The position numbers were made by a program, and so were the translations under genes. From IMG/VR virus record IMGVR_UViG_3300025652_000095, positions 1 through 53,513 of that record: DNA of 53,513 bases; one strand, 5' to 3'. Numbering within the stretch: the first letter of the stretch is position 1; each line of letters starts with the position of its first letter. Shown here in pieces: positions 1 to 53,513 of the stretch. The stretch comes from a virus. Under the pieces are notes generated by a model, which saw only the letters and a program-made list of their open reading frames with translations, was not told where the DNA came from and ran no database searches.

Positions 1-617
1 TAGTAGGCAAGAGTGGGTCAGGTAAATCAACATCGTTGAGGAATCTAAATCCACACACAACAGCTGTACTAAACACAGAAAGAAAACAACTTCCGTTCAA
101 AGGAGCGAAAGAATTCAAAAACGTACCAGTTCCTGACTTGAATACATTCAATACAGCTTTTGATAAAGCAGTTAAGTCAAAGGATATAGATACTATTGTA
201 GTAGAATCATTTACCAGCTTGGTAGAAATGATATACAGAGAAGCAGACATCAGGTTTAAAGGCTTTGATGTTTGGTCATTCTACAACAAAGAGATAGATA
301 GAATCCTTAACATGAGTAAGAATACTGATAAGTATGTAGTTTTCTTAGCTATTGACGGAGCTTACGACGGGGAAGATGGAGTACAAGAAAGATTTGTAGC
401 TGTTGATGGTAACCGTTGGAAGAAGCGTGTAGAGAAAGAGTTTGTATGCTGTCTGTTTACAGATAATCACTACGGTGAAGAGCAAGCAAAGTATAGGTTT
501 AGAACACAATCTTCAGGGAAAGACTCAGCTAAGAGTCCGATGGGAATGTTTAAAGAACTGTATGTAGATAACGACCTTGCACAGGTCATAGAAAAGTGCG
601 AAGAGTATTATAACTAA
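1..617 (+). CDS. Sak4-type RecA-like ATPase (AAA_24), 5' truncated
   Basis: This is probably a phage single-strand-annealing or recombination ATPase of the Sak4/AAA_24 type, acting on ssDNA with the SSB-like protein next to it. The open frame continues upstream to the window edge, so the start is missing. The first readable residues are VGKSGSGKSTS, a complete Walker A motif lying before the first possible in-window start (TTG at 36), which shows that TTG is internal. A Walker B-like strand, TIVVES, follows about 60 residues later; here Glu stands in the usual Asp position. The C-terminal part (RTQSSGKDSAKSP) looks like the arginine-containing end of this family. Family assignment is from motif recognition only; another RecA-fold phage ATPase is possible. 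Confidence 0.75.
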   Translation, partial: VGKSGSGKSTSLRNLNPHTTAVLNTERKQLPFKGAKEFKNVPVPDLNTFNTAFDKAVKSKDIDTIVVESFTSLVEMIYREADIRFKGFDVWSFYNKEIDRILNMSKNTDKYVVFLAIDGAYDGEDGVQERFVAVDGNRWKKRVEKEFVCCLFTDNHYGEEQAKYRFRTQSSGKDSAKSPMGMFKELYVDNDLAQVIEKCEEYYN

Positions 618-634
618 TCTTTAAATCAAAACAA

Positions 635-1186
635 ATGTTTAAGAATTTAGAACAAGTAGAAGTAACAGCTCAACAGAGTTACTTGAAAGAGGGTGTCCAT
701 AAAGTAAAAGTTATGGAAGTAAAATCTTCAGAGCAAAGAGAAGGGTATACGGGTATTCCTTATACAGAGTTTAAGGTAGCAAACAAATCTGGTATTGCAT
801 ACCTAAAGATGAGTGGTGCAGATGAAAGCACTTCAGACGCTGCAAAAGATATTCGTATGAAAATATTCAAACGTTTCTTGATGTCAGCAGGTGCTACAAC
901 ATTTAGTAATCCACCTATCGCATGTAAAGAAGCTGTAGGTAGTGTTATTGAAGTTATACTTGGTAGACGTGAGTATTGGACTAACGACAAAGATACAGGA
1001 GAGCCTGTAATTAAATCTGTAATGGATTACAAAATGTCTGGACCAGAAGGTAGCAACCTTACGTTTGACCAAAACAGACATAACAAGCCATTAAACCCGT
1101 CAGACTCTGCAGCATATAAAGCTGCTCATGAAGCGTTCTTAAACGCTAGTACAGGTGGTGTTGCTGACGATAGTATGCCATTCTAA
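635..1186 (+). CDS. Single-stranded DNA-binding-like protein
   Basis: A 183-residue protein directly downstream of the Sak4-type ATPase (17-nt gap). The last six residues are DDSMPF, closely resembling the acidic, Phe-ending tail that bacterial and phage SSB proteins use to recruit partner enzymes. The body (residues 1-140) is predicted beta-rich with long strands (VHKVKVMEVK, YTEFKVANKSG, SVIEVILGRREYW), compatible with an OB fold of the type seen in phage DUF669-like proteins. Position beside a recombination ATPase supports a role in coating ssDNA. The fold is inferred; the tail motif is seen directly. The ATG lies in an A-rich context (caaaacaaATG) without a Shine-Dalgarno site. Confidence 0.65.
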   Translation: MFKNLEQVEVTAQQSYLKEGVHKVKVMEVKSSEQREGYTGIPYTEFKVANKSGIAYLKMSGADESTSDAAKDIRMKIFKRFLMSAGATTFSNPPIACKEAVGSVIEVILGRREYWTNDKDTGEPVIKSVMDYKMSGPEGSNLTFDQNRHNKPLNPSDSAAYKAAHEAFLNASTGGVADDSMPF

Positions 1187-1194
1187 ATGTAATT

Positions 1195-1216
1195 GCAGGG
1201 GTGTAAAAACCCTTGC
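1195..1216 (+). promoter_or_regulatory. Hairpin between SSB-like and NinB-like genes
   Basis: GCAGGGGT (1195-1202) pairs with ACCCTTGC (1209-1216) around a six-base loop, giving an 8-bp stem with one G-T pair. It fills the only sizeable gap in the recombination operon and is followed by a short TTTA, then the NinB-like ATG at 1223. It could be a weak intrinsic terminator/attenuator or a structure that lowers translation of the next gene; the short T-run argues against strong termination. Confidence 0.45.
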
Positions 1217-1222
1217 TTTACT

Positions 1223-1621
1223 ATGAAGCTTATACACATAGCTAAAGTTGTTAAGGGAAAGATGCACTTTGGAAACAGAGAGCGTCTTGACCAAGACATT
1301 GCTAGATACGAAGATAAGACTGTACAAGTTACTGTATCGGAGTACAAACCTAAAAGAAGCAATCAATTGAATCAATATTATTGGGGAGTTGTAGTAAAGA
1401 TTATATCCGACTATACAGGATATACTAAAGAAGAAACTCACGAGCTATTGAAACAAACATTTCTTAAGAAGAAGATAGAGGTTGACAATGAGTGGTACGA
1501 TACAACAGAAAGCACTACCAAGTTATCTAACAAAGACATGTTAGATTTTATCGAGAAAGTAAAGCAATGGGCAGCTCAAACATTTCACTTATATATACCA
1601 GACCCGCATGAGAAAGGATGA
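1223..1621 (+). CDS. NinB-like recombination protein
   Basis: A 132-residue protein resembling the lambda NinB/Orf family, which modulates recombination by interacting with SSB-coated DNA. Visible family-like features are the RSNQLNQYYWGVV segment (NinB proteins have RSxxQNxxxWxxL after a beta strand), the following amphipathic helix with KEETHELLKQTF, and the late STTKLS-KDMLDFIEKVKQWA helix. I chose the ATG at 1223; a TTG at 1193 in the same frame would start inside the upstream hairpin. The 3' end overlaps the RusA-like gene by 14 nt, indicating translational coupling. Its place between SSB-like and RusA-like genes mirrors the recombination clusters where NinB proteins occur. Confidence 0.65.
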   Translation: MKLIHIAKVVKGKMHFGNRERLDQDIARYEDKTVQVTVSEYKPKRSNQLNQYYWGVVVKIISDYTGYTKEETHELLKQTFLKKKIEVDNEWYDTTESTTKLSNKDMLDFIEKVKQWAAQTFHLYIPDPHEKG

Positions 1622-2000
1622 AATATACATACCCTTTAACGTACCGTCAAGCAAAAACAGTAAACAGTGGACAGGTAAATACCTGATAAACAGCAAGACG
1701 ACAAGAGAGTATATAAAAAACACAAAGAAGTTTTACCAGGAAAAAAAAGATAAGTTCCTGAAACTTACAGAAGGTTTAGAAAAACCATACACAGTATCAT
1801 TCTACTTTATACGAGACAGTAAAAGAAAGTTTGATTACATCAACCCAGCCCAAACAGTTCAAGACCTTATGGTTAAGAACGAATGGATAGAGGATGATGA
1901 CATACATAACCTCATACCACACTTTACAGGGTATGTTGTAGATAAAGAAAGAGCAGGAGTAATCATTAAAGTTTTAAAAAATGAAAAAAGAAACACATAA
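1608..2000 (+). CDS. RusA-like Holliday junction resolvase
   Basis: A 130-residue protein matching the RusA endonuclease pattern. Near the N-terminus is PSSKNSKQW (residues 13-21), the usual nucleotide-contacting start. Then come acidic positions D76 (in RKFDYIN), D86 (in TVQDLM) and the D96-D98 cluster (EDDDIH), corresponding to the family's PDxDN, DaL and wxDD active-site motifs. RusA enzymes cut four-way DNA junctions as dimers in a metal-dependent manner, resolving recombination or replication intermediates before packaging. The length is typical of RusA (about 120-140 residues). The start codon is buried in the end of the NinB-like gene. The Asn expected after the second Asp is shifted, so the motif is slightly divergent. 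Confidence 0.8.
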   Translation: MRKDEIYIPFNVPSSKNSKQWTGKYLINSKTTREYIKNTKKFYQEKKDKFLKLTEGLEKPYTVSFYFIRDSKRKFDYINPAQTVQDLMVKNEWIEDDDIHNLIPHFTGYVVDKERAGVIIKVLKNEKRNT

Positions 2001-2214
2001 GTCAAGACTATTAAAGTACTTACAAGAGTACAAGAGTATAACCTCATTAGAAGCTATTAGAGACCTTGGTAATACAAGGCTATCCGCATCTATATTTTTA
2101 CTAAAAGCAGACGGAGTAAAGATAGATAAAGAAAATGCACGAGTGGCTACCAGGTGGACTAACAAAGATGGTAGCAAAAAGATGACTAACGTAGCAAAGT
2201 ATGTGTTATGTTAG
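1981..2214 (+). CDS. Small winged helix-turn-helix protein (HTH_39-like)
   Basis: A 77-residue protein whose first 50 residues read as a compact winged helix: KSRLLKYLQEYKSITSLEA, then IRDLGNTRLSASIFLLKADG, then a beta-wing with VKIDKENARVATRW. This is the layout of the phage HTH_39 family, small DNA-binding proteins usually found in replication or early regions. It probably binds DNA as a regulator or replication accessory factor; the target cannot be read from the sequence. It overlaps the RusA-like gene by 20 nt and the RecE-like gene by 7 nt, so it belongs to the same coupled operon. Confidence 0.7.
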   Translation: MKKETHKSRLLKYLQEYKSITSLEAIRDLGNTRLSASIFLLKADGVKIDKENARVATRWTNKDGSKKMTNVAKYVLC

Positions 2215-2981
2215 AAAACAATAACATTATTACAGACGATAATTACTTTGATGATAAAGAGTATATATCAGCTAGTATGGTAAAGCAGGCTCTACAAGGG
2301 AGCAAGAAGCAGTTTGATTTTGCTATGTCACAAAACATAGAGAGTGAAGCGTTCTTAGTAGGGTCTGCGTTCCATGCTATGATGCTTGAACCTGAAGAGT
2401 ACAAGAAGTTATATGCATTTGAGCCAGCTATGGATAAAAGAACCAAAGCAGGTAAAGAGTATATAGCAGAATGGAAAGAACAGAATCAAGACGTACCTAA
2501 CCACCTACCAGGTAAGAGTGAGAACATGTTGCTAGGTATGCAGGAAAGCTTAAGCAGACATCCTATATACAGTAAGTTAGTACATGAGGGTGGTGAAAGA
2601 GAAGTTATAAAGTTATTTGAGCTTGAAGGTGTAAAATGTAAAGCTAAAGTAGACTACTATGACCCTAAAGAAAATTACATAGTTGATATAAAGACATGTA
2701 AAAGTATAGACATAGAAGCTATAGCAGAAAGCATAAAGAACTTTAAGTATGGGATACAAGCAGCGTTCTATCTTGACGGACTTAAAGCTCATAAGTTTTA
2801 CTTTGCTTTTATAGAAAAGAAAGCTCCATACGACGTAGTGGTTGTAGACTTTGTTACAGGAATGGACGACAGTAGAATAGCATACCAGAATGGTATAGCT
2901 AATATACAATCGTTTAGAAAGATGGACCAAGATGGTGTGCAAGACATGTACACTGCATTTAACAACATAATCAAATTTTAA
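2208..2981 (+). CDS. RecE-like PD-(D/E)xK exonuclease (DUF3799-like)
   Basis: A 257-residue protein resembling the C-terminal nuclease domain of RecE (exodeoxyribonuclease VIII). It has an N-terminal YISASMVKQAL segment, H56 in VGSAFHAMML, and the catalytic core KAKVDYY (D149) followed by YIVDIKTC (D160, K162). A later helix, YGIQAAFYLDGL, provides the conserved Gln/Tyr. This family degrades the 5' strand of dsDNA ends and hands the 3' overhang to an annealing protein, here presumably the Sak4-type ATPase and SSB-like protein encoded upstream. Start at the ATG overlapping the previous stop (TTATGTTAG). The catalytic set appears complete, so activity is expected. Confidence 0.82.
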   Translation: MLENNNIITDDNYFDDKEYISASMVKQALQGSKKQFDFAMSQNIESEAFLVGSAFHAMMLEPEEYKKLYAFEPAMDKRTKAGKEYIAEWKEQNQDVPNHLPGKSENMLLGMQESLSRHPIYSKLVHEGGEREVIKLFELEGVKCKAKVDYYDPKENYIVDIKTCKSIDIEAIAESIKNFKYGIQAAFYLDGLKAHKFYFAFIEKKAPYDVVVVDFVTGMDDSRIAYQNGIANIQSFRKMDQDGVQDMYTAFNNIIKF

Positions 2982-3401
2982 TTGGAAACAGTATTTGTAT
3001 ACGGAACTCTGAAAAGAGCACATGGAAACCATAGACTACTAGCAGGTAGTAAATACATAGGTACAGGACTTACTAAAGATAGGTATATAATGTACGAAGA
3101 TGGTATTCCATACGTGTCTGAATCGTTTTCTTTAACTAATATATCAGGAGAGCTCTACGACGTTAGTAGGGCTACTCTTGATGATTTAGACATGCTAGAA
3201 GGTCATCCTATCTGGTATAAAAGAAAGAAAACTATTATCAAGACAATAGATAAAAACAACAACATAAAACTAATCAATGCATGGTTGTATTTTAATGAAA
3301 TGATACCAGCTCGTGCTAAAATAAATAACATAGGAATATATGGCTACCAAGAAAAATCAAAGTTTATCTCCTTACTACACGAACAAGAAGACCAGGAGTA
3401 A
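2982..3401 (+). CDS. Gamma-glutamylcyclotransferase-fold protein (AIG2/YtfP-like)
   Basis: A 139-residue protein with the GGCT-fold signature: VFVYGTLKRAHGNHRLL at residues 4-20 (the substrate-binding YGTL loop) and LDMLEGHPIWYKR at 70-81, where E73 matches the general acid/base glutamate. The family includes enzymes acting on gamma-glutamyl amines and peptides; many members have unknown substrates, so the reaction here is not assignable. It is unusual between a RecE-like nuclease and a DnaA-like protein. The frame begins directly after the previous stop with TTG, the only start that keeps the first beta strand and YGTL loop, so a non-ATG start is likely. The 3' end overlaps the next small gene by 62 nt. 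Confidence 0.8.
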   Translation: METVFVYGTLKRAHGNHRLLAGSKYIGTGLTKDRYIMYEDGIPYVSESFSLTNISGELYDVSRATLDDLDMLEGHPIWYKRKKTIIKTIDKNNNIKLINAWLYFNEMIPARAKINNIGIYGYQEKSKFISLLHEQEDQE

Positions 3402-3567
3402 AATAGACAAATTATTACACAAGAACGCTATACTGCAAAGTAACTTAGGTATAGATAGTACAAAAAAAGATAAAGAAAAAGCGCATGGAGAAACAAAAGA
3501 AATCTACAATAAAATTAAAACCTTGGACACCGAATTTGCAGAAAATTCATTCCCTGAATATAAGTGA
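3340..3567 (+). CDS. Small charged protein, unknown
   Basis: A 75-residue, lysine-rich and hydrophilic protein with a heptad-like helical stretch (SKIDKLLHKNAILQSNL). No family recognised. It overlaps the end of the GGCT-like gene by 62 nt and the start of the DnaA-like gene by 83 nt. Such overlaps are larger than elsewhere in the block, so either this gene is real and the DnaA-like protein starts further downstream (an ATG at 3619 is available), or one of the two starts is wrong. The ATG context (aatataATG) is A-rich like its neighbours. Confidence 0.5.
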   Translation: MATKKNQSLSPYYTNKKTRSKIDKLLHKNAILQSNLGIDSTKKDKEKAHGETKEIYNKIKTLDTEFAENSFPEYK

Positions 3568-3994
3568 GCTTAACAAAACTATTTTAAGTAATGTGTTTTC
3601 AAGAGCATACTTACACATGTCTATAGATTCTGATATGATAGACAGTAGAAAAAGAGCTATGGTCAACACAAACATAGTTATTGCTTCAGTTGTACATGAT
3701 TACTTTAAATTTACTTTAAGTCAAATAGGTAAGATGTTTGGTAAACACCACGCAACAATAATTCACTACGTTAAAGTGTATGAAGAAACTTTATGCATGG
3801 AAAAAGATAGTGTTGAATTATATAACAAGCTAGCTGAGTATTGTAGGTTTGAGCTGTACGGAGAGAAAGGAGAAGACTACAGTATTAGTGGGCAGAATTA
3901 TGCAGAGCTTACTGAAACATGCAGAGTATTAATCTCTCGTAATAAACAGCTTAACCAAAAGATAGAAAACATTAAGGAGGTATTGAATGTATAA
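3485..3994 (+). CDS. DnaA domain IV-like DNA-binding protein
   Basis: A 169-residue protein whose residues 54-100 resemble the C-terminal DNA-binding domain of the replication initiator DnaA. It has DSRKRAMVNTNIVIASVV, then FTLSQIGKMFGKHHATIIHYVK, which matches the DnaA box-recognition helix-turn-helix (consensus ending FGgRDHtTVlha). The invariant D-H of DnaA is replaced by H-H, and no AAA+ ATPase domain is present; residues 1-50 and 105-169 are helical, the latter coiled-coil-like (NKQLNQKIENIKEVL). It may bind DnaA-box-like sites to organise phage replication or interfere with host DnaA; both are inference. Start choice is uncertain (3485 or 3619) because of overlap with the preceding small gene; the domain lies downstream of either. 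Confidence 0.7.
   Translation: MEKQKKSTIKLKPWTPNLQKIHSLNISELNKTILSNVFSRAYLHMSIDSDMIDSRKRAMVNTNIVIASVVHDYFKFTLSQIGKMFGKHHATIIHYVKVYEETLCMEKDSVELYNKLAEYCRFELYGEKGEDYSISGQNYAELTETCRVLISRNKQLNQKIENIKEVLNV
3974..3980 (+). promoter_or_regulatory. Strong Shine-Dalgarno-like site
   Basis: AAGGAGG lies six bases upstream of the ATG at 3987, inside the end of the DnaA-like gene. Nearly all other starts in this window have A-rich leaders and no such site, so this one stands out. It may be fortuitous because it also encodes the KEV of the upstream protein. Confidence 0.4.
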
Positions 3995-4274
3995 AATGCC
4001 TATATGTTTCAACAAGGTTACTTACGAAGTAAGGTATTACGGTAAACGCAAAGGAGAGAAAGTTCTAATAAATAAACCATACAAAAAAACCACAAGAGAA
4101 GTTTGTATAGGAAACACATTAGAGCTGCTAAACGATTCTAGGTATAATGCAAACTTGATGACAAGATTAAAGTCTGATAATCAAAAATCACAAGGATGTG
4201 AAATAAAAATTATATCTTTGGAACAGATAGCCCAATGCGGTTACACTCAACCTAGATTTAAACATGAAGAGTAA
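3987..4274 (+). CDS. Hypothetical basic protein
   Basis: A 95-residue basic protein of unrecognised family. The N-terminal half looks beta-rich (CFNKVTYEVRYYGKRKGEKVLINK) and the C-terminal half mixed. It starts 8 nt before the stop of the DnaA-like gene and has the only textbook ribosome binding site in the block. Its 3' end overlaps the next gene by 11 nt. Co-transcription with replication proteins suggests an early role; no function can be assigned. Confidence 0.6.
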   Translation: MYKMPICFNKVTYEVRYYGKRKGEKVLINKPYKKTTREVCIGNTLELLNDSRYNANLMTRLKSDNQKSQGCEIKIISLEQIAQCGYTQPRFKHEE

Positions 4275-4461
4275 ACTAACAGAACAAGAGCAGCAAATAG
4301 TGAACGCTGTATCAGACATGCACGCTAATAGCGGTACAGGACTGAATAAGACTCAAAGAATACTTAGAAAGAAGTTTAACATCATTGTATCTCAACGTGA
4401 TATACAAAGAAGGTTAGATGGCTTAAACTCAAAGAGAGAGCAAGCTAGTAATGTAGGGTGA
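4264..4461 (+). CDS. Small helix-turn-helix-like protein
   Basis: A 65-residue protein with two helices separated by a short turn: QRILRKKFNIIVSQRDIQRRLDGL reads as a helix-turn-helix in which IVSQRDIQRRL would be the recognition helix. The N-terminal helix (LTEQEQQIVNAVSDMH) would complete a tri-helical core. A DNA-binding role is plausible but not proven. The stop codon TGA (4459-4461) falls inside the 5' acceptor/D-arm side of the tRNA-like RNA that begins at 4452, so coding and RNA sequences overlap by 10 nt. Confidence 0.6.
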   Translation: MKSKLTEQEQQIVNAVSDMHANSGTGLNKTQRILRKKFNIIVSQRDIQRRLDGLNSKREQASNVG

Positions 4462-4598
4462 TGAAACTGGCAGACATGCCCTCCTGTCTCGAGGGTGTAG
4501 ATAAAGGAATAAACTTTAGGATAGCGGGTTGACCACCATTGTGCACAACTTGTCCTATAGCTAACCTCTACGTGGAAGTTCGACTCTTCCCCCTACAG
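4452..4598 (+). tRNA. tRNA-like RNA with very long variable region
   Basis: Every canonical stem pairs perfectly. Acceptor: TGTAGGG (4452-4458) with CCCTACA (4591-4597). D stem: ATG (4461-4463) with CAT (4475-4477), the loop holding the GG pair (AACTGGCAGA). Anticodon stem: CCCTC (4479-4483) with GAGGG (4491-4495) around CTGTCTC. T arm: GGAAG-TTCGACT-CTTCC (4574-4590). Position gives anticodon GUC (Asp codons), although base 37 is T, which is abnormal. The D arm is of the 3-bp leucine/serine type. The variable region is 78 nt (4496-4573), far longer than class II tRNAs, and folds into nested stems: GTAGA/TCTAC (4497-4501, 4567-4571), TAGGA/TCCTA (4517-4521, 4553-4557) and GTTG/CAAC. CCA is not encoded. 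It could be a tRNA with an inserted element, a tRNA mimic or a decaying tRNA. Confidence 0.62.
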
Positions 4599-4611
4599 CA
4601 AATCATTATAC

Positions 4612-4746
4612 ATGAAAGGTATTATACAAGAAGCTATACAAAAAGCTAAACTTAAAAAGCATGGGCTACGGATAGTCCAAAGATATTTATCAATCAAGTA
4701 CAAGCTTAACATAAGCTTACGTGCTTTAAAAAAAAGAACAAAGTAA
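4612..4746 (+). CDS. 44-residue basic small protein
   Basis: A short open frame from ATG 4612 to TAA 4744-4746, directly after the tRNA-like RNA. The product is strongly basic and helical (IIQEAIQKAKLKKHGLRIVQ, then YKLNISLRALKKRTK), with an arrangement that could be a minimal helix-turn-helix. Its stop overlaps the next ATG in TAATG, the classic coupling arrangement, which supports that both are translated. No family recognised. Confidence 0.5.
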   Translation: MKGIIQEAIQKAKLKKHGLRIVQRYLSIKYKLNISLRALKKRTK

Positions 4747-4892
4747 TGTTAACAGAAAAAACAGCAGAACAACTAAAGAACGAAGAAGTCGCTAGAGAAA
4801 CATGGGACTCATGGATAGTAGACTTAGAAGACAAAGACCAACCAGACGCTTGCAGTATAGATGATGAAGACTGCGAAGCATGCGGAAGTTAA
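4746..4892 (+). CDS. 48-residue acidic small protein with Cys pairs
   Basis: A short frame from ATG 4746 (coupled to the preceding stop) to TAA 4890-4892. The product is very acidic with two tryptophans (TWDSWIVDLEDKD) and ends in a cysteine-containing acidic tail (ACSIDDEDCEACGS), where CEAC could bind a metal. The charge is opposite to that of the coupled upstream basic protein, so the pair might interact; that is speculation. No family recognised. Confidence 0.5.
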   Translation: MLTEKTAEQLKNEEVARETWDSWIVDLEDKDQPDACSIDDEDCEACGS

Positions 4893-4893
4893 A

Positions 4894-5030
4894 AGTAAAG
4901 TGAGCACCATACTTGAGTTGGGCAAAACAAGTCCTGCCCTAGGAAGCAGGCAAAATTTCTAACGGGATTTAGAAATCAACACGTGAGAATCAGGGGGAGG
5001 CTGTGGGAGTTTCCCTCTGTTATCACTACT
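4894..5030 (+). ncRNA. Structured non-coding region, possible second tRNA-like RNA
   Basis: The 150-nt gap between 4893 and 5042 holds consecutive hairpins. CTTG/CAAG (4912-4915, 4928-4931) closes a 12-nt loop AGTTGGGCAAAA that looks like a tRNA D arm. CCTGC/GCAGG (4933-4937, 4946-4950) closes an 8-nt loop in the place of an anticodon arm. A perfect 8-bp ATTTCTAA/TTAGAAAT stem lies at 4955-4976. CAGGGGGAGG/TTTCCCTCTG (4991-5000, 5010-5019) forms a 10-bp stem with G-T pairs. AGTGA (4899-4903) and TCACT (5023-5027) could close the whole. No recognisable T loop or 7-bp acceptor exists, so it is not a normal tRNA; it may be a tRNA remnant, a phage small RNA or a 5' leader structure for the gene at 5043. 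Confidence 0.4.
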
Positions 5031-5042
5031 AAAGAAAAAGCA

Positions 5043-5258
5043 ATGGAAAAACATATTTCACAAAAACTACTAGAACAATATGCAGAGTGGTTTCATGCAG
5101 AAAAGCAAGACAAACAGTTTGGAGACAGACAAGAAGAACCAACCATTCAAGAGTTTATAACGCACTACGCGATAACAGAAGATGTAAATGATTTTATAAG
5201 AGCTACAGAAGCTCTAAACAACATAGGGCAATACATTCAGTTAGATGGTGAATCATAA
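5043..5258 (+). CDS. Hypothetical acidic protein
   Basis: A 71-residue acidic, mostly helical protein (ISQKLLEQYAEWFHAEKQ and DVNDFIRATEALNNIGQY) of unknown family. An in-frame GTG at 4983 would add 20 residues, but those codons form part of the strong stem at 4991-5019, so I prefer the ATG at 5043, preceded by the A-rich aaagaaaaagcaATG. The end overlaps the HNH gene by 14 nt. Confidence 0.6.
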   Translation: MEKHISQKLLEQYAEWFHAEKQDKQFGDRQEEPTIQEFITHYAITEDVNDFIRATEALNNIGQYIQLDGES

Positions 5259-5511
5259 GAAAGTATATATAACCTTCTTTAATTTAGACACATCTGACCA
5301 CATTCTGTGTACCAGTTGTGGGCAGCCTGCTGTAGACATTCATCATATACATGCGAGGGGAATGGGTGGTTCGAGTAAAGACTACATAGAAAACCTTGCA
5401 GCACTGTGTAGGAGTTGTCACGATAAGGCTGAGTCAAGCGCATACTTTAATAAACAAGTTAAGGTTAAACACTTACAGAAAGTTCTGTATAAGTTAGAAT
5501 CAGAGATTTAA
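5245..5511 (+). CDS. HNH endonuclease-like protein
   Basis: An 88-residue HNH/McrA-type domain: CTSC (C22, C25), then VDIHHIHARGMGGS (H33-H34), N50 in ENLAALC and CRSCH (C55, C58, H59). The two Cys pairs form a structural zinc site and the His-Asn-His set the nicking centre, so the catalytic residues appear intact. HNH proteins in phages act in packaging, in replication fork processing or as homing enzymes; here it is the last gene of the rightward block, so a role in DNA processing is plausible. Its last 12 nt overlap the last gene of the leftward block. Confidence 0.78.
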   Translation: MVNHKKVYITFFNLDTSDHILCTSCGQPAVDIHHIHARGMGGSSKDYIENLAALCRSCHDKAESSAYFNKQVKVKHLQKVLYKLESEI

Positions 5512-5691
5512 ATCTTCTTCATCACTTACGTTCTGCACTACTGCAATATATATAAAAGGTACATACATGTGTAGCTCGTAAGCTTGATGAACTTCATTAG
5601 CTTCAAAAGTACGAAAGCCTAGTAATACACCCCAGTAAACACCAAGTTCCAAGGTAGTTCTTCCGTATATTATTTGTATTAATTCCTGCAT
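5500..5691 (-). CDS. Hypothetical small protein at the convergent junction
   Basis: A 63-residue protein, last gene of the leftward transcript. It is rich in hydrophobic/aromatic residues (TTLELGVYWGVLLGFRTFEA, then HMYVPFIYIAVV) and ends with an acidic tail (SDEEDLNL). The hydrophobic strands look more like a small beta protein than membrane helices. The start codon touches the stop of the PhoH-like gene, consistent with coupling. Family not recognised. Confidence 0.55.
   Translation of the reverse strand: MQELIQIIYGRTTLELGVYWGVLLGFRTFEANEVHQAYELHMYVPFIYIAVVQNVSDEEDLNL
5504..5515. repeat. 12-bp palindrome at the convergent stops
   Basis: AGATTTAAATCT is a perfect palindrome spanning the stop of the HNH gene (TAA 5509-5511) and the last codons of the opposing gene. 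It is too short and AT-rich for a strong bidirectional terminator and has no internal loop, so a protein-binding site or chance is as likely. Confidence 0.25.
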
Positions 5692-6347
5692 TAGTATGTA
5701 GTTAGTAAATTTAGTACATCATCAATAGCCTTATGTCTATGGTTATCTTCAAGGATAATCTTATAAACGTAAGAGCTATCTTTTATTTTAGATACATCAT
5801 GTATTGCAGAGTAGTTAACGTCTTTTAGGTCAACTTGCTGATTGTCTCCGCAGAATATCATTATAGAGTTCTTTCCTAATCTACCCAAAGCCATTCTGAA
5901 CTGTGACTTAGTAAGGTTTTGAAACTCATCTATAATAACTACAGAGTTTTCAAAAGTTCTACCCCTAAAGTGAGACAAAGAAACAAGCTCTACCTCACCA
6001 AGTTCCACCATTTTATCTATCTTACTTTCTTTGTTGTATACCTTTCTCATGTTAGACATGATGGGTACTAACCAAGGTTCTAGCTTTTCCTTTTCTGTTC
6101 CTGGCAAAAAACCGTTGTCTTCTGTTGCAATAGTCGGCCTAGTAATAACTATCTTGTTATACTGACGTTTAAAGAATTGGTCAAGTGCAATCTGTACTGC
6201 TAGTAGCGTCTTACCACTACCTGCCTTACCTACTACAAAACTATATGCGTGATTTAGTATCTCGCTCTTAGCTGACTTCTGCTCATCAGATAGTGTTATG
6301 TTAAATTTAACACTACTCTTCGGAGGCTTCTTTTGTTTGTTTTCCAT
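5691..6347 (-). CDS. phoH: PhoH-like P-loop ATPase
   Basis: A 218-residue PhoH-family ATPase. Walker A GKAGSGKT is at residues 40-47, the family's ITRPTIATEDNGFLPGT segment at 68-84, and Walker B VVIIDEFQN at 136-144, with a following FCGDNQQVDL sensor region. PhoH proteins are RNA-associated ATPases, common in marine phages, whose role in infection is unsettled. The gene overlaps the metallophosphoesterase gene by 35 nt, so the two are translated together. All core motifs are intact. The N-terminus is short compared with bacterial PhoH, as is usual for phage versions. Confidence 0.92.
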   Translation of the reverse strand: MENKQKKPPKSSVKFNITLSDEQKSAKSEILNHAYSFVVGKAGSGKTLLAVQIALDQFFKRQYNKIVITRPTIATEDNGFLPGTEKEKLEPWLVPIMSNMRKVYNKESKIDKMVELGEVELVSLSHFRGRTFENSVVIIDEFQNLTKSQFRMALGRLGKNSIMIFCGDNQQVDLKDVNYSAIHDVSKIKDSSYVYKIILEDNHRHKAIDDVLNLLTTY

Positions 6348-7710
6348 TCTTTACAGGAACGTTATAATAATATTCACACTGCATACCGTTGGTCTTATGC
6401 CATACAAATGCGTGCGCTCGTTTAATCGTGGACATATATCCACTATCATCATGCCATTGGTCAGTTGGCGACATGCTTCCGAGATGCCTCACAGCAATTC
6501 CGTTAAGTTCTTCAACTTGACCCATTATACTTGTTTTAAGGCTATGTAGATGCCCTCTGTGGACTTCAATGTGCCTTACACTACTCCAAACCTCTCTAAA
6601 CCTTTGAGAGATGACAGACGCAAGATTCTTGTAGTTCTTCACTCTGTTACCATGGTCAAAGATAAGTAAACATTCACCGTACTTATAACCTTTCATTAAG
6701 GGCCTACTATTGTCTACAGTAATATGCTCAGTAGTTTCATACAATGCTTCTAATGCGTCTCCCATGTGCATCATAGACTCTTCGTCATGATTACCTGGAA
6801 TAACAACAACCCGCACAGGAGCAGCAGCAGCTAAAGCGTTTATACACTCTACTAGAAGTTTACGACCAAAGCGATAAGCTTCGTATGTAGAAACTGTATT
6901 AGATTGTGGTGTTCCAGCTGTAGTGGATGTAAAAGGATTAGTTCTGTCTGCGTTCAGGAAGTCATTACCAACTACAAAGACTATTTCTTCGATTCTAAAT
7001 CCTCTTGCTCTTTCAAAAAGGGAACGAAGAGCAGAATGAAGCCTTTCCCTAGCCAGAGCCAAAGAGTAACCATCAGTATCAATACCCAACTTACCAAGAT
7101 GCAAGTCGTATGCCCCAATTTCGAGCAAATAGCCTTCCTCACCCGCCTGTTTAGGCTTAAAATCTGGCTTAATAGAGTATGTACTGAATGCTTCAAATAA
7201 ATCTTGTTTTAAATCTTCTTTTAATTTACTTAAATTATTCCAGATGTTTATCTTCTTAAACTTAGCCTTAGTTCTATACATAGTAACTGTTACAGGCTTT
7301 CTGTCATTATCAAATCCAGTTACCTCGTATGTACCAATATCGAACCAGTCTACCTCCCAAGTTTCAAGGTCTACTTTACAATTATTTATTAAGTCGTCTA
7401 GAGATTTTACTCTGTTACTGTCTTCAACAGATATAGTCAATGAGTTTTTTTTCTCATTAGTAACTACTTTCTCATTCGGTATCTCCGATGATGAGTACGA
7501 CGCTACTTTTACTTCTTCGTCAAATGCTGCTCTTAACATTCTTGCTTTACTACGTACAGCTTCATAAGTGGTATTAAATAAAGCTGCTGTCTCTGCGTAA
7601 TCTTTACGCAACTTCTCAGGATTTTTTAATAGATAATCCTTTAGTTTTTCATTTTTTTCCACGATTTCTTGCTCTGTTTTTAGTTTGACTTTCTTTGACA
7701 AACCCACCAT
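6313..7710 (-). CDS. Calcineurin-like metallophosphoesterase with N-terminal HTH
   Basis: A 465-residue protein with two parts. Residues 1-70 are basic and helical and resemble a helix-turn-helix (YAETAALFNTTYEAVRSKARML). From about 195 on is a calcineurin-type metallophosphoesterase: DLHLG (D202, H204), GND (248-250), PGNHDE (305-310), H353 in FDHGN and GHLH (386-389), the full two-metal site. SbcD/Mre11-like nucleases and phage phosphoesterases share these motifs. The DNA-binding-like N-terminus suggests a nucleic-acid substrate, but that is inference. It sits between PhoH and a small basic protein late in the leftward transcript; its first 62 nt overlap the upstream gene. Confidence 0.85.
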   Translation of the reverse strand: MVGLSKKVKLKTEQEIVEKNEKLKDYLLKNPEKLRKDYAETAALFNTTYEAVRSKARMLRAAFDEEVKVASYSSSEIPNEKVVTNEKKNSLTISVEDSNRVKSLDDLINNCKVDLETWEVDWFDIGTYEVTGFDNDRKPVTVTMYRTKAKFKKINIWNNLSKLKEDLKQDLFEAFSTYSIKPDFKPKQAGEEGYLLEIGAYDLHLGKLGIDTDGYSLALARERLHSALRSLFERARGFRIEEIVFVVGNDFLNADRTNPFTSTTAGTPQSNTVSTYEAYRFGRKLLVECINALAAAAPVRVVVIPGNHDEESMMHMGDALEALYETTEHITVDNSRPLMKGYKYGECLLIFDHGNRVKNYKNLASVISQRFREVWSSVRHIEVHRGHLHSLKTSIMGQVEELNGIAVRHLGSMSPTDQWHDDSGYMSTIKRAHAFVWHKTNGMQCEYYYNVPVKNGKQTKEASEE

Positions 7711-7927
7711 TCTTTTTGTGGGACATATCTTTATTGTCTTTATTACCGTAAGTGCCTGCTTTACGGTTTTTAGCGTTTAATTCCGCTCTATATTTCTTAC
7801 GTTCAGGTGTAGAATGATATTTCTTGTCATAGTCTTGCTTTTTTTTACGTGCTTTAGGGTTTGCAGCGTAGTATTTTGCACTTCTGCTTTTTCCTTTCCC
7901 CTTACCAGCTAAAGTATTTCTAGACAT
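7649..7927 (-). CDS. Small very basic protein, nucleic-acid-binding type
   Basis: A 92-residue, Lys/Arg-rich protein: RSAKYYAANPKARKKKQDYD, then KYHSTPERKKYRAELN and a Gly/Asn-rich tail with DMSHKKNGGF and RARNRGKK. I have seen this type of sequence in marine phage genomes but know no established function. The charge and aromatic spacing suggest nucleic-acid binding, for instance DNA condensation in the capsid or an HNH-like relic (the DxSH could be a remnant); both are guesses. It overlaps the phosphoesterase start by 62 nt and touches the next upstream gene. Confidence 0.65.
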   Translation of the reverse strand: MSRNTLAGKGKGKSRSAKYYAANPKARKKKQDYDKKYHSTPERKKYRAELNAKNRKAGTYGNKDNKDMSHKKNGGFVKESQTKNRARNRGKK

Positions 7928-8310
7928 TACATAATATTTTTAGGTTTAACTCCTATATCTTCTAACCAAGTTCTAACCCTTAATCCAGAGTCTGTATCAA
8001 AAAAAAGTGACGAACAACCTACTTTTAAATTTTGATTATAAAGCAAGTGGTACATCACTATATGTTCTAAACTATCATATTGCTTCCATGTAGCTGTGTC
8101 AGTAACATTACCATCCTCAAGTCCTCCTATATAAGCTACGTGCTTATAATTGTCATCGCTAGTTGGGTGCTCTGGTTCTTCTACTTTAAATTGTGAAAGC
8201 TGTCCATTAAAATGAACTATATCGCAAGATACTAATAAATTATATTCTTTTTTATCAACTACTTTACCTTTTTCAGTAGAAGTAGAATGTATTATTAAAT
8301 AATCAATCAT
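7927..8310 (-). CDS. Degenerate N-acetylmuramoyl-L-alanine amidase-like protein
   Basis: A 127-residue protein with the outline of an Amidase_2/PGRP domain: an N-terminal YLIIHST strand (H8 in the place of the first zinc ligand), then AYIGGLEDGNVTDTATWKQY, the typical IGG...T..Q loop and helix. The segment that should carry the second histidine and the cysteine/aspartate ligand instead reads KVGCSSLFFDTDSG, so the catalytic zinc site looks incomplete. It lies next to the holin and M15 lysin genes, which fits a cell-wall role such as binding, or a former lysin overtaken by the M15 enzyme. The match is at the level of pattern, not certain homology. Confidence 0.5.
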   Translation of the reverse strand: MIDYLIIHSTSTEKGKVVDKKEYNLLVSCDIVHFNGQLSQFKVEEPEHPTSDDNYKHVAYIGGLEDGNVTDTATWKQYDSLEHIVMYHLLYNQNLKVGCSSLFFDTDSGLRVRTWLEDIGVKPKNIM

Positions 8311-8492
8311 TTTTGTTTAATCTGTATAAGCTTTTCAAGGTATACAGCTAAATCCATCGCTTCTTCTTGAGCATGTTTAAGCCACTCTATCTCGCTTAAA
8401 TCTGTTCGCTCCATCGTAGTTCCGTACTTTTTTCTGCCCATTTCAGAACGCTTTATAATCTTAAAGCATACATCTTCCTCTATTCCGCTCAT
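8307..8492 (-). CDS. MazG-like small protein
   Basis: A 61-residue protein matching a short family common in marine phages: RSEMGRKKYGTTMERTDLS, then EWLKHAQEEAMDLAVYLEKLI. The EExxD helix (HAQEEAMDLA) resembles the metal-binding helix of MazG-type nucleotide pyrophosphohydrolases, and KYG before it is the substrate-side segment in dUTPase-like all-alpha NTPases. It is only half the size of a full MazG domain, so it would have to act as an oligomer or only bind nucleotides. It overlaps the next gene by 4 nt (ATGA). Confidence 0.6.
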   Translation of the reverse strand: MSGIEEDVCFKIIKRSEMGRKKYGTTMERTDLSEIEWLKHAQEEAMDLAVYLEKLIQIKQK

Positions 8493-8494
8493 TG

Positions 8495-8884
8495 TTACTT
8501 TTTAGAAGACCCCCCAAAAAAGAAGTCTATAATTGTGTTTACTTTACTACTCATTGCTCCAAATACCGTACTTATAAAACCAATTTCATAATCAGATAAT
8601 TCTATTGTGTTCAGTACAAAGTACTTAAACATGGTGTAAGATAGAAAAAAATATGCAACAGTAAAGATAATTGCTAATATTTTCTGTATAGTAGCATCAT
8701 CTTTATATATCTCTCTCGCACTTTCTCGGTCTTTAACTTCGAGGGCAAACATATCTTTTTCATGCTCTTTAACAACTTTTTCAAACTGTTGTTTAAGTTG
8801 GATTCTTTCTTCATCGGTAGTTACTACTTCATCTATAATGTTAGTAGCTTGTCCTACTAGACTTTGTATAATACTCTTTATCAT
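8495..8884 (-). CDS. Holin (phage 3TM-type)
   Basis: A 129-residue membrane protein. A charged cytoplasmic N-terminal helix (residues 20-62, EERIQLKQQFEKVVKEHEKD) leads to hydrophobic segments at about 68-92 (ILAIIFTVAYFFLSYTMF) and 100-124, then a short FFFGGSSKK tail. The arrangement with SAREIYKDD just before the first membrane segment and FFGSS at the end is typical of the phage/GTA holin family. It would permeabilise the inner membrane at lysis and release the M15 endolysin, which has no signal peptide. Located within the lysis cluster, 3 nt from both neighbours. Confidence 0.78.
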   Translation of the reverse strand: MIKSIIQSLVGQATNIIDEVVTTDEERIQLKQQFEKVVKEHEKDMFALEVKDRESAREIYKDDATIQKILAIIFTVAYFFLSYTMFKYFVLNTIELSDYEIGFISTVFGAMSSKVNTIIDFFFGGSSKK

Positions 8885-8887
8885 AAC

Positions 8888-9187
8888 TTAACATTTCCAT
8901 CTACGCCTTGCTTGACGAATTCTTGAATTAGGGTCATTCTTTGTTTTTGCACTACTTCTTTTTAACTGACCCAATGAACGTGCACAATAAGACTTACGTC
9001 TGCCTGCTGCTTTACTACCAGCTTTAACCTTGCCTGTTACAGCCGTTTTAAGCTTACTTCCAGGGTTTTTCTTACGGTACGCTGCAACTCCTTTTTTAGT
9101 CATCCCAGCACCCTTTTTTGTAGGTCTGTAATTTGCACTCTTGCCTTTGGTAGTTTTCCTAATTGGATTTTCCTTTTTTCTTGGCAT
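8888..9187 (-). CDS. Small basic protein with RRRWKC tail (DUF6321-like)
   Basis: A 99-residue, strongly basic protein. The signature KKGAGMTKKGVAAYRKKNPG followed by SKLKTAVTG, RRKSYCARS and a C-terminal RQARRRWKC recurs in marine phage genomes, and I associate it with DUF6321; the function is unknown. Two cysteines (in YCARS and the last residue) could form a disulfide or a metal site. I chose the ATG at 9187 (MPRKKENP) in an A-rich context rather than the upstream ATG at 9211, which would deepen the overlap with the preceding gene from 29 to 53 nt. Likely nucleic-acid binding by charge alone. Confidence 0.65.
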   Translation of the reverse strand: MPRKKENPIRKTTKGKSANYRPTKKGAGMTKKGVAAYRKKNPGSKLKTAVTGKVKAGSKAAGRRKSYCARSLGQLKRSSAKTKNDPNSRIRQARRRWKC

Positions 9188-9440
9188 TTGTCTTTCGTTT
9201 ACGAAGCGCACTAGTACGCTTTCCCATTCCTACTCGTTTTTTTTCCGCCACAACTGCAGACTTTCTTTTTCCCACACCCTTCCAGGTCACAGGTGTTTTC
9301 TTGTTTACTTTTTTTGTTGGTCTGCATTTTTTGACACCTTTATTTTTAGACGAACCACATGGGTTGCCTTTTTCATCTTTCCATTTTTCTTTAAACCAGC
9401 GCTTTAAATTAGCTCCAGCGTTTGTTTTTCGCACAGCCAT
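9159..9440 (-). CDS. Small basic protein with Cys pair (DUF5872-like)
   Basis: A 93-residue, Lys-rich protein. The N-terminal LKRWFKEKWKDEKGNPCGSS followed by KKCRP and KKTPVTW is the pattern I associate with DUF5872, a small basic family of aquatic phages and giant viruses with no known function. The C-terminal half is almost entirely Lys/Arg/Ala/Gly, like a histone tail. The Cys pair (GNPCG, KKCRP) may bind a metal. It overlaps the gene on either side by a few to tens of bases, showing tight co-expression with the lysis genes. Confidence 0.65.
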   Translation of the reverse strand: MAVRKTNAGANLKRWFKEKWKDEKGNPCGSSKNKGVKKCRPTKKVNKKTPVTWKGVGKRKSAVVAEKKRVGMGKRTSALRKRKTNAKKKGKSN

Positions 9441-9628
9441 CAGTCTGATTGTCTAACAAACCTATCCATATTGCAACAACAAGAAGAAACCATGCCACCT
9501 TTGCTGTACTTCTTTTTTTTAGAACCTCCAGATTTTTTTTTGCGGCACTTAGCAATAGCTCCCGATGCGTATGCACTAGGAAATACTTTGTAACTAGCTT
9601 TTACTTTTCTATAACAAGCGTCTTTCAT
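9440..9628 (-). CDS. Small Cys/Lys-rich protein
   Basis: A 62-residue protein with a helical start (ACYRKVKASYKVFPSAYASGAIAKC), a Lys/Ser/Gly linker and a CCC triplet (SSCCCNM) near the end. Five cysteines in 62 residues suggest metal binding or oxidation-dependent assembly. The segment from YKVFPSAYASGA to AKCRKKK resembles other small basic phage proteins that follow lysis genes. Function unknown. Its start overlaps the endolysin stop by 4 nt. Confidence 0.55.
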   Translation of the reverse strand: MKDACYRKVKASYKVFPSAYASGAIAKCRKKKSGGSKKKKYSKGGMVSSCCCNMDRFVRQSD

Positions 9629-10080
9629 ATTTCAGCATATTTATATTTAGTGTCTCCGTCTTCATCTTTATATGCTTCCAAAACTTGCTTTCTATTTTTT
9701 TCTTCGTTAAACGATATATGAATCCATGAATAGTCAAACTCGTTTATCATTTGGTCAAAATCTATATCACTAGATAAAATCCAATCGTATATTTTTTTAT
9801 TATTCATTTCTCCTTTTTCCCAGAACTGCACGTCAATCGCCTGCCCTCGGCAGTGTTGTGACTTAACGCTTCCCCCAATCGCTCGATTAAGATTTGGACT
9901 CCTATAACCAGAGCTAACACGAATAGGACCAATAGAGCTACGAAGAGGCTGAACCACCCCTGAAATAAGCTGCTGTATATTTTGTAAATGTTTTTTATTC
10001 GGCTCATTTTTTATTCCTAATCTTTTTGCTGTGTTGCTATGTGTAATTTCAGCAAGTGTAAAGTTTTTGCTTAATTTCAT
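9625..10080 (-). CDS. Endolysin, peptidase M15 family
   Basis: A 151-residue zinc peptidase of the M15A type (D-Ala-D-Ala carboxypeptidase/L-Ala-D-Glu endopeptidase-like). The core is VSSGYRSPNLNRAIGG (residues 55-70), SQHCRGQAIDV with zinc ligands H76 and D83, and WIHISF with H121. It would cut peptidoglycan peptide stems at lysis. There is no signal peptide or membrane segment, so export would depend on the holin encoded four genes downstream. The length is that of single-domain phage M15 lysins; no cell-wall binding domain is present, as is usual for phages of Gram-negative hosts. Confidence 0.9.
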   Translation of the reverse strand: MKLSKNFTLAEITHSNTAKRLGIKNEPNKKHLQNIQQLISGVVQPLRSSIGPIRVSSGYRSPNLNRAIGGSVKSQHCRGQAIDVQFWEKGEMNNKKIYDWILSSDIDFDQMINEFDYSWIHISFNEEKNRKQVLEAYKDEDGDTKYKYAEI

Positions 10081-10418
10081 TATTCAGTTTTTGCTTGAGT
10101 TATTTCTAATTCTTTTACTACAGTTCTAAGGTAGTCTACTTCTTTTTGAAGATACAAAATTCTAAGGTCTTGTTTAGCGTCATCAGGTAATGCACCCATC
10201 TCGCCACGAGGCCATTTAGTTCTAAACTCGTCATTAAGAACTACGTGTTCTTGCATACGATATACATCTAACTGCAGTTGAGCTATTGATGCTGTAAGAG
10301 TGAACCATATACCAGCTAAAGACACTATACCAACAACAATGCCGACAAGTGACTTTATATCTAAATTAATTTTAGAAGTTTCTGTAATGTTTAGTTTATC
10401 TTCTTCCACAGTATACAT
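10080..10418 (-). CDS. Membrane-anchored coiled-coil protein (paralogue A)
   Basis: A 112-residue protein with one membrane segment at about 22-45 (IKSLVGIVVGIVSLAGIWFTL) and a long helical C-terminus (residues 47-110, including LQKEVDYLRTVVKELEITQ). The region NLDIKSLVGIVVGI-GIWFTLTASIA is clearly related to the same region of the 92-residue protein at 10825-11103, so the two are duplicates. The topology (N-in, one helix, extended coiled coil) and the lysis neighbourhood would suit an inner-membrane spanin or a holin regulator; no function is proven. Its last bases meet the endolysin start. Confidence 0.6.
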   Translation of the reverse strand: MYTVEEDKLNITETSKINLDIKSLVGIVVGIVSLAGIWFTLTASIAQLQLDVYRMQEHVVLNDEFRTKWPRGEMGALPDDAKQDLRILYLQKEVDYLRTVVKELEITQAKTE

Positions 10419-10475
10419 AGCTTAATACTACCGTCGATAGTACTAGAGATGAGCAAATTGTAATCATTGTTTTGG

Positions 10476-10832
10476 TTATAAATCGTTAATAGCTGATTGT
10501 ACTTGTTCTTTTGTAGCAGTTACCTTTAACATAATGTTAGGAGTAAACCTATATTGTTCTTCTCCATTTTTAAATACTATAATTGTAGGAGCTGCAGCAA
10601 CTTTATATTTTTGTAATAAACTTTTATCTCTTCTTATCGTATGACGGTAAGTTCTGCAGTTAGTTAGTTCGTGCATAAAAAGTATTTCATTACCTCTATT
10701 CCATCCTGCCCAAAACTCTACTACTGCTACACCTCTCCTTATCTCCCAATCAAAATTATCAGCACTTATTTGGTTTTGTCCAAACGCGCTAACAGGAAGT
10801 AAGAAAAGCATATATAGTAAAAACTTACTCAT
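10476..10832 (-). CDS. Secreted thioredoxin-fold protein lacking CxxC
   Basis: A 118-residue protein with a clean signal peptide (MSKFLLYMLFLLPVSAFGQ) followed by a thioredoxin fold. VAVVEFWAGW (36-44) is the beta strand leading to the active site, but the usual WCGPC is WNRGN (44-48), so both redox cysteines are asparagines. The cis-proline loop is intact (AAPTIIVFKNG, P82), followed by RFTPNIML. It cannot do thiol-disulfide exchange; a binding or chaperone role in the periplasm is more likely. It sits between the two paralogous membrane coiled-coil proteins, overlapping the upstream one by 8 nt. The only cysteine is C59. Confidence 0.72.
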   Translation of the reverse strand: MSKFLLYMLFLLPVSAFGQNQISADNFDWEIRRGVAVVEFWAGWNRGNEILFMHELTNCRTYRHTIRRDKSLLQKYKVAAAPTIIVFKNGEEQYRFTPNIMLKVTATKEQVQSAINDL

Positions 10833-11103
10833 AGAGCTTTTGTTTAATCAGCTTTATATCATCTTTGATTTCAGTAACATCTTCTTGAGTAGACATAATA
10901 GTTTGCCTAATGAGTCTGTCTTTCATATCAAACTCCATTCTTGTAATTACGGGGTCTGTAGGTTTAGGTAGTTCTTTTGCTTCTGCAATATCTGCTTGCA
11001 AAGAAAACCACATACCAACTAAGGTAAATATAAAAACAGCGATTGCTGCTAAAGACTTAATACTTACATTAAAGTTTGTATTCTCATTTAAACTCTGAGC
11101 CAT
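10825..11103 (-). CDS. Membrane-anchored coiled-coil protein (paralogue B)
   Basis: A 92-residue protein with one membrane segment (about 15-36, IKSLAAIAVFIFTLVGMWFSL) and a helical, charged C-terminus (TQEDVTEIKDDIKLIKQKLY). The stretch NVSIKSLAAIAVFIF-GMWFSLQADIA aligns with the paralogue at 10080. It is the first gene of the lysis cluster and is preceded by a candidate promoter at 11150. Role unknown; a spanin-like or membrane-organising function is possible. The overlap with the thioredoxin-like gene suggests the three proteins act together. Confidence 0.6.
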   Translation of the reverse strand: MAQSLNENTNFNVSIKSLAAIAVFIFTLVGMWFSLQADIAEAKELPKPTDPVITRMEFDMKDRLIRQTIMSTQEDVTEIKDDIKLIKQKLYE

Positions 11104-11149
11104 TTTATTGTATTTATTATATAATAACTAGCTAGCCCTCACTGCTTAA

Positions 11150-11157
11150 CAAATATA
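11150..11157 (-). promoter_or_regulatory. Candidate Bacteroidota-type -7 box for lysis genes
   Basis: On the - strand the 59-nt gap upstream of the lysis cluster contains TATATTTGTTAA, matching the Bacteroidota -7 consensus TAnnTTTG. It lies 46 nt before the ATG at 11103. No clear TTTG-type -33 element is visible at the usual distance. The leader also carries a 14-nt perfect palindrome (TTATTATATAATAA, 11114-11127). The same octamer occurs upstream of two other late units. Confidence 0.42.
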
Positions 11158-11162
11158 ATAAA

Positions 11163-11519
11163 TTAATCTTTGTTGATTTTAAACTTTCCATGCATCCAAG
11201 TTTTAACGTCATCTCCTACTGTCAGTACTAGTTTATGCTGATATGTACCTGGAAGTATACTTAAATTTGTAGGGGTATATTTGATAGTAATCTTACCCGT
11301 AGTGTCGAATGAACCTCCCCCAGTAGCAGTTATACCACCCGAACCGCTTTTAGTTAAATAGGTTTCATGGTCGTCAAAAACAGTATGTACGATAGTATAA
11401 CCCGTCAAGTTGAAAGCAGCTCCCGTAGAATCTGTTATAACAAGATTAATAGTTGCAGAGTTATTTTCTCTTGTAACTATATCTATTTTCTGTGCAATGT
11501 CTGTGTTTATTGTTGCCAT
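11163..11519 (-). CDS. Fibre adaptor-type protein, paralogue 3
   Basis: A 118-residue beta-rich protein, one of three paralogues in the window. Shared landmarks are an N-terminal IAQKIDIVTRENNSATINL (compare ITARRNDSF in the others), a central strand pair, and a C-terminal PGTYQHKLVL followed by WMHGKFKI. The layout resembles the BppU-like N-terminal domains that attach receptor-binding proteins to phage tails. This copy is the most divergent and the only one that follows, rather than precedes, its fibre-type neighbour (the 221-residue gene). Last gene of the fibre block before the lysis promoter. Confidence 0.6.
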   Translation of the reverse strand: MATINTDIAQKIDIVTRENNSATINLVITDSTGAAFNLTGYTIVHTVFDDHETYLTKSGSGGITATGGGSFDTTGKITIKYTPTNLSILPGTYQHKLVLTVGDDVKTWMHGKFKINKD

Positions 11520-11520
11520 A

Positions 11521-12186
11521 TTATAAAGAGTTTGTCCAATCTAAATTTAAAACCATTGTTGCTATACTATCTCCTGATACTGAAGAGGGGTCAAAACTAA
11601 CCATAATTACTTGTCCTGCAGTAAAAGTATTTAAGTTTGAAGAGTATTGACCATCAAAGCTAAGAAACTTGTAAGGTGTATCATCCTGACTCATGTTTAT
11701 CGTATCACTTTTACCGCTACCAGGATTGAAAGTAGGCACTTCTGTATTAGTAGACGCAAAGTGTAAAGCTACGTTAGAGTATCCACAAAAATTTTCAGAC
11801 CTAATTATTACAGATTCTACACTACCATTACAAGGAGCAATCCACCCTCCGTATTCTAAGTACCCATTAGTTGATGTTGAGTCAAAAGTACCACCATAAC
11901 CGAATGGTAAATATTGCCTAGAAGCTGTAGAGCCTACCCATCCACAGTTTAGTATCATTTTTGAAGAGGCTTTATGATTAAGCTCTGTATTAGAAAACCT
12001 TCTAAGCTCGTCAACATCTTCTTGTATTAAACCTAGCTGGTATATAATACTTGCAAACGCAGGTTCTTCGTCAGGGTTTGTAGCAATTTTATCAAGATAA
12101 CCATTATCAAACTCGTCTTTAAGTTTTACTTTATCACTTCCAGACTTACTGTGTACTGTGTTAGATTTTTTATTTGCTAATGCCAT
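11521..12186 (-). CDS. Fibre-associated protein sharing C-terminal domain with main fibre
   Basis: A 221-residue protein. Residues 1-80 are charged and helical (IIYQLGLIQEDVDELRRFSN, likely trimeric coiled coil). Residues 85-221 form a beta domain that parallels the last 120 residues of the 1394-residue fibre: RQYLPFG...YLEYGGWIAPCNGSVESVIIRSE against RYIPLNG...YTTFVWPYDGTVSKIWVRSE, and F-TAGQVIMVSFDP against FSQGEAMAVRIDP. It therefore looks like a short second fibre or tip with the same head domain on a different stalk. It starts 4 nt after the main fibre gene. Confidence 0.65.
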   Translation of the reverse strand: MALANKKSNTVHSKSGSDKVKLKDEFDNGYLDKIATNPDEEPAFASIIYQLGLIQEDVDELRRFSNTELNHKASSKMILNCGWVGSTASRQYLPFGYGGTFDSTSTNGYLEYGGWIAPCNGSVESVIIRSENFCGYSNVALHFASTNTEVPTFNPGSGKSDTINMSQDDTPYKFLSFDGQYSSNLNTFTAGQVIMVSFDPSSVSGDSIATMVLNLDWTNSL

Positions 12187-12190
12187 ATTG

Positions 12191-15100
12191 TTATGTTGTT
12201 AAATCAAATATACATTCTATAGTTACGTTGTAACCTGCGTCAGTATCATTAGTAGGGTCAATTCTTACAGCCATAGCCTCTCCTTGAGAAAAAGAGTTAG
12301 TTACGCTAGTCATGTCAAACTCAACAGACGTATTAGCACCGCAAGCTGCAGTTACTGCACCCATAGCAGTACCAACTGTAGCACCGTTAGCTCCTTTATA
12401 CAACTTCATTTCTGTATCACCAGCATCAGCTTCACTTCTAACCCATATCTTGCTTACTGTGCCGTCATAAGGCCAAACAAAAGTTGTATACTCAGGTGTA
12501 TTAGTTGAGGTGTTTTGTTCATTTAAACTACCATTTAAAGGAATGTATCTAGAAAACTCAAAGCTTAATAAAAAACCTGAATGTATAAAGTGATAATGTT
12601 TAGCGTATGTTTGTATTTCTTTACCTTCTATAGATGCTGTACCTGCTGCAGTTCTAGCTATAGTTGTGTCAGATGCGTGTCCAAGTTCTATATTAGTTGT
12701 AACGTTTAAGTTACCAGCTACAGTAGTTAAAGAGCTAGAGCCATTAGCTATGGTAACATCTATCTCGTCTTCGGCATTACCGTCTTCAATCTTCAAACCT
12801 GATACCATCTCACCGTCATGAGATGCTACTTGAAGAAGAATTTGACCTCCCTGAAAAGGGACGCTTGATTCTTCTATCTTACCTACAATTTGGGCGTATG
12901 TTTGTTTGCTACCATATTGATGTAGACCACTCCAAACTATATCACCCAGCTCTTTATTGTCAGTAGAAACCCCTTGTCTGTAAAACTCTAATTGTGGAGC
13001 TGCTGCTGTAACCGTATTGGATTGTTGGTTTATTGTAATTTTAGGTTTATCATCTTGAGTGCTGATTATCGTGAGTTCAGCATTTTCATCAAACGTAGCT
13101 AAACTAGTGTAAGACTGCGCTCCAGATTGATAATGCTCCCAATGAAATTTATTAGCTGTATTTCCATCGGTGTCAATTCTAAAGTACATATCTTTATCAG
13201 TACTTATTTGTAAGTCAGTATCTGCAAATGCTTGTAGTTTATTTGAATATATACCAGCAGTTCCGTTAACATCTAACCTTCCTGATATACTAGTTACAGA
13301 AGAAATACCATTACCTATAGTAACATCTACTTCGTCTTCTACGCTACCATCTTCAATTATTAAACCATCTACAAGCTCTGCGTCATGAGAAGCAATTTTA
13401 AATCTTATTTTACCACCTTCTGTTCCTGCACCTGATTCTTCAGTACTTCCTATTATTTGGGCGTAAATAGTTTCACTACCACCACTATCCCTAGCTCTAA
13501 AATCAAGTCTACCTATATCTGCATTATCAACAATTAATGAGTTTCTAAAAAAATCAAAAATAGGAGGGCCGTATGTAGTATTTTGTGAACTCTGCTGCAA
13601 GGAGATAGCAGGTTGAGCTAATTGACTTCCGTACATAGTCATGACACCAGCTTCACTTATAACAATTATATCGTCATCTCCACCCGAACCAGCTTTCTTT
13701 ATCTTTAACTCTCCGCTAGCATTGTTATTGCCATCTACGATAAGATTTATATCGTTTTGACTTCTTATTTCTATGTCACCATCAGTTCCATAACTCCATA
13801 AACGATTAGAGTATATAGTGCTAGAAGTTTCTAAAGAACCCGTTAAAGTTGTGACACCTGTTCCAAATGTTAAAACTGAAGCTGAACTAGTACCGTTAAT
13901 TTGATTCCCTTTGACGGTTAAATCTCCTTCAATGACTAAATCTCCATCCTGGTTTAAGTTAGCTATTTCTGTAAAAGAACCATAAGCACCACCATCTCTA
14001 AAAGAAAATGATTGAGCAGTTTCATCATCATCAGAGTCTAACTTAAAGGTCATACTACCATCAGTAGTAAGGGTAGCATCTCCATCTTGCGCACCAAATT
14101 TAAAAGTACCACCTGGCTGAACTAAAAAGTAAGCGGTGTCAGTATCAGCTCCTGGAGTAGAGGCTGCAGCTATACTTGTAGGACCGTATTCAGAAGCAAT
14201 CCTAAGATGATTGTCATAACCTAAATTGCTATCTGCTAACTGTATAAAAGCCCTTCTAGTTGTAGTTTGACTTAGACTTATAAAGGGGCTTGCACTAGCA
14301 CTAGTAGTTTTTATATTTAGAGTACCCTCTATATCTTTGTTACCAGTTGTAAGAGCATCTGCAGTTGAAGCATTTCCTGTAACATTACCTGTAACACTAG
14401 CGTTTAATGTATTAGCTACTGCTGTATTACCTGAGCTGTCAAAAGTTATACAAACTGTACCGTCATCATCTTTTATTTCATTTCCACTAATCGTTAAGTC
14501 TCCATCTATTTGCAAATTACCTGATTCATCAAGATTTGCAATTTCAGTAGACCCACCTGAAGTTCCCCCATTGTGAAATGTAAAAGACTGACCAGTTTCA
14601 TTATCAGGCATATCTATAATAAACTTCATCTCACCTTTACTCTGTATCGTAAAGTCGTCTCCTTCACTAGCTATATTTCTTAAAAAAGTAGTAGTCTGGT
14701 TTTGTAAGGCATAATTTACTTGGTCTAAAAAATTAACAGCTTGAGAGGCGTTAAAAGAATTACCCATAAAAAAAGTACCGCTATTCAGATTAGGAATATC
14801 ATTAGTTCTACCAATAGCAGAAACTAAAAGCCCTTGACATGTACTTCCGTTAGTCTTTAAAACAATACCTACATTTTGTATTTTACTAGAAGACCCTAAA
14901 GGTTTGTATTGAGATAAGCTACCATCATTCCGTATATACAAATTATCACCTACAGCTAAAGAAGTAAATCCAGAAATGTTTGTGTTGTATATACCAGATA
15001 CTACAGCAAAGTTGTCTTTAGTAGAAGTAGTATTCATTTCTGCATGAGCTATACCTATACAAGGCATTTTTGCAGAATCATCAGCATCACAAACACCAAC

Positions 15101-16375
15101 AAGTATTCTGTTACTACCACCTATCTCACCTTTACTGTATAATGGTTGACCTGCAGATATTGTAGAGCCTTCATCATTTCGTACTTGTATATGTATCTTC
15201 TCTCCATGCCCCCATACAGCATCGCCATCATTCATTACCAACACCTCAGTTTCTCCTGGAGTGTCACTAGATAAGTTAAGATGGTTTATAGTAGCAGTAG
15301 ATTGTATATCGTTATCCCACCTATAATGCTCTTCAGCTACAAAGTTAGTTGCTGCGTCATGGTCAACGACAAAATCCATATTACCGTTGGCATCATCGTA
15401 TGTAATAGCAATACCAGTTTTAGTTCCACCTGTTGCCACAAGAGGACCTGCAATATCTTGTATTTCCTCTACTGTTTGGTCGGCTGTAGCGTTAACCTCT
15501 ACTCCATCAAGCTTAGACTCTATTGCATCAAGGTCAACAGCCTGCGTTACAGTTAAGTGCCCGACCTTAGTAGAATCCGCAGATGGGTAGCTTACTTTAG
15601 CTGTATTAGCAGCTACATCAGTCGCTATATCTATTCCGTCTACTGTTCCACTTATTGTAAAATTACCAGATTGGTCTACGCCTCCTACTATAGAGCCGCT
15701 TGTGTTTACAAACTTTAAGTCTGTATGAAACTTAAGGTGCATTTCGTCTGAGTCAGGCCCTTCAAACTTTCCAGGGCTTGCACCTCTTGCTTTATAATTA
15801 ACAGCAGAAACGTCACCAGTTATTTGAGGATTGTCTACTATTACTGTACCATCTACAGAGTTTAAAGAAAAGTCAGTAGTGACTAAGGTGTAGTTTTGAA
15901 TTAAAGAAGAGTCTATTGTACCAGGGGCTATACTAGCTCTAGTAATAATACCAGACTCAATAAGTTCTTCGTTTATCGCGTTAGGAGCTATATGGGCAGA
16001 TGTAACTGCGTCATCCGCTATCTTAGCAGACGTAACAGCGTCATTTCCTATCTTGGTTGTGTCTATACCTAGGTCGGGAATAGCTGCACCATAAACAGAA
16101 TTAGGCCCAAGCTTGTCAGCAGTAACACTATCATCAGCAAGCTTTGCAGTAGACACAGCACCATTCTGTATGTTAGAAGTGGTTATTACATCGTTGCCTG
16201 CTATTGTTCCTTGTATACCTTGTGCACCTGTAGGACCAGCCTCTCCGCTAGCTACAAACTTAATTACAGGACTAACAGAGCCAGTCCCAGATACAGAACC
16301 AGCTTCGTTTACTGTAATATTTACAGTAGGTGTGGACTTAGCTTGTAGACTTAAGTTAACTACTGAACTAGCCAT
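12191..16375 (-). CDS. Main tail fibre, modular with collagen-like and repeated segments
   Basis: A 1394-residue fibre. The N-terminus (1-45) is a beta segment for attachment, followed by a short collagen-like stretch (GEAGPTGAQGIQG, about 48-60). Degenerate repeats come next (NAVTSAKIADDAVTSAHIAPN and similar, about 65-150), typical of trimeric fibre shafts. A mid region holds the common fibre motif with GDNLYIRNDG. After that, large modules recur, each with an IYSN start, YAQI-G...EES, G.I...ASHDAE, GL.IEDG..EDE and DVTI.NG. The C-terminal 120 residues form a head domain shared with the 221-residue protein. It probably binds the host surface. It starts exactly at the stop of the adaptor gene at 16375, suggesting coupled synthesis of adaptor and fibre. 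Confidence 0.85.
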   Translation of the reverse strand: MASSVVNLSLQAKSTPTVNITVNEAGSVSGTGSVSPVIKFVASGEAGPTGAQGIQGTIAGNDVITTSNIQNGAVSTAKLADDSVTADKLGPNSVYGAAIPDLGIDTTKIGNDAVTSAKIADDAVTSAHIAPNAINEELIESGIITRASIAPGTIDSSLIQNYTLVTTDFSLNSVDGTVIVDNPQITGDVSAVNYKARGASPGKFEGPDSDEMHLKFHTDLKFVNTSGSIVGGVDQSGNFTISGTVDGIDIATDVAANTAKVSYPSADSTKVGHLTVTQAVDLDAIESKLDGVEVNATADQTVEEIQDIAGPLVATGGTKTGIAITYDDANGNMDFVVDHDAATNFVAEEHYRWDNDIQSTATINHLNLSSDTPGETEVLVMNDGDAVWGHGEKIHIQVRNDEGSTISAGQPLYSKGEIGGSNRILVGVCDADDSAKMPCIGIAHAEMNTTSTKDNFAVVSGIYNTNISGFTSLAVGDNLYIRNDGSLSQYKPLGSSSKIQNVGIVLKTNGSTCQGLLVSAIGRTNDIPNLNSGTFFMGNSFNASQAVNFLDQVNYALQNQTTTFLRNIASEGDDFTIQSKGEMKFIIDMPDNETGQSFTFHNGGTSGGSTEIANLDESGNLQIDGDLTISGNEIKDDDGTVCITFDSSGNTAVANTLNASVTGNVTGNASTADALTTGNKDIEGTLNIKTTSASASPFISLSQTTTRRAFIQLADSNLGYDNHLRIASEYGPTSIAAASTPGADTDTAYFLVQPGGTFKFGAQDGDATLTTDGSMTFKLDSDDDETAQSFSFRDGGAYGSFTEIANLNQDGDLVIEGDLTVKGNQINGTSSASVLTFGTGVTTLTGSLETSSTIYSNRLWSYGTDGDIEIRSQNDINLIVDGNNNASGELKIKKAGSGGDDDIIVISEAGVMTMYGSQLAQPAISLQQSSQNTTYGPPIFDFFRNSLIVDNADIGRLDFRARDSGGSETIYAQIIGSTEESGAGTEGGKIRFKIASHDAELVDGLIIEDGSVEDEVDVTIGNGISSVTSISGRLDVNGTAGIYSNKLQAFADTDLQISTDKDMYFRIDTDGNTANKFHWEHYQSGAQSYTSLATFDENAELTIISTQDDKPKITINQQSNTVTAAAPQLEFYRQGVSTDNKELGDIVWSGLHQYGSKQTYAQIVGKIEESSVPFQGGQILLQVASHDGEMVSGLKIEDGNAEDEIDVTIANGSSSLTTVAGNLNVTTNIELGHASDTTIARTAAGTASIEGKEIQTYAKHYHFIHSGFLLSFEFSRYIPLNGSLNEQNTSTNTPEYTTFVWPYDGTVSKIWVRSEADAGDTEMKLYKGANGATVGTAMGAVTAACGANTSVEFDMTSVTNSFSQGEAMAVRIDPTNDTDAGYNVTIECIFDLTT

Positions 16376-16767
16376 TATATATCAACTACTTTAAACTTAC
16401 CTACCATTACAGTATTAGTTACTGCGTCTAATGCATGACTTACAACAAGCTTGTACTTGTATGAGCCGCTTCTTATAGTCATGCTACTAGCGGCTACGTT
16501 TATAGTTAAGACCCCTGTTGCCGCCCCTACTGTAATAGTGTCATTAACTTCAGGAGAAGAACCAGTGTTAGATATAAAAGCTAATACTTTTACGTCGCTA
16601 CTATCGTATATCTCAAACTTAGCTACATAAGCATTAGCATCAGTACCCTGTAATAGGTATATAGAGCCGTCTGCTTGCGTTAAAGTAGTTTGTAGATAGA
16701 ATGAATCATTACGTCTTGCAGTAACGTCTACAATAGAGGCTACGTCTGCGGATACTTTTGTTGCCAT
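16375..16767 (-). CDS. Fibre adaptor-type protein, paralogue 2
   Basis: A 130-residue beta-rich protein, paralogue of those at 11163 and 24664. Landmarks are DVTARRNDSFYLQTTL at residues 13-28, YVAKFEIYDSS in the middle, GVLTINVAASSM and the closing SGSYKYKLVVS...VGKFKVVD. This is the outline of a BppU-like tail adaptor. It is immediately followed by the 1394-residue fibre, whose start overlaps its stop, so it most likely anchors that fibre. A weak -7-like box (TATCTTTA on the - strand, 16786-16793) lies just upstream. Confidence 0.65.
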   Translation of the reverse strand: MATKVSADVASIVDVTARRNDSFYLQTTLTQADGSIYLLQGTDANAYVAKFEIYDSSDVKVLAFISNTGSSPEVNDTITVGAATGVLTINVAASSMTIRSGSYKYKLVVSHALDAVTNTVMVGKFKVVDI

Positions 16768-16801
16768 TTTTTATATATTATTTAGTAAAGATAGTAAATT
16801 A

Positions 16802-17743
16802 TTAAATCCCTAAAATTGAATCTACGTTAGTAGTTTCTTTAGAAAATAAATACATATTATAACTTACTCCAGGTTCAAGAACTTCAAAGTCCCCTCCAAA
16901 TTCACCGTAGTAATCTTGATTAAATGCGTTGTCTTTTTTTATTATGTAAAACAATCTAGTGTTCAGCCAAGGAGAATATGGGTTATCAGTAAAGTCTTTA
17001 GTCAAATAATCTTGAAATAAAACTTTTATACTAAGCGGAGTTATGCTTGGCACACCTATACTATATAGAGTTGGTGTGTTATTAGATAATACTGAAGCTG
17101 TATCAGGGAGAAGTACATCCCACTTAAAGTCATCAAATTTAACGATAGGACTATATTGAAATCCTTCTAATTTCATGTGAACAGCTTTTTTTAATTTAAA
17201 GTCATAACCAAGTCCGTGGTCTAGGTGCTTAATAACTTCATAGTCGTAATCTAAATACGTAGAATAATTTAAAGTTTGCCCTAGTCTAACTAAAGCAATA
17301 AACTCTCCCACCCTATCAAGTAAAGGTTCAGTATCATGCAAGTTTTCATAGAAATTGTTCTCCATAAAATGCTTTAAACTATATACGTTTTTATAGTCTA
17401 GGAGCTCTCCTTTAGTGCTTCCTGTGCTAGATACAATTTTAGTAATATCAAAAGGCACGCTAAAACTAGTCCATCCAGGGTAATAAGATTTAGAAAAAAA
17501 AGTTTGCGAAGAAAAGAAAGGCTCTCTAAAGCTAATAGATGATGCTTTTACGTAAGAGCTTTTGTTAGTTAGGTTTATTTTTTTACTAACTACACTTGCC
17601 TTTTGCCTCAGCTTAGAACTTGTTTTAGAACTACTAAAACCTTTGCTAAAAGAAAAAGCATTAATGTATCTTTTTGATAAAAAATGTTTTTTAATGTTTA
17701 AGCTTTTTATTGCCAAATGCAATATTTTACTTACTATATTCAT
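16802..17743 (-). CDS. Virion surface protein with GW-PF module
   Basis: A 313-residue protein of unknown family. The first 75 residues are unusually basic and Ser/Lys-rich (KGFSSSKTSSKLRQKASVVS). Then comes PGWTSFSVPFDITKIVS around W91, clearly like the GWYMFSLPFNISSL module of the protein encoded at 18482, and later GVSYNMYLFS near the C-terminus. The upstream frame allows starts at 17800, but the ATG at 17743 (MNIVSKILH) limits the overlap with the preceding gene to 17 nt and has an A-rich context, so I chose it. Probably part of the host-recognition structure. Confidence 0.55.
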   Translation of the reverse strand: MNIVSKILHLAIKSLNIKKHFLSKRYINAFSFSKGFSSSKTSSKLRQKASVVSKKINLTNKSSYVKASSISFREPFFSSQTFFSKSYYPGWTSFSVPFDITKIVSSTGSTKGELLDYKNVYSLKHFMENNFYENLHDTEPLLDRVGEFIALVRLGQTLNYSTYLDYDYEVIKHLDHGLGYDFKLKKAVHMKLEGFQYSPIVKFDDFKWDVLLPDTASVLSNNTPTLYSIGVPSITPLSIKVLFQDYLTKDFTDNPYSPWLNTRLFYIIKKDNAFNQDYYGEFGGDFEVLEPGVSYNMYLFSKETTNVDSILGI

Positions 17744-18485
17744 AGTACAAAGGATTAAAATCTTTATTGAACTGTTCAAGTATTCGTGGGGAGGCAGCAA
17801 TTAAATTGATACTAGCTACTAAGTTGTCACTAAGCACGCCCATTATTAATGGATATTCTTTTTGATAATAAGTATTGTAATAAAAACTAAAAATTTGTTC
17901 GCTACTGTTAAAACCTGTTTTTTCTACAACTGTAGTGTCATTTATTGGTAAACGCAATTCAAAAGTACTTTTATCCTCCATGTCAAAACCTATTTGTGGT
18001 TTGGTTTCTCCAAACAAAACTCCTTGACTATCTTTAAATCGGAATGTAAACTCAGTTGTTTTTTTATTCGCAGATAAAAGATTATAGTATGTGTCTTTGT
18101 AATCGCTAGATAGTTTTTCGCCAATTAAATTATCATAATCATTTTGTAAAAAACTTACAAAAAACTCGTTTACTGATATGGCGCGCATAGCTTTAATAAG
18201 CTCATCGTTAGCGTTTTTATATATTAAACTGTAGACTTTAAGCTTGACCCGTGTAGCAGTTATATTTTCTATTAAAATATTATTTAAAAAATTATACAAA
18301 ACATCTATAAAGGCTAAAGCACAAGATGCTTCTGTAACTAACGTATTGTCGTTTATAAAAAGAGCCTTGTTAGGCATTAGTAAATCAGAAAAATCTACAT
18401 TTGGATTTAGTACATGCAATTTTTTGTTTTGCAACTGTATGTGTGATTCTCTAGCGATTTGTTTTTTTAACTTACTTACTCTCAT
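17727..18485 (-). CDS. Hypothetical fibre-region protein
   Basis: A 252-residue protein with no recognised family. The first 30 residues are basic (MRVSKLKKQIARESHIQLQN), the middle mostly helical, and residues 150-200 beta-rich (TEFTFRFKDSQGVLFGETKP). It overlaps its neighbours by 4 and 17 nt, so it is translated with the two GW-module proteins. Context suggests a structural or assembly role in the tail-fibre complex. Confidence 0.55.
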   Translation of the reverse strand: MRVSKLKKQIARESHIQLQNKKLHVLNPNVDFSDLLMPNKALFINDNTLVTEASCALAFIDVLYNFLNNILIENITATRVKLKVYSLIYKNANDELIKAMRAISVNEFFVSFLQNDYDNLIGEKLSSDYKDTYYNLLSANKKTTEFTFRFKDSQGVLFGETKPQIGFDMEDKSTFELRLPINDTTVVEKTGFNSSEQIFSFYYNTYYQKEYPLIMGVLSDNLVASINLIAASPRILEQFNKDFNPLYYEYSK

Positions 18486-20074
18486 GCCCCTGCTATAAAT
18501 TTAACGTCATAATAACTTTTTGTAGTCTTCATTTTTATTTGATATGATTGACCAGGCGTAAAATGTCCAATACCATCATACCCAAATTCAGGTAAATAAG
18601 CAGAGCCTTTATAATCTTTTACTATAACTACATCATCTATAATAGATTCTAAAGCAAGAAATATATTTAGTTTCTCTGTTAATGGAAACCTTATAATACC
18701 CCAGCCACTTGGAATTTTTACGATTGAATCATACTCTAATGTACCTATATTATTAGTGCATAAAACATTATAATCAGGCGTAGCATGAAAAGTAATAGTA
18801 AACGCAGAACTACTTTTAATTTGATAACCTTCATGTTTTGACACAAAGTCTAAACCAAAATAATTAAATTCAGGCACTTCGACTTCTCCAGCATAATCTT
18901 TAACAATTATTACTGCATCATCTGAATAAGGGCCAGCCAACAAAGTATTCATAGGTATAGAGTTATAAGTTTCACCAAATTGGGTAGCTGAAATAAAGTC
19001 AGAAGCAGAGAAAGTCGTATCTTGGTTATTATAAGTAATTTTAGTTAGCGAAGAAATATTAAAAGGTAAAGAAAACATATACCAACCTACAGGAAAAGAC
19101 ATTTCAAAAACCTCTTCAGGAGCTTCAATATTACAAGTAGACGTACTAGCAAATATATTAGGCAAGTTAATATTTCCTCTAGAACAAAAATTTTCGCCAA
19201 TTATAGGGTCAGCTTTAAATTCAGTTGCTATATTGAAGCCAGAAACGTCTGAAAGTATATGTTCTACTACTGAAAACTTTTTAGCTGCAAAGTATGCAAA
19301 ATTTATATCTAATTCCTCTGTAGCTTTGTAATATTCAGATGTTTGTGGAGAAACTAATCTATCATATCTAGTTAATCCCGAGTTATAAGGAACTTTCCTA
19401 TAAGCTAAAACGTTGTAAACATCTGCTTTGGACGCAGTAAAAACACCACCTGTAACAGGGTTTGCATAAAATGCTAAGTTTCTAACATGACTACTACCAG
19501 TCCAGTGTCTCAAGTTTGTATTTAAAGAAACTTTACCTGTGTCAAATAATACAGTTTTAAAGTTTGAATAAATATCTGCGGGCATTGGTAAGTAATCAGA
19601 AAATACATTACCCTCTACAGAATAAGATAGGTTTCCCACATTTGTTTCTAGGTCATTCCACGAAGAAAGTTGCTCAAAATTCGTAAATATATAAGCTTCA
19701 TTATTTTCTACATGAAAACAATATCCGCCAAGCTCAGGATATTCAAGTCCTTTCTGTACAAAAGAATTAGTTTCTAAAAACTCATTAGTAACCATTGGTA
19801 GAGATAAGTACGAAAATCCCTGTATACTACCAAAATCGTTAAATAGAAAGCCAGAAGCAGTAAGTGACTCTAGTCTTGTAGGTACTTCCCAGTCTCCAAA
19901 ACCCATAACAGAGTATGTGTCAGTAATATAATTTCTAGCTTGTTCAGTAGTTTTAACTGAAACGTTCGGAGCTATTACAATAGTATTTCCACGTATTTTA
20001 ACACTAGGTATATCGCTGTTTATAGAAACAATAAGACCTAAATTTAAATAATTATCGTTTAAACTAAACTTCAT
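18482..20074 (-). CDS. Receptor-binding-type protein with repeated Bacteroidota surface modules
   Basis: A 530-residue protein. Residues 1-300 are a unique beta-rich domain. From about 328 on there are two copies of a module: FPVGWYMFSLPF (W331)...VIIVKDYAGEVEVPEF...HEGYQIK, then IPSGWGIIRFPL (W458)...VVIVKDYKGSAYLPEF...PGQSYQIK. This GW / KD-G / P-E / G-YQIK pattern is familiar from secreted proteins of Bacteroidota, where it forms beta repeats after adhesin domains. Its use by a phage suggests host mimicry or a shared carbohydrate-facing fold; this is inference. Four-base overlap with the next gene. Confidence 0.65.
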   Translation of the reverse strand: MKFSLNDNYLNLGLIVSINSDIPSVKIRGNTIVIAPNVSVKTTEQARNYITDTYSVMGFGDWEVPTRLESLTASGFLFNDFGSIQGFSYLSLPMVTNEFLETNSFVQKGLEYPELGGYCFHVENNEAYIFTNFEQLSSWNDLETNVGNLSYSVEGNVFSDYLPMPADIYSNFKTVLFDTGKVSLNTNLRHWTGSSHVRNLAFYANPVTGGVFTASKADVYNVLAYRKVPYNSGLTRYDRLVSPQTSEYYKATEELDINFAYFAAKKFSVVEHILSDVSGFNIATEFKADPIIGENFCSRGNINLPNIFASTSTCNIEAPEEVFEMSFPVGWYMFSLPFNISSLTKITYNNQDTTFSASDFISATQFGETYNSIPMNTLLAGPYSDDAVIIVKDYAGEVEVPEFNYFGLDFVSKHEGYQIKSSSAFTITFHATPDYNVLCTNNIGTLEYDSIVKIPSGWGIIRFPLTEKLNIFLALESIIDDVVIVKDYKGSAYLPEFGYDGIGHFTPGQSYQIKMKTTKSYYDVKFIAGA

Positions 20075-20075
20075 A

Positions 20076-20699
20076 CTACTGTATATTTACAATACCCCCA
20101 AAAGGAATACCGTTTATGACCATTACCTCTTCAGGAGTTTGCTTGTTATCTATTTCATTAATATTATAAACAAAGTCACCAGTTACATCGTGCGTAAGGC
20201 TTTCGTATACATTAGTGTTAACCGTGTGAAAGTTAATTACCAAACGTGCTCTGTAATAGTCTCTTACTCTTTTGTTTGGAGCAAATAATACTGCAAAATA
20301 TATTACATCTTCAGCTTCTAAGTCAAAAGAATTTCTAAACCTGTAATTATAAGGGCTAGATAACAAGCCATAACTTTCATAGCCGTTGTTACCAGGCTCT
20401 ATAAAATTTTTAATAGAGTACTTTATTTTATTAGCTGGCGTAATTTGCACTAACTCTAAAGAATCTTGATTAACAGTACTGTAAGAAACATATTTATCAG
20501 GTATTGAAAAAGCAAAATCAAAAACATTAGAATACCCTGGATTGATAACATTGTTTGAAACATTCATCATACGCACTTGGTCTATGCGTTGCGTTTGCGT
20601 ACCAGTATTCTTTATGCCCATTATAACCCTAACGCCTTTTAATGTACCACTATGGCTTCCATAAAAATTGCCATCTATATATTCAGGAATTAAAGCCAT
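20076..20699 (-). CDS. Hypothetical beta-rich fibre-region protein
   Basis: A 207-residue protein, beta-rich throughout, with an early segment GTLKGVRVIMGIKNTGTQT that reads like an Ig/choice-of-anchor strand pair (the -NTG- after VIMGIK is common in such domains). No family recognised. It lies 1 nt from the 1083-residue protein and 1 nt from the 530-residue protein, in a block of host-recognition genes. A similar early IKNT strand (LFVIKNTHIS) occurs in the 1083-residue neighbour, so the two may share an attachment domain. Confidence 0.55.
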   Translation of the reverse strand: MALIPEYIDGNFYGSHSGTLKGVRVIMGIKNTGTQTQRIDQVRMMNVSNNVINPGYSNVFDFAFSIPDKYVSYSTVNQDSLELVQITPANKIKYSIKNFIEPGNNGYESYGLLSSPYNYRFRNSFDLEAEDVIYFAVLFAPNKRVRDYYRARLVINFHTVNTNVYESLTHDVTGDFVYNINEIDNKQTPEEVMVINGIPFGGIVNIQ

Positions 20700-20700
20700 T

Positions 20701-23700
20701 TTAACCTATAGATAAAGCAGGTAAATCTATAGATGTAGTGTGCTCGTCACCTTCAGTATCTACTAAGGTAAGTTCAGCTGTAGATGTTAATTCACAAGCA
20801 ACTAAGTATTTAGAAACATATAACCTAGAGCGAGTATTATTAGTTTGACCTAAAGATAAAGGTGACGTAGTATACCCGTTTTCGTCAGCCTCAACCAATT
20901 GTCTGTTATCGTATTCATCAACGTAATAAGATATAGCTACTTGAGTGTAATAAACACCATTGTCGTAAGAACTGTTGTTAGTTGGAGTAACTTCAAAAGC
21001 TATGTCAATGTAGTTTTCTTTCTTGTTACTTTTAACTTGTGAGTTAGAATCAGTTCTACTGAAAAAACCTCCCTCTACTTGCGGCTCTACAAATAACCTT
21101 TTATTTGTTTTAGATGCATTATATACTGAGTCAGCTACGTATAAGTTATTATCGTGATAATGTGTTTTTGCATTCGTAGCTAAAGTTAAGTTATCAGGAA
21201 AATTAACGCTTTGAGCACCATGCCCAAGACCATAACCGTTATAACTCCAAGCAACAGGGGATGCATTATCGCCATTTTTATTGCTATGATAAACAGTCCA
21301 ACTAGGAGTTGGGCTATTAGCAGCATCAGGTTTATATGTAGAGTTTACTTCATTATTAGAATTATCATATTTAGGCGGCAACAAAGCTTCAATAGTACTT
21401 TGATAAGCAACTGTACCCCCTTCTAAATTAGTAAAGTTTTTATCTTTTAATTCTACTGCTTGTATGTAAATTGGATAGTCCCCTGTGTTGTCAAAGTAAA
21501 ATCTACCTACACTTCTCCATTTTGCGCTAGACTGATTGTAAGAGGCGGCTGGTAATTTAAAGTAATAATTTACTTCTTCATCGAATTTATTATCAGAAGC
21601 CGCACCACTAGTAGTAGTTCTATAAGTACTTTTTGGGAAATGTCCTATATATGGATTATTGTTATTATTTTGACCTTGTCGAACACCCGAATAGTTCCAA
21701 CAAGTTGGGTTTGATATATAAGCTTTTCCAGCACCATACCATGAACCTTCAGTTGTAACAGCATTAGTTGCGCCGTCTAGAATAGTTTGATTAGAATTAG
21801 CTGCTGTAGTAGAGTTAGCAACTCTCCATGGGTTAGAGTCTGTTAGTATTACTTTTTCTGTATTAGTGCTATAATTCCTAGCAGAACTAGTTTGCGTGTC
21901 TGTAAACAGCCTTACATTTACAGTAGCGCTTACACCTTGACTATTAAGTACGTTTTCTCCAGAAGACGCTAATAGTCGTAAATGCGAAAACTTAGGGAAA
22001 AAACCAACATTATAATTTGCGCTATAGTCATTATTGGCAAACTTACTCCAAAAAGCAGTAGAACCACCTTCACTAGGAATAAATTGTGCTGTATAAAAAC
22101 CAAAAGGGTTTTCATTCGTTACAACGTTGTACTTAGTATTGTTCGCTATAGGGAAGTTATACATGTGCTCGGCCATAAACCTATTTACGTCTGGTTTATA
22201 AATAAGCTTTAAAAAATTTCCTGAATTTGCTGTGTCACTAAATACATTATAAGTAGTGTTTGAATCTATAGCAGTAGAACCAGTTATGGTTTCATTGTGA
22301 GAGGTAAATTCATTCCCTGTACCTGATAGGAATTCTGTAGGATATGTATTTAAGTCTCCTTCAACGTTTGTATATGAAGAATACAAACCAGTTTGTGAAC
22401 GTAGGCTAAATTCAGGTACTTTAAACTCATCCGTATTGAGTGTTGTAGTATTAAAGTAATTGTATCTAGCAGATAATATAATTGTAGTTTTATCTTCTCT
22501 AGTCATACTAGAAGAGCTGCCATTTTTAAAAAAACAAGGGCCATCACTACTTGTAGAGTTTACAAGTAAGTTAGAACATATTTTTTCTTTTTTATCACTA
22601 CCACTTTTTGCAATAAAATGATAATCTGTTTGTAATGCATTCATTGTAAGAACGCTATAGAACCCAACTTTTACTCCAAAAACAAAAAATTGATTATTTG
22701 CAGTATCTGAAGGAGTAACGGTGTTTATAATTTTACCAATTTTAACGTATCTAGTAATGTAAGAAGAGTCTGCGGTTGTGTGTTTATTGTAATTGTATAG
22801 TTCAATACCTCTAGCTCCACTTTCTTTAAAGTGCGTTGGTTTTAAGTGTATCTCTGATTCAGAGTTTAAACTAAAATTTTTATATACGTCAGTATTTTTA
22901 CCTATAAGGTTAAATGATACGCTAGGAGCGTTTTCAGATGATACCATACTTATTTCTACTAATTTAGAGCCATCAGATTTCCAACTAGCATCAAAGTCTA
23001 GATAATCTGCATCAGTATTTGCAGTACCTACATAGTTTACACCATCTACATTATTCAATGTACTTGATACAGTACAAACACTACGAAAACTAGGGCTACC
23101 AGCAAAATCATATTCAAAGTTTCCAGCATTTGCGCTATGGTCAGAAAAATACAAAGTTTTATCAGTGTCTGCGTATTTATAATTTACTGGATATAAGCCC
23201 AAATCAAATACTTCTCCGTCTCGTATAGATTCTCCATTAGAAGTAAAAACATCATCTAAAATGTTTACTCCAGTAGAAGTTCCTATTTTTGCGTAATAAG
23301 CAAGTGGGTTGGTAACATTCCCGCTAAAAGATAATACTATATCGTTATCATTATTTTTTATAGTTAATGTAGGCGTACCGTTCAGGGATTTTGCTTCTGT
23401 AGGTTGAAACTTTATAAGAAAAGAAGCGTAGCTATTATAAGGTATATTGTGGCCTACTATTCCCTTATTTGCGTCAGTGCTTGTAGTTTTGTATATAGGA
23501 ATTAAATAAGAACTACCAGTGTCGTTTATTCCTTCGCCTGTAGGTGTAATGCTACCATTATGACCTATGAAAGCACTAGCCCCAGTACATGAACCTGTAG
23601 TACCATCAGTAGTGTTTGCTGCTGTATAACCTGTATTAGTTGCGCTAATAGTAGAAATTGTTTGCGCTAAATTATTAGACGTTAAACCTAATAATAAGTC

Positions 23701-23952
23701 ATCAACTAACAAAGGGTCGATAGTAAAGTCTTCGTTAAATTCAGCATTCCCAGAAATTTCAGTTATAGCTAAACTACTATCTGTGCTAATGTGTGTATTT
23801 TTTATAACAAACAACATATACAATACTTGAGAATCATTAGCAGTATCAGTAAAAGTATAAGTATCAAATATACTATCGGTACTTCCTGAATACAAATCAA
23901 GTTTTGAGTTAGCTGAAGTATTGTTTGCTATTAAAGGGTAGTAAGTTGCCAT
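20701..23952 (-). CDS. Large adhesin-like virion protein
   Basis: A 1083-residue protein, Ser/Thr/Asn-rich and almost all beta. Residues 30-220 look like tandem immunoglobulin-like domains (LFVIKNTHISTDSSLAITEI, SFLIKFQPTEAKSLNGTP, LTIKNNDNDIVLSFSGNV, the last being an ASPM/SPD-2-like strand ending). Later parts are unique, with an Asn-rich loop (RQGQNNNNNPYIG) near residues 745-760. No signal peptide or enzyme motif. By size and position between small adaptor-type genes it is probably a host-binding appendage or long fibre. No reverse transcriptase is nearby, so the Asn-rich loop is not evidence of retro-element diversification. Confidence 0.6.
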   Translation of the reverse strand: MATYYPLIANNTSANSKLDLYSGSTDSIFDTYTFTDTANDSQVLYMLFVIKNTHISTDSSLAITEISGNAEFNEDFTIDPLLVDDLLLGLTSNNLAQTISTISATNTGYTAANTTDGTTGSCTGASAFIGHNGSITPTGEGINDTGSSYLIPIYKTTSTDANKGIVGHNIPYNSYASFLIKFQPTEAKSLNGTPTLTIKNNDNDIVLSFSGNVTNPLAYYAKIGTSTGVNILDDVFTSNGESIRDGEVFDLGLYPVNYKYADTDKTLYFSDHSANAGNFEYDFAGSPSFRSVCTVSSTLNNVDGVNYVGTANTDADYLDFDASWKSDGSKLVEISMVSSENAPSVSFNLIGKNTDVYKNFSLNSESEIHLKPTHFKESGARGIELYNYNKHTTADSSYITRYVKIGKIINTVTPSDTANNQFFVFGVKVGFYSVLTMNALQTDYHFIAKSGSDKKEKICSNLLVNSTSSDGPCFFKNGSSSSMTREDKTTIILSARYNYFNTTTLNTDEFKVPEFSLRSQTGLYSSYTNVEGDLNTYPTEFLSGTGNEFTSHNETITGSTAIDSNTTYNVFSDTANSGNFLKLIYKPDVNRFMAEHMYNFPIANNTKYNVVTNENPFGFYTAQFIPSEGGSTAFWSKFANNDYSANYNVGFFPKFSHLRLLASSGENVLNSQGVSATVNVRLFTDTQTSSARNYSTNTEKVILTDSNPWRVANSTTAANSNQTILDGATNAVTTEGSWYGAGKAYISNPTCWNYSGVRQGQNNNNNPYIGHFPKSTYRTTTSGAASDNKFDEEVNYYFKLPAASYNQSSAKWRSVGRFYFDNTGDYPIYIQAVELKDKNFTNLEGGTVAYQSTIEALLPPKYDNSNNEVNSTYKPDAANSPTPSWTVYHSNKNGDNASPVAWSYNGYGLGHGAQSVNFPDNLTLATNAKTHYHDNNLYVADSVYNASKTNKRLFVEPQVEGGFFSRTDSNSQVKSNKKENYIDIAFEVTPTNNSSYDNGVYYTQVAISYYVDEYDNRQLVEADENGYTTSPLSLGQTNNTRSRLYVSKYLVACELTSTAELTLVDTEGDEHTTSIDLPALSIG

Positions 23953-23956
23953 AATT

Positions 23957-24664
23957 TTATATTACTTTAATGTATGTACTATCTGGTTGAAACCAAATTC
24001 TATTTTTATTTTGTGTGTTAGGTACGCAATAGCCTACAGACCTTACCCAACCATCAGATAAAATGCTGTCAGGGATTGTAGAAAATATATTATTACCGTT
24101 TAGATAAAGAGTTCTTCCAGGAGTCCATTGATTTACTAATGTATCTGGTAAGTCAAAATAACCTTGACTGATTAAAACTAAATTATTGTTTTCATAACTA
24201 TGAACAATAAACAATGAATTATAAGCTCCGTTTACTATATTGCTAGTATCAGCGTATAAACAAAGAGATTTCCAATCATTAGCAGTAGCAGAGTTGTCTG
24301 CTAAAAACATTACTACTTTACCTGATACCACAGGGTTAGCTATAGTTCCAAAGTTTGGGTCTATAAAGTTTTGGTAAGAATGTTTAAACGTATTTTTTTG
24401 TTCGAATAAATAATTTTCAGGTAGCGTGCCAAGCGTTATATTTACAGAACCTGCTGCGTTTATAGCTTCTACAGGTTGATTAGCGTTTACAGTAAAATCA
24501 TAATCTAAAAGACCAGTGTTTGCTGAGATTTCTTTAGTTTGAGGTTGTTCTAAAACGTATTCATTATTAAGAGGGGTTACATTAAAAGCGATACCTTCTG
24601 GATAACCACTAATAACCAACTCTTCTTTAGAGGGTTCTACTTGTATATTTATAACTTGACTCAT
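23957..24664 (-). CDS. Short tail fibre-type protein
   Basis: A 235-residue protein. The C-terminal third has the widespread fibre motif: GRTLYLNGNNIFSTIPD...WVRSVGYCVPNTQNKNRIWFQPD, comparable with GDNLYIRNDGSLSQYKP...QNVGIVL in the 1394-residue fibre. The N-terminal 60 residues are beta-rich and may attach to the tail. Its start overlaps the stop of the adaptor-type gene at 24664 by one base, repeating the adaptor-then-fibre arrangement seen at 16375. Probably a receptor-binding or shaft protein. Confidence 0.6.
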   Translation of the reverse strand: MSQVINIQVEPSKEELVISGYPEGIAFNVTPLNNEYVLEQPQTKEISANTGLLDYDFTVNANQPVEAINAAGSVNITLGTLPENYLFEQKNTFKHSYQNFIDPNFGTIANPVVSGKVVMFLADNSATANDWKSLCLYADTSNIVNGAYNSLFIVHSYENNNLVLISQGYFDLPDTLVNQWTPGRTLYLNGNNIFSTIPDSILSDGWVRSVGYCVPNTQNKNRIWFQPDSTYIKVI

Positions 24665-25203
24665 TAAGATTGAGTAATGTCTGCGTTCAAGGTAAAGTTA
24701 CCAAACAACCATGTAGTAAACTCTGCAGATGCATCGTCTGCTGCATTACCTGTAGTTTGTTTTCTTATTTGTAAGTCATACTTATATACACCCGATTGAA
24801 AGTCCATATACGCATGAGGAACAGTTATAGTTGCAGCTTGCGAAGAAGCCCCAACTTCAGATTGCGCTTGTAAATATATACCCATGTTTACATCATCTGC
24901 GGTACTACCTGACCAATGACCAGCCGTACTACTAGAAGGTGGCAAATTTGCAGGATGTGTAGCACTGTTTGAAGTTGGAGTTACATCTCTCCAGTAATGG
25001 CTATAGATATTTAAAACCTCATCGCCTGAACTATTTATAATAGTCATTTTAGCTTGATACACAGGGTATGTACCATTTCTTGTATTGTTCATATCAATAT
25101 TACCTCCACTATCTTTTACCTGCAATGAAAGTTGGAACGAATCGTTTCTACGAGCCGTTATATTAAGTTCTTTAGCTATGTCAGCCTTTAAAGTATCCGC
25201 CAT
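24664..25203 (-). CDS. Fibre adaptor-type protein, paralogue 1
   Basis: A 179-residue beta-rich protein and the longest of three paralogues. Landmarks are KELNITARRNDSFQLSLQV at residues 10-28, YQAKMTIINSSGDEVLNI, an insertion of about 50 residues (Ser/Thr/Pro-rich), and the closing SGVYKYDLQIRK...WLFGNFTLN. The outline resembles BppU-like N-terminal adaptor domains. It is the first gene of the fibre block, preceded by a candidate promoter 16 nt upstream, and is coupled to a short fibre-type gene. Confidence 0.65.
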   Translation of the reverse strand: MADTLKADIAKELNITARRNDSFQLSLQVKDSGGNIDMNNTRNGTYPVYQAKMTIINSSGDEVLNIYSHYWRDVTPTSNSATHPANLPPSSSTAGHWSGSTADDVNMGIYLQAQSEVGASSQAATITVPHAYMDFQSGVYKYDLQIRKQTTGNAADDASAEFTTWLFGNFTLNADITQS

Positions 25204-25219
25204 TATAATATGTTTTATA

Positions 25220-25227
25220 CAAATATA
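25220..25227 (-). promoter_or_regulatory. Candidate Bacteroidota-type -7 box for fibre genes
   Basis: In the 29-nt gap between the giant polymerase gene and the fibre block, the - strand reads TAGTATATTTGTATAAAAC, containing TATATTTG (consensus TAnnTTTG) 16 nt before the ATG at 25203. The following TATAAAAC would form the leader. A -33 element would lie within the end of the polymerase gene, where no clear TTTG is visible. Confidence 0.42.
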
Positions 25228-25232
25228 CTAAA

Positions 25233-28200
25233 TTATCTAAGAGACCTTTTCTCTTTCTTTTTTTGTTGAAGTGGTATTCTAGCAGGGCTTGGTAATAATT
25301 GGGCCAAGTTAGATACATACTTTTTATCACCCTTCTTACCATACTTAGATTCTCGCTTATACTCTGTCCCTTTTACTGCGTGGAACACTGCTAGATTCAA
25401 ATTTTTAAAAGTGTTTAAAGCAGGTACGTTAGCCATGTATGTAAGTTTAGGTGCGTTTACTATAAGTAACATATCACCCAACAACTTTTCCATAAACTTC
25501 ATAGCTTCAGTATCTTTCTCATCGTCGTCCGTAAACATTGCTGACATACCAAGAAGCATTGCAACAAGCATAACACCGTGTGTACCTCTCCAATACCTCA
25601 TGACAGCCTCTTGTTGGTGTTTAGGAAGCTTTTTAAGCTCTGCATTCCAAGTTTTAATATCAAACTGCTTACCTTCATCCTTAAGCTTTGTAAAGAAGTC
25701 TGCCGCAGCAGTGTATGCACCCATTCTAATTGTGCCTAAGTCATCTATTTCCTCTTGTCCAAACCTATCTTTTAAGAATGTAGGAAACCATCGCTTAAAC
25801 TGCATTAACATATTTGATAAAGCGTATAGCTGAATCATACGAGAATCAGTTTCAGAGTAACCACGACCTTGTACATTAATTACGTCACGCTCTAACTTAG
25901 CTAGCTCTAGCTGAGAAATACCTGTAGCACCCTCTTTTAGTTCTAGGTTACCTTTACTATCTATGTAGTACGAGTTCCATTGTTCTTCTGTAAGTGCACC
26001 TAAGAAAGCAGCTTGCTGTATCCAGTTTTCAGCAGCAATCATTGGCGAGAATATTAAAGCACTTAAAGAACTACCACCTACACCTTCTGCAATTTCGTCA
26101 GCTCTATATGTAAGAATACCAAACTCTTCTATCATCTTACGAGCTTTTTTCATTTGCTCATGGTCATAGCCTTTAGAGTCGCTTACACCCCAGTATCTTT
26201 TTTCTCCTAATAAAGTGTTAGTACCACCCATTTGACGGTATGCGTTAAACTTACCAATAGCAACGTTACCTATCGCAGCAGGCACGTTTAAACCAAGAGC
26301 AACATACATAGTCCAGTTAACAAAGAAGTTGGTTACTTTAGACTCAGATTCAAAGTCACTAAACGTAAAGTTTCTCTCTTTGCTTATAAGGCCACGCTTA
26401 ACTACTTTTTGTAGGTAGTTAATTGCGTTCTTATTCTTTGCTGCACCATACTGTACAGTAGGTTCAAATACTTTACCTCCACCTAGGTTAGCAATAGCAG
26501 CATCCACCTCCTGTTTTTTATCTTCAAAACCAGAAAAGGCTAATCTGTTTTGCTCAACTTCTTGTCTAGAAGCCCCTTCATCTAAAACAAAAACTCTGTC
26601 ATCACCAGCCCAAGAAAGCTGCGTATAGGTGTTTGTTTCTTCATCTAGGAAAGCATTACCATGTTGGAACATAAACTTAGATACGTACTCACGTAAGGCT
26701 CTATGCATGTTATTAGTTCCTAAGTATGCAGAGGTCATAGAACGCTTGGCGTTAAACCTGTTTTGCGACTCTTCTGACTCTGCAGCCATCATATCGTTGA
26801 TTCTAGAACCGATTGCTACATCATTCCCTAAAGCATCTTTACCGTCTTTTATATGCTGTTTAGCTTTATCTTTAATTCGCATTAAGCCTTTTACTCGTTC
26901 TGAGTCAGACTTAGTACCTTTCTTAAACGTCTTACTAGTTTCGCTTTTAGCAGTTACAGTAGTTTCTACAATGTCTTGACCAGAGCCATACATGTAGATT
27001 GACTTCCAACTAAAGTAATCAAGTGTTTCTGTTTCTCCTGTCAAAGGATTTACATCTTCAATCATTACGTCAGCTAAATCATGGTCGCCTCTAAACATTT
27101 GGTAGTATACACCAAACAATCCTCGCTTCTGTAAAGTTTCCCATCTAGAAGAGGTAACGGAAGGAACATAAGAAGTACCACGTGTTTTGCCATATAAACC
27201 TTTTGACTTAATTAAAGCAGCATAGAAAGCTGTATACTTTGTATACATTTCTAAATAGTCTCTTTCAGCTTGGTTTAAAACTTTATAAGCTTCTGAGTTA
27301 GTATTTACTCTACCCTGGAAGTCACCACCTTGATATACTAATCCTTTCTTAATTTTCATATCAGAAGAATCTCTGTATGTAACAGTCAAATCAGGAAGTA
27401 TAGTCTTTTGCAATCCTGTCTGCTCATCTAATAAGTTACCAAATAACTTTTGTGATATACCTCTAGTACCCATAGGCATGTAGTTTAACCACAATCTAGC
27501 TGCTTTAGCTTTAGTAGAGTCACCAAAGTTAGCTTTATACAAAGCCTCCAACTTGTCGTTCATCTCTTTTGTAACTAGATGTATGTTTCTAGTGTAAGCC
27601 ATGTGCGTAAGCTTCATATTCTTGTTTATGTAAGCTATAGCAGGTTTACCTCTTCCAAAGTCTCCAGGAGACAACCACATGTTAAGTTGGCTAATGTCTT
27701 TACCTCTTCTGTCTTCAGTTATAGTATCTAAAAAGTCTTTACCATTTTGAACACCCCAGTCGTACATTTGCTTGTTAGCTATGTGGTTACCAAAGTTGTA
27801 CTCTAGGTAACGACGTAGTGGGTTAGCAGCTAGTTCATCAATATTACCATAGTCTTTAGTTGATTCTGTAGGCAACGCTATAGTATCTTTATCTACATCT
27901 ACGGTTACTCTATCGTAATTTAGTCTATCATGGTATTCTCTAAACCAGGTTTGAGCTTCTCTAAACTTAGCGTCTAGTGCTTTCTTGTTATTAGGGTCGT
28001 ATGCGTAATTTGCTTCTTCTATATTAGATAAGCGTAATTCTTCATACAACTCTTTAACTTTTTGTACAGAAAATACGTAAGCCTCATACTTAGCTTGTAG
28101 TTCATTTTGATATAGAGGGTCTACATCTTTGTATTCAACCCCTTCAGGAAGCATTTTCTTAAAGTACTTTTCAGAAGACATAGTTTCTCCTACACCTTGA

Positions 28201-31200
28201 TAGTCTGTCCCAGGGAATTCATACACAGGTACTTTTAAGTATTGCTTGTCACCTGACTCGAACTCCATAGAGTTACTCGCTTTTGCGGTAGGCTGACGCA
28301 TAGCTTCACCAAACACATTTAGCATAGCTGTTTCTTGTACGCCACTAAATATTTCTAGAGGTCTAGTTGTTAAAGAAACATCTTCTTTACGCATCTCAAC
28401 TCTGTCAGACTTCCAATGAGCATCTTGTATAGTAGTTACAGTATTAGCTCCTGAAGCACCTATGGTTTCGCTCTGTATATTAAATAGACCTTTTTTGTCT
28501 AACTTACCGTCGTTCCCAAATAACGCTAGGTAAGACAGAGCAGCTACACGACGAGCATTTACTATAGCGTCTTGCTTAGGGTTCGAGAATAGTCCCGCAT
28601 TGTATAGTTCGTTCTTCTTTATATAAGAAGCTAAGTCTTGTTCAAACGAACCATCTCTATTAGCTCTTTTACTTGTTTCGTTGATTTGTCTAATTTTTTC
28701 TTGACTAAAAAAAGGAGACATAGAGTTTCCATTACTACCCCAACCTGTAGTTAAGAAATCGTAAGCCACAAAGAAGTTTTGTATTTCTTTTGGCATAGAA
28801 GCAAAATCTTTCTGTATTATACGAACCTGCTGTGTAAAGTCTAGCTCATTACCTATTATCTCCATATTAGGCTTAAATCTAATAACTCTAATACGTTGAG
28901 GTGTATTGTTTACCGTAACAAACTCATGATTTATTACGCTATCCATAATACCTACAAAGTTATTTACCCTATCACCAATCATTTGATTCTGGTTGAGGTA
29001 TTCATTGACTGCTTCTGTAACCAATCCGTATTGTTGTTCTTTGCTAAATTTCTGAAACTGTTCTGCAGAGTACTGCTCTCTTAGTCCATAGTCTGCATTT
29101 CTGTATATATCATATACATAACTACCAATAGGCATCTTAGAGTGTACAGCTAAACGCATAACATTTAAGGCTTTAGCCATATTAGTGTTTACGTCTTCAG
29201 TTGTAGATAAGCCTTCAAGATTTTCATGGTTAGTAAACATAGAGGTAGAGTGCACTTTTTGTACAACCTTCTTACCATCCTTTATTATAACCTTGCCGTT
29301 TTTATCTTTTTTAAACTGAGTGTTTTTTTCTGCAGCTAAGATTCCGTCATTGTTTAATAACCTAAACTCATCGGAAGAACCTAATAAACCTTCTTTATAA
29401 CCATTAGAGTAATGAGTGTCTTCTGCAAAGTATCTGTTTATAATCTGCAAGTTTACTTCTTTGTTGCGTTTGAATAACAAGTTTGCACCTAAATTATTAG
29501 CGATGTCTGTTTGTCTTTCCAAAGCCTGCATAGCCTTTTGGTGAGCTACCAACCCGTTCAATGGGTCTGCTTCAAAAGACTTATCCAGGCTTACAAAATG
29601 ACTTAAATCAAATATATCAGTACTAACCGAACTCAATGCTATAAACATTGCCATGTAGTCTGACTGAGTTGCGTTGTCTATGTTAAACTGTATACCACCT
29701 TCTTCAGTATACTTATCACTAATCAGTTTCTTTATATTAGCAGATTTATCCTCTGATACAGAATCTTTGTACAGTTTGTTTAGTTCACCTTTAGAGTCGT
29801 ACATAGCATCTAAGTATTGTGCACTTTTTATAAATGCTGATACTTTTGCAGGTGGCACACCCATCTTAATAAGCATAACAAAAATATTGCTCGTGTTCTT
29901 TACAAACATGAACTTCTGTCTTACGTTATTCTTTCCATCATCCAATACTAAGTTTAACCACTTAGCAACCTCATACCATGTACCAGAACCATCTTGCTTG
30001 ATAGAGTTGTCTATGTTAGTATAAGTCTTTCCATTATACACAATGCTTAATGGTTTTTCGTTGTATATAAGCTGTGGGTTACCCTCACCTACATAGTTGT
30101 AGACTAAGTTTTGAGAAGCTATAATACCAATCATAGGGGCATTACCCTTTGTTTGACCATACATAGCGTTAGCACCTAAAGGGTGGAAGTCATTAGGTAT
30201 GTCTTTATCTCCGTCCTCTGAACCAAACAATTCTTTATTGTGTGCCTTAGTCAAAGTTGCTATCTCTATTTCTTGTGTAAGAGAGTTTTGCACCTCTGGC
30301 ATTTTATATAAAGCTATAATGTTTTGTACAATAGAGTTTTTAGCTTTGTCTAGTGGTGATAAATCATCACCTTCTTTTACGTAGTTTAGGTGAAGCATAT
30401 CACCATCTAAGTCAGAACCTATAATAGCTGATACAGTTGGATGCACCGCAATAGTGTTACCAGGCTTGGTGGATATACCCTTTACCTTAAGAACTACTGT
30501 AGAACCTGCAGAAGAAGAAGGTATACGAGTAGCTATAAACTCAACTATCTTGCCACCATCTAAATCTTTTTGTGTAATACCTAATTGAGAAGCAGTGTGC
30601 TGAGATATAATAGCCTCAGCTGAAGTTACACTATAACCATCTTTACCTTTAACAACTGTCATGGCTTTTAAACCATCGTTTGTTTGAACAATCTCTTTGC
30701 CTTTTAACTTGTACCCGTAAATTACATCAGATTCTTGTACAGAAACCGTACCTAGTGTTCTAATCTTAAATGTATTTTTAATCAATTTAGAACGTAATAG
30801 TTTTAATGCTCGTTCACGAACAGCAGGCATATCTAAGTTACCGTCTTCAAGTAAGGTTTTTTCGTATACTGGTAAAGAGTCTGAGTCTAAATCTTTAAGA
30901 AGTAAGTCTTCTCTAGTTAGGTTCTTAATCTCTTGCTCATACTGTAGGTCCAATGCTTTAGCTACAGCATCTAGAACTTGATTTGCTCTACTTTTTACAG
31001 CTGCATTGTTGTGCTGTCTAAATAAGTTGATACCAGAAACCATCTGTTTAGATGTAGTTGCTGTAGTGGCATCTTTATCTAACTCACCTTGTATACCAAA
31101 AAATCTACCATCATAACCAAACAAGTTATTAGTAGCATCTTGTGAGTAAGAGTTTATAAATTCGTTTATCTTGTTAGGGCTACTAGACAGTGTATTCCAT

Positions 31201-34200
31201 TCTTGCAAGCTTAACTTGTTTTGTGGAGTACCTTCTTCGCCTTTGATAGAACCTTTCTTTATTGCGGAATCAGCATAAGCTATAGCGTTATGTTCAGACA
31301 AGTTATTATCTACATAGTATTGCTCTCTTGCTTTTAAGGCTTTATATATACTTTTAAGAGGGCCTTCGACCTTATCGTTTAATACAATCGTATGTCCTTT
31401 AGCATAGAAGTTGTTGTTTTCCATACCAAACATTCCTGATATAGTCTTGTTGTCTATGTTGTTTCCAAAGCCTACAAGTTTAAATGAGCCTTTAACATCT
31501 ACTATATTACCATGTTTGGCGATAAGCTTGTTAGCATGTTCTTCAGTGATGTATGATGCAGAATCCATAAGAGCAGGGCTACCAGACAACTCTACATTTC
31601 TGAGAGTTACTTTTCCATCTTCTGATGTGTCCATAACTTGCACTGTATGAGCTAGTTGCTCTGAAGACATTTCTTCGTCTTGGAACATAACTAACTCTAC
31701 TCTACCACCACTATAACTTGAATCGTGTGGCGCAATAAAACCAGTAGCACGTTTATTCTTCATGGTAAAGTCTTGCTCTTGCATAACATTACCGAACATA
31801 TCTTGTAAGTAGTACTTGTTTATTATATAATTATATATAGCTCTTGTATAGTCTGCTGGCTTAAAAGGAGATGTTTCTTCATCATACAAGTTCATCAAGT
31901 CTTGCTCGCTTCTAGCAATATCTTTGTCGTTTAACAAATCATAAGTCACACCGTTAATAGATAACGTAAACAATACATCTGTAGTAATGTTTACTTCTCC
32001 TTTTCCAATGTTAGCTTTGTTTGCGGTGTTTTTTAGTTTACCAAATTCTTTTTCTAGGTAAGCTAATGTATCTTTATTAATAACTAAGAAAGCGTCAAAG
32101 TTGTCATCATTACTATTATGACGCTCAACTAAAGACTGAAGCTTACCTTTATGATACTTCTGAAGGTCTTTAAGCTGCTTTCTAGCCTCTTTCTCTGTCA
32201 AGATAGTATTAGCATCGGCGTAGTATCTTCTAGACTTGTCAGAGTAGTCTTTTACTACTTGCTTGTATTTAGTGTTTCCGTTCTCTATAGCATCTAAAAT
32301 GTTATTTAAGTCGTTTGCTGTAACATCAAGATTGCTCATCTTATCTTTATCTACATTTTGCAATGTATCACCCTCTAGAGAAAACAATTGAAAACTGTCA
32401 TCTAAAATAGAACTAGCATAAGGATTTGTAATGCCGCTACTAGTAAACAAAGATTGATAACCCAAAGGATTTGATTCAGCATAATCTTTTAACGCTTCTT
32501 TATTGTATTCTAAAAAGTACTTACGAGTGTTCTTGTTTACTGTATTTCCTTCAGGGCTAGTTATACTGTATAAGTAAGAGTCGTCCTCCATAGACATTTT
32601 AGAAGTAATTATCTTTCTTGTTACTTCTTCTGCGCCTAGCATATCATTTAGCTTTGCGTTATCTCCTATTACCTCAATAGATGCCTTATTGTACTTTTCT
32701 GACTTGTAAGCTTCTTCTATGTTTTCTTGAAACTTACTTAGTATGTTTTGTTTTGTTGCATCAGTAATATCTACTGTTTCTAAGTTTAAAACTTTAGCTT
32801 TTGATGAATAAAAATTACCAGTGTCAAATATAACATCAAACACCTCTTTTTTCATTTTATCTTGTATCTCTGCTAAGGTGTAGTTTTCTTTTGTCACTCC
32901 AGAAAACCTTGCACTTAAGCTAGCTAAAAGCATTTCTTCTAACTTTTCTTTAGTAAAGTACTTGTTTATAGTAACGTTTCCTATAGCGCCATCTTCAATA
33001 ATTAAGTCCGTATACTGACTTGGGCTAAGTTGATTGCCTGAAGATAGTAGATAAGTGTTTACAAAATTGCGCACTTCCGAATCCGTTAATTCTTCTTTGC
33101 TAAGTAAATTGGCTAATGCACGAGAATAGTTTAATCTCTTTTTTGTAGCAGCCCATACTTTGTATTGAGACTCTGTATACTTGCTATTTGCAGAATACCC
33201 TTGACTCTTGTTGTATATAGCATTCTCAAACTTAACAATAAACTTCAAAGATTCTTTTTTACTAGACTCTATATTTACGCTTGCATCTTCTAAGTAAAAG
33301 CCTTTTTCTTCTATTACTGCATTAGCTATTTGTCTACGTAGCTTTACGCTTAACGTAGGTGATGCTACTCCGTCATTAAAAGTAAAAGCTTTATCTGTAG
33401 TCATAGAACGGAATTGTAACAATACATTTTCGTATATGTTTCCACCAGTTATATCTACTTCAGACTGTAAGTAAGTAAAGAAATCAGATAGAATAGCTGC
33501 ATTTATATCTACGGCTTTCGTAGGTTTTGCAGGCAAGCTTCTACTTTGTATTTTATTTACGGTGTCTATAAAAGCTGCATCGGTTTTTGTGCGGACCTGC
33601 ATTTGCTTAAGTAGGTACATTAAGTGCCCTTTACCTAGACGCTGTTTATACGCTCCACCTCTATCTCCCACATACCTTTCAGAGTTTATAAAGTCTGAAA
33701 TTATCATGTAAAACTTTTTACCAAAGTCTCTGTTTTCGCCATTTAAAATAGCTACTAAGGCATTGTCTTGATTTTCAATACCATCAAAGTCCATATCTAG
33801 TTGTGCTATCTCTTCTTGCGCTTGTTTGTCTATAGATTTAGCAGCTTCGTTAGAAACACTTGCCATAAACATTTCTCTTACATGCTGAGAAATTTGTTTA
33901 TCATTACTTACTAGTAAGGCTTCTACCTCATTGTATTCTTTTGTGCCAACAGTATATTTAGATAGAATAGACTTAGCTAAAGCAACTTTAGCTTTTCTAT
34001 ACATCTTACTTGTACCTACAGCAACTTTTATAGCGTCTAAAACCCTTCTAGGTTCTGCGTCTTTTAGTTGTTCTTCACTAAGTATACTAGGCATTTCATT
34101 TGCATAGAAATCTTTAGCCTGAGATATTACTTCGTCTCTAGTATTGTTTACCTCTTCTTCTATTTGTTTTACAAGCTCTTCTTTTTTAAGTTCTTGTATA

Positions 34201-37200
34201 CGAACAGTAGATGGAGATTCTTTAGCTAAAAGGCCGTACTCAGCTTCGTTTTCTTCTATAATAGTTTTAATAGCAGCAAACTTAGCTTCTAAATCAAAAC
34301 CTTCTTTTTTATATAAGCCCTTAGATGCAGTTTCTAGAGACCAATCAGATTCCTCTTTAGTGAAAGAACTAGATATTTTTTCTTTCCAAGATTTAAGCGA
34401 GTTGTTAAAAGCGTCTCTCTTCTTCTTGTCAGATATAAACATATCCTGATTGTAAGCACCGTATAAACCAGCTAGCTTAGTCAAAGACTCATCTTGTATA
34501 TTAGTCTGGTCTTTAGCTGCCAACTCAGTGTAACCTTCTTGTTGCAGTAAAGCTAAAGAGTCCTCGTAAAACTCTTTAATAGTTTCGCTAGTAGATTGCT
34601 CTACCTTGTTTAAGTATATGTAGTCTTCTATAGTAGTAGGTACAACATAAGCATCCCCTTCTTCAAGTCTTTGTCTCTGTATAACTCTTAGTGCATCTTC
34701 TTGACGAAGTATAGTAACTTCACCTTTCTTGCCTGTAGGAACAGAATACAAAATGTTTTCTTGGTAATTTAATTTTGTCTGCTTGTATATAGGCTGATTA
34801 ACTATATGGTCCATCATTTCCTGAACTTCAGGGCGGTGTCCGTATAGTTTTCTAAATATGTGAAAATTCTCATGGAAAAATGCTTCGTCTGCATTGTCAG
34901 CATCAAAGTTTATAAACGCACCTAACCCAGCTGCATAACCTGCAAAGTTAGTTCCACGTTTAGCCAAACTTACTATACCATTTACTGATACAAGACCGTC
35001 TGCGGCCTTTTCTGATAATAATGATACAACAGCATTCTCAGAACCAGCAGTAAGCAGGAACGCATTCTTTACACGTCTCTTAATTACAGCTCTTTCTGTA
35101 GCGTCTATTACTTTTCCTAAATTTTCCTTAGTAAAGGTTTTGTTTTTGTATTCTTTAACTAAATTCTTAGCAACTACTGCAGAAGCTTTTAGGCTATCAT
35201 ATACACCTTTAGCTTTTTCTTTTACAGTCTTTTTTTCTTCTACTCTACCGTCTCTTGTTTTTACAGGAGCAGGTTCTTTTTCTTCTTTTTGTTTTGCAAG
35301 TATAGCTTCTACTCTGTCTTTAGCACCCATCCTCATAGCCTCTTCTTCTTTACTAAGAGGTTGCCCTTGCTTTATCTTGTATGCTATGTCCTTTACAGTT
35401 TTATCAGACACTTTTCCAGTGTCTATAAAGTTCTGATACTCAGACTGTTTTTCTACTTTTATTTCTTCTGCCGCTGCTTTTACGGTTTCATCTGCGCGAG
35501 TAGTTTCTTTAGTAGCAACACCAGACTTAACAGTTATCGCATCTACAGAACCGTCTTTGTTTTGTCTAACAAATTCTACAGAACCATCACTTTGTAGCTT
35601 TCCTTCTTTGTAACTTTTAAAATCTTTACCCACTAAGTCTTGAGCAGCTTTTTCAGCTTGCTCGGTAGTTAGTTTGTTTTTCGCATTATCAAAGAATTCT
35701 TTATTTTTTACATCACTTGATATTAGTTTTTTATCTTCTTCTGTAAGTTGTTGACCAGAAAAATCTTTTTCTGCTAAAACTGTAAGTTGTTTGCCTTCGT
35801 TTTTAGCAAATTCTTCTGCTTTTACTCTAGAGTTAGCTGCCTCATATACGAATTTTATGTTCTCACCAGTTGCATCTAGTATATCAACCTCTTCTTTAAG
35901 AGCCAACTCAGCAGCTTTTTCTAAACCTGCAATTTCTTTGTCTGCAAACTCTTGAGACATCTTACCGTCCTCCACTAACATTTGAATCTCTTCCGCTCTT
36001 GCAGCAAACTCTTCTCTTTTCTGAGATAAGCTATTAGCTACAGTACTATTAAGCCATGCGGTAGAAACTAAACTTGTTTTCTCTTTGTTGTTTAAGTTTT
36101 GCGTAGGGTATGCTTGTACCGCCTCTTGTACTTGCATGAGTACATCAGAGTAGGCGTTAAATTGTTCTTCAGTAATAGTACCAGCTTCTTGTTGAGCTGT
36201 AAAGTACTCCATAATAACCTCAGACTCACCCTGGGTAACAGCGTTCATAATAAGAGTACGTGCTGCAGTATCTTTAGCTAACAACGTAGCTTGTTCTGCA
36301 TTTAACTCTTTTAGATTTCCATCCTTATCTTTAAACCTATAAGTACCTTCATCTAAGTCTTTGTTAAATATATCTAACACTTCATGCGACTCAGCTCTAC
36401 TTTCGATAGCTCTAGCAATAGTAGCTTTGTTTTCTGTAGAAGTACGTATAGTATTACTAACTCCAGACATTAAAAGACTTGTAGCAAAAGATAATACACG
36501 AGTGGGTCTTTGTTCGTCTGCTGTAAAGAACTCTAAGTAAGAAGGAAAGTCTTCTCCTTTAGCTTCAGCAATACGTCTTTGCACAGACCAGTCCTGGTAA
36601 ACTTCTTGAAACTGCTCTACAACACCATCAGTAACCCCTTGTGCAGCACCCATTCCAAGAGCCTTAAAACTATTCTTTATTAATGGCTTAATAGTAGGAG
36701 CTTTAAGACTTTTTATAACTTTAGTTTGAGCAGCTTTACCTAACGTGGCAGCAGCAGCTTGACCTGCTTTAGTACCAGCGGCAGTAGTAGTTGCAGCCTT
36801 TAGAGACTTGCCTAATGCACCACCTACTTTTAGTTGCCCTGCAAATAAACCATACTGAATAACATCAGCACCCATAGACGCTAAGTTATCAACAAACACT
36901 TGTCTACCGACGTGCTTTGCGTCTTGAATGCTTATTCCTTGAGTAACAGCTTCATTCATAGCTTGACCCGCTAGAGCAGCACCTTCAATCATGTTAGAAG
37001 TAGAACCTGCAGCTGTAACACTTAAACCTGATTTAATAAGCTTAGTAGCATTTAGCGTGTTTGCATACTTAGAAGACACACCTACGGAACGTCCACCTGC
37101 TGCAATAGCTTGAGCTGCTTTTTTAAACTTAGCTCCTTTAGTAAGTAAAGAAACTCCTTTAGCAGCAGCAGTTGCTGGTACTAGTAATGATAAAGCAAAA

Positions 37201-37757
37201 GGCAGCATTCTCGCTACCCCTGTTTCCCAAAAATTAATATCTGTTAAATCATCCCATGTTACATTTTCTAAATCCTGTAATCCTGGAACTGTATCTCCGT
37301 AAGATTGTAAGTAGTCTGCAAATCCGTGAAAAGCATCAGATATAGGTTTCGCTGTATCTACACCATAAACTTGTTTTGCAATTATGCTTGAAGGAGTACC
37401 ACCTACAAAATCTGCAAGGTCACCCATACTATCAAACATATCACCTACACCTACCATTAAAGACCTACCTATTTTTTCTAGGTGACCCATATCGTAATCA
37501 ATACCTGGGTTACCTGCCTCTGGTAAGTCTGGAAGCTGAGGCTGCTGTCTTGCAGCTTCTGTATAGCTCCATAAGTCAGACTCTATAGAAGTGTCTAAAC
37601 CTTGTTCAGGTTGACCAACAAGAGTTACAGGCTCTTGGGGAGCTTGTATGTTATCTTGTATTTGTGGTTCTTTAAAGTTACTATCTAATGATTGGTCGTA
37701 CTTAGCAACGTCTTGACTTGGCGTTCCTGGGTTTGGATTCCACAGATTTTCTTCCAT
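25233..37757 (-). CDS. Giant virion RNA polymerase polyprotein with zincin motif
   Basis: A 4174-residue protein, the largest in the window. DLDGD at residues 2449-2453 (in IIGSDLDGDMLHLNYV, after KPGNTIAVHP) is the metal-binding DxDGD signature of the double-psi beta-barrel of multisubunit and crAss-like phage RNA polymerases. An HExxH motif (FFHENFHIF, H962-H966) points to a zincin-type metalloprotease domain. Hydrophobic stretches near 180-205, 3815 and 4061-4110 could insert in membranes during ejection, and residues 500-900 are coiled-coil-rich. Known crAss-like phages carry very large virion proteins with this polymerase, injected with the DNA to transcribe early genes; equivalence here is inferred from motif, size and position beside cargo proteins. 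Whether it is cleaved, and by its own zincin, cannot be read from sequence. Confidence 0.8.
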   Translation of the reverse strand: MEENLWNPNPGTPSQDVAKYDQSLDSNFKEPQIQDNIQAPQEPVTLVGQPEQGLDTSIESDLWSYTEAARQQPQLPDLPEAGNPGIDYDMGHLEKIGRSLMVGVGDMFDSMGDLADFVGGTPSSIIAKQVYGVDTAKPISDAFHGFADYLQSYGDTVPGLQDLENVTWDDLTDINFWETGVARMLPFALSLLVPATAAAKGVSLLTKGAKFKKAAQAIAAGGRSVGVSSKYANTLNATKLIKSGLSVTAAGSTSNMIEGAALAGQAMNEAVTQGISIQDAKHVGRQVFVDNLASMGADVIQYGLFAGQLKVGGALGKSLKAATTTAAGTKAGQAAAATLGKAAQTKVIKSLKAPTIKPLIKNSFKALGMGAAQGVTDGVVEQFQEVYQDWSVQRRIAEAKGEDFPSYLEFFTADEQRPTRVLSFATSLLMSGVSNTIRTSTENKATIARAIESRAESHEVLDIFNKDLDEGTYRFKDKDGNLKELNAEQATLLAKDTAARTLIMNAVTQGESEVIMEYFTAQQEAGTITEEQFNAYSDVLMQVQEAVQAYPTQNLNNKEKTSLVSTAWLNSTVANSLSQKREEFAARAEEIQMLVEDGKMSQEFADKEIAGLEKAAELALKEEVDILDATGENIKFVYEAANSRVKAEEFAKNEGKQLTVLAEKDFSGQQLTEEDKKLISSDVKNKEFFDNAKNKLTTEQAEKAAQDLVGKDFKSYKEGKLQSDGSVEFVRQNKDGSVDAITVKSGVATKETTRADETVKAAAEEIKVEKQSEYQNFIDTGKVSDKTVKDIAYKIKQGQPLSKEEEAMRMGAKDRVEAILAKQKEEKEPAPVKTRDGRVEEKKTVKEKAKGVYDSLKASAVVAKNLVKEYKNKTFTKENLGKVIDATERAVIKRRVKNAFLLTAGSENAVVSLLSEKAADGLVSVNGIVSLAKRGTNFAGYAAGLGAFINFDADNADEAFFHENFHIFRKLYGHRPEVQEMMDHIVNQPIYKQTKLNYQENILYSVPTGKKGEVTILRQEDALRVIQRQRLEEGDAYVVPTTIEDYIYLNKVEQSTSETIKEFYEDSLALLQQEGYTELAAKDQTNIQDESLTKLAGLYGAYNQDMFISDKKKRDAFNNSLKSWKEKISSSFTKEESDWSLETASKGLYKKEGFDLEAKFAAIKTIIEENEAEYGLLAKESPSTVRIQELKKEELVKQIEEEVNNTRDEVISQAKDFYANEMPSILSEEQLKDAEPRRVLDAIKVAVGTSKMYRKAKVALAKSILSKYTVGTKEYNEVEALLVSNDKQISQHVREMFMASVSNEAAKSIDKQAQEEIAQLDMDFDGIENQDNALVAILNGENRDFGKKFYMIISDFINSERYVGDRGGAYKQRLGKGHLMYLLKQMQVRTKTDAAFIDTVNKIQSRSLPAKPTKAVDINAAILSDFFTYLQSEVDITGGNIYENVLLQFRSMTTDKAFTFNDGVASPTLSVKLRRQIANAVIEEKGFYLEDASVNIESSKKESLKFIVKFENAIYNKSQGYSANSKYTESQYKVWAATKKRLNYSRALANLLSKEELTDSEVRNFVNTYLLSSGNQLSPSQYTDLIIEDGAIGNVTINKYFTKEKLEEMLLASLSARFSGVTKENYTLAEIQDKMKKEVFDVIFDTGNFYSSKAKVLNLETVDITDATKQNILSKFQENIEEAYKSEKYNKASIEVIGDNAKLNDMLGAEEVTRKIITSKMSMEDDSYLYSITSPEGNTVNKNTRKYFLEYNKEALKDYAESNPLGYQSLFTSSGITNPYASSILDDSFQLFSLEGDTLQNVDKDKMSNLDVTANDLNNILDAIENGNTKYKQVVKDYSDKSRRYYADANTILTEKEARKQLKDLQKYHKGKLQSLVERHNSNDDNFDAFLVINKDTLAYLEKEFGKLKNTANKANIGKGEVNITTDVLFTLSINGVTYDLLNDKDIARSEQDLMNLYDEETSPFKPADYTRAIYNYIINKYYLQDMFGNVMQEQDFTMKNKRATGFIAPHDSSYSGGRVELVMFQDEEMSSEQLAHTVQVMDTSEDGKVTLRNVELSGSPALMDSASYITEEHANKLIAKHGNIVDVKGSFKLVGFGNNIDNKTISGMFGMENNNFYAKGHTIVLNDKVEGPLKSIYKALKAREQYYVDNNLSEHNAIAYADSAIKKGSIKGEEGTPQNKLSLQEWNTLSSSPNKINEFINSYSQDATNNLFGYDGRFFGIQGELDKDATTATTSKQMVSGINLFRQHNNAAVKSRANQVLDAVAKALDLQYEQEIKNLTREDLLLKDLDSDSLPVYEKTLLEDGNLDMPAVRERALKLLRSKLIKNTFKIRTLGTVSVQESDVIYGYKLKGKEIVQTNDGLKAMTVVKGKDGYSVTSAEAIISQHTASQLGITQKDLDGGKIVEFIATRIPSSSAGSTVVLKVKGISTKPGNTIAVHPTVSAIIGSDLDGDMLHLNYVKEGDDLSPLDKAKNSIVQNIIALYKMPEVQNSLTQEIEIATLTKAHNKELFGSEDGDKDIPNDFHPLGANAMYGQTKGNAPMIGIIASQNLVYNYVGEGNPQLIYNEKPLSIVYNGKTYTNIDNSIKQDGSGTWYEVAKWLNLVLDDGKNNVRQKFMFVKNTSNIFVMLIKMGVPPAKVSAFIKSAQYLDAMYDSKGELNKLYKDSVSEDKSANIKKLISDKYTEEGGIQFNIDNATQSDYMAMFIALSSVSTDIFDLSHFVSLDKSFEADPLNGLVAHQKAMQALERQTDIANNLGANLLFKRNKEVNLQIINRYFAEDTHYSNGYKEGLLGSSDEFRLLNNDGILAAEKNTQFKKDKNGKVIIKDGKKVVQKVHSTSMFTNHENLEGLSTTEDVNTNMAKALNVMRLAVHSKMPIGSYVYDIYRNADYGLREQYSAEQFQKFSKEQQYGLVTEAVNEYLNQNQMIGDRVNNFVGIMDSVINHEFVTVNNTPQRIRVIRFKPNMEIIGNELDFTQQVRIIQKDFASMPKEIQNFFVAYDFLTTGWGSNGNSMSPFFSQEKIRQINETSKRANRDGSFEQDLASYIKKNELYNAGLFSNPKQDAIVNARRVAALSYLALFGNDGKLDKKGLFNIQSETIGASGANTVTTIQDAHWKSDRVEMRKEDVSLTTRPLEIFSGVQETAMLNVFGEAMRQPTAKASNSMEFESGDKQYLKVPVYEFPGTDYQGVGETMSSEKYFKKMLPEGVEYKDVDPLYQNELQAKYEAYVFSVQKVKELYEELRLSNIEEANYAYDPNNKKALDAKFREAQTWFREYHDRLNYDRVTVDVDKDTIALPTESTKDYGNIDELAANPLRRYLEYNFGNHIANKQMYDWGVQNGKDFLDTITEDRRGKDISQLNMWLSPGDFGRGKPAIAYINKNMKLTHMAYTRNIHLVTKEMNDKLEALYKANFGDSTKAKAARLWLNYMPMGTRGISQKLFGNLLDEQTGLQKTILPDLTVTYRDSSDMKIKKGLVYQGGDFQGRVNTNSEAYKVLNQAERDYLEMYTKYTAFYAALIKSKGLYGKTRGTSYVPSVTSSRWETLQKRGLFGVYYQMFRGDHDLADVMIEDVNPLTGETETLDYFSWKSIYMYGSGQDIVETTVTAKSETSKTFKKGTKSDSERVKGLMRIKDKAKQHIKDGKDALGNDVAIGSRINDMMAAESEESQNRFNAKRSMTSAYLGTNNMHRALREYVSKFMFQHGNAFLDEETNTYTQLSWAGDDRVFVLDEGASRQEVEQNRLAFSGFEDKKQEVDAAIANLGGGKVFEPTVQYGAAKNKNAINYLQKVVKRGLISKERNFTFSDFESESKVTNFFVNWTMYVALGLNVPAAIGNVAIGKFNAYRQMGGTNTLLGEKRYWGVSDSKGYDHEQMKKARKMIEEFGILTYRADEIAEGVGGSSLSALIFSPMIAAENWIQQAAFLGALTEEQWNSYYIDSKGNLELKEGATGISQLELAKLERDVINVQGRGYSETDSRMIQLYALSNMLMQFKRWFPTFLKDRFGQEEIDDLGTIRMGAYTAAADFFTKLKDEGKQFDIKTWNAELKKLPKHQQEAVMRYWRGTHGVMLVAMLLGMSAMFTDDDEKDTEAMKFMEKLLGDMLLIVNAPKLTYMANVPALNTFKNLNLAVFHAVKGTEYKRESKYGKKGDKKYVSNLAQLLPSPARIPLQQKKKEKRSLR

Positions 37758-37760
37758 AAC

Positions 37761-39524
37761 TTAGTTGTGTGCTTTTTGTATTTTGCTCCTTAGTTCGTCT
37801 ACTTTTATTAAATGGTCTATTGCTACTTTCTGGTCTACACCTTGTGCTACTAGACCTTCCAAATATAAGTCAAAAAATTGTTTTGAGTTTCCGCTCACTA
37901 AAGCAGCATTTAACTCAGGTGAATCATCAGCATTAAATAATCTTACTAATTGACTTATACCAGAATTAACATCATCACTTCCTGATGCTAAAGCTAAAAG
38001 TAAACTTCTAGATACTATGTTTCTTGCAGGGTCTACACCTAACTGTTGCATAGTAGTTGTAATAGGAGCGTCATAAATCTGTACGTTTGCCGTTACGTCT
38101 TCTTGATTAGATGTAAGAGATAACGGTGCTGTGCTTTTTTGCGCCTGAGCGTTTGACTGTTGCCCTAGACCTGATTCTTTATTATATCTACCTAAAGCAC
38201 CGTCTATTCCTTTTTGTTTAGATAACATAGCCATCTTAGTAGGGTTAGTAGTGTCTATCTCTATGTAGTAACGTTCTTTTCCTGTAAAGTAATCATCATC
38301 TTGGTACTCTTGCATTATAACGTGTTCTGCGTCTTGTGGAGCTCCATCTAAATCATCTGCAGTAACAAGTTTGAACCCGTCTGCTGTTTTTATCTTATAC
38401 CCTAAATAAACACCCATTGGCTGAATAGGACCAACTTTAGAACCTACTGGTAGTAATGTACCATTTTCATCATAAATTGTTCCATCAGCTGCAAAGTCAG
38501 AAATGTATGTATCGCCTTCTAAGTCAGTTATAGAGTTTTCTCCAAATTTAATTTGAGCAAATGTAAGCTCACTTCCTTGGAATCCTCGACTACCTACTAC
38601 ATCAGTATTTTCTGGTGACTCTGTGTAAACAAACGTACCTGAATCAAAGTCTTTTATTGCAAACTCGTATTCTTCAGAGCCTGCTTTAAGGGTGTCAGTA
38701 CTAATTTTTTTCCTGTTAATTTTGGAAAATTGTTTATTTACCCTAGCTCCATAAGATTTGTTTACCTCACCAATAGAACCTAAAATAGGTTGTAAAGCTT
38801 TAGCTCTTCCACCTCCAACATATCCAGCAACATAATTTTCTAATTGGCTATCTGAAACTGACTCAAACATAGAATCAGGTAAATCATATTCTATCAAGTA
38901 GTTGTTTTTAAATATTCTATAGTTGTCTCCTGCGTTTAAAAAAGCTTGCACCTTGTTGCCTGCACCTGAATAATCTTTTTCTTTTGGTTGAGACCACTGT
39001 GCAAGTTGTTTGTGCTCAAAAGAGTCAATATCACCTTCCATAAACGCATTAAAGTCTCTTCTAGTTTGATTTGATATAAGGTGAGCGTTTTTTCCTTCGT
39101 TACCCTCTAAGGCTTCGTAGTAACCTTGCACTTGCTGAGTATTCTTTTTTATTCTTTGGATTTCTTCTGAATTGCTTAAGTTGTTGTAAAAGTTTTGCAT
39201 AACTCTACGACCTCCAGAATTCATAAACTTTACTGGGTCATTACCAGATTTCTCTAATTCAGCTAAAAACACCTCACGTTCTTGGTCGTATAAACCTTGA
39301 ACAGTTTCTCTGTCTTCGTTACGTATAGCAACCTGACTAGCTTTAGATTGAATAACTTGCATCCAATCATCTAGTTGTTGCTCTTTTTGTTCTGCCATTT
39401 GCTGTTGCTGCATGTTCATTTGCTGCAACTGCATTGCTTGACCTAACTCAGCACGCTCTCTATCTCTTCGTGCGCTTGAGCCTTGCCAACCAGACAAAGC
39501 GTTATTAACTTTAGAGTAATCCAT
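37761..39524 (-). CDS. Internal virion/ejection cargo-type protein
   Basis: A 587-residue protein. Residues 20-60 are a Gln/Met-rich coiled coil (LGQAMQLQQMNMQQQQMAEQ), followed by long helices to about 170 and a mixed C-terminal part. No enzyme motif is seen. It sits directly between the glucosaminidase-bearing protein and the giant polymerase and starts on the last base of the former's stop. In crAss-like and other podoviruses, proteins in this position are packaged in the capsid or tail and ejected ahead of the DNA. Confidence 0.65.
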   Translation of the reverse strand: MDYSKVNNALSGWQGSSARRDRERAELGQAMQLQQMNMQQQQMAEQKEQQLDDWMQVIQSKASQVAIRNEDRETVQGLYDQEREVFLAELEKSGNDPVKFMNSGGRRVMQNFYNNLSNSEEIQRIKKNTQQVQGYYEALEGNEGKNAHLISNQTRRDFNAFMEGDIDSFEHKQLAQWSQPKEKDYSGAGNKVQAFLNAGDNYRIFKNNYLIEYDLPDSMFESVSDSQLENYVAGYVGGGRAKALQPILGSIGEVNKSYGARVNKQFSKINRKKISTDTLKAGSEEYEFAIKDFDSGTFVYTESPENTDVVGSRGFQGSELTFAQIKFGENSITDLEGDTYISDFAADGTIYDENGTLLPVGSKVGPIQPMGVYLGYKIKTADGFKLVTADDLDGAPQDAEHVIMQEYQDDDYFTGKERYYIEIDTTNPTKMAMLSKQKGIDGALGRYNKESGLGQQSNAQAQKSTAPLSLTSNQEDVTANVQIYDAPITTTMQQLGVDPARNIVSRSLLLALASGSDDVNSGISQLVRLFNADDSPELNAALVSGNSKQFFDLYLEGLVAQGVDQKVAIDHLIKVDELRSKIQKAHN

Positions 39525-41617
39525 TATTTAGTTTTGTTTTTTTGTTTCTGTAACTGCTTTTCTTGTTCAGTCAATTTAGTATTCGGTCTTGTAGAAGCCG
39601 ACCCTACAGTAGCACTTTTTGAAGCGTCGTAAGGAACTTGGTTCACTCCTGCTAAACCTTCAAGGTTAGCTCTTTGTGCTTGTTCTATTAAATCTCTGTT
39701 AGGGTTTATATACCAAGAAACATCACTTATAGCATCAGAAACAAGATTTGTTCCTATACCTCCAAGAACATCTCTGTTTTTTTGCATTGTAGCTTGTTTC
39801 ATTTGCTCTACAGACATATCTCTTTGTAATTGCATTTGACCAACTGAAGATGCCAGTGCATTGTATTGCTGTACATTTTGTTGTCTAACTGCAGCGTCTT
39901 GAGCTGCAAGTTGATTAAGCCCTTGTATTCGATTTGCATCTACCACACCTTGTCCAGCTAAGAACATTCCTCTTTGTCCACCAGAGGCTCTTAAAACATT
40001 CTTCATTGCTCCTGCATACGCATTATCTAGGTTAGACATAGCTGCTGCTTTTTCAGCTGCTGTAAGACCTGATTTAGAAAGTTGCCTTTGTTTCTCTACA
40101 GCCTCTGTAATAAGGGGAGATAACTCAGGAGTCTCTATTTCAGGGTCTCTTAAAGCTTTAGATAAAGATAGTATTCCTGCAGCAGCTTTCAAACCAGAAA
40201 GCACTTTTTCTGCTTTACGCATTTTTTCTTGGCTTTCAGGGCTATCTTTAGGTTTTTCAGGTTTTTGAGAACCGTCTTGATTTAAGTCTAAAGACTCCAT
40301 AGATTCTTCTTCCTCTTCTATGTCGCTATACTCGCCAATTTCTTCGCCTCTTTTTATTCCTTTTCGCAAAGAATTGTCAGCAGTCTGCTGCTCTGCCAAC
40401 TTTCTGTCAGCTAATTCAGATGCAGTTTCACCTGTTTTAGACATCTCTGCGAGAATCTTGCTATCCTTTTCAGCTATTTTTTTAAGCTCAACATTAAAAG
40501 GTATTGTTTTAGAGTCGGATGTTGGTAGCTGCAGGCCAGCGACAGGAGCAGAGAGTGAAGAGGTAGGTGTTAGTGGGCCTTCATTTAAAATCCCTAAATT
40601 TTTTAAATTTAAGTTAACATTGTTTGTCCAATTCTCAAGAGCATCTTCTATTTTAGAGTCAACGAATTGCTTGCCACCTATTCTTTCTCCAAGCTCTTCG
40701 TTAGAAATAGATGTTGCGTATTTTATAAATCCTTTAGCTTTTACTACAGCATCAGCGTCTTTAACGTCAATATTTGTTAGTTTAAGCTTTTCAGATAACT
40801 CTTTGTAATAAATATTCTTAATTTCGTTATCAGAACCTTCTAACTCACCTTTATTAATTCTTACTTGAATATCAGAAGCAGTTTCAAAAGCCGCATCTTG
40901 AACTTCTTTTTCTTCTTCTGGTGATAATATATAATCTGCAGTTAACCTATAAGATTTTTCTTTTTGTTCTTTTCTTTTAGCTAGTAAGTCTTCCATAGCC
41001 TTATCTTCTGAATTAACTGTAAATGATGAAGATTTAGTTTGTGGTGAAGCAGTTTTGCTTTGATTTTGTAAGTATTCAGGAAATTGTTTTCTTACAGTAT
41101 TATCTAAAACACTTACAAGCTTGTCTGCGTAATATGGGTCAGTTGCGTAACCAGCTGACTTTAAAGCTTTTGCTTGGTCTTCAGGTGTAGCAGCATCTAA
41201 TACCCCAGCTTTTGCGTAGCGGGGATTGTTTATTAAAAAATCTATGTGCGATTTAACTCCCTCTTCTGGGGTAGTAAACTTTTTGAAAGCCTGTTCTACT
41301 TTTAAAACAAATTGACCATTACTGTTTTTAGTAGTAGATATAGTTTTCAACCCTTTAGCGGATTGTTTTTTAGAAAAATCTTTAGCTTCTTTTTTTGTAT
41401 TAAATATTTCTGTAGTGTCCATTACAGCGTAATCGACATCTTTTGTTTTTCCAGTTAAGTCAAAGGCTTTTTGACCAGAAAAGTTGTTATGCTTAACGCT
41501 TAATTCTGAATTAAGACTTCCAGACTCAACTAGTATTTGAGCCATCATCATCTCTGGGAATAAGCCTGTGCCTTGAGTAGCTTGAGATAAAATTTGTTGT
41601 AATTGTTTCTTGTCCAT
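39524..41617 (-). CDS. Virion-associated peptidoglycan hydrolase (glucosaminidase domain)
   Basis: A 697-residue protein. Residues 1-180 match the FlgJ-type glucosaminidase fold: ATQGTGLFPEMMMAQILVESG with the catalytic glutamate in LVESG, SVKHNNFSGQKA, the TPEEGVKSHIDFLINNPRYA helix and AGYATDPYYADKL. The remaining 500 residues are helical and hydrophilic, with an acidic stretch (SDIEEEEESMESLDL, about 430-445) and an Ala/Gln-rich coiled-coil end. The likely role is local digestion of peptidoglycan during DNA entry, before ejection of the other internal proteins. It is upstream of the 587-residue cargo protein in the same transcript. Confidence 0.82.
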   Translation of the reverse strand: MDKKQLQQILSQATQGTGLFPEMMMAQILVESGSLNSELSVKHNNFSGQKAFDLTGKTKDVDYAVMDTTEIFNTKKEAKDFSKKQSAKGLKTISTTKNSNGQFVLKVEQAFKKFTTPEEGVKSHIDFLINNPRYAKAGVLDAATPEDQAKALKSAGYATDPYYADKLVSVLDNTVRKQFPEYLQNQSKTASPQTKSSSFTVNSEDKAMEDLLAKRKEQKEKSYRLTADYILSPEEEKEVQDAAFETASDIQVRINKGELEGSDNEIKNIYYKELSEKLKLTNIDVKDADAVVKAKGFIKYATSISNEELGERIGGKQFVDSKIEDALENWTNNVNLNLKNLGILNEGPLTPTSSLSAPVAGLQLPTSDSKTIPFNVELKKIAEKDSKILAEMSKTGETASELADRKLAEQQTADNSLRKGIKRGEEIGEYSDIEEEEESMESLDLNQDGSQKPEKPKDSPESQEKMRKAEKVLSGLKAAAGILSLSKALRDPEIETPELSPLITEAVEKQRQLSKSGLTAAEKAAAMSNLDNAYAGAMKNVLRASGGQRGMFLAGQGVVDANRIQGLNQLAAQDAAVRQQNVQQYNALASSVGQMQLQRDMSVEQMKQATMQKNRDVLGGIGTNLVSDAISDVSWYINPNRDLIEQAQRANLEGLAGVNQVPYDASKSATVGSASTRPNTKLTEQEKQLQKQKNKTK

Positions 41618-41618
41618 A

Positions 41619-42680
41619 CTATTTATGTTTCCAAGTTTTCATTTCATTGTTCACGAACACGCCTGCTTCTTTGAATTGTCCTCCAGCTACCATTCGTTTA
41701 ATCTTTTCCATCGCAGGCTTATCAAATACACCCTCGCCGCCTGTAAGCTCCATCCCTGTGTGTTGACCATTCTTATCTACTACTGCTAATGGGTTTGTCT
41801 TATGGCTGTATGCACCTTTAGTCATACCACCTGTATTATAATTACCTAAAGACATATCATCTACTCTACCAGCTTCCACACCAGACTTCTGCATGCGTAC
41901 ATCATAAGCATCGTACTGTCCACTCGCTATATTGATTTGAGGTCTAGGTGTTCGAGTGGAGCTGCTATACATAGATATATCAGGCATCTTAGCTGGGTCT
42001 ATATATCTTTGTGCTAACCTTATTGCAGTTTCTGGCTTTACTTCTAGTCTAGCCATAGACTCTTCAAAGTAACCTTTAGGGGCTCTTTGTGTTCCTGACT
42101 TAAAATATATATCTTCTGTTTCACTAGGGCCTGTAAATCCAGCACCATAACCAATAGAAGGCCTGTAATCTATATGTCCTAAATTACTCATTTGTATTTC
42201 CCCACCTTCTTGGTAACCTATAGAGCGTTCGCTTTGTAATTTTAAATCTTCTGATAATTGGTCTTTCTCTCTTTTAGCAGATTCTTCTCTACGTTTCTCT
42301 CTTTTCTTTTTACCCTTAGTAAGAAGTCCAACACCTAAACCAACTGCTCCACCTACAGCAGCTCCAATTGGTCCTGCAGCTGCCCCCATAGAAGCAAATT
42401 GTAAAGCAGAACCAGCAACATCAGCATTTCCATACTCAGGGTCAGTGTCAAGTGCTGAAATGGCTGCACTAGCTAATCCTAAACCAGCTCCTAAGTTAGC
42501 ACTATTGGTTTCTTTTTGTTTGTCAGTTAATGGCTCTTTGTTTTCTCTATCTTCTTTACTGCCAAATAATGAACTCTCATTAAGTCCTGACATACCTATA
42601 GCTTTTCCTACAGCACCTCCACCGTAGTACAATGCATTAGCTAATTTCTTTTCTTCTTCTTTTCCTAAGTAATTTATCAT
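41619..42680 (-). CDS. Internal virion protein with glycine-rich hydrophobic segment
   Basis: A 353-residue protein. A Gly/Ala-rich hydrophobic stretch (residues 88-122, MGAAAGPIGAAVGGAVGLGVGLLTKG) is followed by a dense basic run (KKKREKRREESAKREK). The C-terminal part has LTGGEGVFDKPAMEKIKRM, a motif common at the ends of phage structural proteins that pack near the tail lumen. Such a glycine-zipper segment could insert in the host membrane during ejection. It overlaps the stop of the 1725-residue protein by 4 nt. Confidence 0.62.
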   Translation of the reverse strand: MINYLGKEEEKKLANALYYGGGAVGKAIGMSGLNESSLFGSKEDRENKEPLTDKQKETNSANLGAGLGLASAAISALDTDPEYGNADVAGSALQFASMGAAAGPIGAAVGGAVGLGVGLLTKGKKKREKRREESAKREKDQLSEDLKLQSERSIGYQEGGEIQMSNLGHIDYRPSIGYGAGFTGPSETEDIYFKSGTQRAPKGYFEESMARLEVKPETAIRLAQRYIDPAKMPDISMYSSSTRTPRPQINIASGQYDAYDVRMQKSGVEAGRVDDMSLGNYNTGGMTKGAYSHKTNPLAVVDKNGQHTGMELTGGEGVFDKPAMEKIKRMVAGGQFKEAGVFVNNEMKTWKHK

Positions 42681-45600
42681 TTTACTATTCTATTGTGGAC
42701 AAGTGCGCCAAATAACTCAACTGGGTAGTTAGCAATAGGAGCAGTTGCATTAATAATTAGATACTGGCCTTGAGCTTTATTAGTACCATCTGTAATAGGT
42801 ATTATGTGTTTACCGTTAGCCATTCTGTCAGAAAACTCATTATTTGTTATTGAACTACCACTCATTGAATCAGTAAATGTAAAAGTAGTAAATTTCTTTG
42901 TATTGATATTACCAGAGCAATACATAACAAGCTTATCGAATTTTTTAGTTGAATAAACGCTTTCGTTACACACAAAAGTTACATCTAAACATTTAGGTAA
43001 AGTAACATTGTAATATGAGTTAGCATTATTTAAACTATTTTCTAACCATAAAGAACCGCTAGATATATCATCTGAACCAGCTAGTTTAGTGTATCCAACT
43101 GTATAAAGCTCACCTTTATGATTAATAGATTTTGCTACAGATTGATACTTCTTACTTACCATCACGTCTGATAACTCACTATAGGTAATACTAAGGTTGT
43201 TAGCAAAAGTAGGATGGGTAACACTTAGAGTGACTTCTGAGTGACGATAATCATGCGCTAAAGCTACACCACCTTTAGACAAATCTAGAGGCTCGTCTTT
43301 TATTTGCAAATCTTTCAAAGCGTCAAATAAATTTGCGTTCTGTGTAACTACACCTAAATCTTGTACAGCTATACCTTGACCATAAACTAGTTTGCAAAAC
43401 GCAGACTGATAAGAGTCAAACCAATATGCTGAAACACCTGTAGTAATTACATTATTATAATGCTGACTACCATACTGTGTGTCTACGTAATCACTTCGTT
43501 CTATAACTCTTCCTGTACCCGTTGCAATAGTTACGGCTGCTGCGTCTGCATTATCAACAACAACTCTTGGATTAACAGATAGTTTTGCAACAGCACCGCT
43601 TTGCAGTGTAAACAAATCACCTCTTAAGTTAAATATATTGTAAATAGGTCCAAACTTTGTGTTAAGTTCATGTACTTCTGCTGCAGGAAAATCAGTGTAA
43701 GCATCTAATGTATCACCACTTATTTTTAAGCTAGAAGCAGCAATCATATTTGACATTGTGTTTATTTGGTCAAAATCTTCTGGCTTTTGTAAAAATGTTT
43801 TAGATGTATTTCTTGAACTATAAGTAGAATTGTATAATAAATCATCTTGTACATTATGAGCTAATGTATCTGTTACGCCAAAGAAGTTACCATCTCTCAT
43901 ATCTAAGTTAACAGTACTTTCTACTGGAAAAACAAACCCTACGTTAGGTGCATGTCCATCTGTTCTATCACTAACGTATACTAGTTTACGTAACGAATAC
44001 ATGTTAATGTAAGTATCACCTCCAAATACATCTACTCTATCGGAGCTTGTAGGGCTAAAGTTTTCGTGCCCCGTAAGCATATACCTGTTGTTTAAAAAGT
44101 TAGAAAGCTCGTTACCTCCATAAGCGGATGTACTAACATCTCTTGTTACAGTACAATACATTTTTGATGAGTAAATCCTTGCGCCATCTTTATTGTCTTG
44201 GTCAGCGTTATAATTAATTCTTTGTAAAATGTTTTTACTAGAATCACCACAACCAAACTGATGACTCTCTATAAGCTTGTTATCATCTAACGATATAAAA
44301 GTAGTAGCACATCCTTCAAGTACAGCTCTACCATCAAACTTACTATCGCCCCAACCACTACTACCCGCATCATAAAAATCTGCAGTAAATGATACAGGAG
44401 AAGAAACAACATAGATACCTGAACCAGTACCGCCAGAATCTTGTCTTGCCTGTGAAAGAGAATAATTATGAAAGTCTTTGTCTTTTGCACCAGTAAAAGC
44501 TATATCATAACCATTTTTTGCACTACTAACAGTTCCACCAGGTTCTACAGCTTGAGCATGTTTTATTGGTTTATATATATCATCACCTACATTTCTTCCT
44601 TTAGGCCCTACACTTCCTAGGTTATAATAAAAGAAAGAATCATCATTAAGTGTAAACACTGTATATATAGAATTACCTGCACTATTATTTGTTGCACTTT
44701 CTCCACCCAAAAAGAATCTACCTGCCGCTAAGTTACCTGACTCTTTTGCTCTTACACCAGTCCAAGAGTTTAGCTCTGAGTCTAAAGTAGTATCATTAGG
44801 TACGTTATCTTCTGTAAAAGTGTTTTGTACAGAGTCTAGTCTAGCAGATACTCCTATTTTATCTCCCACTTTATGAATATATGGCCTATTAGCTAAGTTT
44901 GACTCAGGGCTATCAAATGTAAAAGTAGTTTGACCTATTTTTAAACCTTCATGCTGAAAGTCTGGAGAACCATAAGGAGTTGCGTATACTCCTAATTTAT
45001 TTCTTAACCTTTTACTAGAGTCATTATTTTGCATGTTAATTACAGGCGTTATAACTCCATTTTGAATTATTCTTTTATCACTATCTGTTCTGTCAACACG
45101 AACAATAGAGTATCCACCAATTTTAGCTAAAATATCTGCACTAAGCTTAACATCAAACTGTGGAAACAACACATACCCATTAATATTTTTTTCTGTAGGG
45201 TTTACAAAGTTTAATGTAACATTTGTTTGTGTAGCGGTAGCGTTATTACTCATAGTAAACTGAGTAGTACTATTTATCGTAGTTATTCTAGTACCTTCTG
45301 GTATTCCATCTCCATATACATGCAAGCCTGCAACTATAGCTGTGTTAGCAACGTGTGCAACTGTAGCTGCTCCGTCGCTTGTGTCTGTAGTGCTATCAGT
45401 AAAAGAAGTAGTACCACAATACTTAAATGTAGTTTGACCATCTTCACCAATAGATATAGCTGAACCTGCAGCGTTTAATGTAGAAAAATTAGTAGAATTA
45501 TCAGGCATTCTAATATCCCCAATAGGATTTACAAAACCTGGGTTTAGATTTCTGTCATAAAACAATATACCAAACCTGTACACTTCACCTCTTTGGTATC

Positions 45601-47854
45601 CTTTAAAGTCTTTTACAAAAAGAGGGTTTTTATAATTATCATAAAATCCATCTGCGCCTTCTCTTCTTAAGTTTTGAGAAAACAAAGGAGCTTTATTATA
45701 GCTTGTAAAGTTTTTCTTTTGTTGGTCGCCACTGTCGAAAATTCCAGAATTTTCTCTTTGGAAGTATGTACAATCAGATAAAGGAAACTTTTTAGTATTA
45801 AAAGTTACTCTTACTCCTGTACCTGTAGCAAAACCATCAGACTCTGCACCAGGTATAAAAGCATTAGAGTAATCGCTTCCTTTCAAATACCCGTAATAAC
45901 CAATGTTTTCAAATGAAGATATACCATCATCATAAATAACATCTTCTCCTAAATCAGTATTTATTAATCCATCTTGTTTTTCCCAAGCATTTGTATTTCT
46001 ATTTCTCCTGTAAGACTTTACTCTAAAACTTTCTGTAATATCACTTAAGTCACTAGATAGGTTTACTGCAAATAGTCTATTATCTTTTATTGCTAAGTCT
46101 TTACACGTGCTCCAAACGGTTTCTGTTTTAAATATTTCAGCTATACTTATTTCAGTGGTTGTTTCATTACCGTTATGTACATAAGTAAACTTACCGTCTT
46201 CTACTAAACCTGAACCTATAATTCTAGGTTGTATAGACCCTATCTCATCTATGTATAAAATATCAATAATTTCAACTTGAGAAAAAGCACTTGATATTCC
46301 GTCTACTTCTATCTTTACACTAGAATTAGAAATATTATTAGCTCCTTCTGGAGGGCCACCTTTTATTTCGTGGTAATCTGCTATTCTACTAGTTTTAGCT
46401 ACATGAATAGGTTCAGATATATTAGATATTTTTGAAAGCTTACCATCTTCTGACTTAAGCCTATAACAGTAAGAATGTGAACCACAACTTACCGAACCAC
46501 CTGTAAGTATAGAAGTAATGTTAGGGGCTTTCTGATATTTACTGTTAAAAACATTAAGCTCATTAGCAGATGTTAAATTCTGATAATAAGATACGGACTC
46601 TTTTAAGTTTACAGTTCTTAAAGGGTTTGTTCCATCAGTCCAGTATAACCTGTGAAACTTTTCATTCTCTTCAGATTTTTCTGTTCTTACCAATGTTTTA
46701 GCAGTAAAACCTAAATCTAGCTCTCCAAATATAGTTTCTGCAGTAGTAATAGTTCCATTATCAGCTACAGATAATTTTATAATATTATCTTTTCCTGTAG
46801 CAGCATTATGACACAAAGCAATCATGTAATCGCTAAACGTTTCTAAACCAACTATTTGGTAACTAGTACTACTAGAGTTAGTATCAAATGTCATGGTTTT
46901 GTTTGCTACAGTATATCCGTTACCATTATTTGTGGCTACAATTGCACCTGTAAAAGCTGCACTAGTAATTACGTCAGCAGTAGAGGTCCTTGTCATCGAA
47001 GGAACAAAACTTACTGTTTGGTCAGTTTTAGAAATAAAATATATAGCATTTTCTCCTGAGTTTGTAGCTACAGTAAGTAAATTGTTTTTAGTTGCATTAG
47101 AATAAGGAAGTCCTATATATGTAGTAAGTAAAGCAGAAGCATAACCTAATATAGTAATATCGCTATCTGTTCCTGACCAGTTGTCACTAATTGAAGGTAC
47201 AGAATCACTTCGAGTTTCTATACCAAACGTAGTAGTAAAGTCTAAAGACGTATCTACAAGGCTACCTCTTTCTGCTAGAGTGTATCCAACATAAGATTGA
47301 AATGTAGCTGATTTTTCTTGAGCTGTAGCTGCTATAGAGTAATCCCCTATCGAGGACGAGTAATAAGGTATCAATTGAAGAGTTTTGTCTGCTATTGATA
47401 TGTTGACATCAAACGCAGCTTTAATTGCAGCAGAGCCTGTAGTTTCCACTTCAGGGTATATTAGCTGATTAAACGCATTTATAATTAAAACTTCTTCGTC
47501 TAAACTCTCTCCATCTACATGATAATAAGTGGTAACGTGTGTAGCACCTCCAAATGTAATAGATGCTATGATGTTGTCAATGTATCGACTTACATCGTAG
47601 TTTGTACTACCAATTGTTCTAGTATCAGTACTAAGTGTACCAAAAGTTAAACTGCTAAAAGTTTTTTGTGCGTCTGATAAGTTTCTAGCTAAAGCATTAC
47701 CTTCAGCTGAGTTTAAAACAAACAAATTATCTTGCTTAGTCATTAAGCGAGCATTAATTGCAGTTTTATAACTTTCGGATGGCAGTAAATTAGGGTCTAT
47801 ATCTGATTGCATTCCTTTAGTAAAGGAATTTGGTTTTTTATTAGACTCTGCCAT
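42677..47854 (-). CDS. Large tail protein, crAss-like muzzle/stabilisation type
   Basis: A 1725-residue virion protein. The start, KPNSFTKGMQSDIDPNLL followed by SESYKTAINARLMTKQDN and SAEGN, is the recurrent N-terminus of large tail proteins in crAss-like phages (pattern KGMxxDxDP...YxxAxNxR...EGN). The rest is beta-rich with many short repeats and no enzyme motif, and residues 450-620 resemble fibronectin-like domains. In phicrAss001 a protein of this class forms the distal tail opening; by position, after connector/ring-type proteins and before internal cargo, the same role is likely here. Naming it muzzle is an inference. Confidence 0.68.
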   Translation of the reverse strand: MAESNKKPNSFTKGMQSDIDPNLLPSESYKTAINARLMTKQDNLFVLNSAEGNALARNLSDAQKTFSSLTFGTLSTDTRTIGSTNYDVSRYIDNIIASITFGGATHVTTYYHVDGESLDEEVLIINAFNQLIYPEVETTGSAAIKAAFDVNISIADKTLQLIPYYSSSIGDYSIAATAQEKSATFQSYVGYTLAERGSLVDTSLDFTTTFGIETRSDSVPSISDNWSGTDSDITILGYASALLTTYIGLPYSNATKNNLLTVATNSGENAIYFISKTDQTVSFVPSMTRTSTADVITSAAFTGAIVATNNGNGYTVANKTMTFDTNSSSTSYQIVGLETFSDYMIALCHNAATGKDNIIKLSVADNGTITTAETIFGELDLGFTAKTLVRTEKSEENEKFHRLYWTDGTNPLRTVNLKESVSYYQNLTSANELNVFNSKYQKAPNITSILTGGSVSCGSHSYCYRLKSEDGKLSKISNISEPIHVAKTSRIADYHEIKGGPPEGANNISNSSVKIEVDGISSAFSQVEIIDILYIDEIGSIQPRIIGSGLVEDGKFTYVHNGNETTTEISIAEIFKTETVWSTCKDLAIKDNRLFAVNLSSDLSDITESFRVKSYRRNRNTNAWEKQDGLINTDLGEDVIYDDGISSFENIGYYGYLKGSDYSNAFIPGAESDGFATGTGVRVTFNTKKFPLSDCTYFQRENSGIFDSGDQQKKNFTSYNKAPLFSQNLRREGADGFYDNYKNPLFVKDFKGYQRGEVYRFGILFYDRNLNPGFVNPIGDIRMPDNSTNFSTLNAAGSAISIGEDGQTTFKYCGTTSFTDSTTDTSDGAATVAHVANTAIVAGLHVYGDGIPEGTRITTINSTTQFTMSNNATATQTNVTLNFVNPTEKNINGYVLFPQFDVKLSADILAKIGGYSIVRVDRTDSDKRIIQNGVITPVINMQNNDSSKRLRNKLGVYATPYGSPDFQHEGLKIGQTTFTFDSPESNLANRPYIHKVGDKIGVSARLDSVQNTFTEDNVPNDTTLDSELNSWTGVRAKESGNLAAGRFFLGGESATNNSAGNSIYTVFTLNDDSFFYYNLGSVGPKGRNVGDDIYKPIKHAQAVEPGGTVSSAKNGYDIAFTGAKDKDFHNYSLSQARQDSGGTGSGIYVVSSPVSFTADFYDAGSSGWGDSKFDGRAVLEGCATTFISLDDNKLIESHQFGCGDSSKNILQRINYNADQDNKDGARIYSSKMYCTVTRDVSTSAYGGNELSNFLNNRYMLTGHENFSPTSSDRVDVFGGDTYINMYSLRKLVYVSDRTDGHAPNVGFVFPVESTVNLDMRDGNFFGVTDTLAHNVQDDLLYNSTYSSRNTSKTFLQKPEDFDQINTMSNMIAASSLKISGDTLDAYTDFPAAEVHELNTKFGPIYNIFNLRGDLFTLQSGAVAKLSVNPRVVVDNADAAAVTIATGTGRVIERSDYVDTQYGSQHYNNVITTGVSAYWFDSYQSAFCKLVYGQGIAVQDLGVVTQNANLFDALKDLQIKDEPLDLSKGGVALAHDYRHSEVTLSVTHPTFANNLSITYSELSDVMVSKKYQSVAKSINHKGELYTVGYTKLAGSDDISSGSLWLENSLNNANSYYNVTLPKCLDVTFVCNESVYSTKKFDKLVMYCSGNINTKKFTTFTFTDSMSGSSITNNEFSDRMANGKHIIPITDGTNKAQGQYLIINATAPIANYPVELFGALVHNRIVK

Positions 47855-47856
47855 AA

Positions 47857-48456
47857 TTAAAATAATTTACGAGTTGTATCTCTTGTAGGTTGTAATGAGT
47901 TCCAGTATTTACCTATATTTCTCCATTGTTGTTTAGAAGGCATATTGTCTTTACCTCTAGCTTGAGCACATAAGTTGGACCATTCATTTTTTAAGTCTTG
48001 GTATACATATCTAGGAAGTTTTTGATTATAATACTCTCTTCCTTTGTACTTGTACATAATGTAAGCAGCTATAGCGTCTTCATGTGCAGCCGATATAGTT
48101 GGATAACCATCATCATCTGTGCTTATAGCTTCGTAATGTAATTTTATAATAGTATTATCAGAAACGTCAATATTTAAATAATTTCCTGAAGAGTAACAGT
48201 TAGTAGTATCGTAGTCACCGTTTTCAGAAAGTATTTCTATTGTATTTATAAAATCTTCTGGTAATAAAACTTTTTTACTTGTAACTGTAAGAGTTGCTAT
48301 TTTTTTGTCAAACGTAAGATAAGAACCAATTTTCTTTTCAGCTTCAAAAGACCATTCTACAAAGTTGTGAAACTCTTTTGCTGCGTCTTGTATACCTAAA
48401 TTACGTATTACTGCTGCTACCACTTGCTTTACACTAATTTTAGGACTTCCTTTCAT
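47857..48456 (-). CDS. Tail ring/connector-type protein
   Basis: A 199-residue protein. It has a helical N-terminus (VKQVVAAVIRNLGIQDAAKEFHNFVEWSFEAEKKIG), a beta core with LLPEDFINTIEILSENGDY, and a helical C-terminus with DAIAAYIMYKYKGREYYNQ and a final RQ-rich tail (KQQWRNIGKYWNSLQPTRD). The helix, LP-x-D-F strand and AIxxYxxYK helix are the pattern of P22 gp4-like/crAss ring proteins that stack below the portal. It lies directly upstream of the large tail protein, consistent with this role. Confidence 0.65.
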   Translation of the reverse strand: MKGSPKISVKQVVAAVIRNLGIQDAAKEFHNFVEWSFEAEKKIGSYLTFDKKIATLTVTSKKVLLPEDFINTIEILSENGDYDTTNCYSSGNYLNIDVSDNTIIKLHYEAISTDDDGYPTISAAHEDAIAAYIMYKYKGREYYNQKLPRYVYQDLKNEWSNLCAQARGKDNMPSKQQWRNIGKYWNSLQPTRDTTRKLF

Positions 48457-48457
48457 C

Positions 48458-48892
48458 TTAATTATTTATTAATGCTTTAAATCTTGTTAAAGGTAACACT
48501 TTATATTTACTGTGTTTATAGGGTCTATCCCACATTACCTTTGTATACTCGTCATCAAGTATCGGTACTTTATACAATACTATTTTGTTTTCTTCTTTAG
48601 ATTTTTTGTGGTCTATACGTACATGAAAAGGTCTTTTGTGAGGAAACCTCTTTAAATACATACTCCCAAGGTTTAAAGGCATTTTAAGGACTTCTTGTTC
48701 TTTAGCTATAACATTAATCCATTCTTCTAAAAAAGCTTCTAAAATCGCATAATATTCGCTATACGATAGCATTCTGTCCTTTGTTGTACCACTGACTCTA
48801 ATTTCTTTTTTAATTGAGTCGTAAATATCTTTTAAAGTAGTATACTTGTTTTTGTATTTTTTACTGTACTCCTGGTTCTTTACTTCCCGCAT
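48458..48892 (-). CDS. Conserved-type small basic virion-region protein
   Basis: A 144-residue basic protein with an N-terminal helical region (residues 15-70, KDIYDSIKKEIRVSG, then YYAILEAFLEEWINVIAKEQEVLKMP) and a basic beta part (GSMYLKRFPHKRPFHVRIDHKKS). No enzyme motif recognised. Small proteins of this kind lie between ring-protein genes in crAss-like tail modules, so a tail assembly or connector role is likely. The start overlaps the previous gene by 32 nt. Confidence 0.55.
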   Translation of the reverse strand: MREVKNQEYSKKYKNKYTTLKDIYDSIKKEIRVSGTTKDRMLSYSEYYAILEAFLEEWINVIAKEQEVLKMPLNLGSMYLKRFPHKRPFHVRIDHKKSKEENKIVLYKVPILDDEYTKVMWDRPYKHSKYKVLPLTRFKALINN

Positions 48893-49511
48893 TTTCGTCT
48901 ACTTGGTTATTAGCTGATTTTGCATTTGTAGATAACATAACATTAAACTCTAGTTGCAATACGTTTTGAACTAGTAGAGGGATTAATTCTTCTGGAATAG
49001 GATATTGAGTAGTTTCATCGCTACTATAAGAAGAAACTGTAGTAGGGTCAGAAAATACTCCATTTATCTCTAGAGAACCGTCACTAACCAAAGACTCACC
49101 CTCCCAAACATATAGTTTCCTATCGGAAAGCGTAGAAATCTTACTCCCTCCTTTAAGTATAAACCTAGAGTTGTTCACGAACACTCGGTCATGATTTTGA
49201 ACTATAGGCAATGGTACGTAAGAAGAATCTACTGAAGAGTCATCTTTGTAAGCAATACTTCTAATAGCTCTATTGTCATTGAATCCTACCAAACCAAGCT
49301 CTATACCATTAGAGCTGGGGGTAGTAGAGTGTACTTGAAAAATAGCATTAGAAGCTTTCTTCCCGTTGTCAGTATACTGAATCAATAAATTAGCTCTATG
49401 GTAGTTTACCATAAACTTTATCTGTCTCAGTGATACATCTGAATCGTCAGAAGCTACACCTCCTGATACGAGGTTTTTAATGTTGTACGCAATTTCGTTT
49501 AGTGTTGCCAT
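48861..49511 (-). CDS. Tail ring/connector-type protein
   Basis: A 216-residue protein. The N-terminus (ATLNEIAYNIKNLVSGGVASDDSDVSLRQI, then FMVNYHRANLLIQY) is a hallmark opening of ring proteins in crAss-like phages: a short helix, a Gly-rich turn, an acidic DD-D linker, a helix with RQIxFxVxxxRA. The middle is beta-rich and the C-terminal IPEELIPLLVQNVLQLEF helix is followed by a disordered tail. Probably one of the rings between portal and tail. It is preceded by a 78-nt gap containing a hairpin. Confidence 0.65.
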   Translation of the reverse strand: MATLNEIAYNIKNLVSGGVASDDSDVSLRQIKFMVNYHRANLLIQYTDNGKKASNAIFQVHSTTPSSNGIELGLVGFNDNRAIRSIAYKDDSSVDSSYVPLPIVQNHDRVFVNNSRFILKGGSKISTLSDRKLYVWEGESLVSDGSLEINGVFSDPTTVSSYSSDETTQYPIPEELIPLLVQNVLQLEFNVMLSTNAKSANNQVDENAGSKEPGVQ

Positions 49512-49526
49512 AGTTTTTTATTAATA

Positions 49527-49564
49527 AGAAAGGGCAAAGTAAGTTTCCCTACCTCACCCTTTCT
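49527..49564 (-). promoter_or_regulatory. Hairpin in gap between ring-type genes
   Basis: The 78-nt gap (49512-49589) holds an 8-bp inverted repeat AGAAAGGG/CCCTTTCT (49527-49534 and 49557-49564) with a 22-nt loop. On the - strand it is followed by A-rich rather than T-rich sequence, so it does not look like an intrinsic terminator; it may be an mRNA processing or stability element. Low confidence. Confidence 0.35.
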
Positions 49565-49589
49565 AGAAAGCAGGGAGCAAAAAGCATCG

Positions 49590-50177
49590 TTATACTCGTC
49601 GTTCAGTTATTTCTGCCTGAATCAGTTGGTATCTTGGGTCTCCCAATGTCGCCAAGATTTTACGAGCTGCAATCTGACATACCTCTTCATGGGTAGTCGC
49701 ATCTAAGTTAGTAAACAATGTTGTATGCTGTAAGTAAGTAAAAACACAAACAGTTGCTGAAGCAAACCCAATAGAGTTTACATTACCACCCTGAAAGTAA
49801 ATAACAGGGTTAGAAGAATCAGCTTTATTAAAAGGGTCATTTAAGTATGCACTTATATCACCTATCTGAACTACTTTTACATTTACATTAGGAGAGGTTT
49901 TTACATAAGCTGATAAAAATCTACCGTATGTGTCATCTCCGTCTAATGTATCTATAGCACTAGCTGTACCATCTACTAAACTTACGTCTTTAGATATAAC
50001 TAGTTTTTGTAGTTTATCTCTACTATCTTGTGTAGTTTCAAAAGCACTATAATATTGCTGAATAAACTCTTCTGTCGCCATTGCTAAAAAAGCATCTAAG
50101 TCTGCGTCAATAAAGAAAGCCGTAGCTTCACTATCTATAATGTTTCTAATCCTAGTTCTAGCAGCAGCTGCATCCAT
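49590..50177 (-). CDS. Head-tail connector/ring-type protein
   Basis: A 195-residue protein. A helical start (MDAAAARTRIRNIIDSEATA, then DADLDAFLAMATEEFIQQYYSAF) leads to a beta-rich middle and a final helix (EEVCQIAARKILATLGDPRYQ). This alternation is typical of head-completion and tail tubular adaptor proteins of podoviruses. The location, two genes after the major capsid protein and before other ring-type proteins, supports a connector at the portal. Family assignment is by architecture only. Confidence 0.58.
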   Translation of the reverse strand: MDAAAARTRIRNIIDSEATAFFIDADLDAFLAMATEEFIQQYYSAFETTQDSRDKLQKLVISKDVSLVDGTASAIDTLDGDDTYGRFLSAYVKTSPNVNVKVVQIGDISAYLNDPFNKADSSNPVIYFQGGNVNSIGFASATVCVFTYLQHTTLFTNLDATTHEEVCQIAARKILATLGDPRYQLIQAEITERRV

Positions 50178-50182
50178 TTTAC

Positions 50183-50851
50183 TTAAGCTTTAGCATTCTT
50201 TTTATTAGGTAATTTCTCACCTCGAATTTCGTTCTTCAAGATAGCTAAAATATCTTTATGGTCTTTTAGCCAAACTAGTACTTGTTCTTCGTTAGTTCCA
50301 ATCGCTTCTTTTCCATAGAAGTAAGTGTTATTCTTAAGGTTAAGCTTCTTTGCTTTTAACGCCTGAATGATAAATACTCTTAAGTCTTTTTCAGGGTCAA
50401 ATTGCTTATCCATAAATGCATCAGGACTAGATTGAGCTACTTCAATTATTTTAGCTCTAAGTACATCTAAATCTGAATTTAAATTATATCCAGATAATGT
50501 AGCATAATCTACAACATCTTTGTCTGACATCTTTGCAGCTTCAATAATAGCTCTTGCCGAATCTAAAGTAGATTTAGTTTTAACTCTTTCTTGCTCTGCT
50601 ATATCTAATCTAGACCACTCGCCCGATAAAACAAAAGGGCTTTCTTTTAAAAATTCATCTATTAAAACATGCCCTTCATTGCTCATGTCTAATAAAACTA
50701 CTGGGTTTGTAAACCTAAGTTTACTAGATAAACCATTAATATCTTCATATGTAACAAGTTTACCGTTTTTTAATCTGTACGAACTAAACTCATAAAAATT
50801 AAAATTTTTGTGTTTGTAGTACTCGTACTTTACGAAATTTTGCTCTGCCAT
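50183..50851 (-). CDS. Hypothetical head-region protein
   Basis: A 222-residue protein following the capsid gene beyond a terminator. N-terminal beta part (FVKYEYYKHKNFNFYEFSSYRL), then helices (STLDSARAIIEAAKMSDKDVVDYATL) and a basic C-terminus (RGEKLPNKKNAKA). No family recognised. A head-completion or connector-associated role is suggested only by position. The ATG is preceded by aaaaaaagcaaagattATG on the - strand, without a Shine-Dalgarno site. Confidence 0.55.
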   Translation of the reverse strand: MAEQNFVKYEYYKHKNFNFYEFSSYRLKNGKLVTYEDINGLSSKLRFTNPVVLLDMSNEGHVLIDEFLKESPFVLSGEWSRLDIAEQERVKTKSTLDSARAIIEAAKMSDKDVVDYATLSGYNLNSDLDVLRAKIIEVAQSSPDAFMDKQFDPEKDLRVFIIQALKAKKLNLKNNTYFYGKEAIGTNEEQVLVWLKDHKDILAILKNEIRGEKLPNKKNAKA

Positions 50852-50880
50852 AATCTTTGCTTTTTTTGTTTTTAATTTAT

Positions 50881-50906
50881 AAAAATAAACACACCCCCGA
50901 AGGGGT
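50881..50906 (-). terminator. Intrinsic terminator after the major capsid gene
   Basis: On the - strand CACCCC-TTCG-GGGGTG (50906 to 50891) forms a 6-bp GC-rich hairpin with a stable UUCG-type tetraloop, followed by the T-rich TGTTTATTTT (50890 to 50881). It begins 20 nt after the capsid gene stop. It would end most transcripts there, giving more capsid mRNA than downstream connector and tail mRNA. Confidence 0.8.
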
Positions 50907-50925
50907 GCGCTTAATTATACACTTA

Positions 50926-52404
50926 TTAGATTGAAACGTTAAACGGCTTCAAAATACCACAAGAAAGTGGGTTTCTTACAATAATACCAGATTGCGTTAA
51001 CCAGTGACATTCAAATTTGTCATCACCAGAAGCAGCAAGCATAGATTTAGAATCGTAAGGGTTAATCATTCCAGGTACGTATTTCTTAACCCAGTTACGG
51101 TTAACTCCTTCTGCACCTTTAGCAATAAGCTCAATATTGCTTACACCTTGGTTTACACTCATGTCTAAGAATACCATAACTCCTGAAAGAGCAGTAGTAG
51201 CTTTAAACGTGCTTCCAATTGCATCATTATTAGCGTAAGCAGGGTTAGGAGCAATATTAGGGTCATCAAATACTGGGCAGTGTGCTACAGTAATCTTATT
51301 TCCTAATGCGTAGTAAGTAGAGAAGTTTGCACCTAAAGCTACATCTTGTCCAGCTTTATCTACTAATACAGAAGCACCACCAGCACCGTTTAATACTAAG
51401 AAATCTTTCATTGCTTTAGCAAACTGAACTTTTCCTTGTGTTCCAGTAAATACTACATACTCGTTACCTGTAGCGTTTTGTGCATTCATGGTAAGGTTAC
51501 CAATGAATTCAGTTAAAACATCTACAGATAATTCTGCATTATTAGCACCGTTAGTACCATACGTCAAAGTGTTAGCACCTTTGATTTGCTCAAAAAGACC
51601 ATCTCCAATAACAGGTACACCTGATAACTGAGTTTGTTGTTGACCAGCAACGGTAATGTCTCCAGACATAGTAGATTTACCAAACCATCTCATTACTTCT
51701 AGGTCGTACATAAACTGAGCTTCAGTTTGTTGCTCTTTAGTAAAGAACCATAGTCTGTGACCATTGTGCTCAACCCAAGTAATGTCTGTTAAGTCAGTAG
51801 CATCAATAACTAATTTCTTACGAGAAATAGTTACATAGTTTTTGTGAGTTTCTGGGTAAGAGTAACCCTCTCCTACAGTACTACCTTCAGAACCTTCACC
51901 GAATGCGTTACCAATAATTGCTACTACATCATCTGCAGTACCAATAGTAACGCTGTTTCCAATAGCTTGTAAAGACTTAGTTGCTACAGTAGCGTGGTCC
52001 TCAGACCCAGTACCTGCAGTAACCGAAGTTACGTGGAATTGGTAACCACCAATACGAATAATGTCATTTGCATTAATCATACAGGTGTTTCCTCCTGTGT
52101 GGTCTTTTACATCAAAAGAAATTGCTGCACCAGCTGCAATTGCACCGTCTGATGCAAGAGTAACCGTAGCGTCTAAGATTTGTTTTTGTCTGTAACGACC
52201 CATTGCTTTCCATTCAAAAGAGTTGTCTCCAAGCACTTTTTCACTAGCACCGAAACCTAGTTTTTCAAGTAGGTAAGTAGTAGTGTAACGTGGGTACAAT
52301 TCGATTACTTTTTTTGCAATCTCTGGGTACTTCAATAAATTTGCAGTTAGCGAGTTGTCCGCTGTTGCTTGACTGGCATCATATTTAGCCGAATAAACTT
52401 TCAT
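50926..52404 (-). CDS. Major capsid protein
   Basis: A 492-residue protein with the layout of crAss-like HK97-fold capsid proteins. A helical N-terminal region (TANLLKYPEIAKKVIELYPRY) is followed by a beta insertion (about 75-165, with KDHTGGNTCMINANDIIRIG), then KNYVTISRKKLVIDATDLTD and the long spine-helix segment RLWFFTKEQQTEAQFMYDLE leading to RWFGKST. Later come QGKVQFAKAMKDFLV and a P-domain-like end. Size, position after a scaffold-like gene, and the terminator directly behind it (as expected for a highly expressed gene) all agree. It is not a close match I can name to species level. Confidence 0.82.
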   Translation of the reverse strand: MKVYSAKYDASQATADNSLTANLLKYPEIAKKVIELYPRYTTTYLLEKLGFGASEKVLGDNSFEWKAMGRYRQKQILDATVTLASDGAIAAGAAISFDVKDHTGGNTCMINANDIIRIGGYQFHVTSVTAGTGSEDHATVATKSLQAIGNSVTIGTADDVVAIIGNAFGEGSEGSTVGEGYSYPETHKNYVTISRKKLVIDATDLTDITWVEHNGHRLWFFTKEQQTEAQFMYDLEVMRWFGKSTMSGDITVAGQQQTQLSGVPVIGDGLFEQIKGANTLTYGTNGANNAELSVDVLTEFIGNLTMNAQNATGNEYVVFTGTQGKVQFAKAMKDFLVLNGAGGASVLVDKAGQDVALGANFSTYYALGNKITVAHCPVFDDPNIAPNPAYANNDAIGSTFKATTALSGVMVFLDMSVNQGVSNIELIAKGAEGVNRNWVKKYVPGMINPYDSKSMLAASGDDKFECHWLTQSGIIVRNPLSCGILKPFNVSI

Positions 52405-52456
52405 TTGTTCTAAATTTTAAAAATTAAATAATTGTTTTATAAACATTGTACAATTA

Positions 52457-53467
52457 CTAACCTAAGAACTTGTTAGGGTCGAAACCTTTTTTTACAGGTT
52501 CAAAGTTTTTGGTAGAACGTCCACCTCTACTAGGTGATGTAATACCATCAAGAACTTTAGATTTTCCTTGTTCGACGCCTTGCGTTCTAATCATCTTGAA
52601 AATCCTATCCTTGTTTTGCCATAGAAAAGCGGCCTCCGCAACATTGGCATGAGACTCAAAAATATCTTGGGCAAAATTCCCTTTGGTTATATAACTATAC
52701 AGTCGTTTCTTTTCTTTCTGAGAAACCTTCCCACCAAAAAACTCTTCTTTTTTCTTAATGAAGTTTTGAAGTTCTTTTTTTGATTTAAGCGAAGCTTCCT
52801 CTTTTTGCTTTTCTCCTTGTTGCTTTTCTGTTCTAAGCCTATCCTTTTCATTGTGAATATGCTTATTTAGTTGCTGACGTATTAATGTGGCTTCTCTCTT
52901 AAGAAGTCCTGCGTCCGTCAGCCTATCTATCGTGTCCTCTATAGACTCATCTTCATACTTTGATGCTCTCATATCAGCGATAACTAAATCTTTGTCAGAA
53001 AGCTCTAAATAAGAGTTAAGGTTTTCGATTACCTCGTTTTCTTTTGCTTGCGGTTTTAAAGCGTCTTTAACTTTTTCTAAAAACTCTTCTTTACTGCCAG
53101 CTTCTATGCCTGCTTCTTTACTAAGCTCGTTCCAATCTAGTTCTGGTGCAGCTTCTGCTTGCACCTCTTCTGTTTCGTCCCAATCTGAGTCTTCTTCAGT
53201 TGCTTCTTCAGTATCTGTAACTTCTTCTGTAGCTTCTGCTTGAGGCTCTTCTACCTCGACGTTATCCCAAGAAAAATCATCAGATTCTTCAACTTCTTGA
53301 GCTTCAGCTACTTCTGCTGTTTCTACATTTTCCTCAGTTTCTGTAGTCTCTGTCAACGCTTCAGCTGACTCAACTTCTTGACCTAAGAATGAACTAGGGT
53401 CAAAACCTTGTGGAGTTTCTTCTGTAGACGATACTGCGTCTTCAATTAATTTGCTTTCTTCTGCCAT
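52457..53467 (-). CDS. Scaffold-like acidic coiled-coil protein
   Basis: A 336-residue protein upstream of the capsid gene. Residues 30-130 are extremely acidic and low in complexity (Glu/Thr/Ala-rich, with TEEATEEDSDWDETEEVQAE), 190-250 is a charged coiled coil (RLRTEKQQGEKQKEEASLKS) and the C-terminus is basic. This acidic-helical-basic organisation is typical of capsid assembly scaffolds, whose basic C-terminus binds the capsid protein. The nonapeptide GFDPxxFLG occurs twice, at residues 21-29 and as the very last residues 328-336. No protease motif is visible. It is preceded by a candidate promoter. Confidence 0.65.
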   Translation of the reverse strand: MAEESKLIEDAVSSTEETPQGFDPSSFLGQEVESAEALTETTETEENVETAEVAEAQEVEESDDFSWDNVEVEEPQAEATEEVTDTEEATEEDSDWDETEEVQAEAAPELDWNELSKEAGIEAGSKEEFLEKVKDALKPQAKENEVIENLNSYLELSDKDLVIADMRASKYEDESIEDTIDRLTDAGLLKREATLIRQQLNKHIHNEKDRLRTEKQQGEKQKEEASLKSKKELQNFIKKKEEFFGGKVSQKEKKRLYSYITKGNFAQDIFESHANVAEAAFLWQNKDRIFKMIRTQGVEQGKSKVLDGITSPSRGGRSTKNFEPVKKGFDPNKFLG

Positions 53468-53490
53468 TTTGTTTTGCTTTTAACTGTTTA

Positions 53491-53498
53491 CAAATATA
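53491..53498 (-). promoter_or_regulatory. Candidate Bacteroidota-type -7 box for capsid genes
   Basis: Upstream of the scaffold-like gene, the - strand reads GTAATATATTTGTAAACAG, containing TATATTTG (TAnnTTTG consensus), 23 nt before the ATG at 53467. The -33 region would fall past the window edge, so only half of the promoter can be inspected. The same octamer precedes the fibre and lysis units. Confidence 0.42.
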
Positions 53499-53513
53499 TT
53501 ACTTTTTTTCTAT

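Follow-up and report, generated by a model that had tools for sequence, protein, structure and literature searches.

In uncultured phages, a new family of redox-dead proteins with the thioredoxin fold is tied to a single membrane protein. In this whole clade of an enzyme fold the catalytic cysteines have given way to the same two asparagines, which are retained in every member seen. The first member was found in a viral sequence of 53,513 nt (IMG/VR record IMGVR_UViG_3300025652_000095), the whole stretch of DNA analysed and hereafter the window. The observation is more general than the view from this single sequence, as it is the signature of a large group of uncultured bacterial viruses. The retained asparagine pair together with the locked membrane partner speaks strongly for a specific binding function, and the two proteins may assist these viruses in opening or altering the cell envelope. 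In searches of an open-access library, both the family and the module appear undescribed.

A predicted exported thioredoxin fold with asparagines at the active site

The ORF at 10476..10832 encodes a WNxxN thioredoxin-fold protein of 118 aa, assigned from a Pfam match, a structural model and the alignment of homologues; this ORF, the features within it, the two single-TM genes, the endolysin gene and the holin-like gene of the window are all on the minus strand. Inspection and a crude scan predicted a signal peptide at residues 1-18 (10779..10832), with the sequence MSKFLLYMLFLLPVSAFG, which ends in SAFG, and with cleavage before Q19; a thioredoxin domain follows. The match to Pfam Thioredoxin (E-value 1.6e-5) scored 25.3 bits, just above the cut-off of 23.5, and an AlphaFold2 model computed from an alignment of 93 sequences reached a mean pLDDT of 90 and a pTM of 0.80. 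In addition, a structural match to the Staphylococcus aureus thioredoxin 2o7k was obtained with a Z of 15.3 and an rmsd of 1.5 over 95 residues (VIA-align 2).

The position of the CxxC motif is taken in this protein by the sequence EFWAGWNRGNE, with W44-N45-R46-G47-N48 (10689..10703) instead of WCGPC. The cis-Pro loop, read from the sequence as APT, is intact and contains P82-T83 (10584..10589), the cis state being presumed. The sole cysteine of the protein is C59 (10656..10658), a Cys in 132 of 141 relatives. The original prediction had described a secreted thioredoxin fold in which asparagine replaces both redox cysteines beside an intact cis-Pro loop. Secretion is borne out at the level of prediction and the fold by the Pfam match, the model and the structural match, while the replacement and the intact loop are confirmed, which supports the description of the protein as redox-dead.

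Conservation of the NxxN signature

Relatives were sought in virus contigs with the protein, with profiles and with the neighbouring transmembrane (TM) gene, and 179 loci were obtained, including the window's own. Reduction to 147 non-redundant loci left 141 distinct thioredoxin-like proteins, the window's included, with identities down to 28%, and these relatives come from uncultured viral contigs. The sample consists of at most the best 80 loci per query, and the first TM profile matched at least 596 places, so it is biased toward nearer relatives. Among the matches listed, residues 45 and 48 were Asn in all 141 distinct proteins, and the only invariant columns within residues 20-118 were N45, N48, P82 and T83. 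The probability that both cysteine-aligned columns would be among 4 invariant columns of 99 by chance is 0.0012. Position 44 was Trp in 110 proteins and Phe in 31, and thus the expected conservation of WNxxN holds in full for the asparagines and as an aromatic choice for the residue before them.

Because the profiles used in these searches contained EFWAG patterns, and could thereby have favoured the motif, a blind test was carried out on loci fetched by the TM gene only. Three TM-gene queries gave 159 loci, from which 10 duplicates, 3 loci without downstream room and 2 in which the TM gene was not recovered were removed. [WF]NxxN was present directly downstream of the TM gene in 144 of 144 loci among the matches listed (113 with W and 31 with F). 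CxxC homologues, for which the original prediction left no place, were also looked for, and their number was zero both in the 141 relatives and in the 144 TM-selected loci. The idea that an ordinary thioredoxin carries a sequencing or assembly artefact in its active site, or that the gene is decaying, is ruled out because NxxN recurs in 141 distinct proteins drawn from many samples and again in every TM-selected locus; we found no evidence in support of this idea, which we regard as scarcely credible.

Relation to cellular and phage thioredoxins

A search of bacterial and archaeal genomes was evaluated for its best 80 relatives, and the thioredoxin ORF was recovered in 79 of them. All 79 contain CxxC; one row aligned N at the first cysteine column though the sequence itself holds CxxC, and this was taken as a misalignment. 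None of the 80 loci yielded a TM partner. In a phylogenetic tree the 141 phage proteins formed one clade (support 0.80) with no bacterial member among the 79. Furthermore, the distance between N48 and the cis-Pro was 34 residues in 125 of the 141 phage proteins vs 41 residues in 45 and 40 residues in 21 of the 79 bacterial thioredoxins, which means that the phage stretch after the active site is shortened by about 7 residues. The separate clade and the shorter stretch point to a single origin of the phage NxxN family, as judged from these alignments.

Two matches from a phage collection were inspected and rejected as relatives, MT837311 (WCGPC) and the ssRNA phage SRR5466337_2 (WCVPC), both of which are ordinary catalytic thioredoxins; LR756504 and OR845002 were left out. 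In SRR5466337_2 (NC_073930.1, L260:154-564) the thioredoxin is the first ORF and has no signal peptide, representing either an unusual levivirus cargo or a chimeric assembly. A set of 50,697 phage records contained no match to the TM protein, to the beta-barrel-like protein described below or to the thioredoxin of the FN type.

The TM gene is the constant partner

The TM partner (10825..11103, 92 aa) is encoded immediately upstream, and its stop overlaps the start of the thioredoxin-like gene by 8 nt. A short charged N-terminus precedes its single, N-terminal TM helix, and a linker containing proline leads to a predicted helix that bears the conserved TRMEFDMKD motif. Both genes occurred together in 139 of the 147 non-redundant loci among the matches listed, separated by less than 150 bp in 132 and by an intervening gene in 7. 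The other 8 loci comprise 7 with one gene, all at contig edges, and 1 in which neither was called. The most divergent TM genes among the matches listed likewise have a thioredoxin-like neighbour. The intervening gene encodes a YfiM/DUF2279-like exported protein (L110:4141-4443, L115, L140, L146, L148, L164 and L165). Separately, in the most divergent TM partners (L052:5302-5976 and L278-L280) the TM helix is preceded by an additional N-terminal domain and a linker rich in proline, as seen in L052, of which L278-L280 are relatives.

Charge distribution around the TM helix, with K+R higher on the N side than on the C side in 32 of 43 proteins and equal in 10, predicts an N-in/C-out orientation, so the TRMEFDMKD motif would share its compartment with the thioredoxin fold. 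A model of both proteins fused gave the TM partner a C-terminal helix; its pTM was 0.50, so no docking is shown by it. Family and profile searches gave no spanin-family match for the TM protein. A search with the TM profile gave no match in 395 genomes from the same class as G001, a set with no positive control among its genomes; this profile did recover the TM gene from 7 virus records.

An M15 peptidase gene was located within 1.5 kb in only 60 of the 125 loci with enough downstream sequence, and 62 of the 125 were without M15, whereas the TM gene was present in every testable locus. The constant partner is thus the upstream TM gene, and the lysis cassette was rejected for this place. The original prediction had placed the protein inside a lysis cluster, which stands for the window, where an M15 endolysin is near, and does not extend to the relatives lacking one at that distance. 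Similarly, of the two flanking membrane proteins it had named, the upstream one is constant and the downstream one, at 10080..10418, is dispensable, being absent in locus L033.

Genomic neighbourhood

Downstream of the thioredoxin-like gene, the window encodes a second single-TM protein (10080..10418, phrog_20984), related to the TM partner and not always present, and, beyond this one gene, the M15 peptidase endolysin (9625..10080, phrog_894). A holin-like protein (phrog_3427) is encoded at 8495..8884. Short, very Lys/Arg-rich proteins are encoded between the endolysin, holin and exonuclease genes (7649-7927, 8888-9211 and 9159-9440), and a related cluster was observed in 76 of 143 loci. The recombination genes of the window include a gamma-glutamyl cyclotransferase-like gene (2982-3401, phrog_2520, E-value 4.5e-22).

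The surrounding operon was analysed in the 89 loci that had 3 kb or more of flanking sequence in each direction. A common gene order in relatives was beta-barrel, exported protein, small TM protein, TM partner, thioredoxin-like protein, endolysin and holin. Holin genes were present in 46 of the 89 loci and M15 genes in 40; at least one of M15, holin and phrog_1501 occurred in 62, and 27 had none of the three. A beta-barrel-like exported protein was present in 78. This protein, of 350 residues, ends in an aromatic, beta-strand-like C-terminal signal and is read, from these sequence features, as a putative outer-membrane beta-barrel; neither it nor its exported neighbours matched any family in Pfam or NCBIfam. 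The window lineage keeps the TM partner, thioredoxin-like protein, endolysin and holin. No beta-barrel match was found near the pair in this lineage (best E-value 0.36), and consequently no outer-membrane anchor is known in the window and its close relatives. Exported operon proteins of relatives (L036:4383-5120 and L131:889-1434) have C-terminal stretches such as LNGQxIRKPxxIYIxNGK and DILGREVxPxxGFYIxSDG, which resemble the C-terminal sorting domains of type IX secretion (T9SS), and they had no Pfam or NCBIfam match; a phage-encoded T9SS cargo would be notable.

The proximity of lysis genes raises the question of lysis timing, a function included in the lysis-control role suggested by the original prediction. 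According to this explanation, the TM protein would be holin-like or holin-regulating through a periplasmic domain, and the thioredoxin fold would be a secreted antiholin binding that domain. Phage T4 combines the holin T, which has one TM helix and a periplasmic domain, with the secreted antiholin RI. The pair studied here, in which the small single-TM protein is predicted to have a periplasmic domain and its partner is secreted, resembles them in this arrangement, with no homology shown. An endolysin and a holin lie downstream in many loci, and the second, related TM protein adjoins the pair in the window. Against this, the window already contains a separate holin-like gene, which also sets it apart from the T4 case, and in many loci both holin and M15 are missing from the vicinity. 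Moreover, antiholins usually diverge fast, and the family studied here maintains four invariant residues. Taking both sides together, we consider a function in lysis timing unlikely.

The distribution of exported proteins is relevant to the other functions considered. In three contigs of 89-95 kb, whose major capsid proteins are all related to that of the window, nearly all predicted signal-peptide proteins mapped to this operon: G002 had 4 of 4 there (including a 61-residue lipoprotein), G004 4 of 4 and G006 3 of 5, its two outside ORFs having 43 and 45 residues. In the window, no coding-strand protein other than the thioredoxin-like one had a predicted signal peptide; a single further ORF, antisense to known genes, was picked up by the crude scan. 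The clustering, and the surface-directed appearance of several operon proteins, would fit superinfection exclusion or surface remodelling, in which the exported operon alters the envelope of the infected cell and blocks injection by other phages. The window, however, keeps the pair only, with no further predicted signal-peptide protein on its coding strands, and the lysis-gene neighbours in many loci suggest late expression, so that we hold this function to be improbable.

The same distribution bears on the chaperone role suggested originally. A redox-dead periplasmic chaperone, or a decoy of host Dsb/TlpA-type proteins, could hold unfolded substrates in the cis-Pro groove, and the intact cis-Pro loop and the absence of catalytic cysteines agree with this. 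A chaperone for phage cargo is nevertheless weakened because no other predicted exported protein was found on the coding strands of the window, and the fixed pairing with one TM gene would be left unexplained. This role seems to us the least probable of the functions considered.

The host of these phages is probably a member of the Bacteroidota, as inferred from the style of the signal peptides and from the major capsid protein of the window, which matches crAss-like phage capsids. The phages are probably marine, judging from our reading of the contig origin and of the relatives.

Proposed function of the pair

Our preferred, still tentative reading, to which we give somewhat less than an even chance, is that the thioredoxin-like protein is a non-redox protein-binding adaptor paired with the TM protein in a late envelope role, most likely outer-membrane disruption or bridging, the task of spanins. 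The exported fold would have given up redox chemistry to act as an adaptor: there is no dithiol, yet the asparagine pair and the cis-Pro residues are the most constrained positions, and they are therefore read as a binding surface. Its inseparable neighbour, with a conserved motif that presumably lies in the periplasm, is the leading candidate for the ligand. The TM protein would be held in the inner membrane and expose its C-terminal helix to the periplasm, and the thioredoxin fold, itself probably periplasmic, would dock on it through the cis-Pro groove and the invariant Asn pair and so be tethered. The pair would act on the envelope in the last phase of infection, presumably through late expression and as part of lysis, and would disrupt the outer membrane or bridge the envelope in phages that have no recognisable spanin.

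A six-frame scan of the window revealed no credible lipobox gene of an o- or u-spanin, the single candidate being antisense to a 4174-aa gene; neither an o-spanin lipoprotein nor a u-spanin, a lipoprotein with a C-terminal TM helix, was found there. The window is a possibly incomplete IMG/VR record, which counts against reading it as spanin-less. Near the pair, lipobox ORFs were detected on the coding strand in 26 of 143 loci, mostly at the N-terminus of the beta-barrel or thioredoxin-like protein, and on the opposite strand in 8 of 143. Two loci of one sub-lineage (L046 and L262:6778-6963) encode a 61-residue lipoprotein between the beta-barrel and the exported protein, possibly a true o-spanin there.

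Kongari et al. 2018 (PMC6139136) describe some phages as spanin-less, including Croceibacter phages, and suggest that an outer-membrane protein could serve as o-spanin. This suggestion, together with the lack of a credible lipobox gene in the window, places the envelope-breaching role in the lead. On the other hand, Bacteroidetes phages use u-spanins only according to another source (PMC12596118), which would count against a spanin-less group if the hosts are Bacteroidota. Our confidence is restrained because half of the loci with downstream sequence have no M15 nearby and the window has no beta-barrel. The pair provides concrete candidate genes for how spanin-less phages breach the outer membrane. 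A wider version, in our opinion rather doubtful, is that the pair forms the core of an undescribed envelope-spanning lysis apparatus, with a helical protein as inner-membrane anchor, the redox-dead thioredoxin fold as linker and, for the majority of relatives, a phage-encoded outer-membrane beta-barrel that replaces the o-spanin lipoprotein; if true, it would explain how the outer membrane is opened in at least one large spanin-less phage group.

Comparison with known systems

The pair resembles the two-component spanins Rz/Rz1 (PMC6139136) in that its single-TM protein is oriented N-in and has a helical domain in the periplasm (both predicted here), the genes overlap, one partner is secreted, and endolysin and holin adjoin in many loci. 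It differs in that its secreted component is a folded thioredoxin domain that lacks a lipobox, with no sequence match to spanin families, and the pair is not filed as a spanin. Regarding thioredoxin (PF00085; S. aureus TrxA, 2o7k), the fold and the cis-Pro loop are alike; the phage family has NxxN for CxxC, the shorter stretch, export and the pairing with the TM gene. CxxC, a defining feature of thioredoxin, was looked for and is not present, so the phage protein is not a thioredoxin in function. Among cellular proteins, redox-dead thioredoxin folds are known in PDI b domains, ERp44, TMX2 and YbbN, and TMX2 appeared among the Foldseek matches of the thioredoxin-like protein. These are not proteins of phage lysis regions and, to our knowledge, do not carry the NxxN signature; what they share with the phage protein is a thioredoxin fold without a working dithiol.
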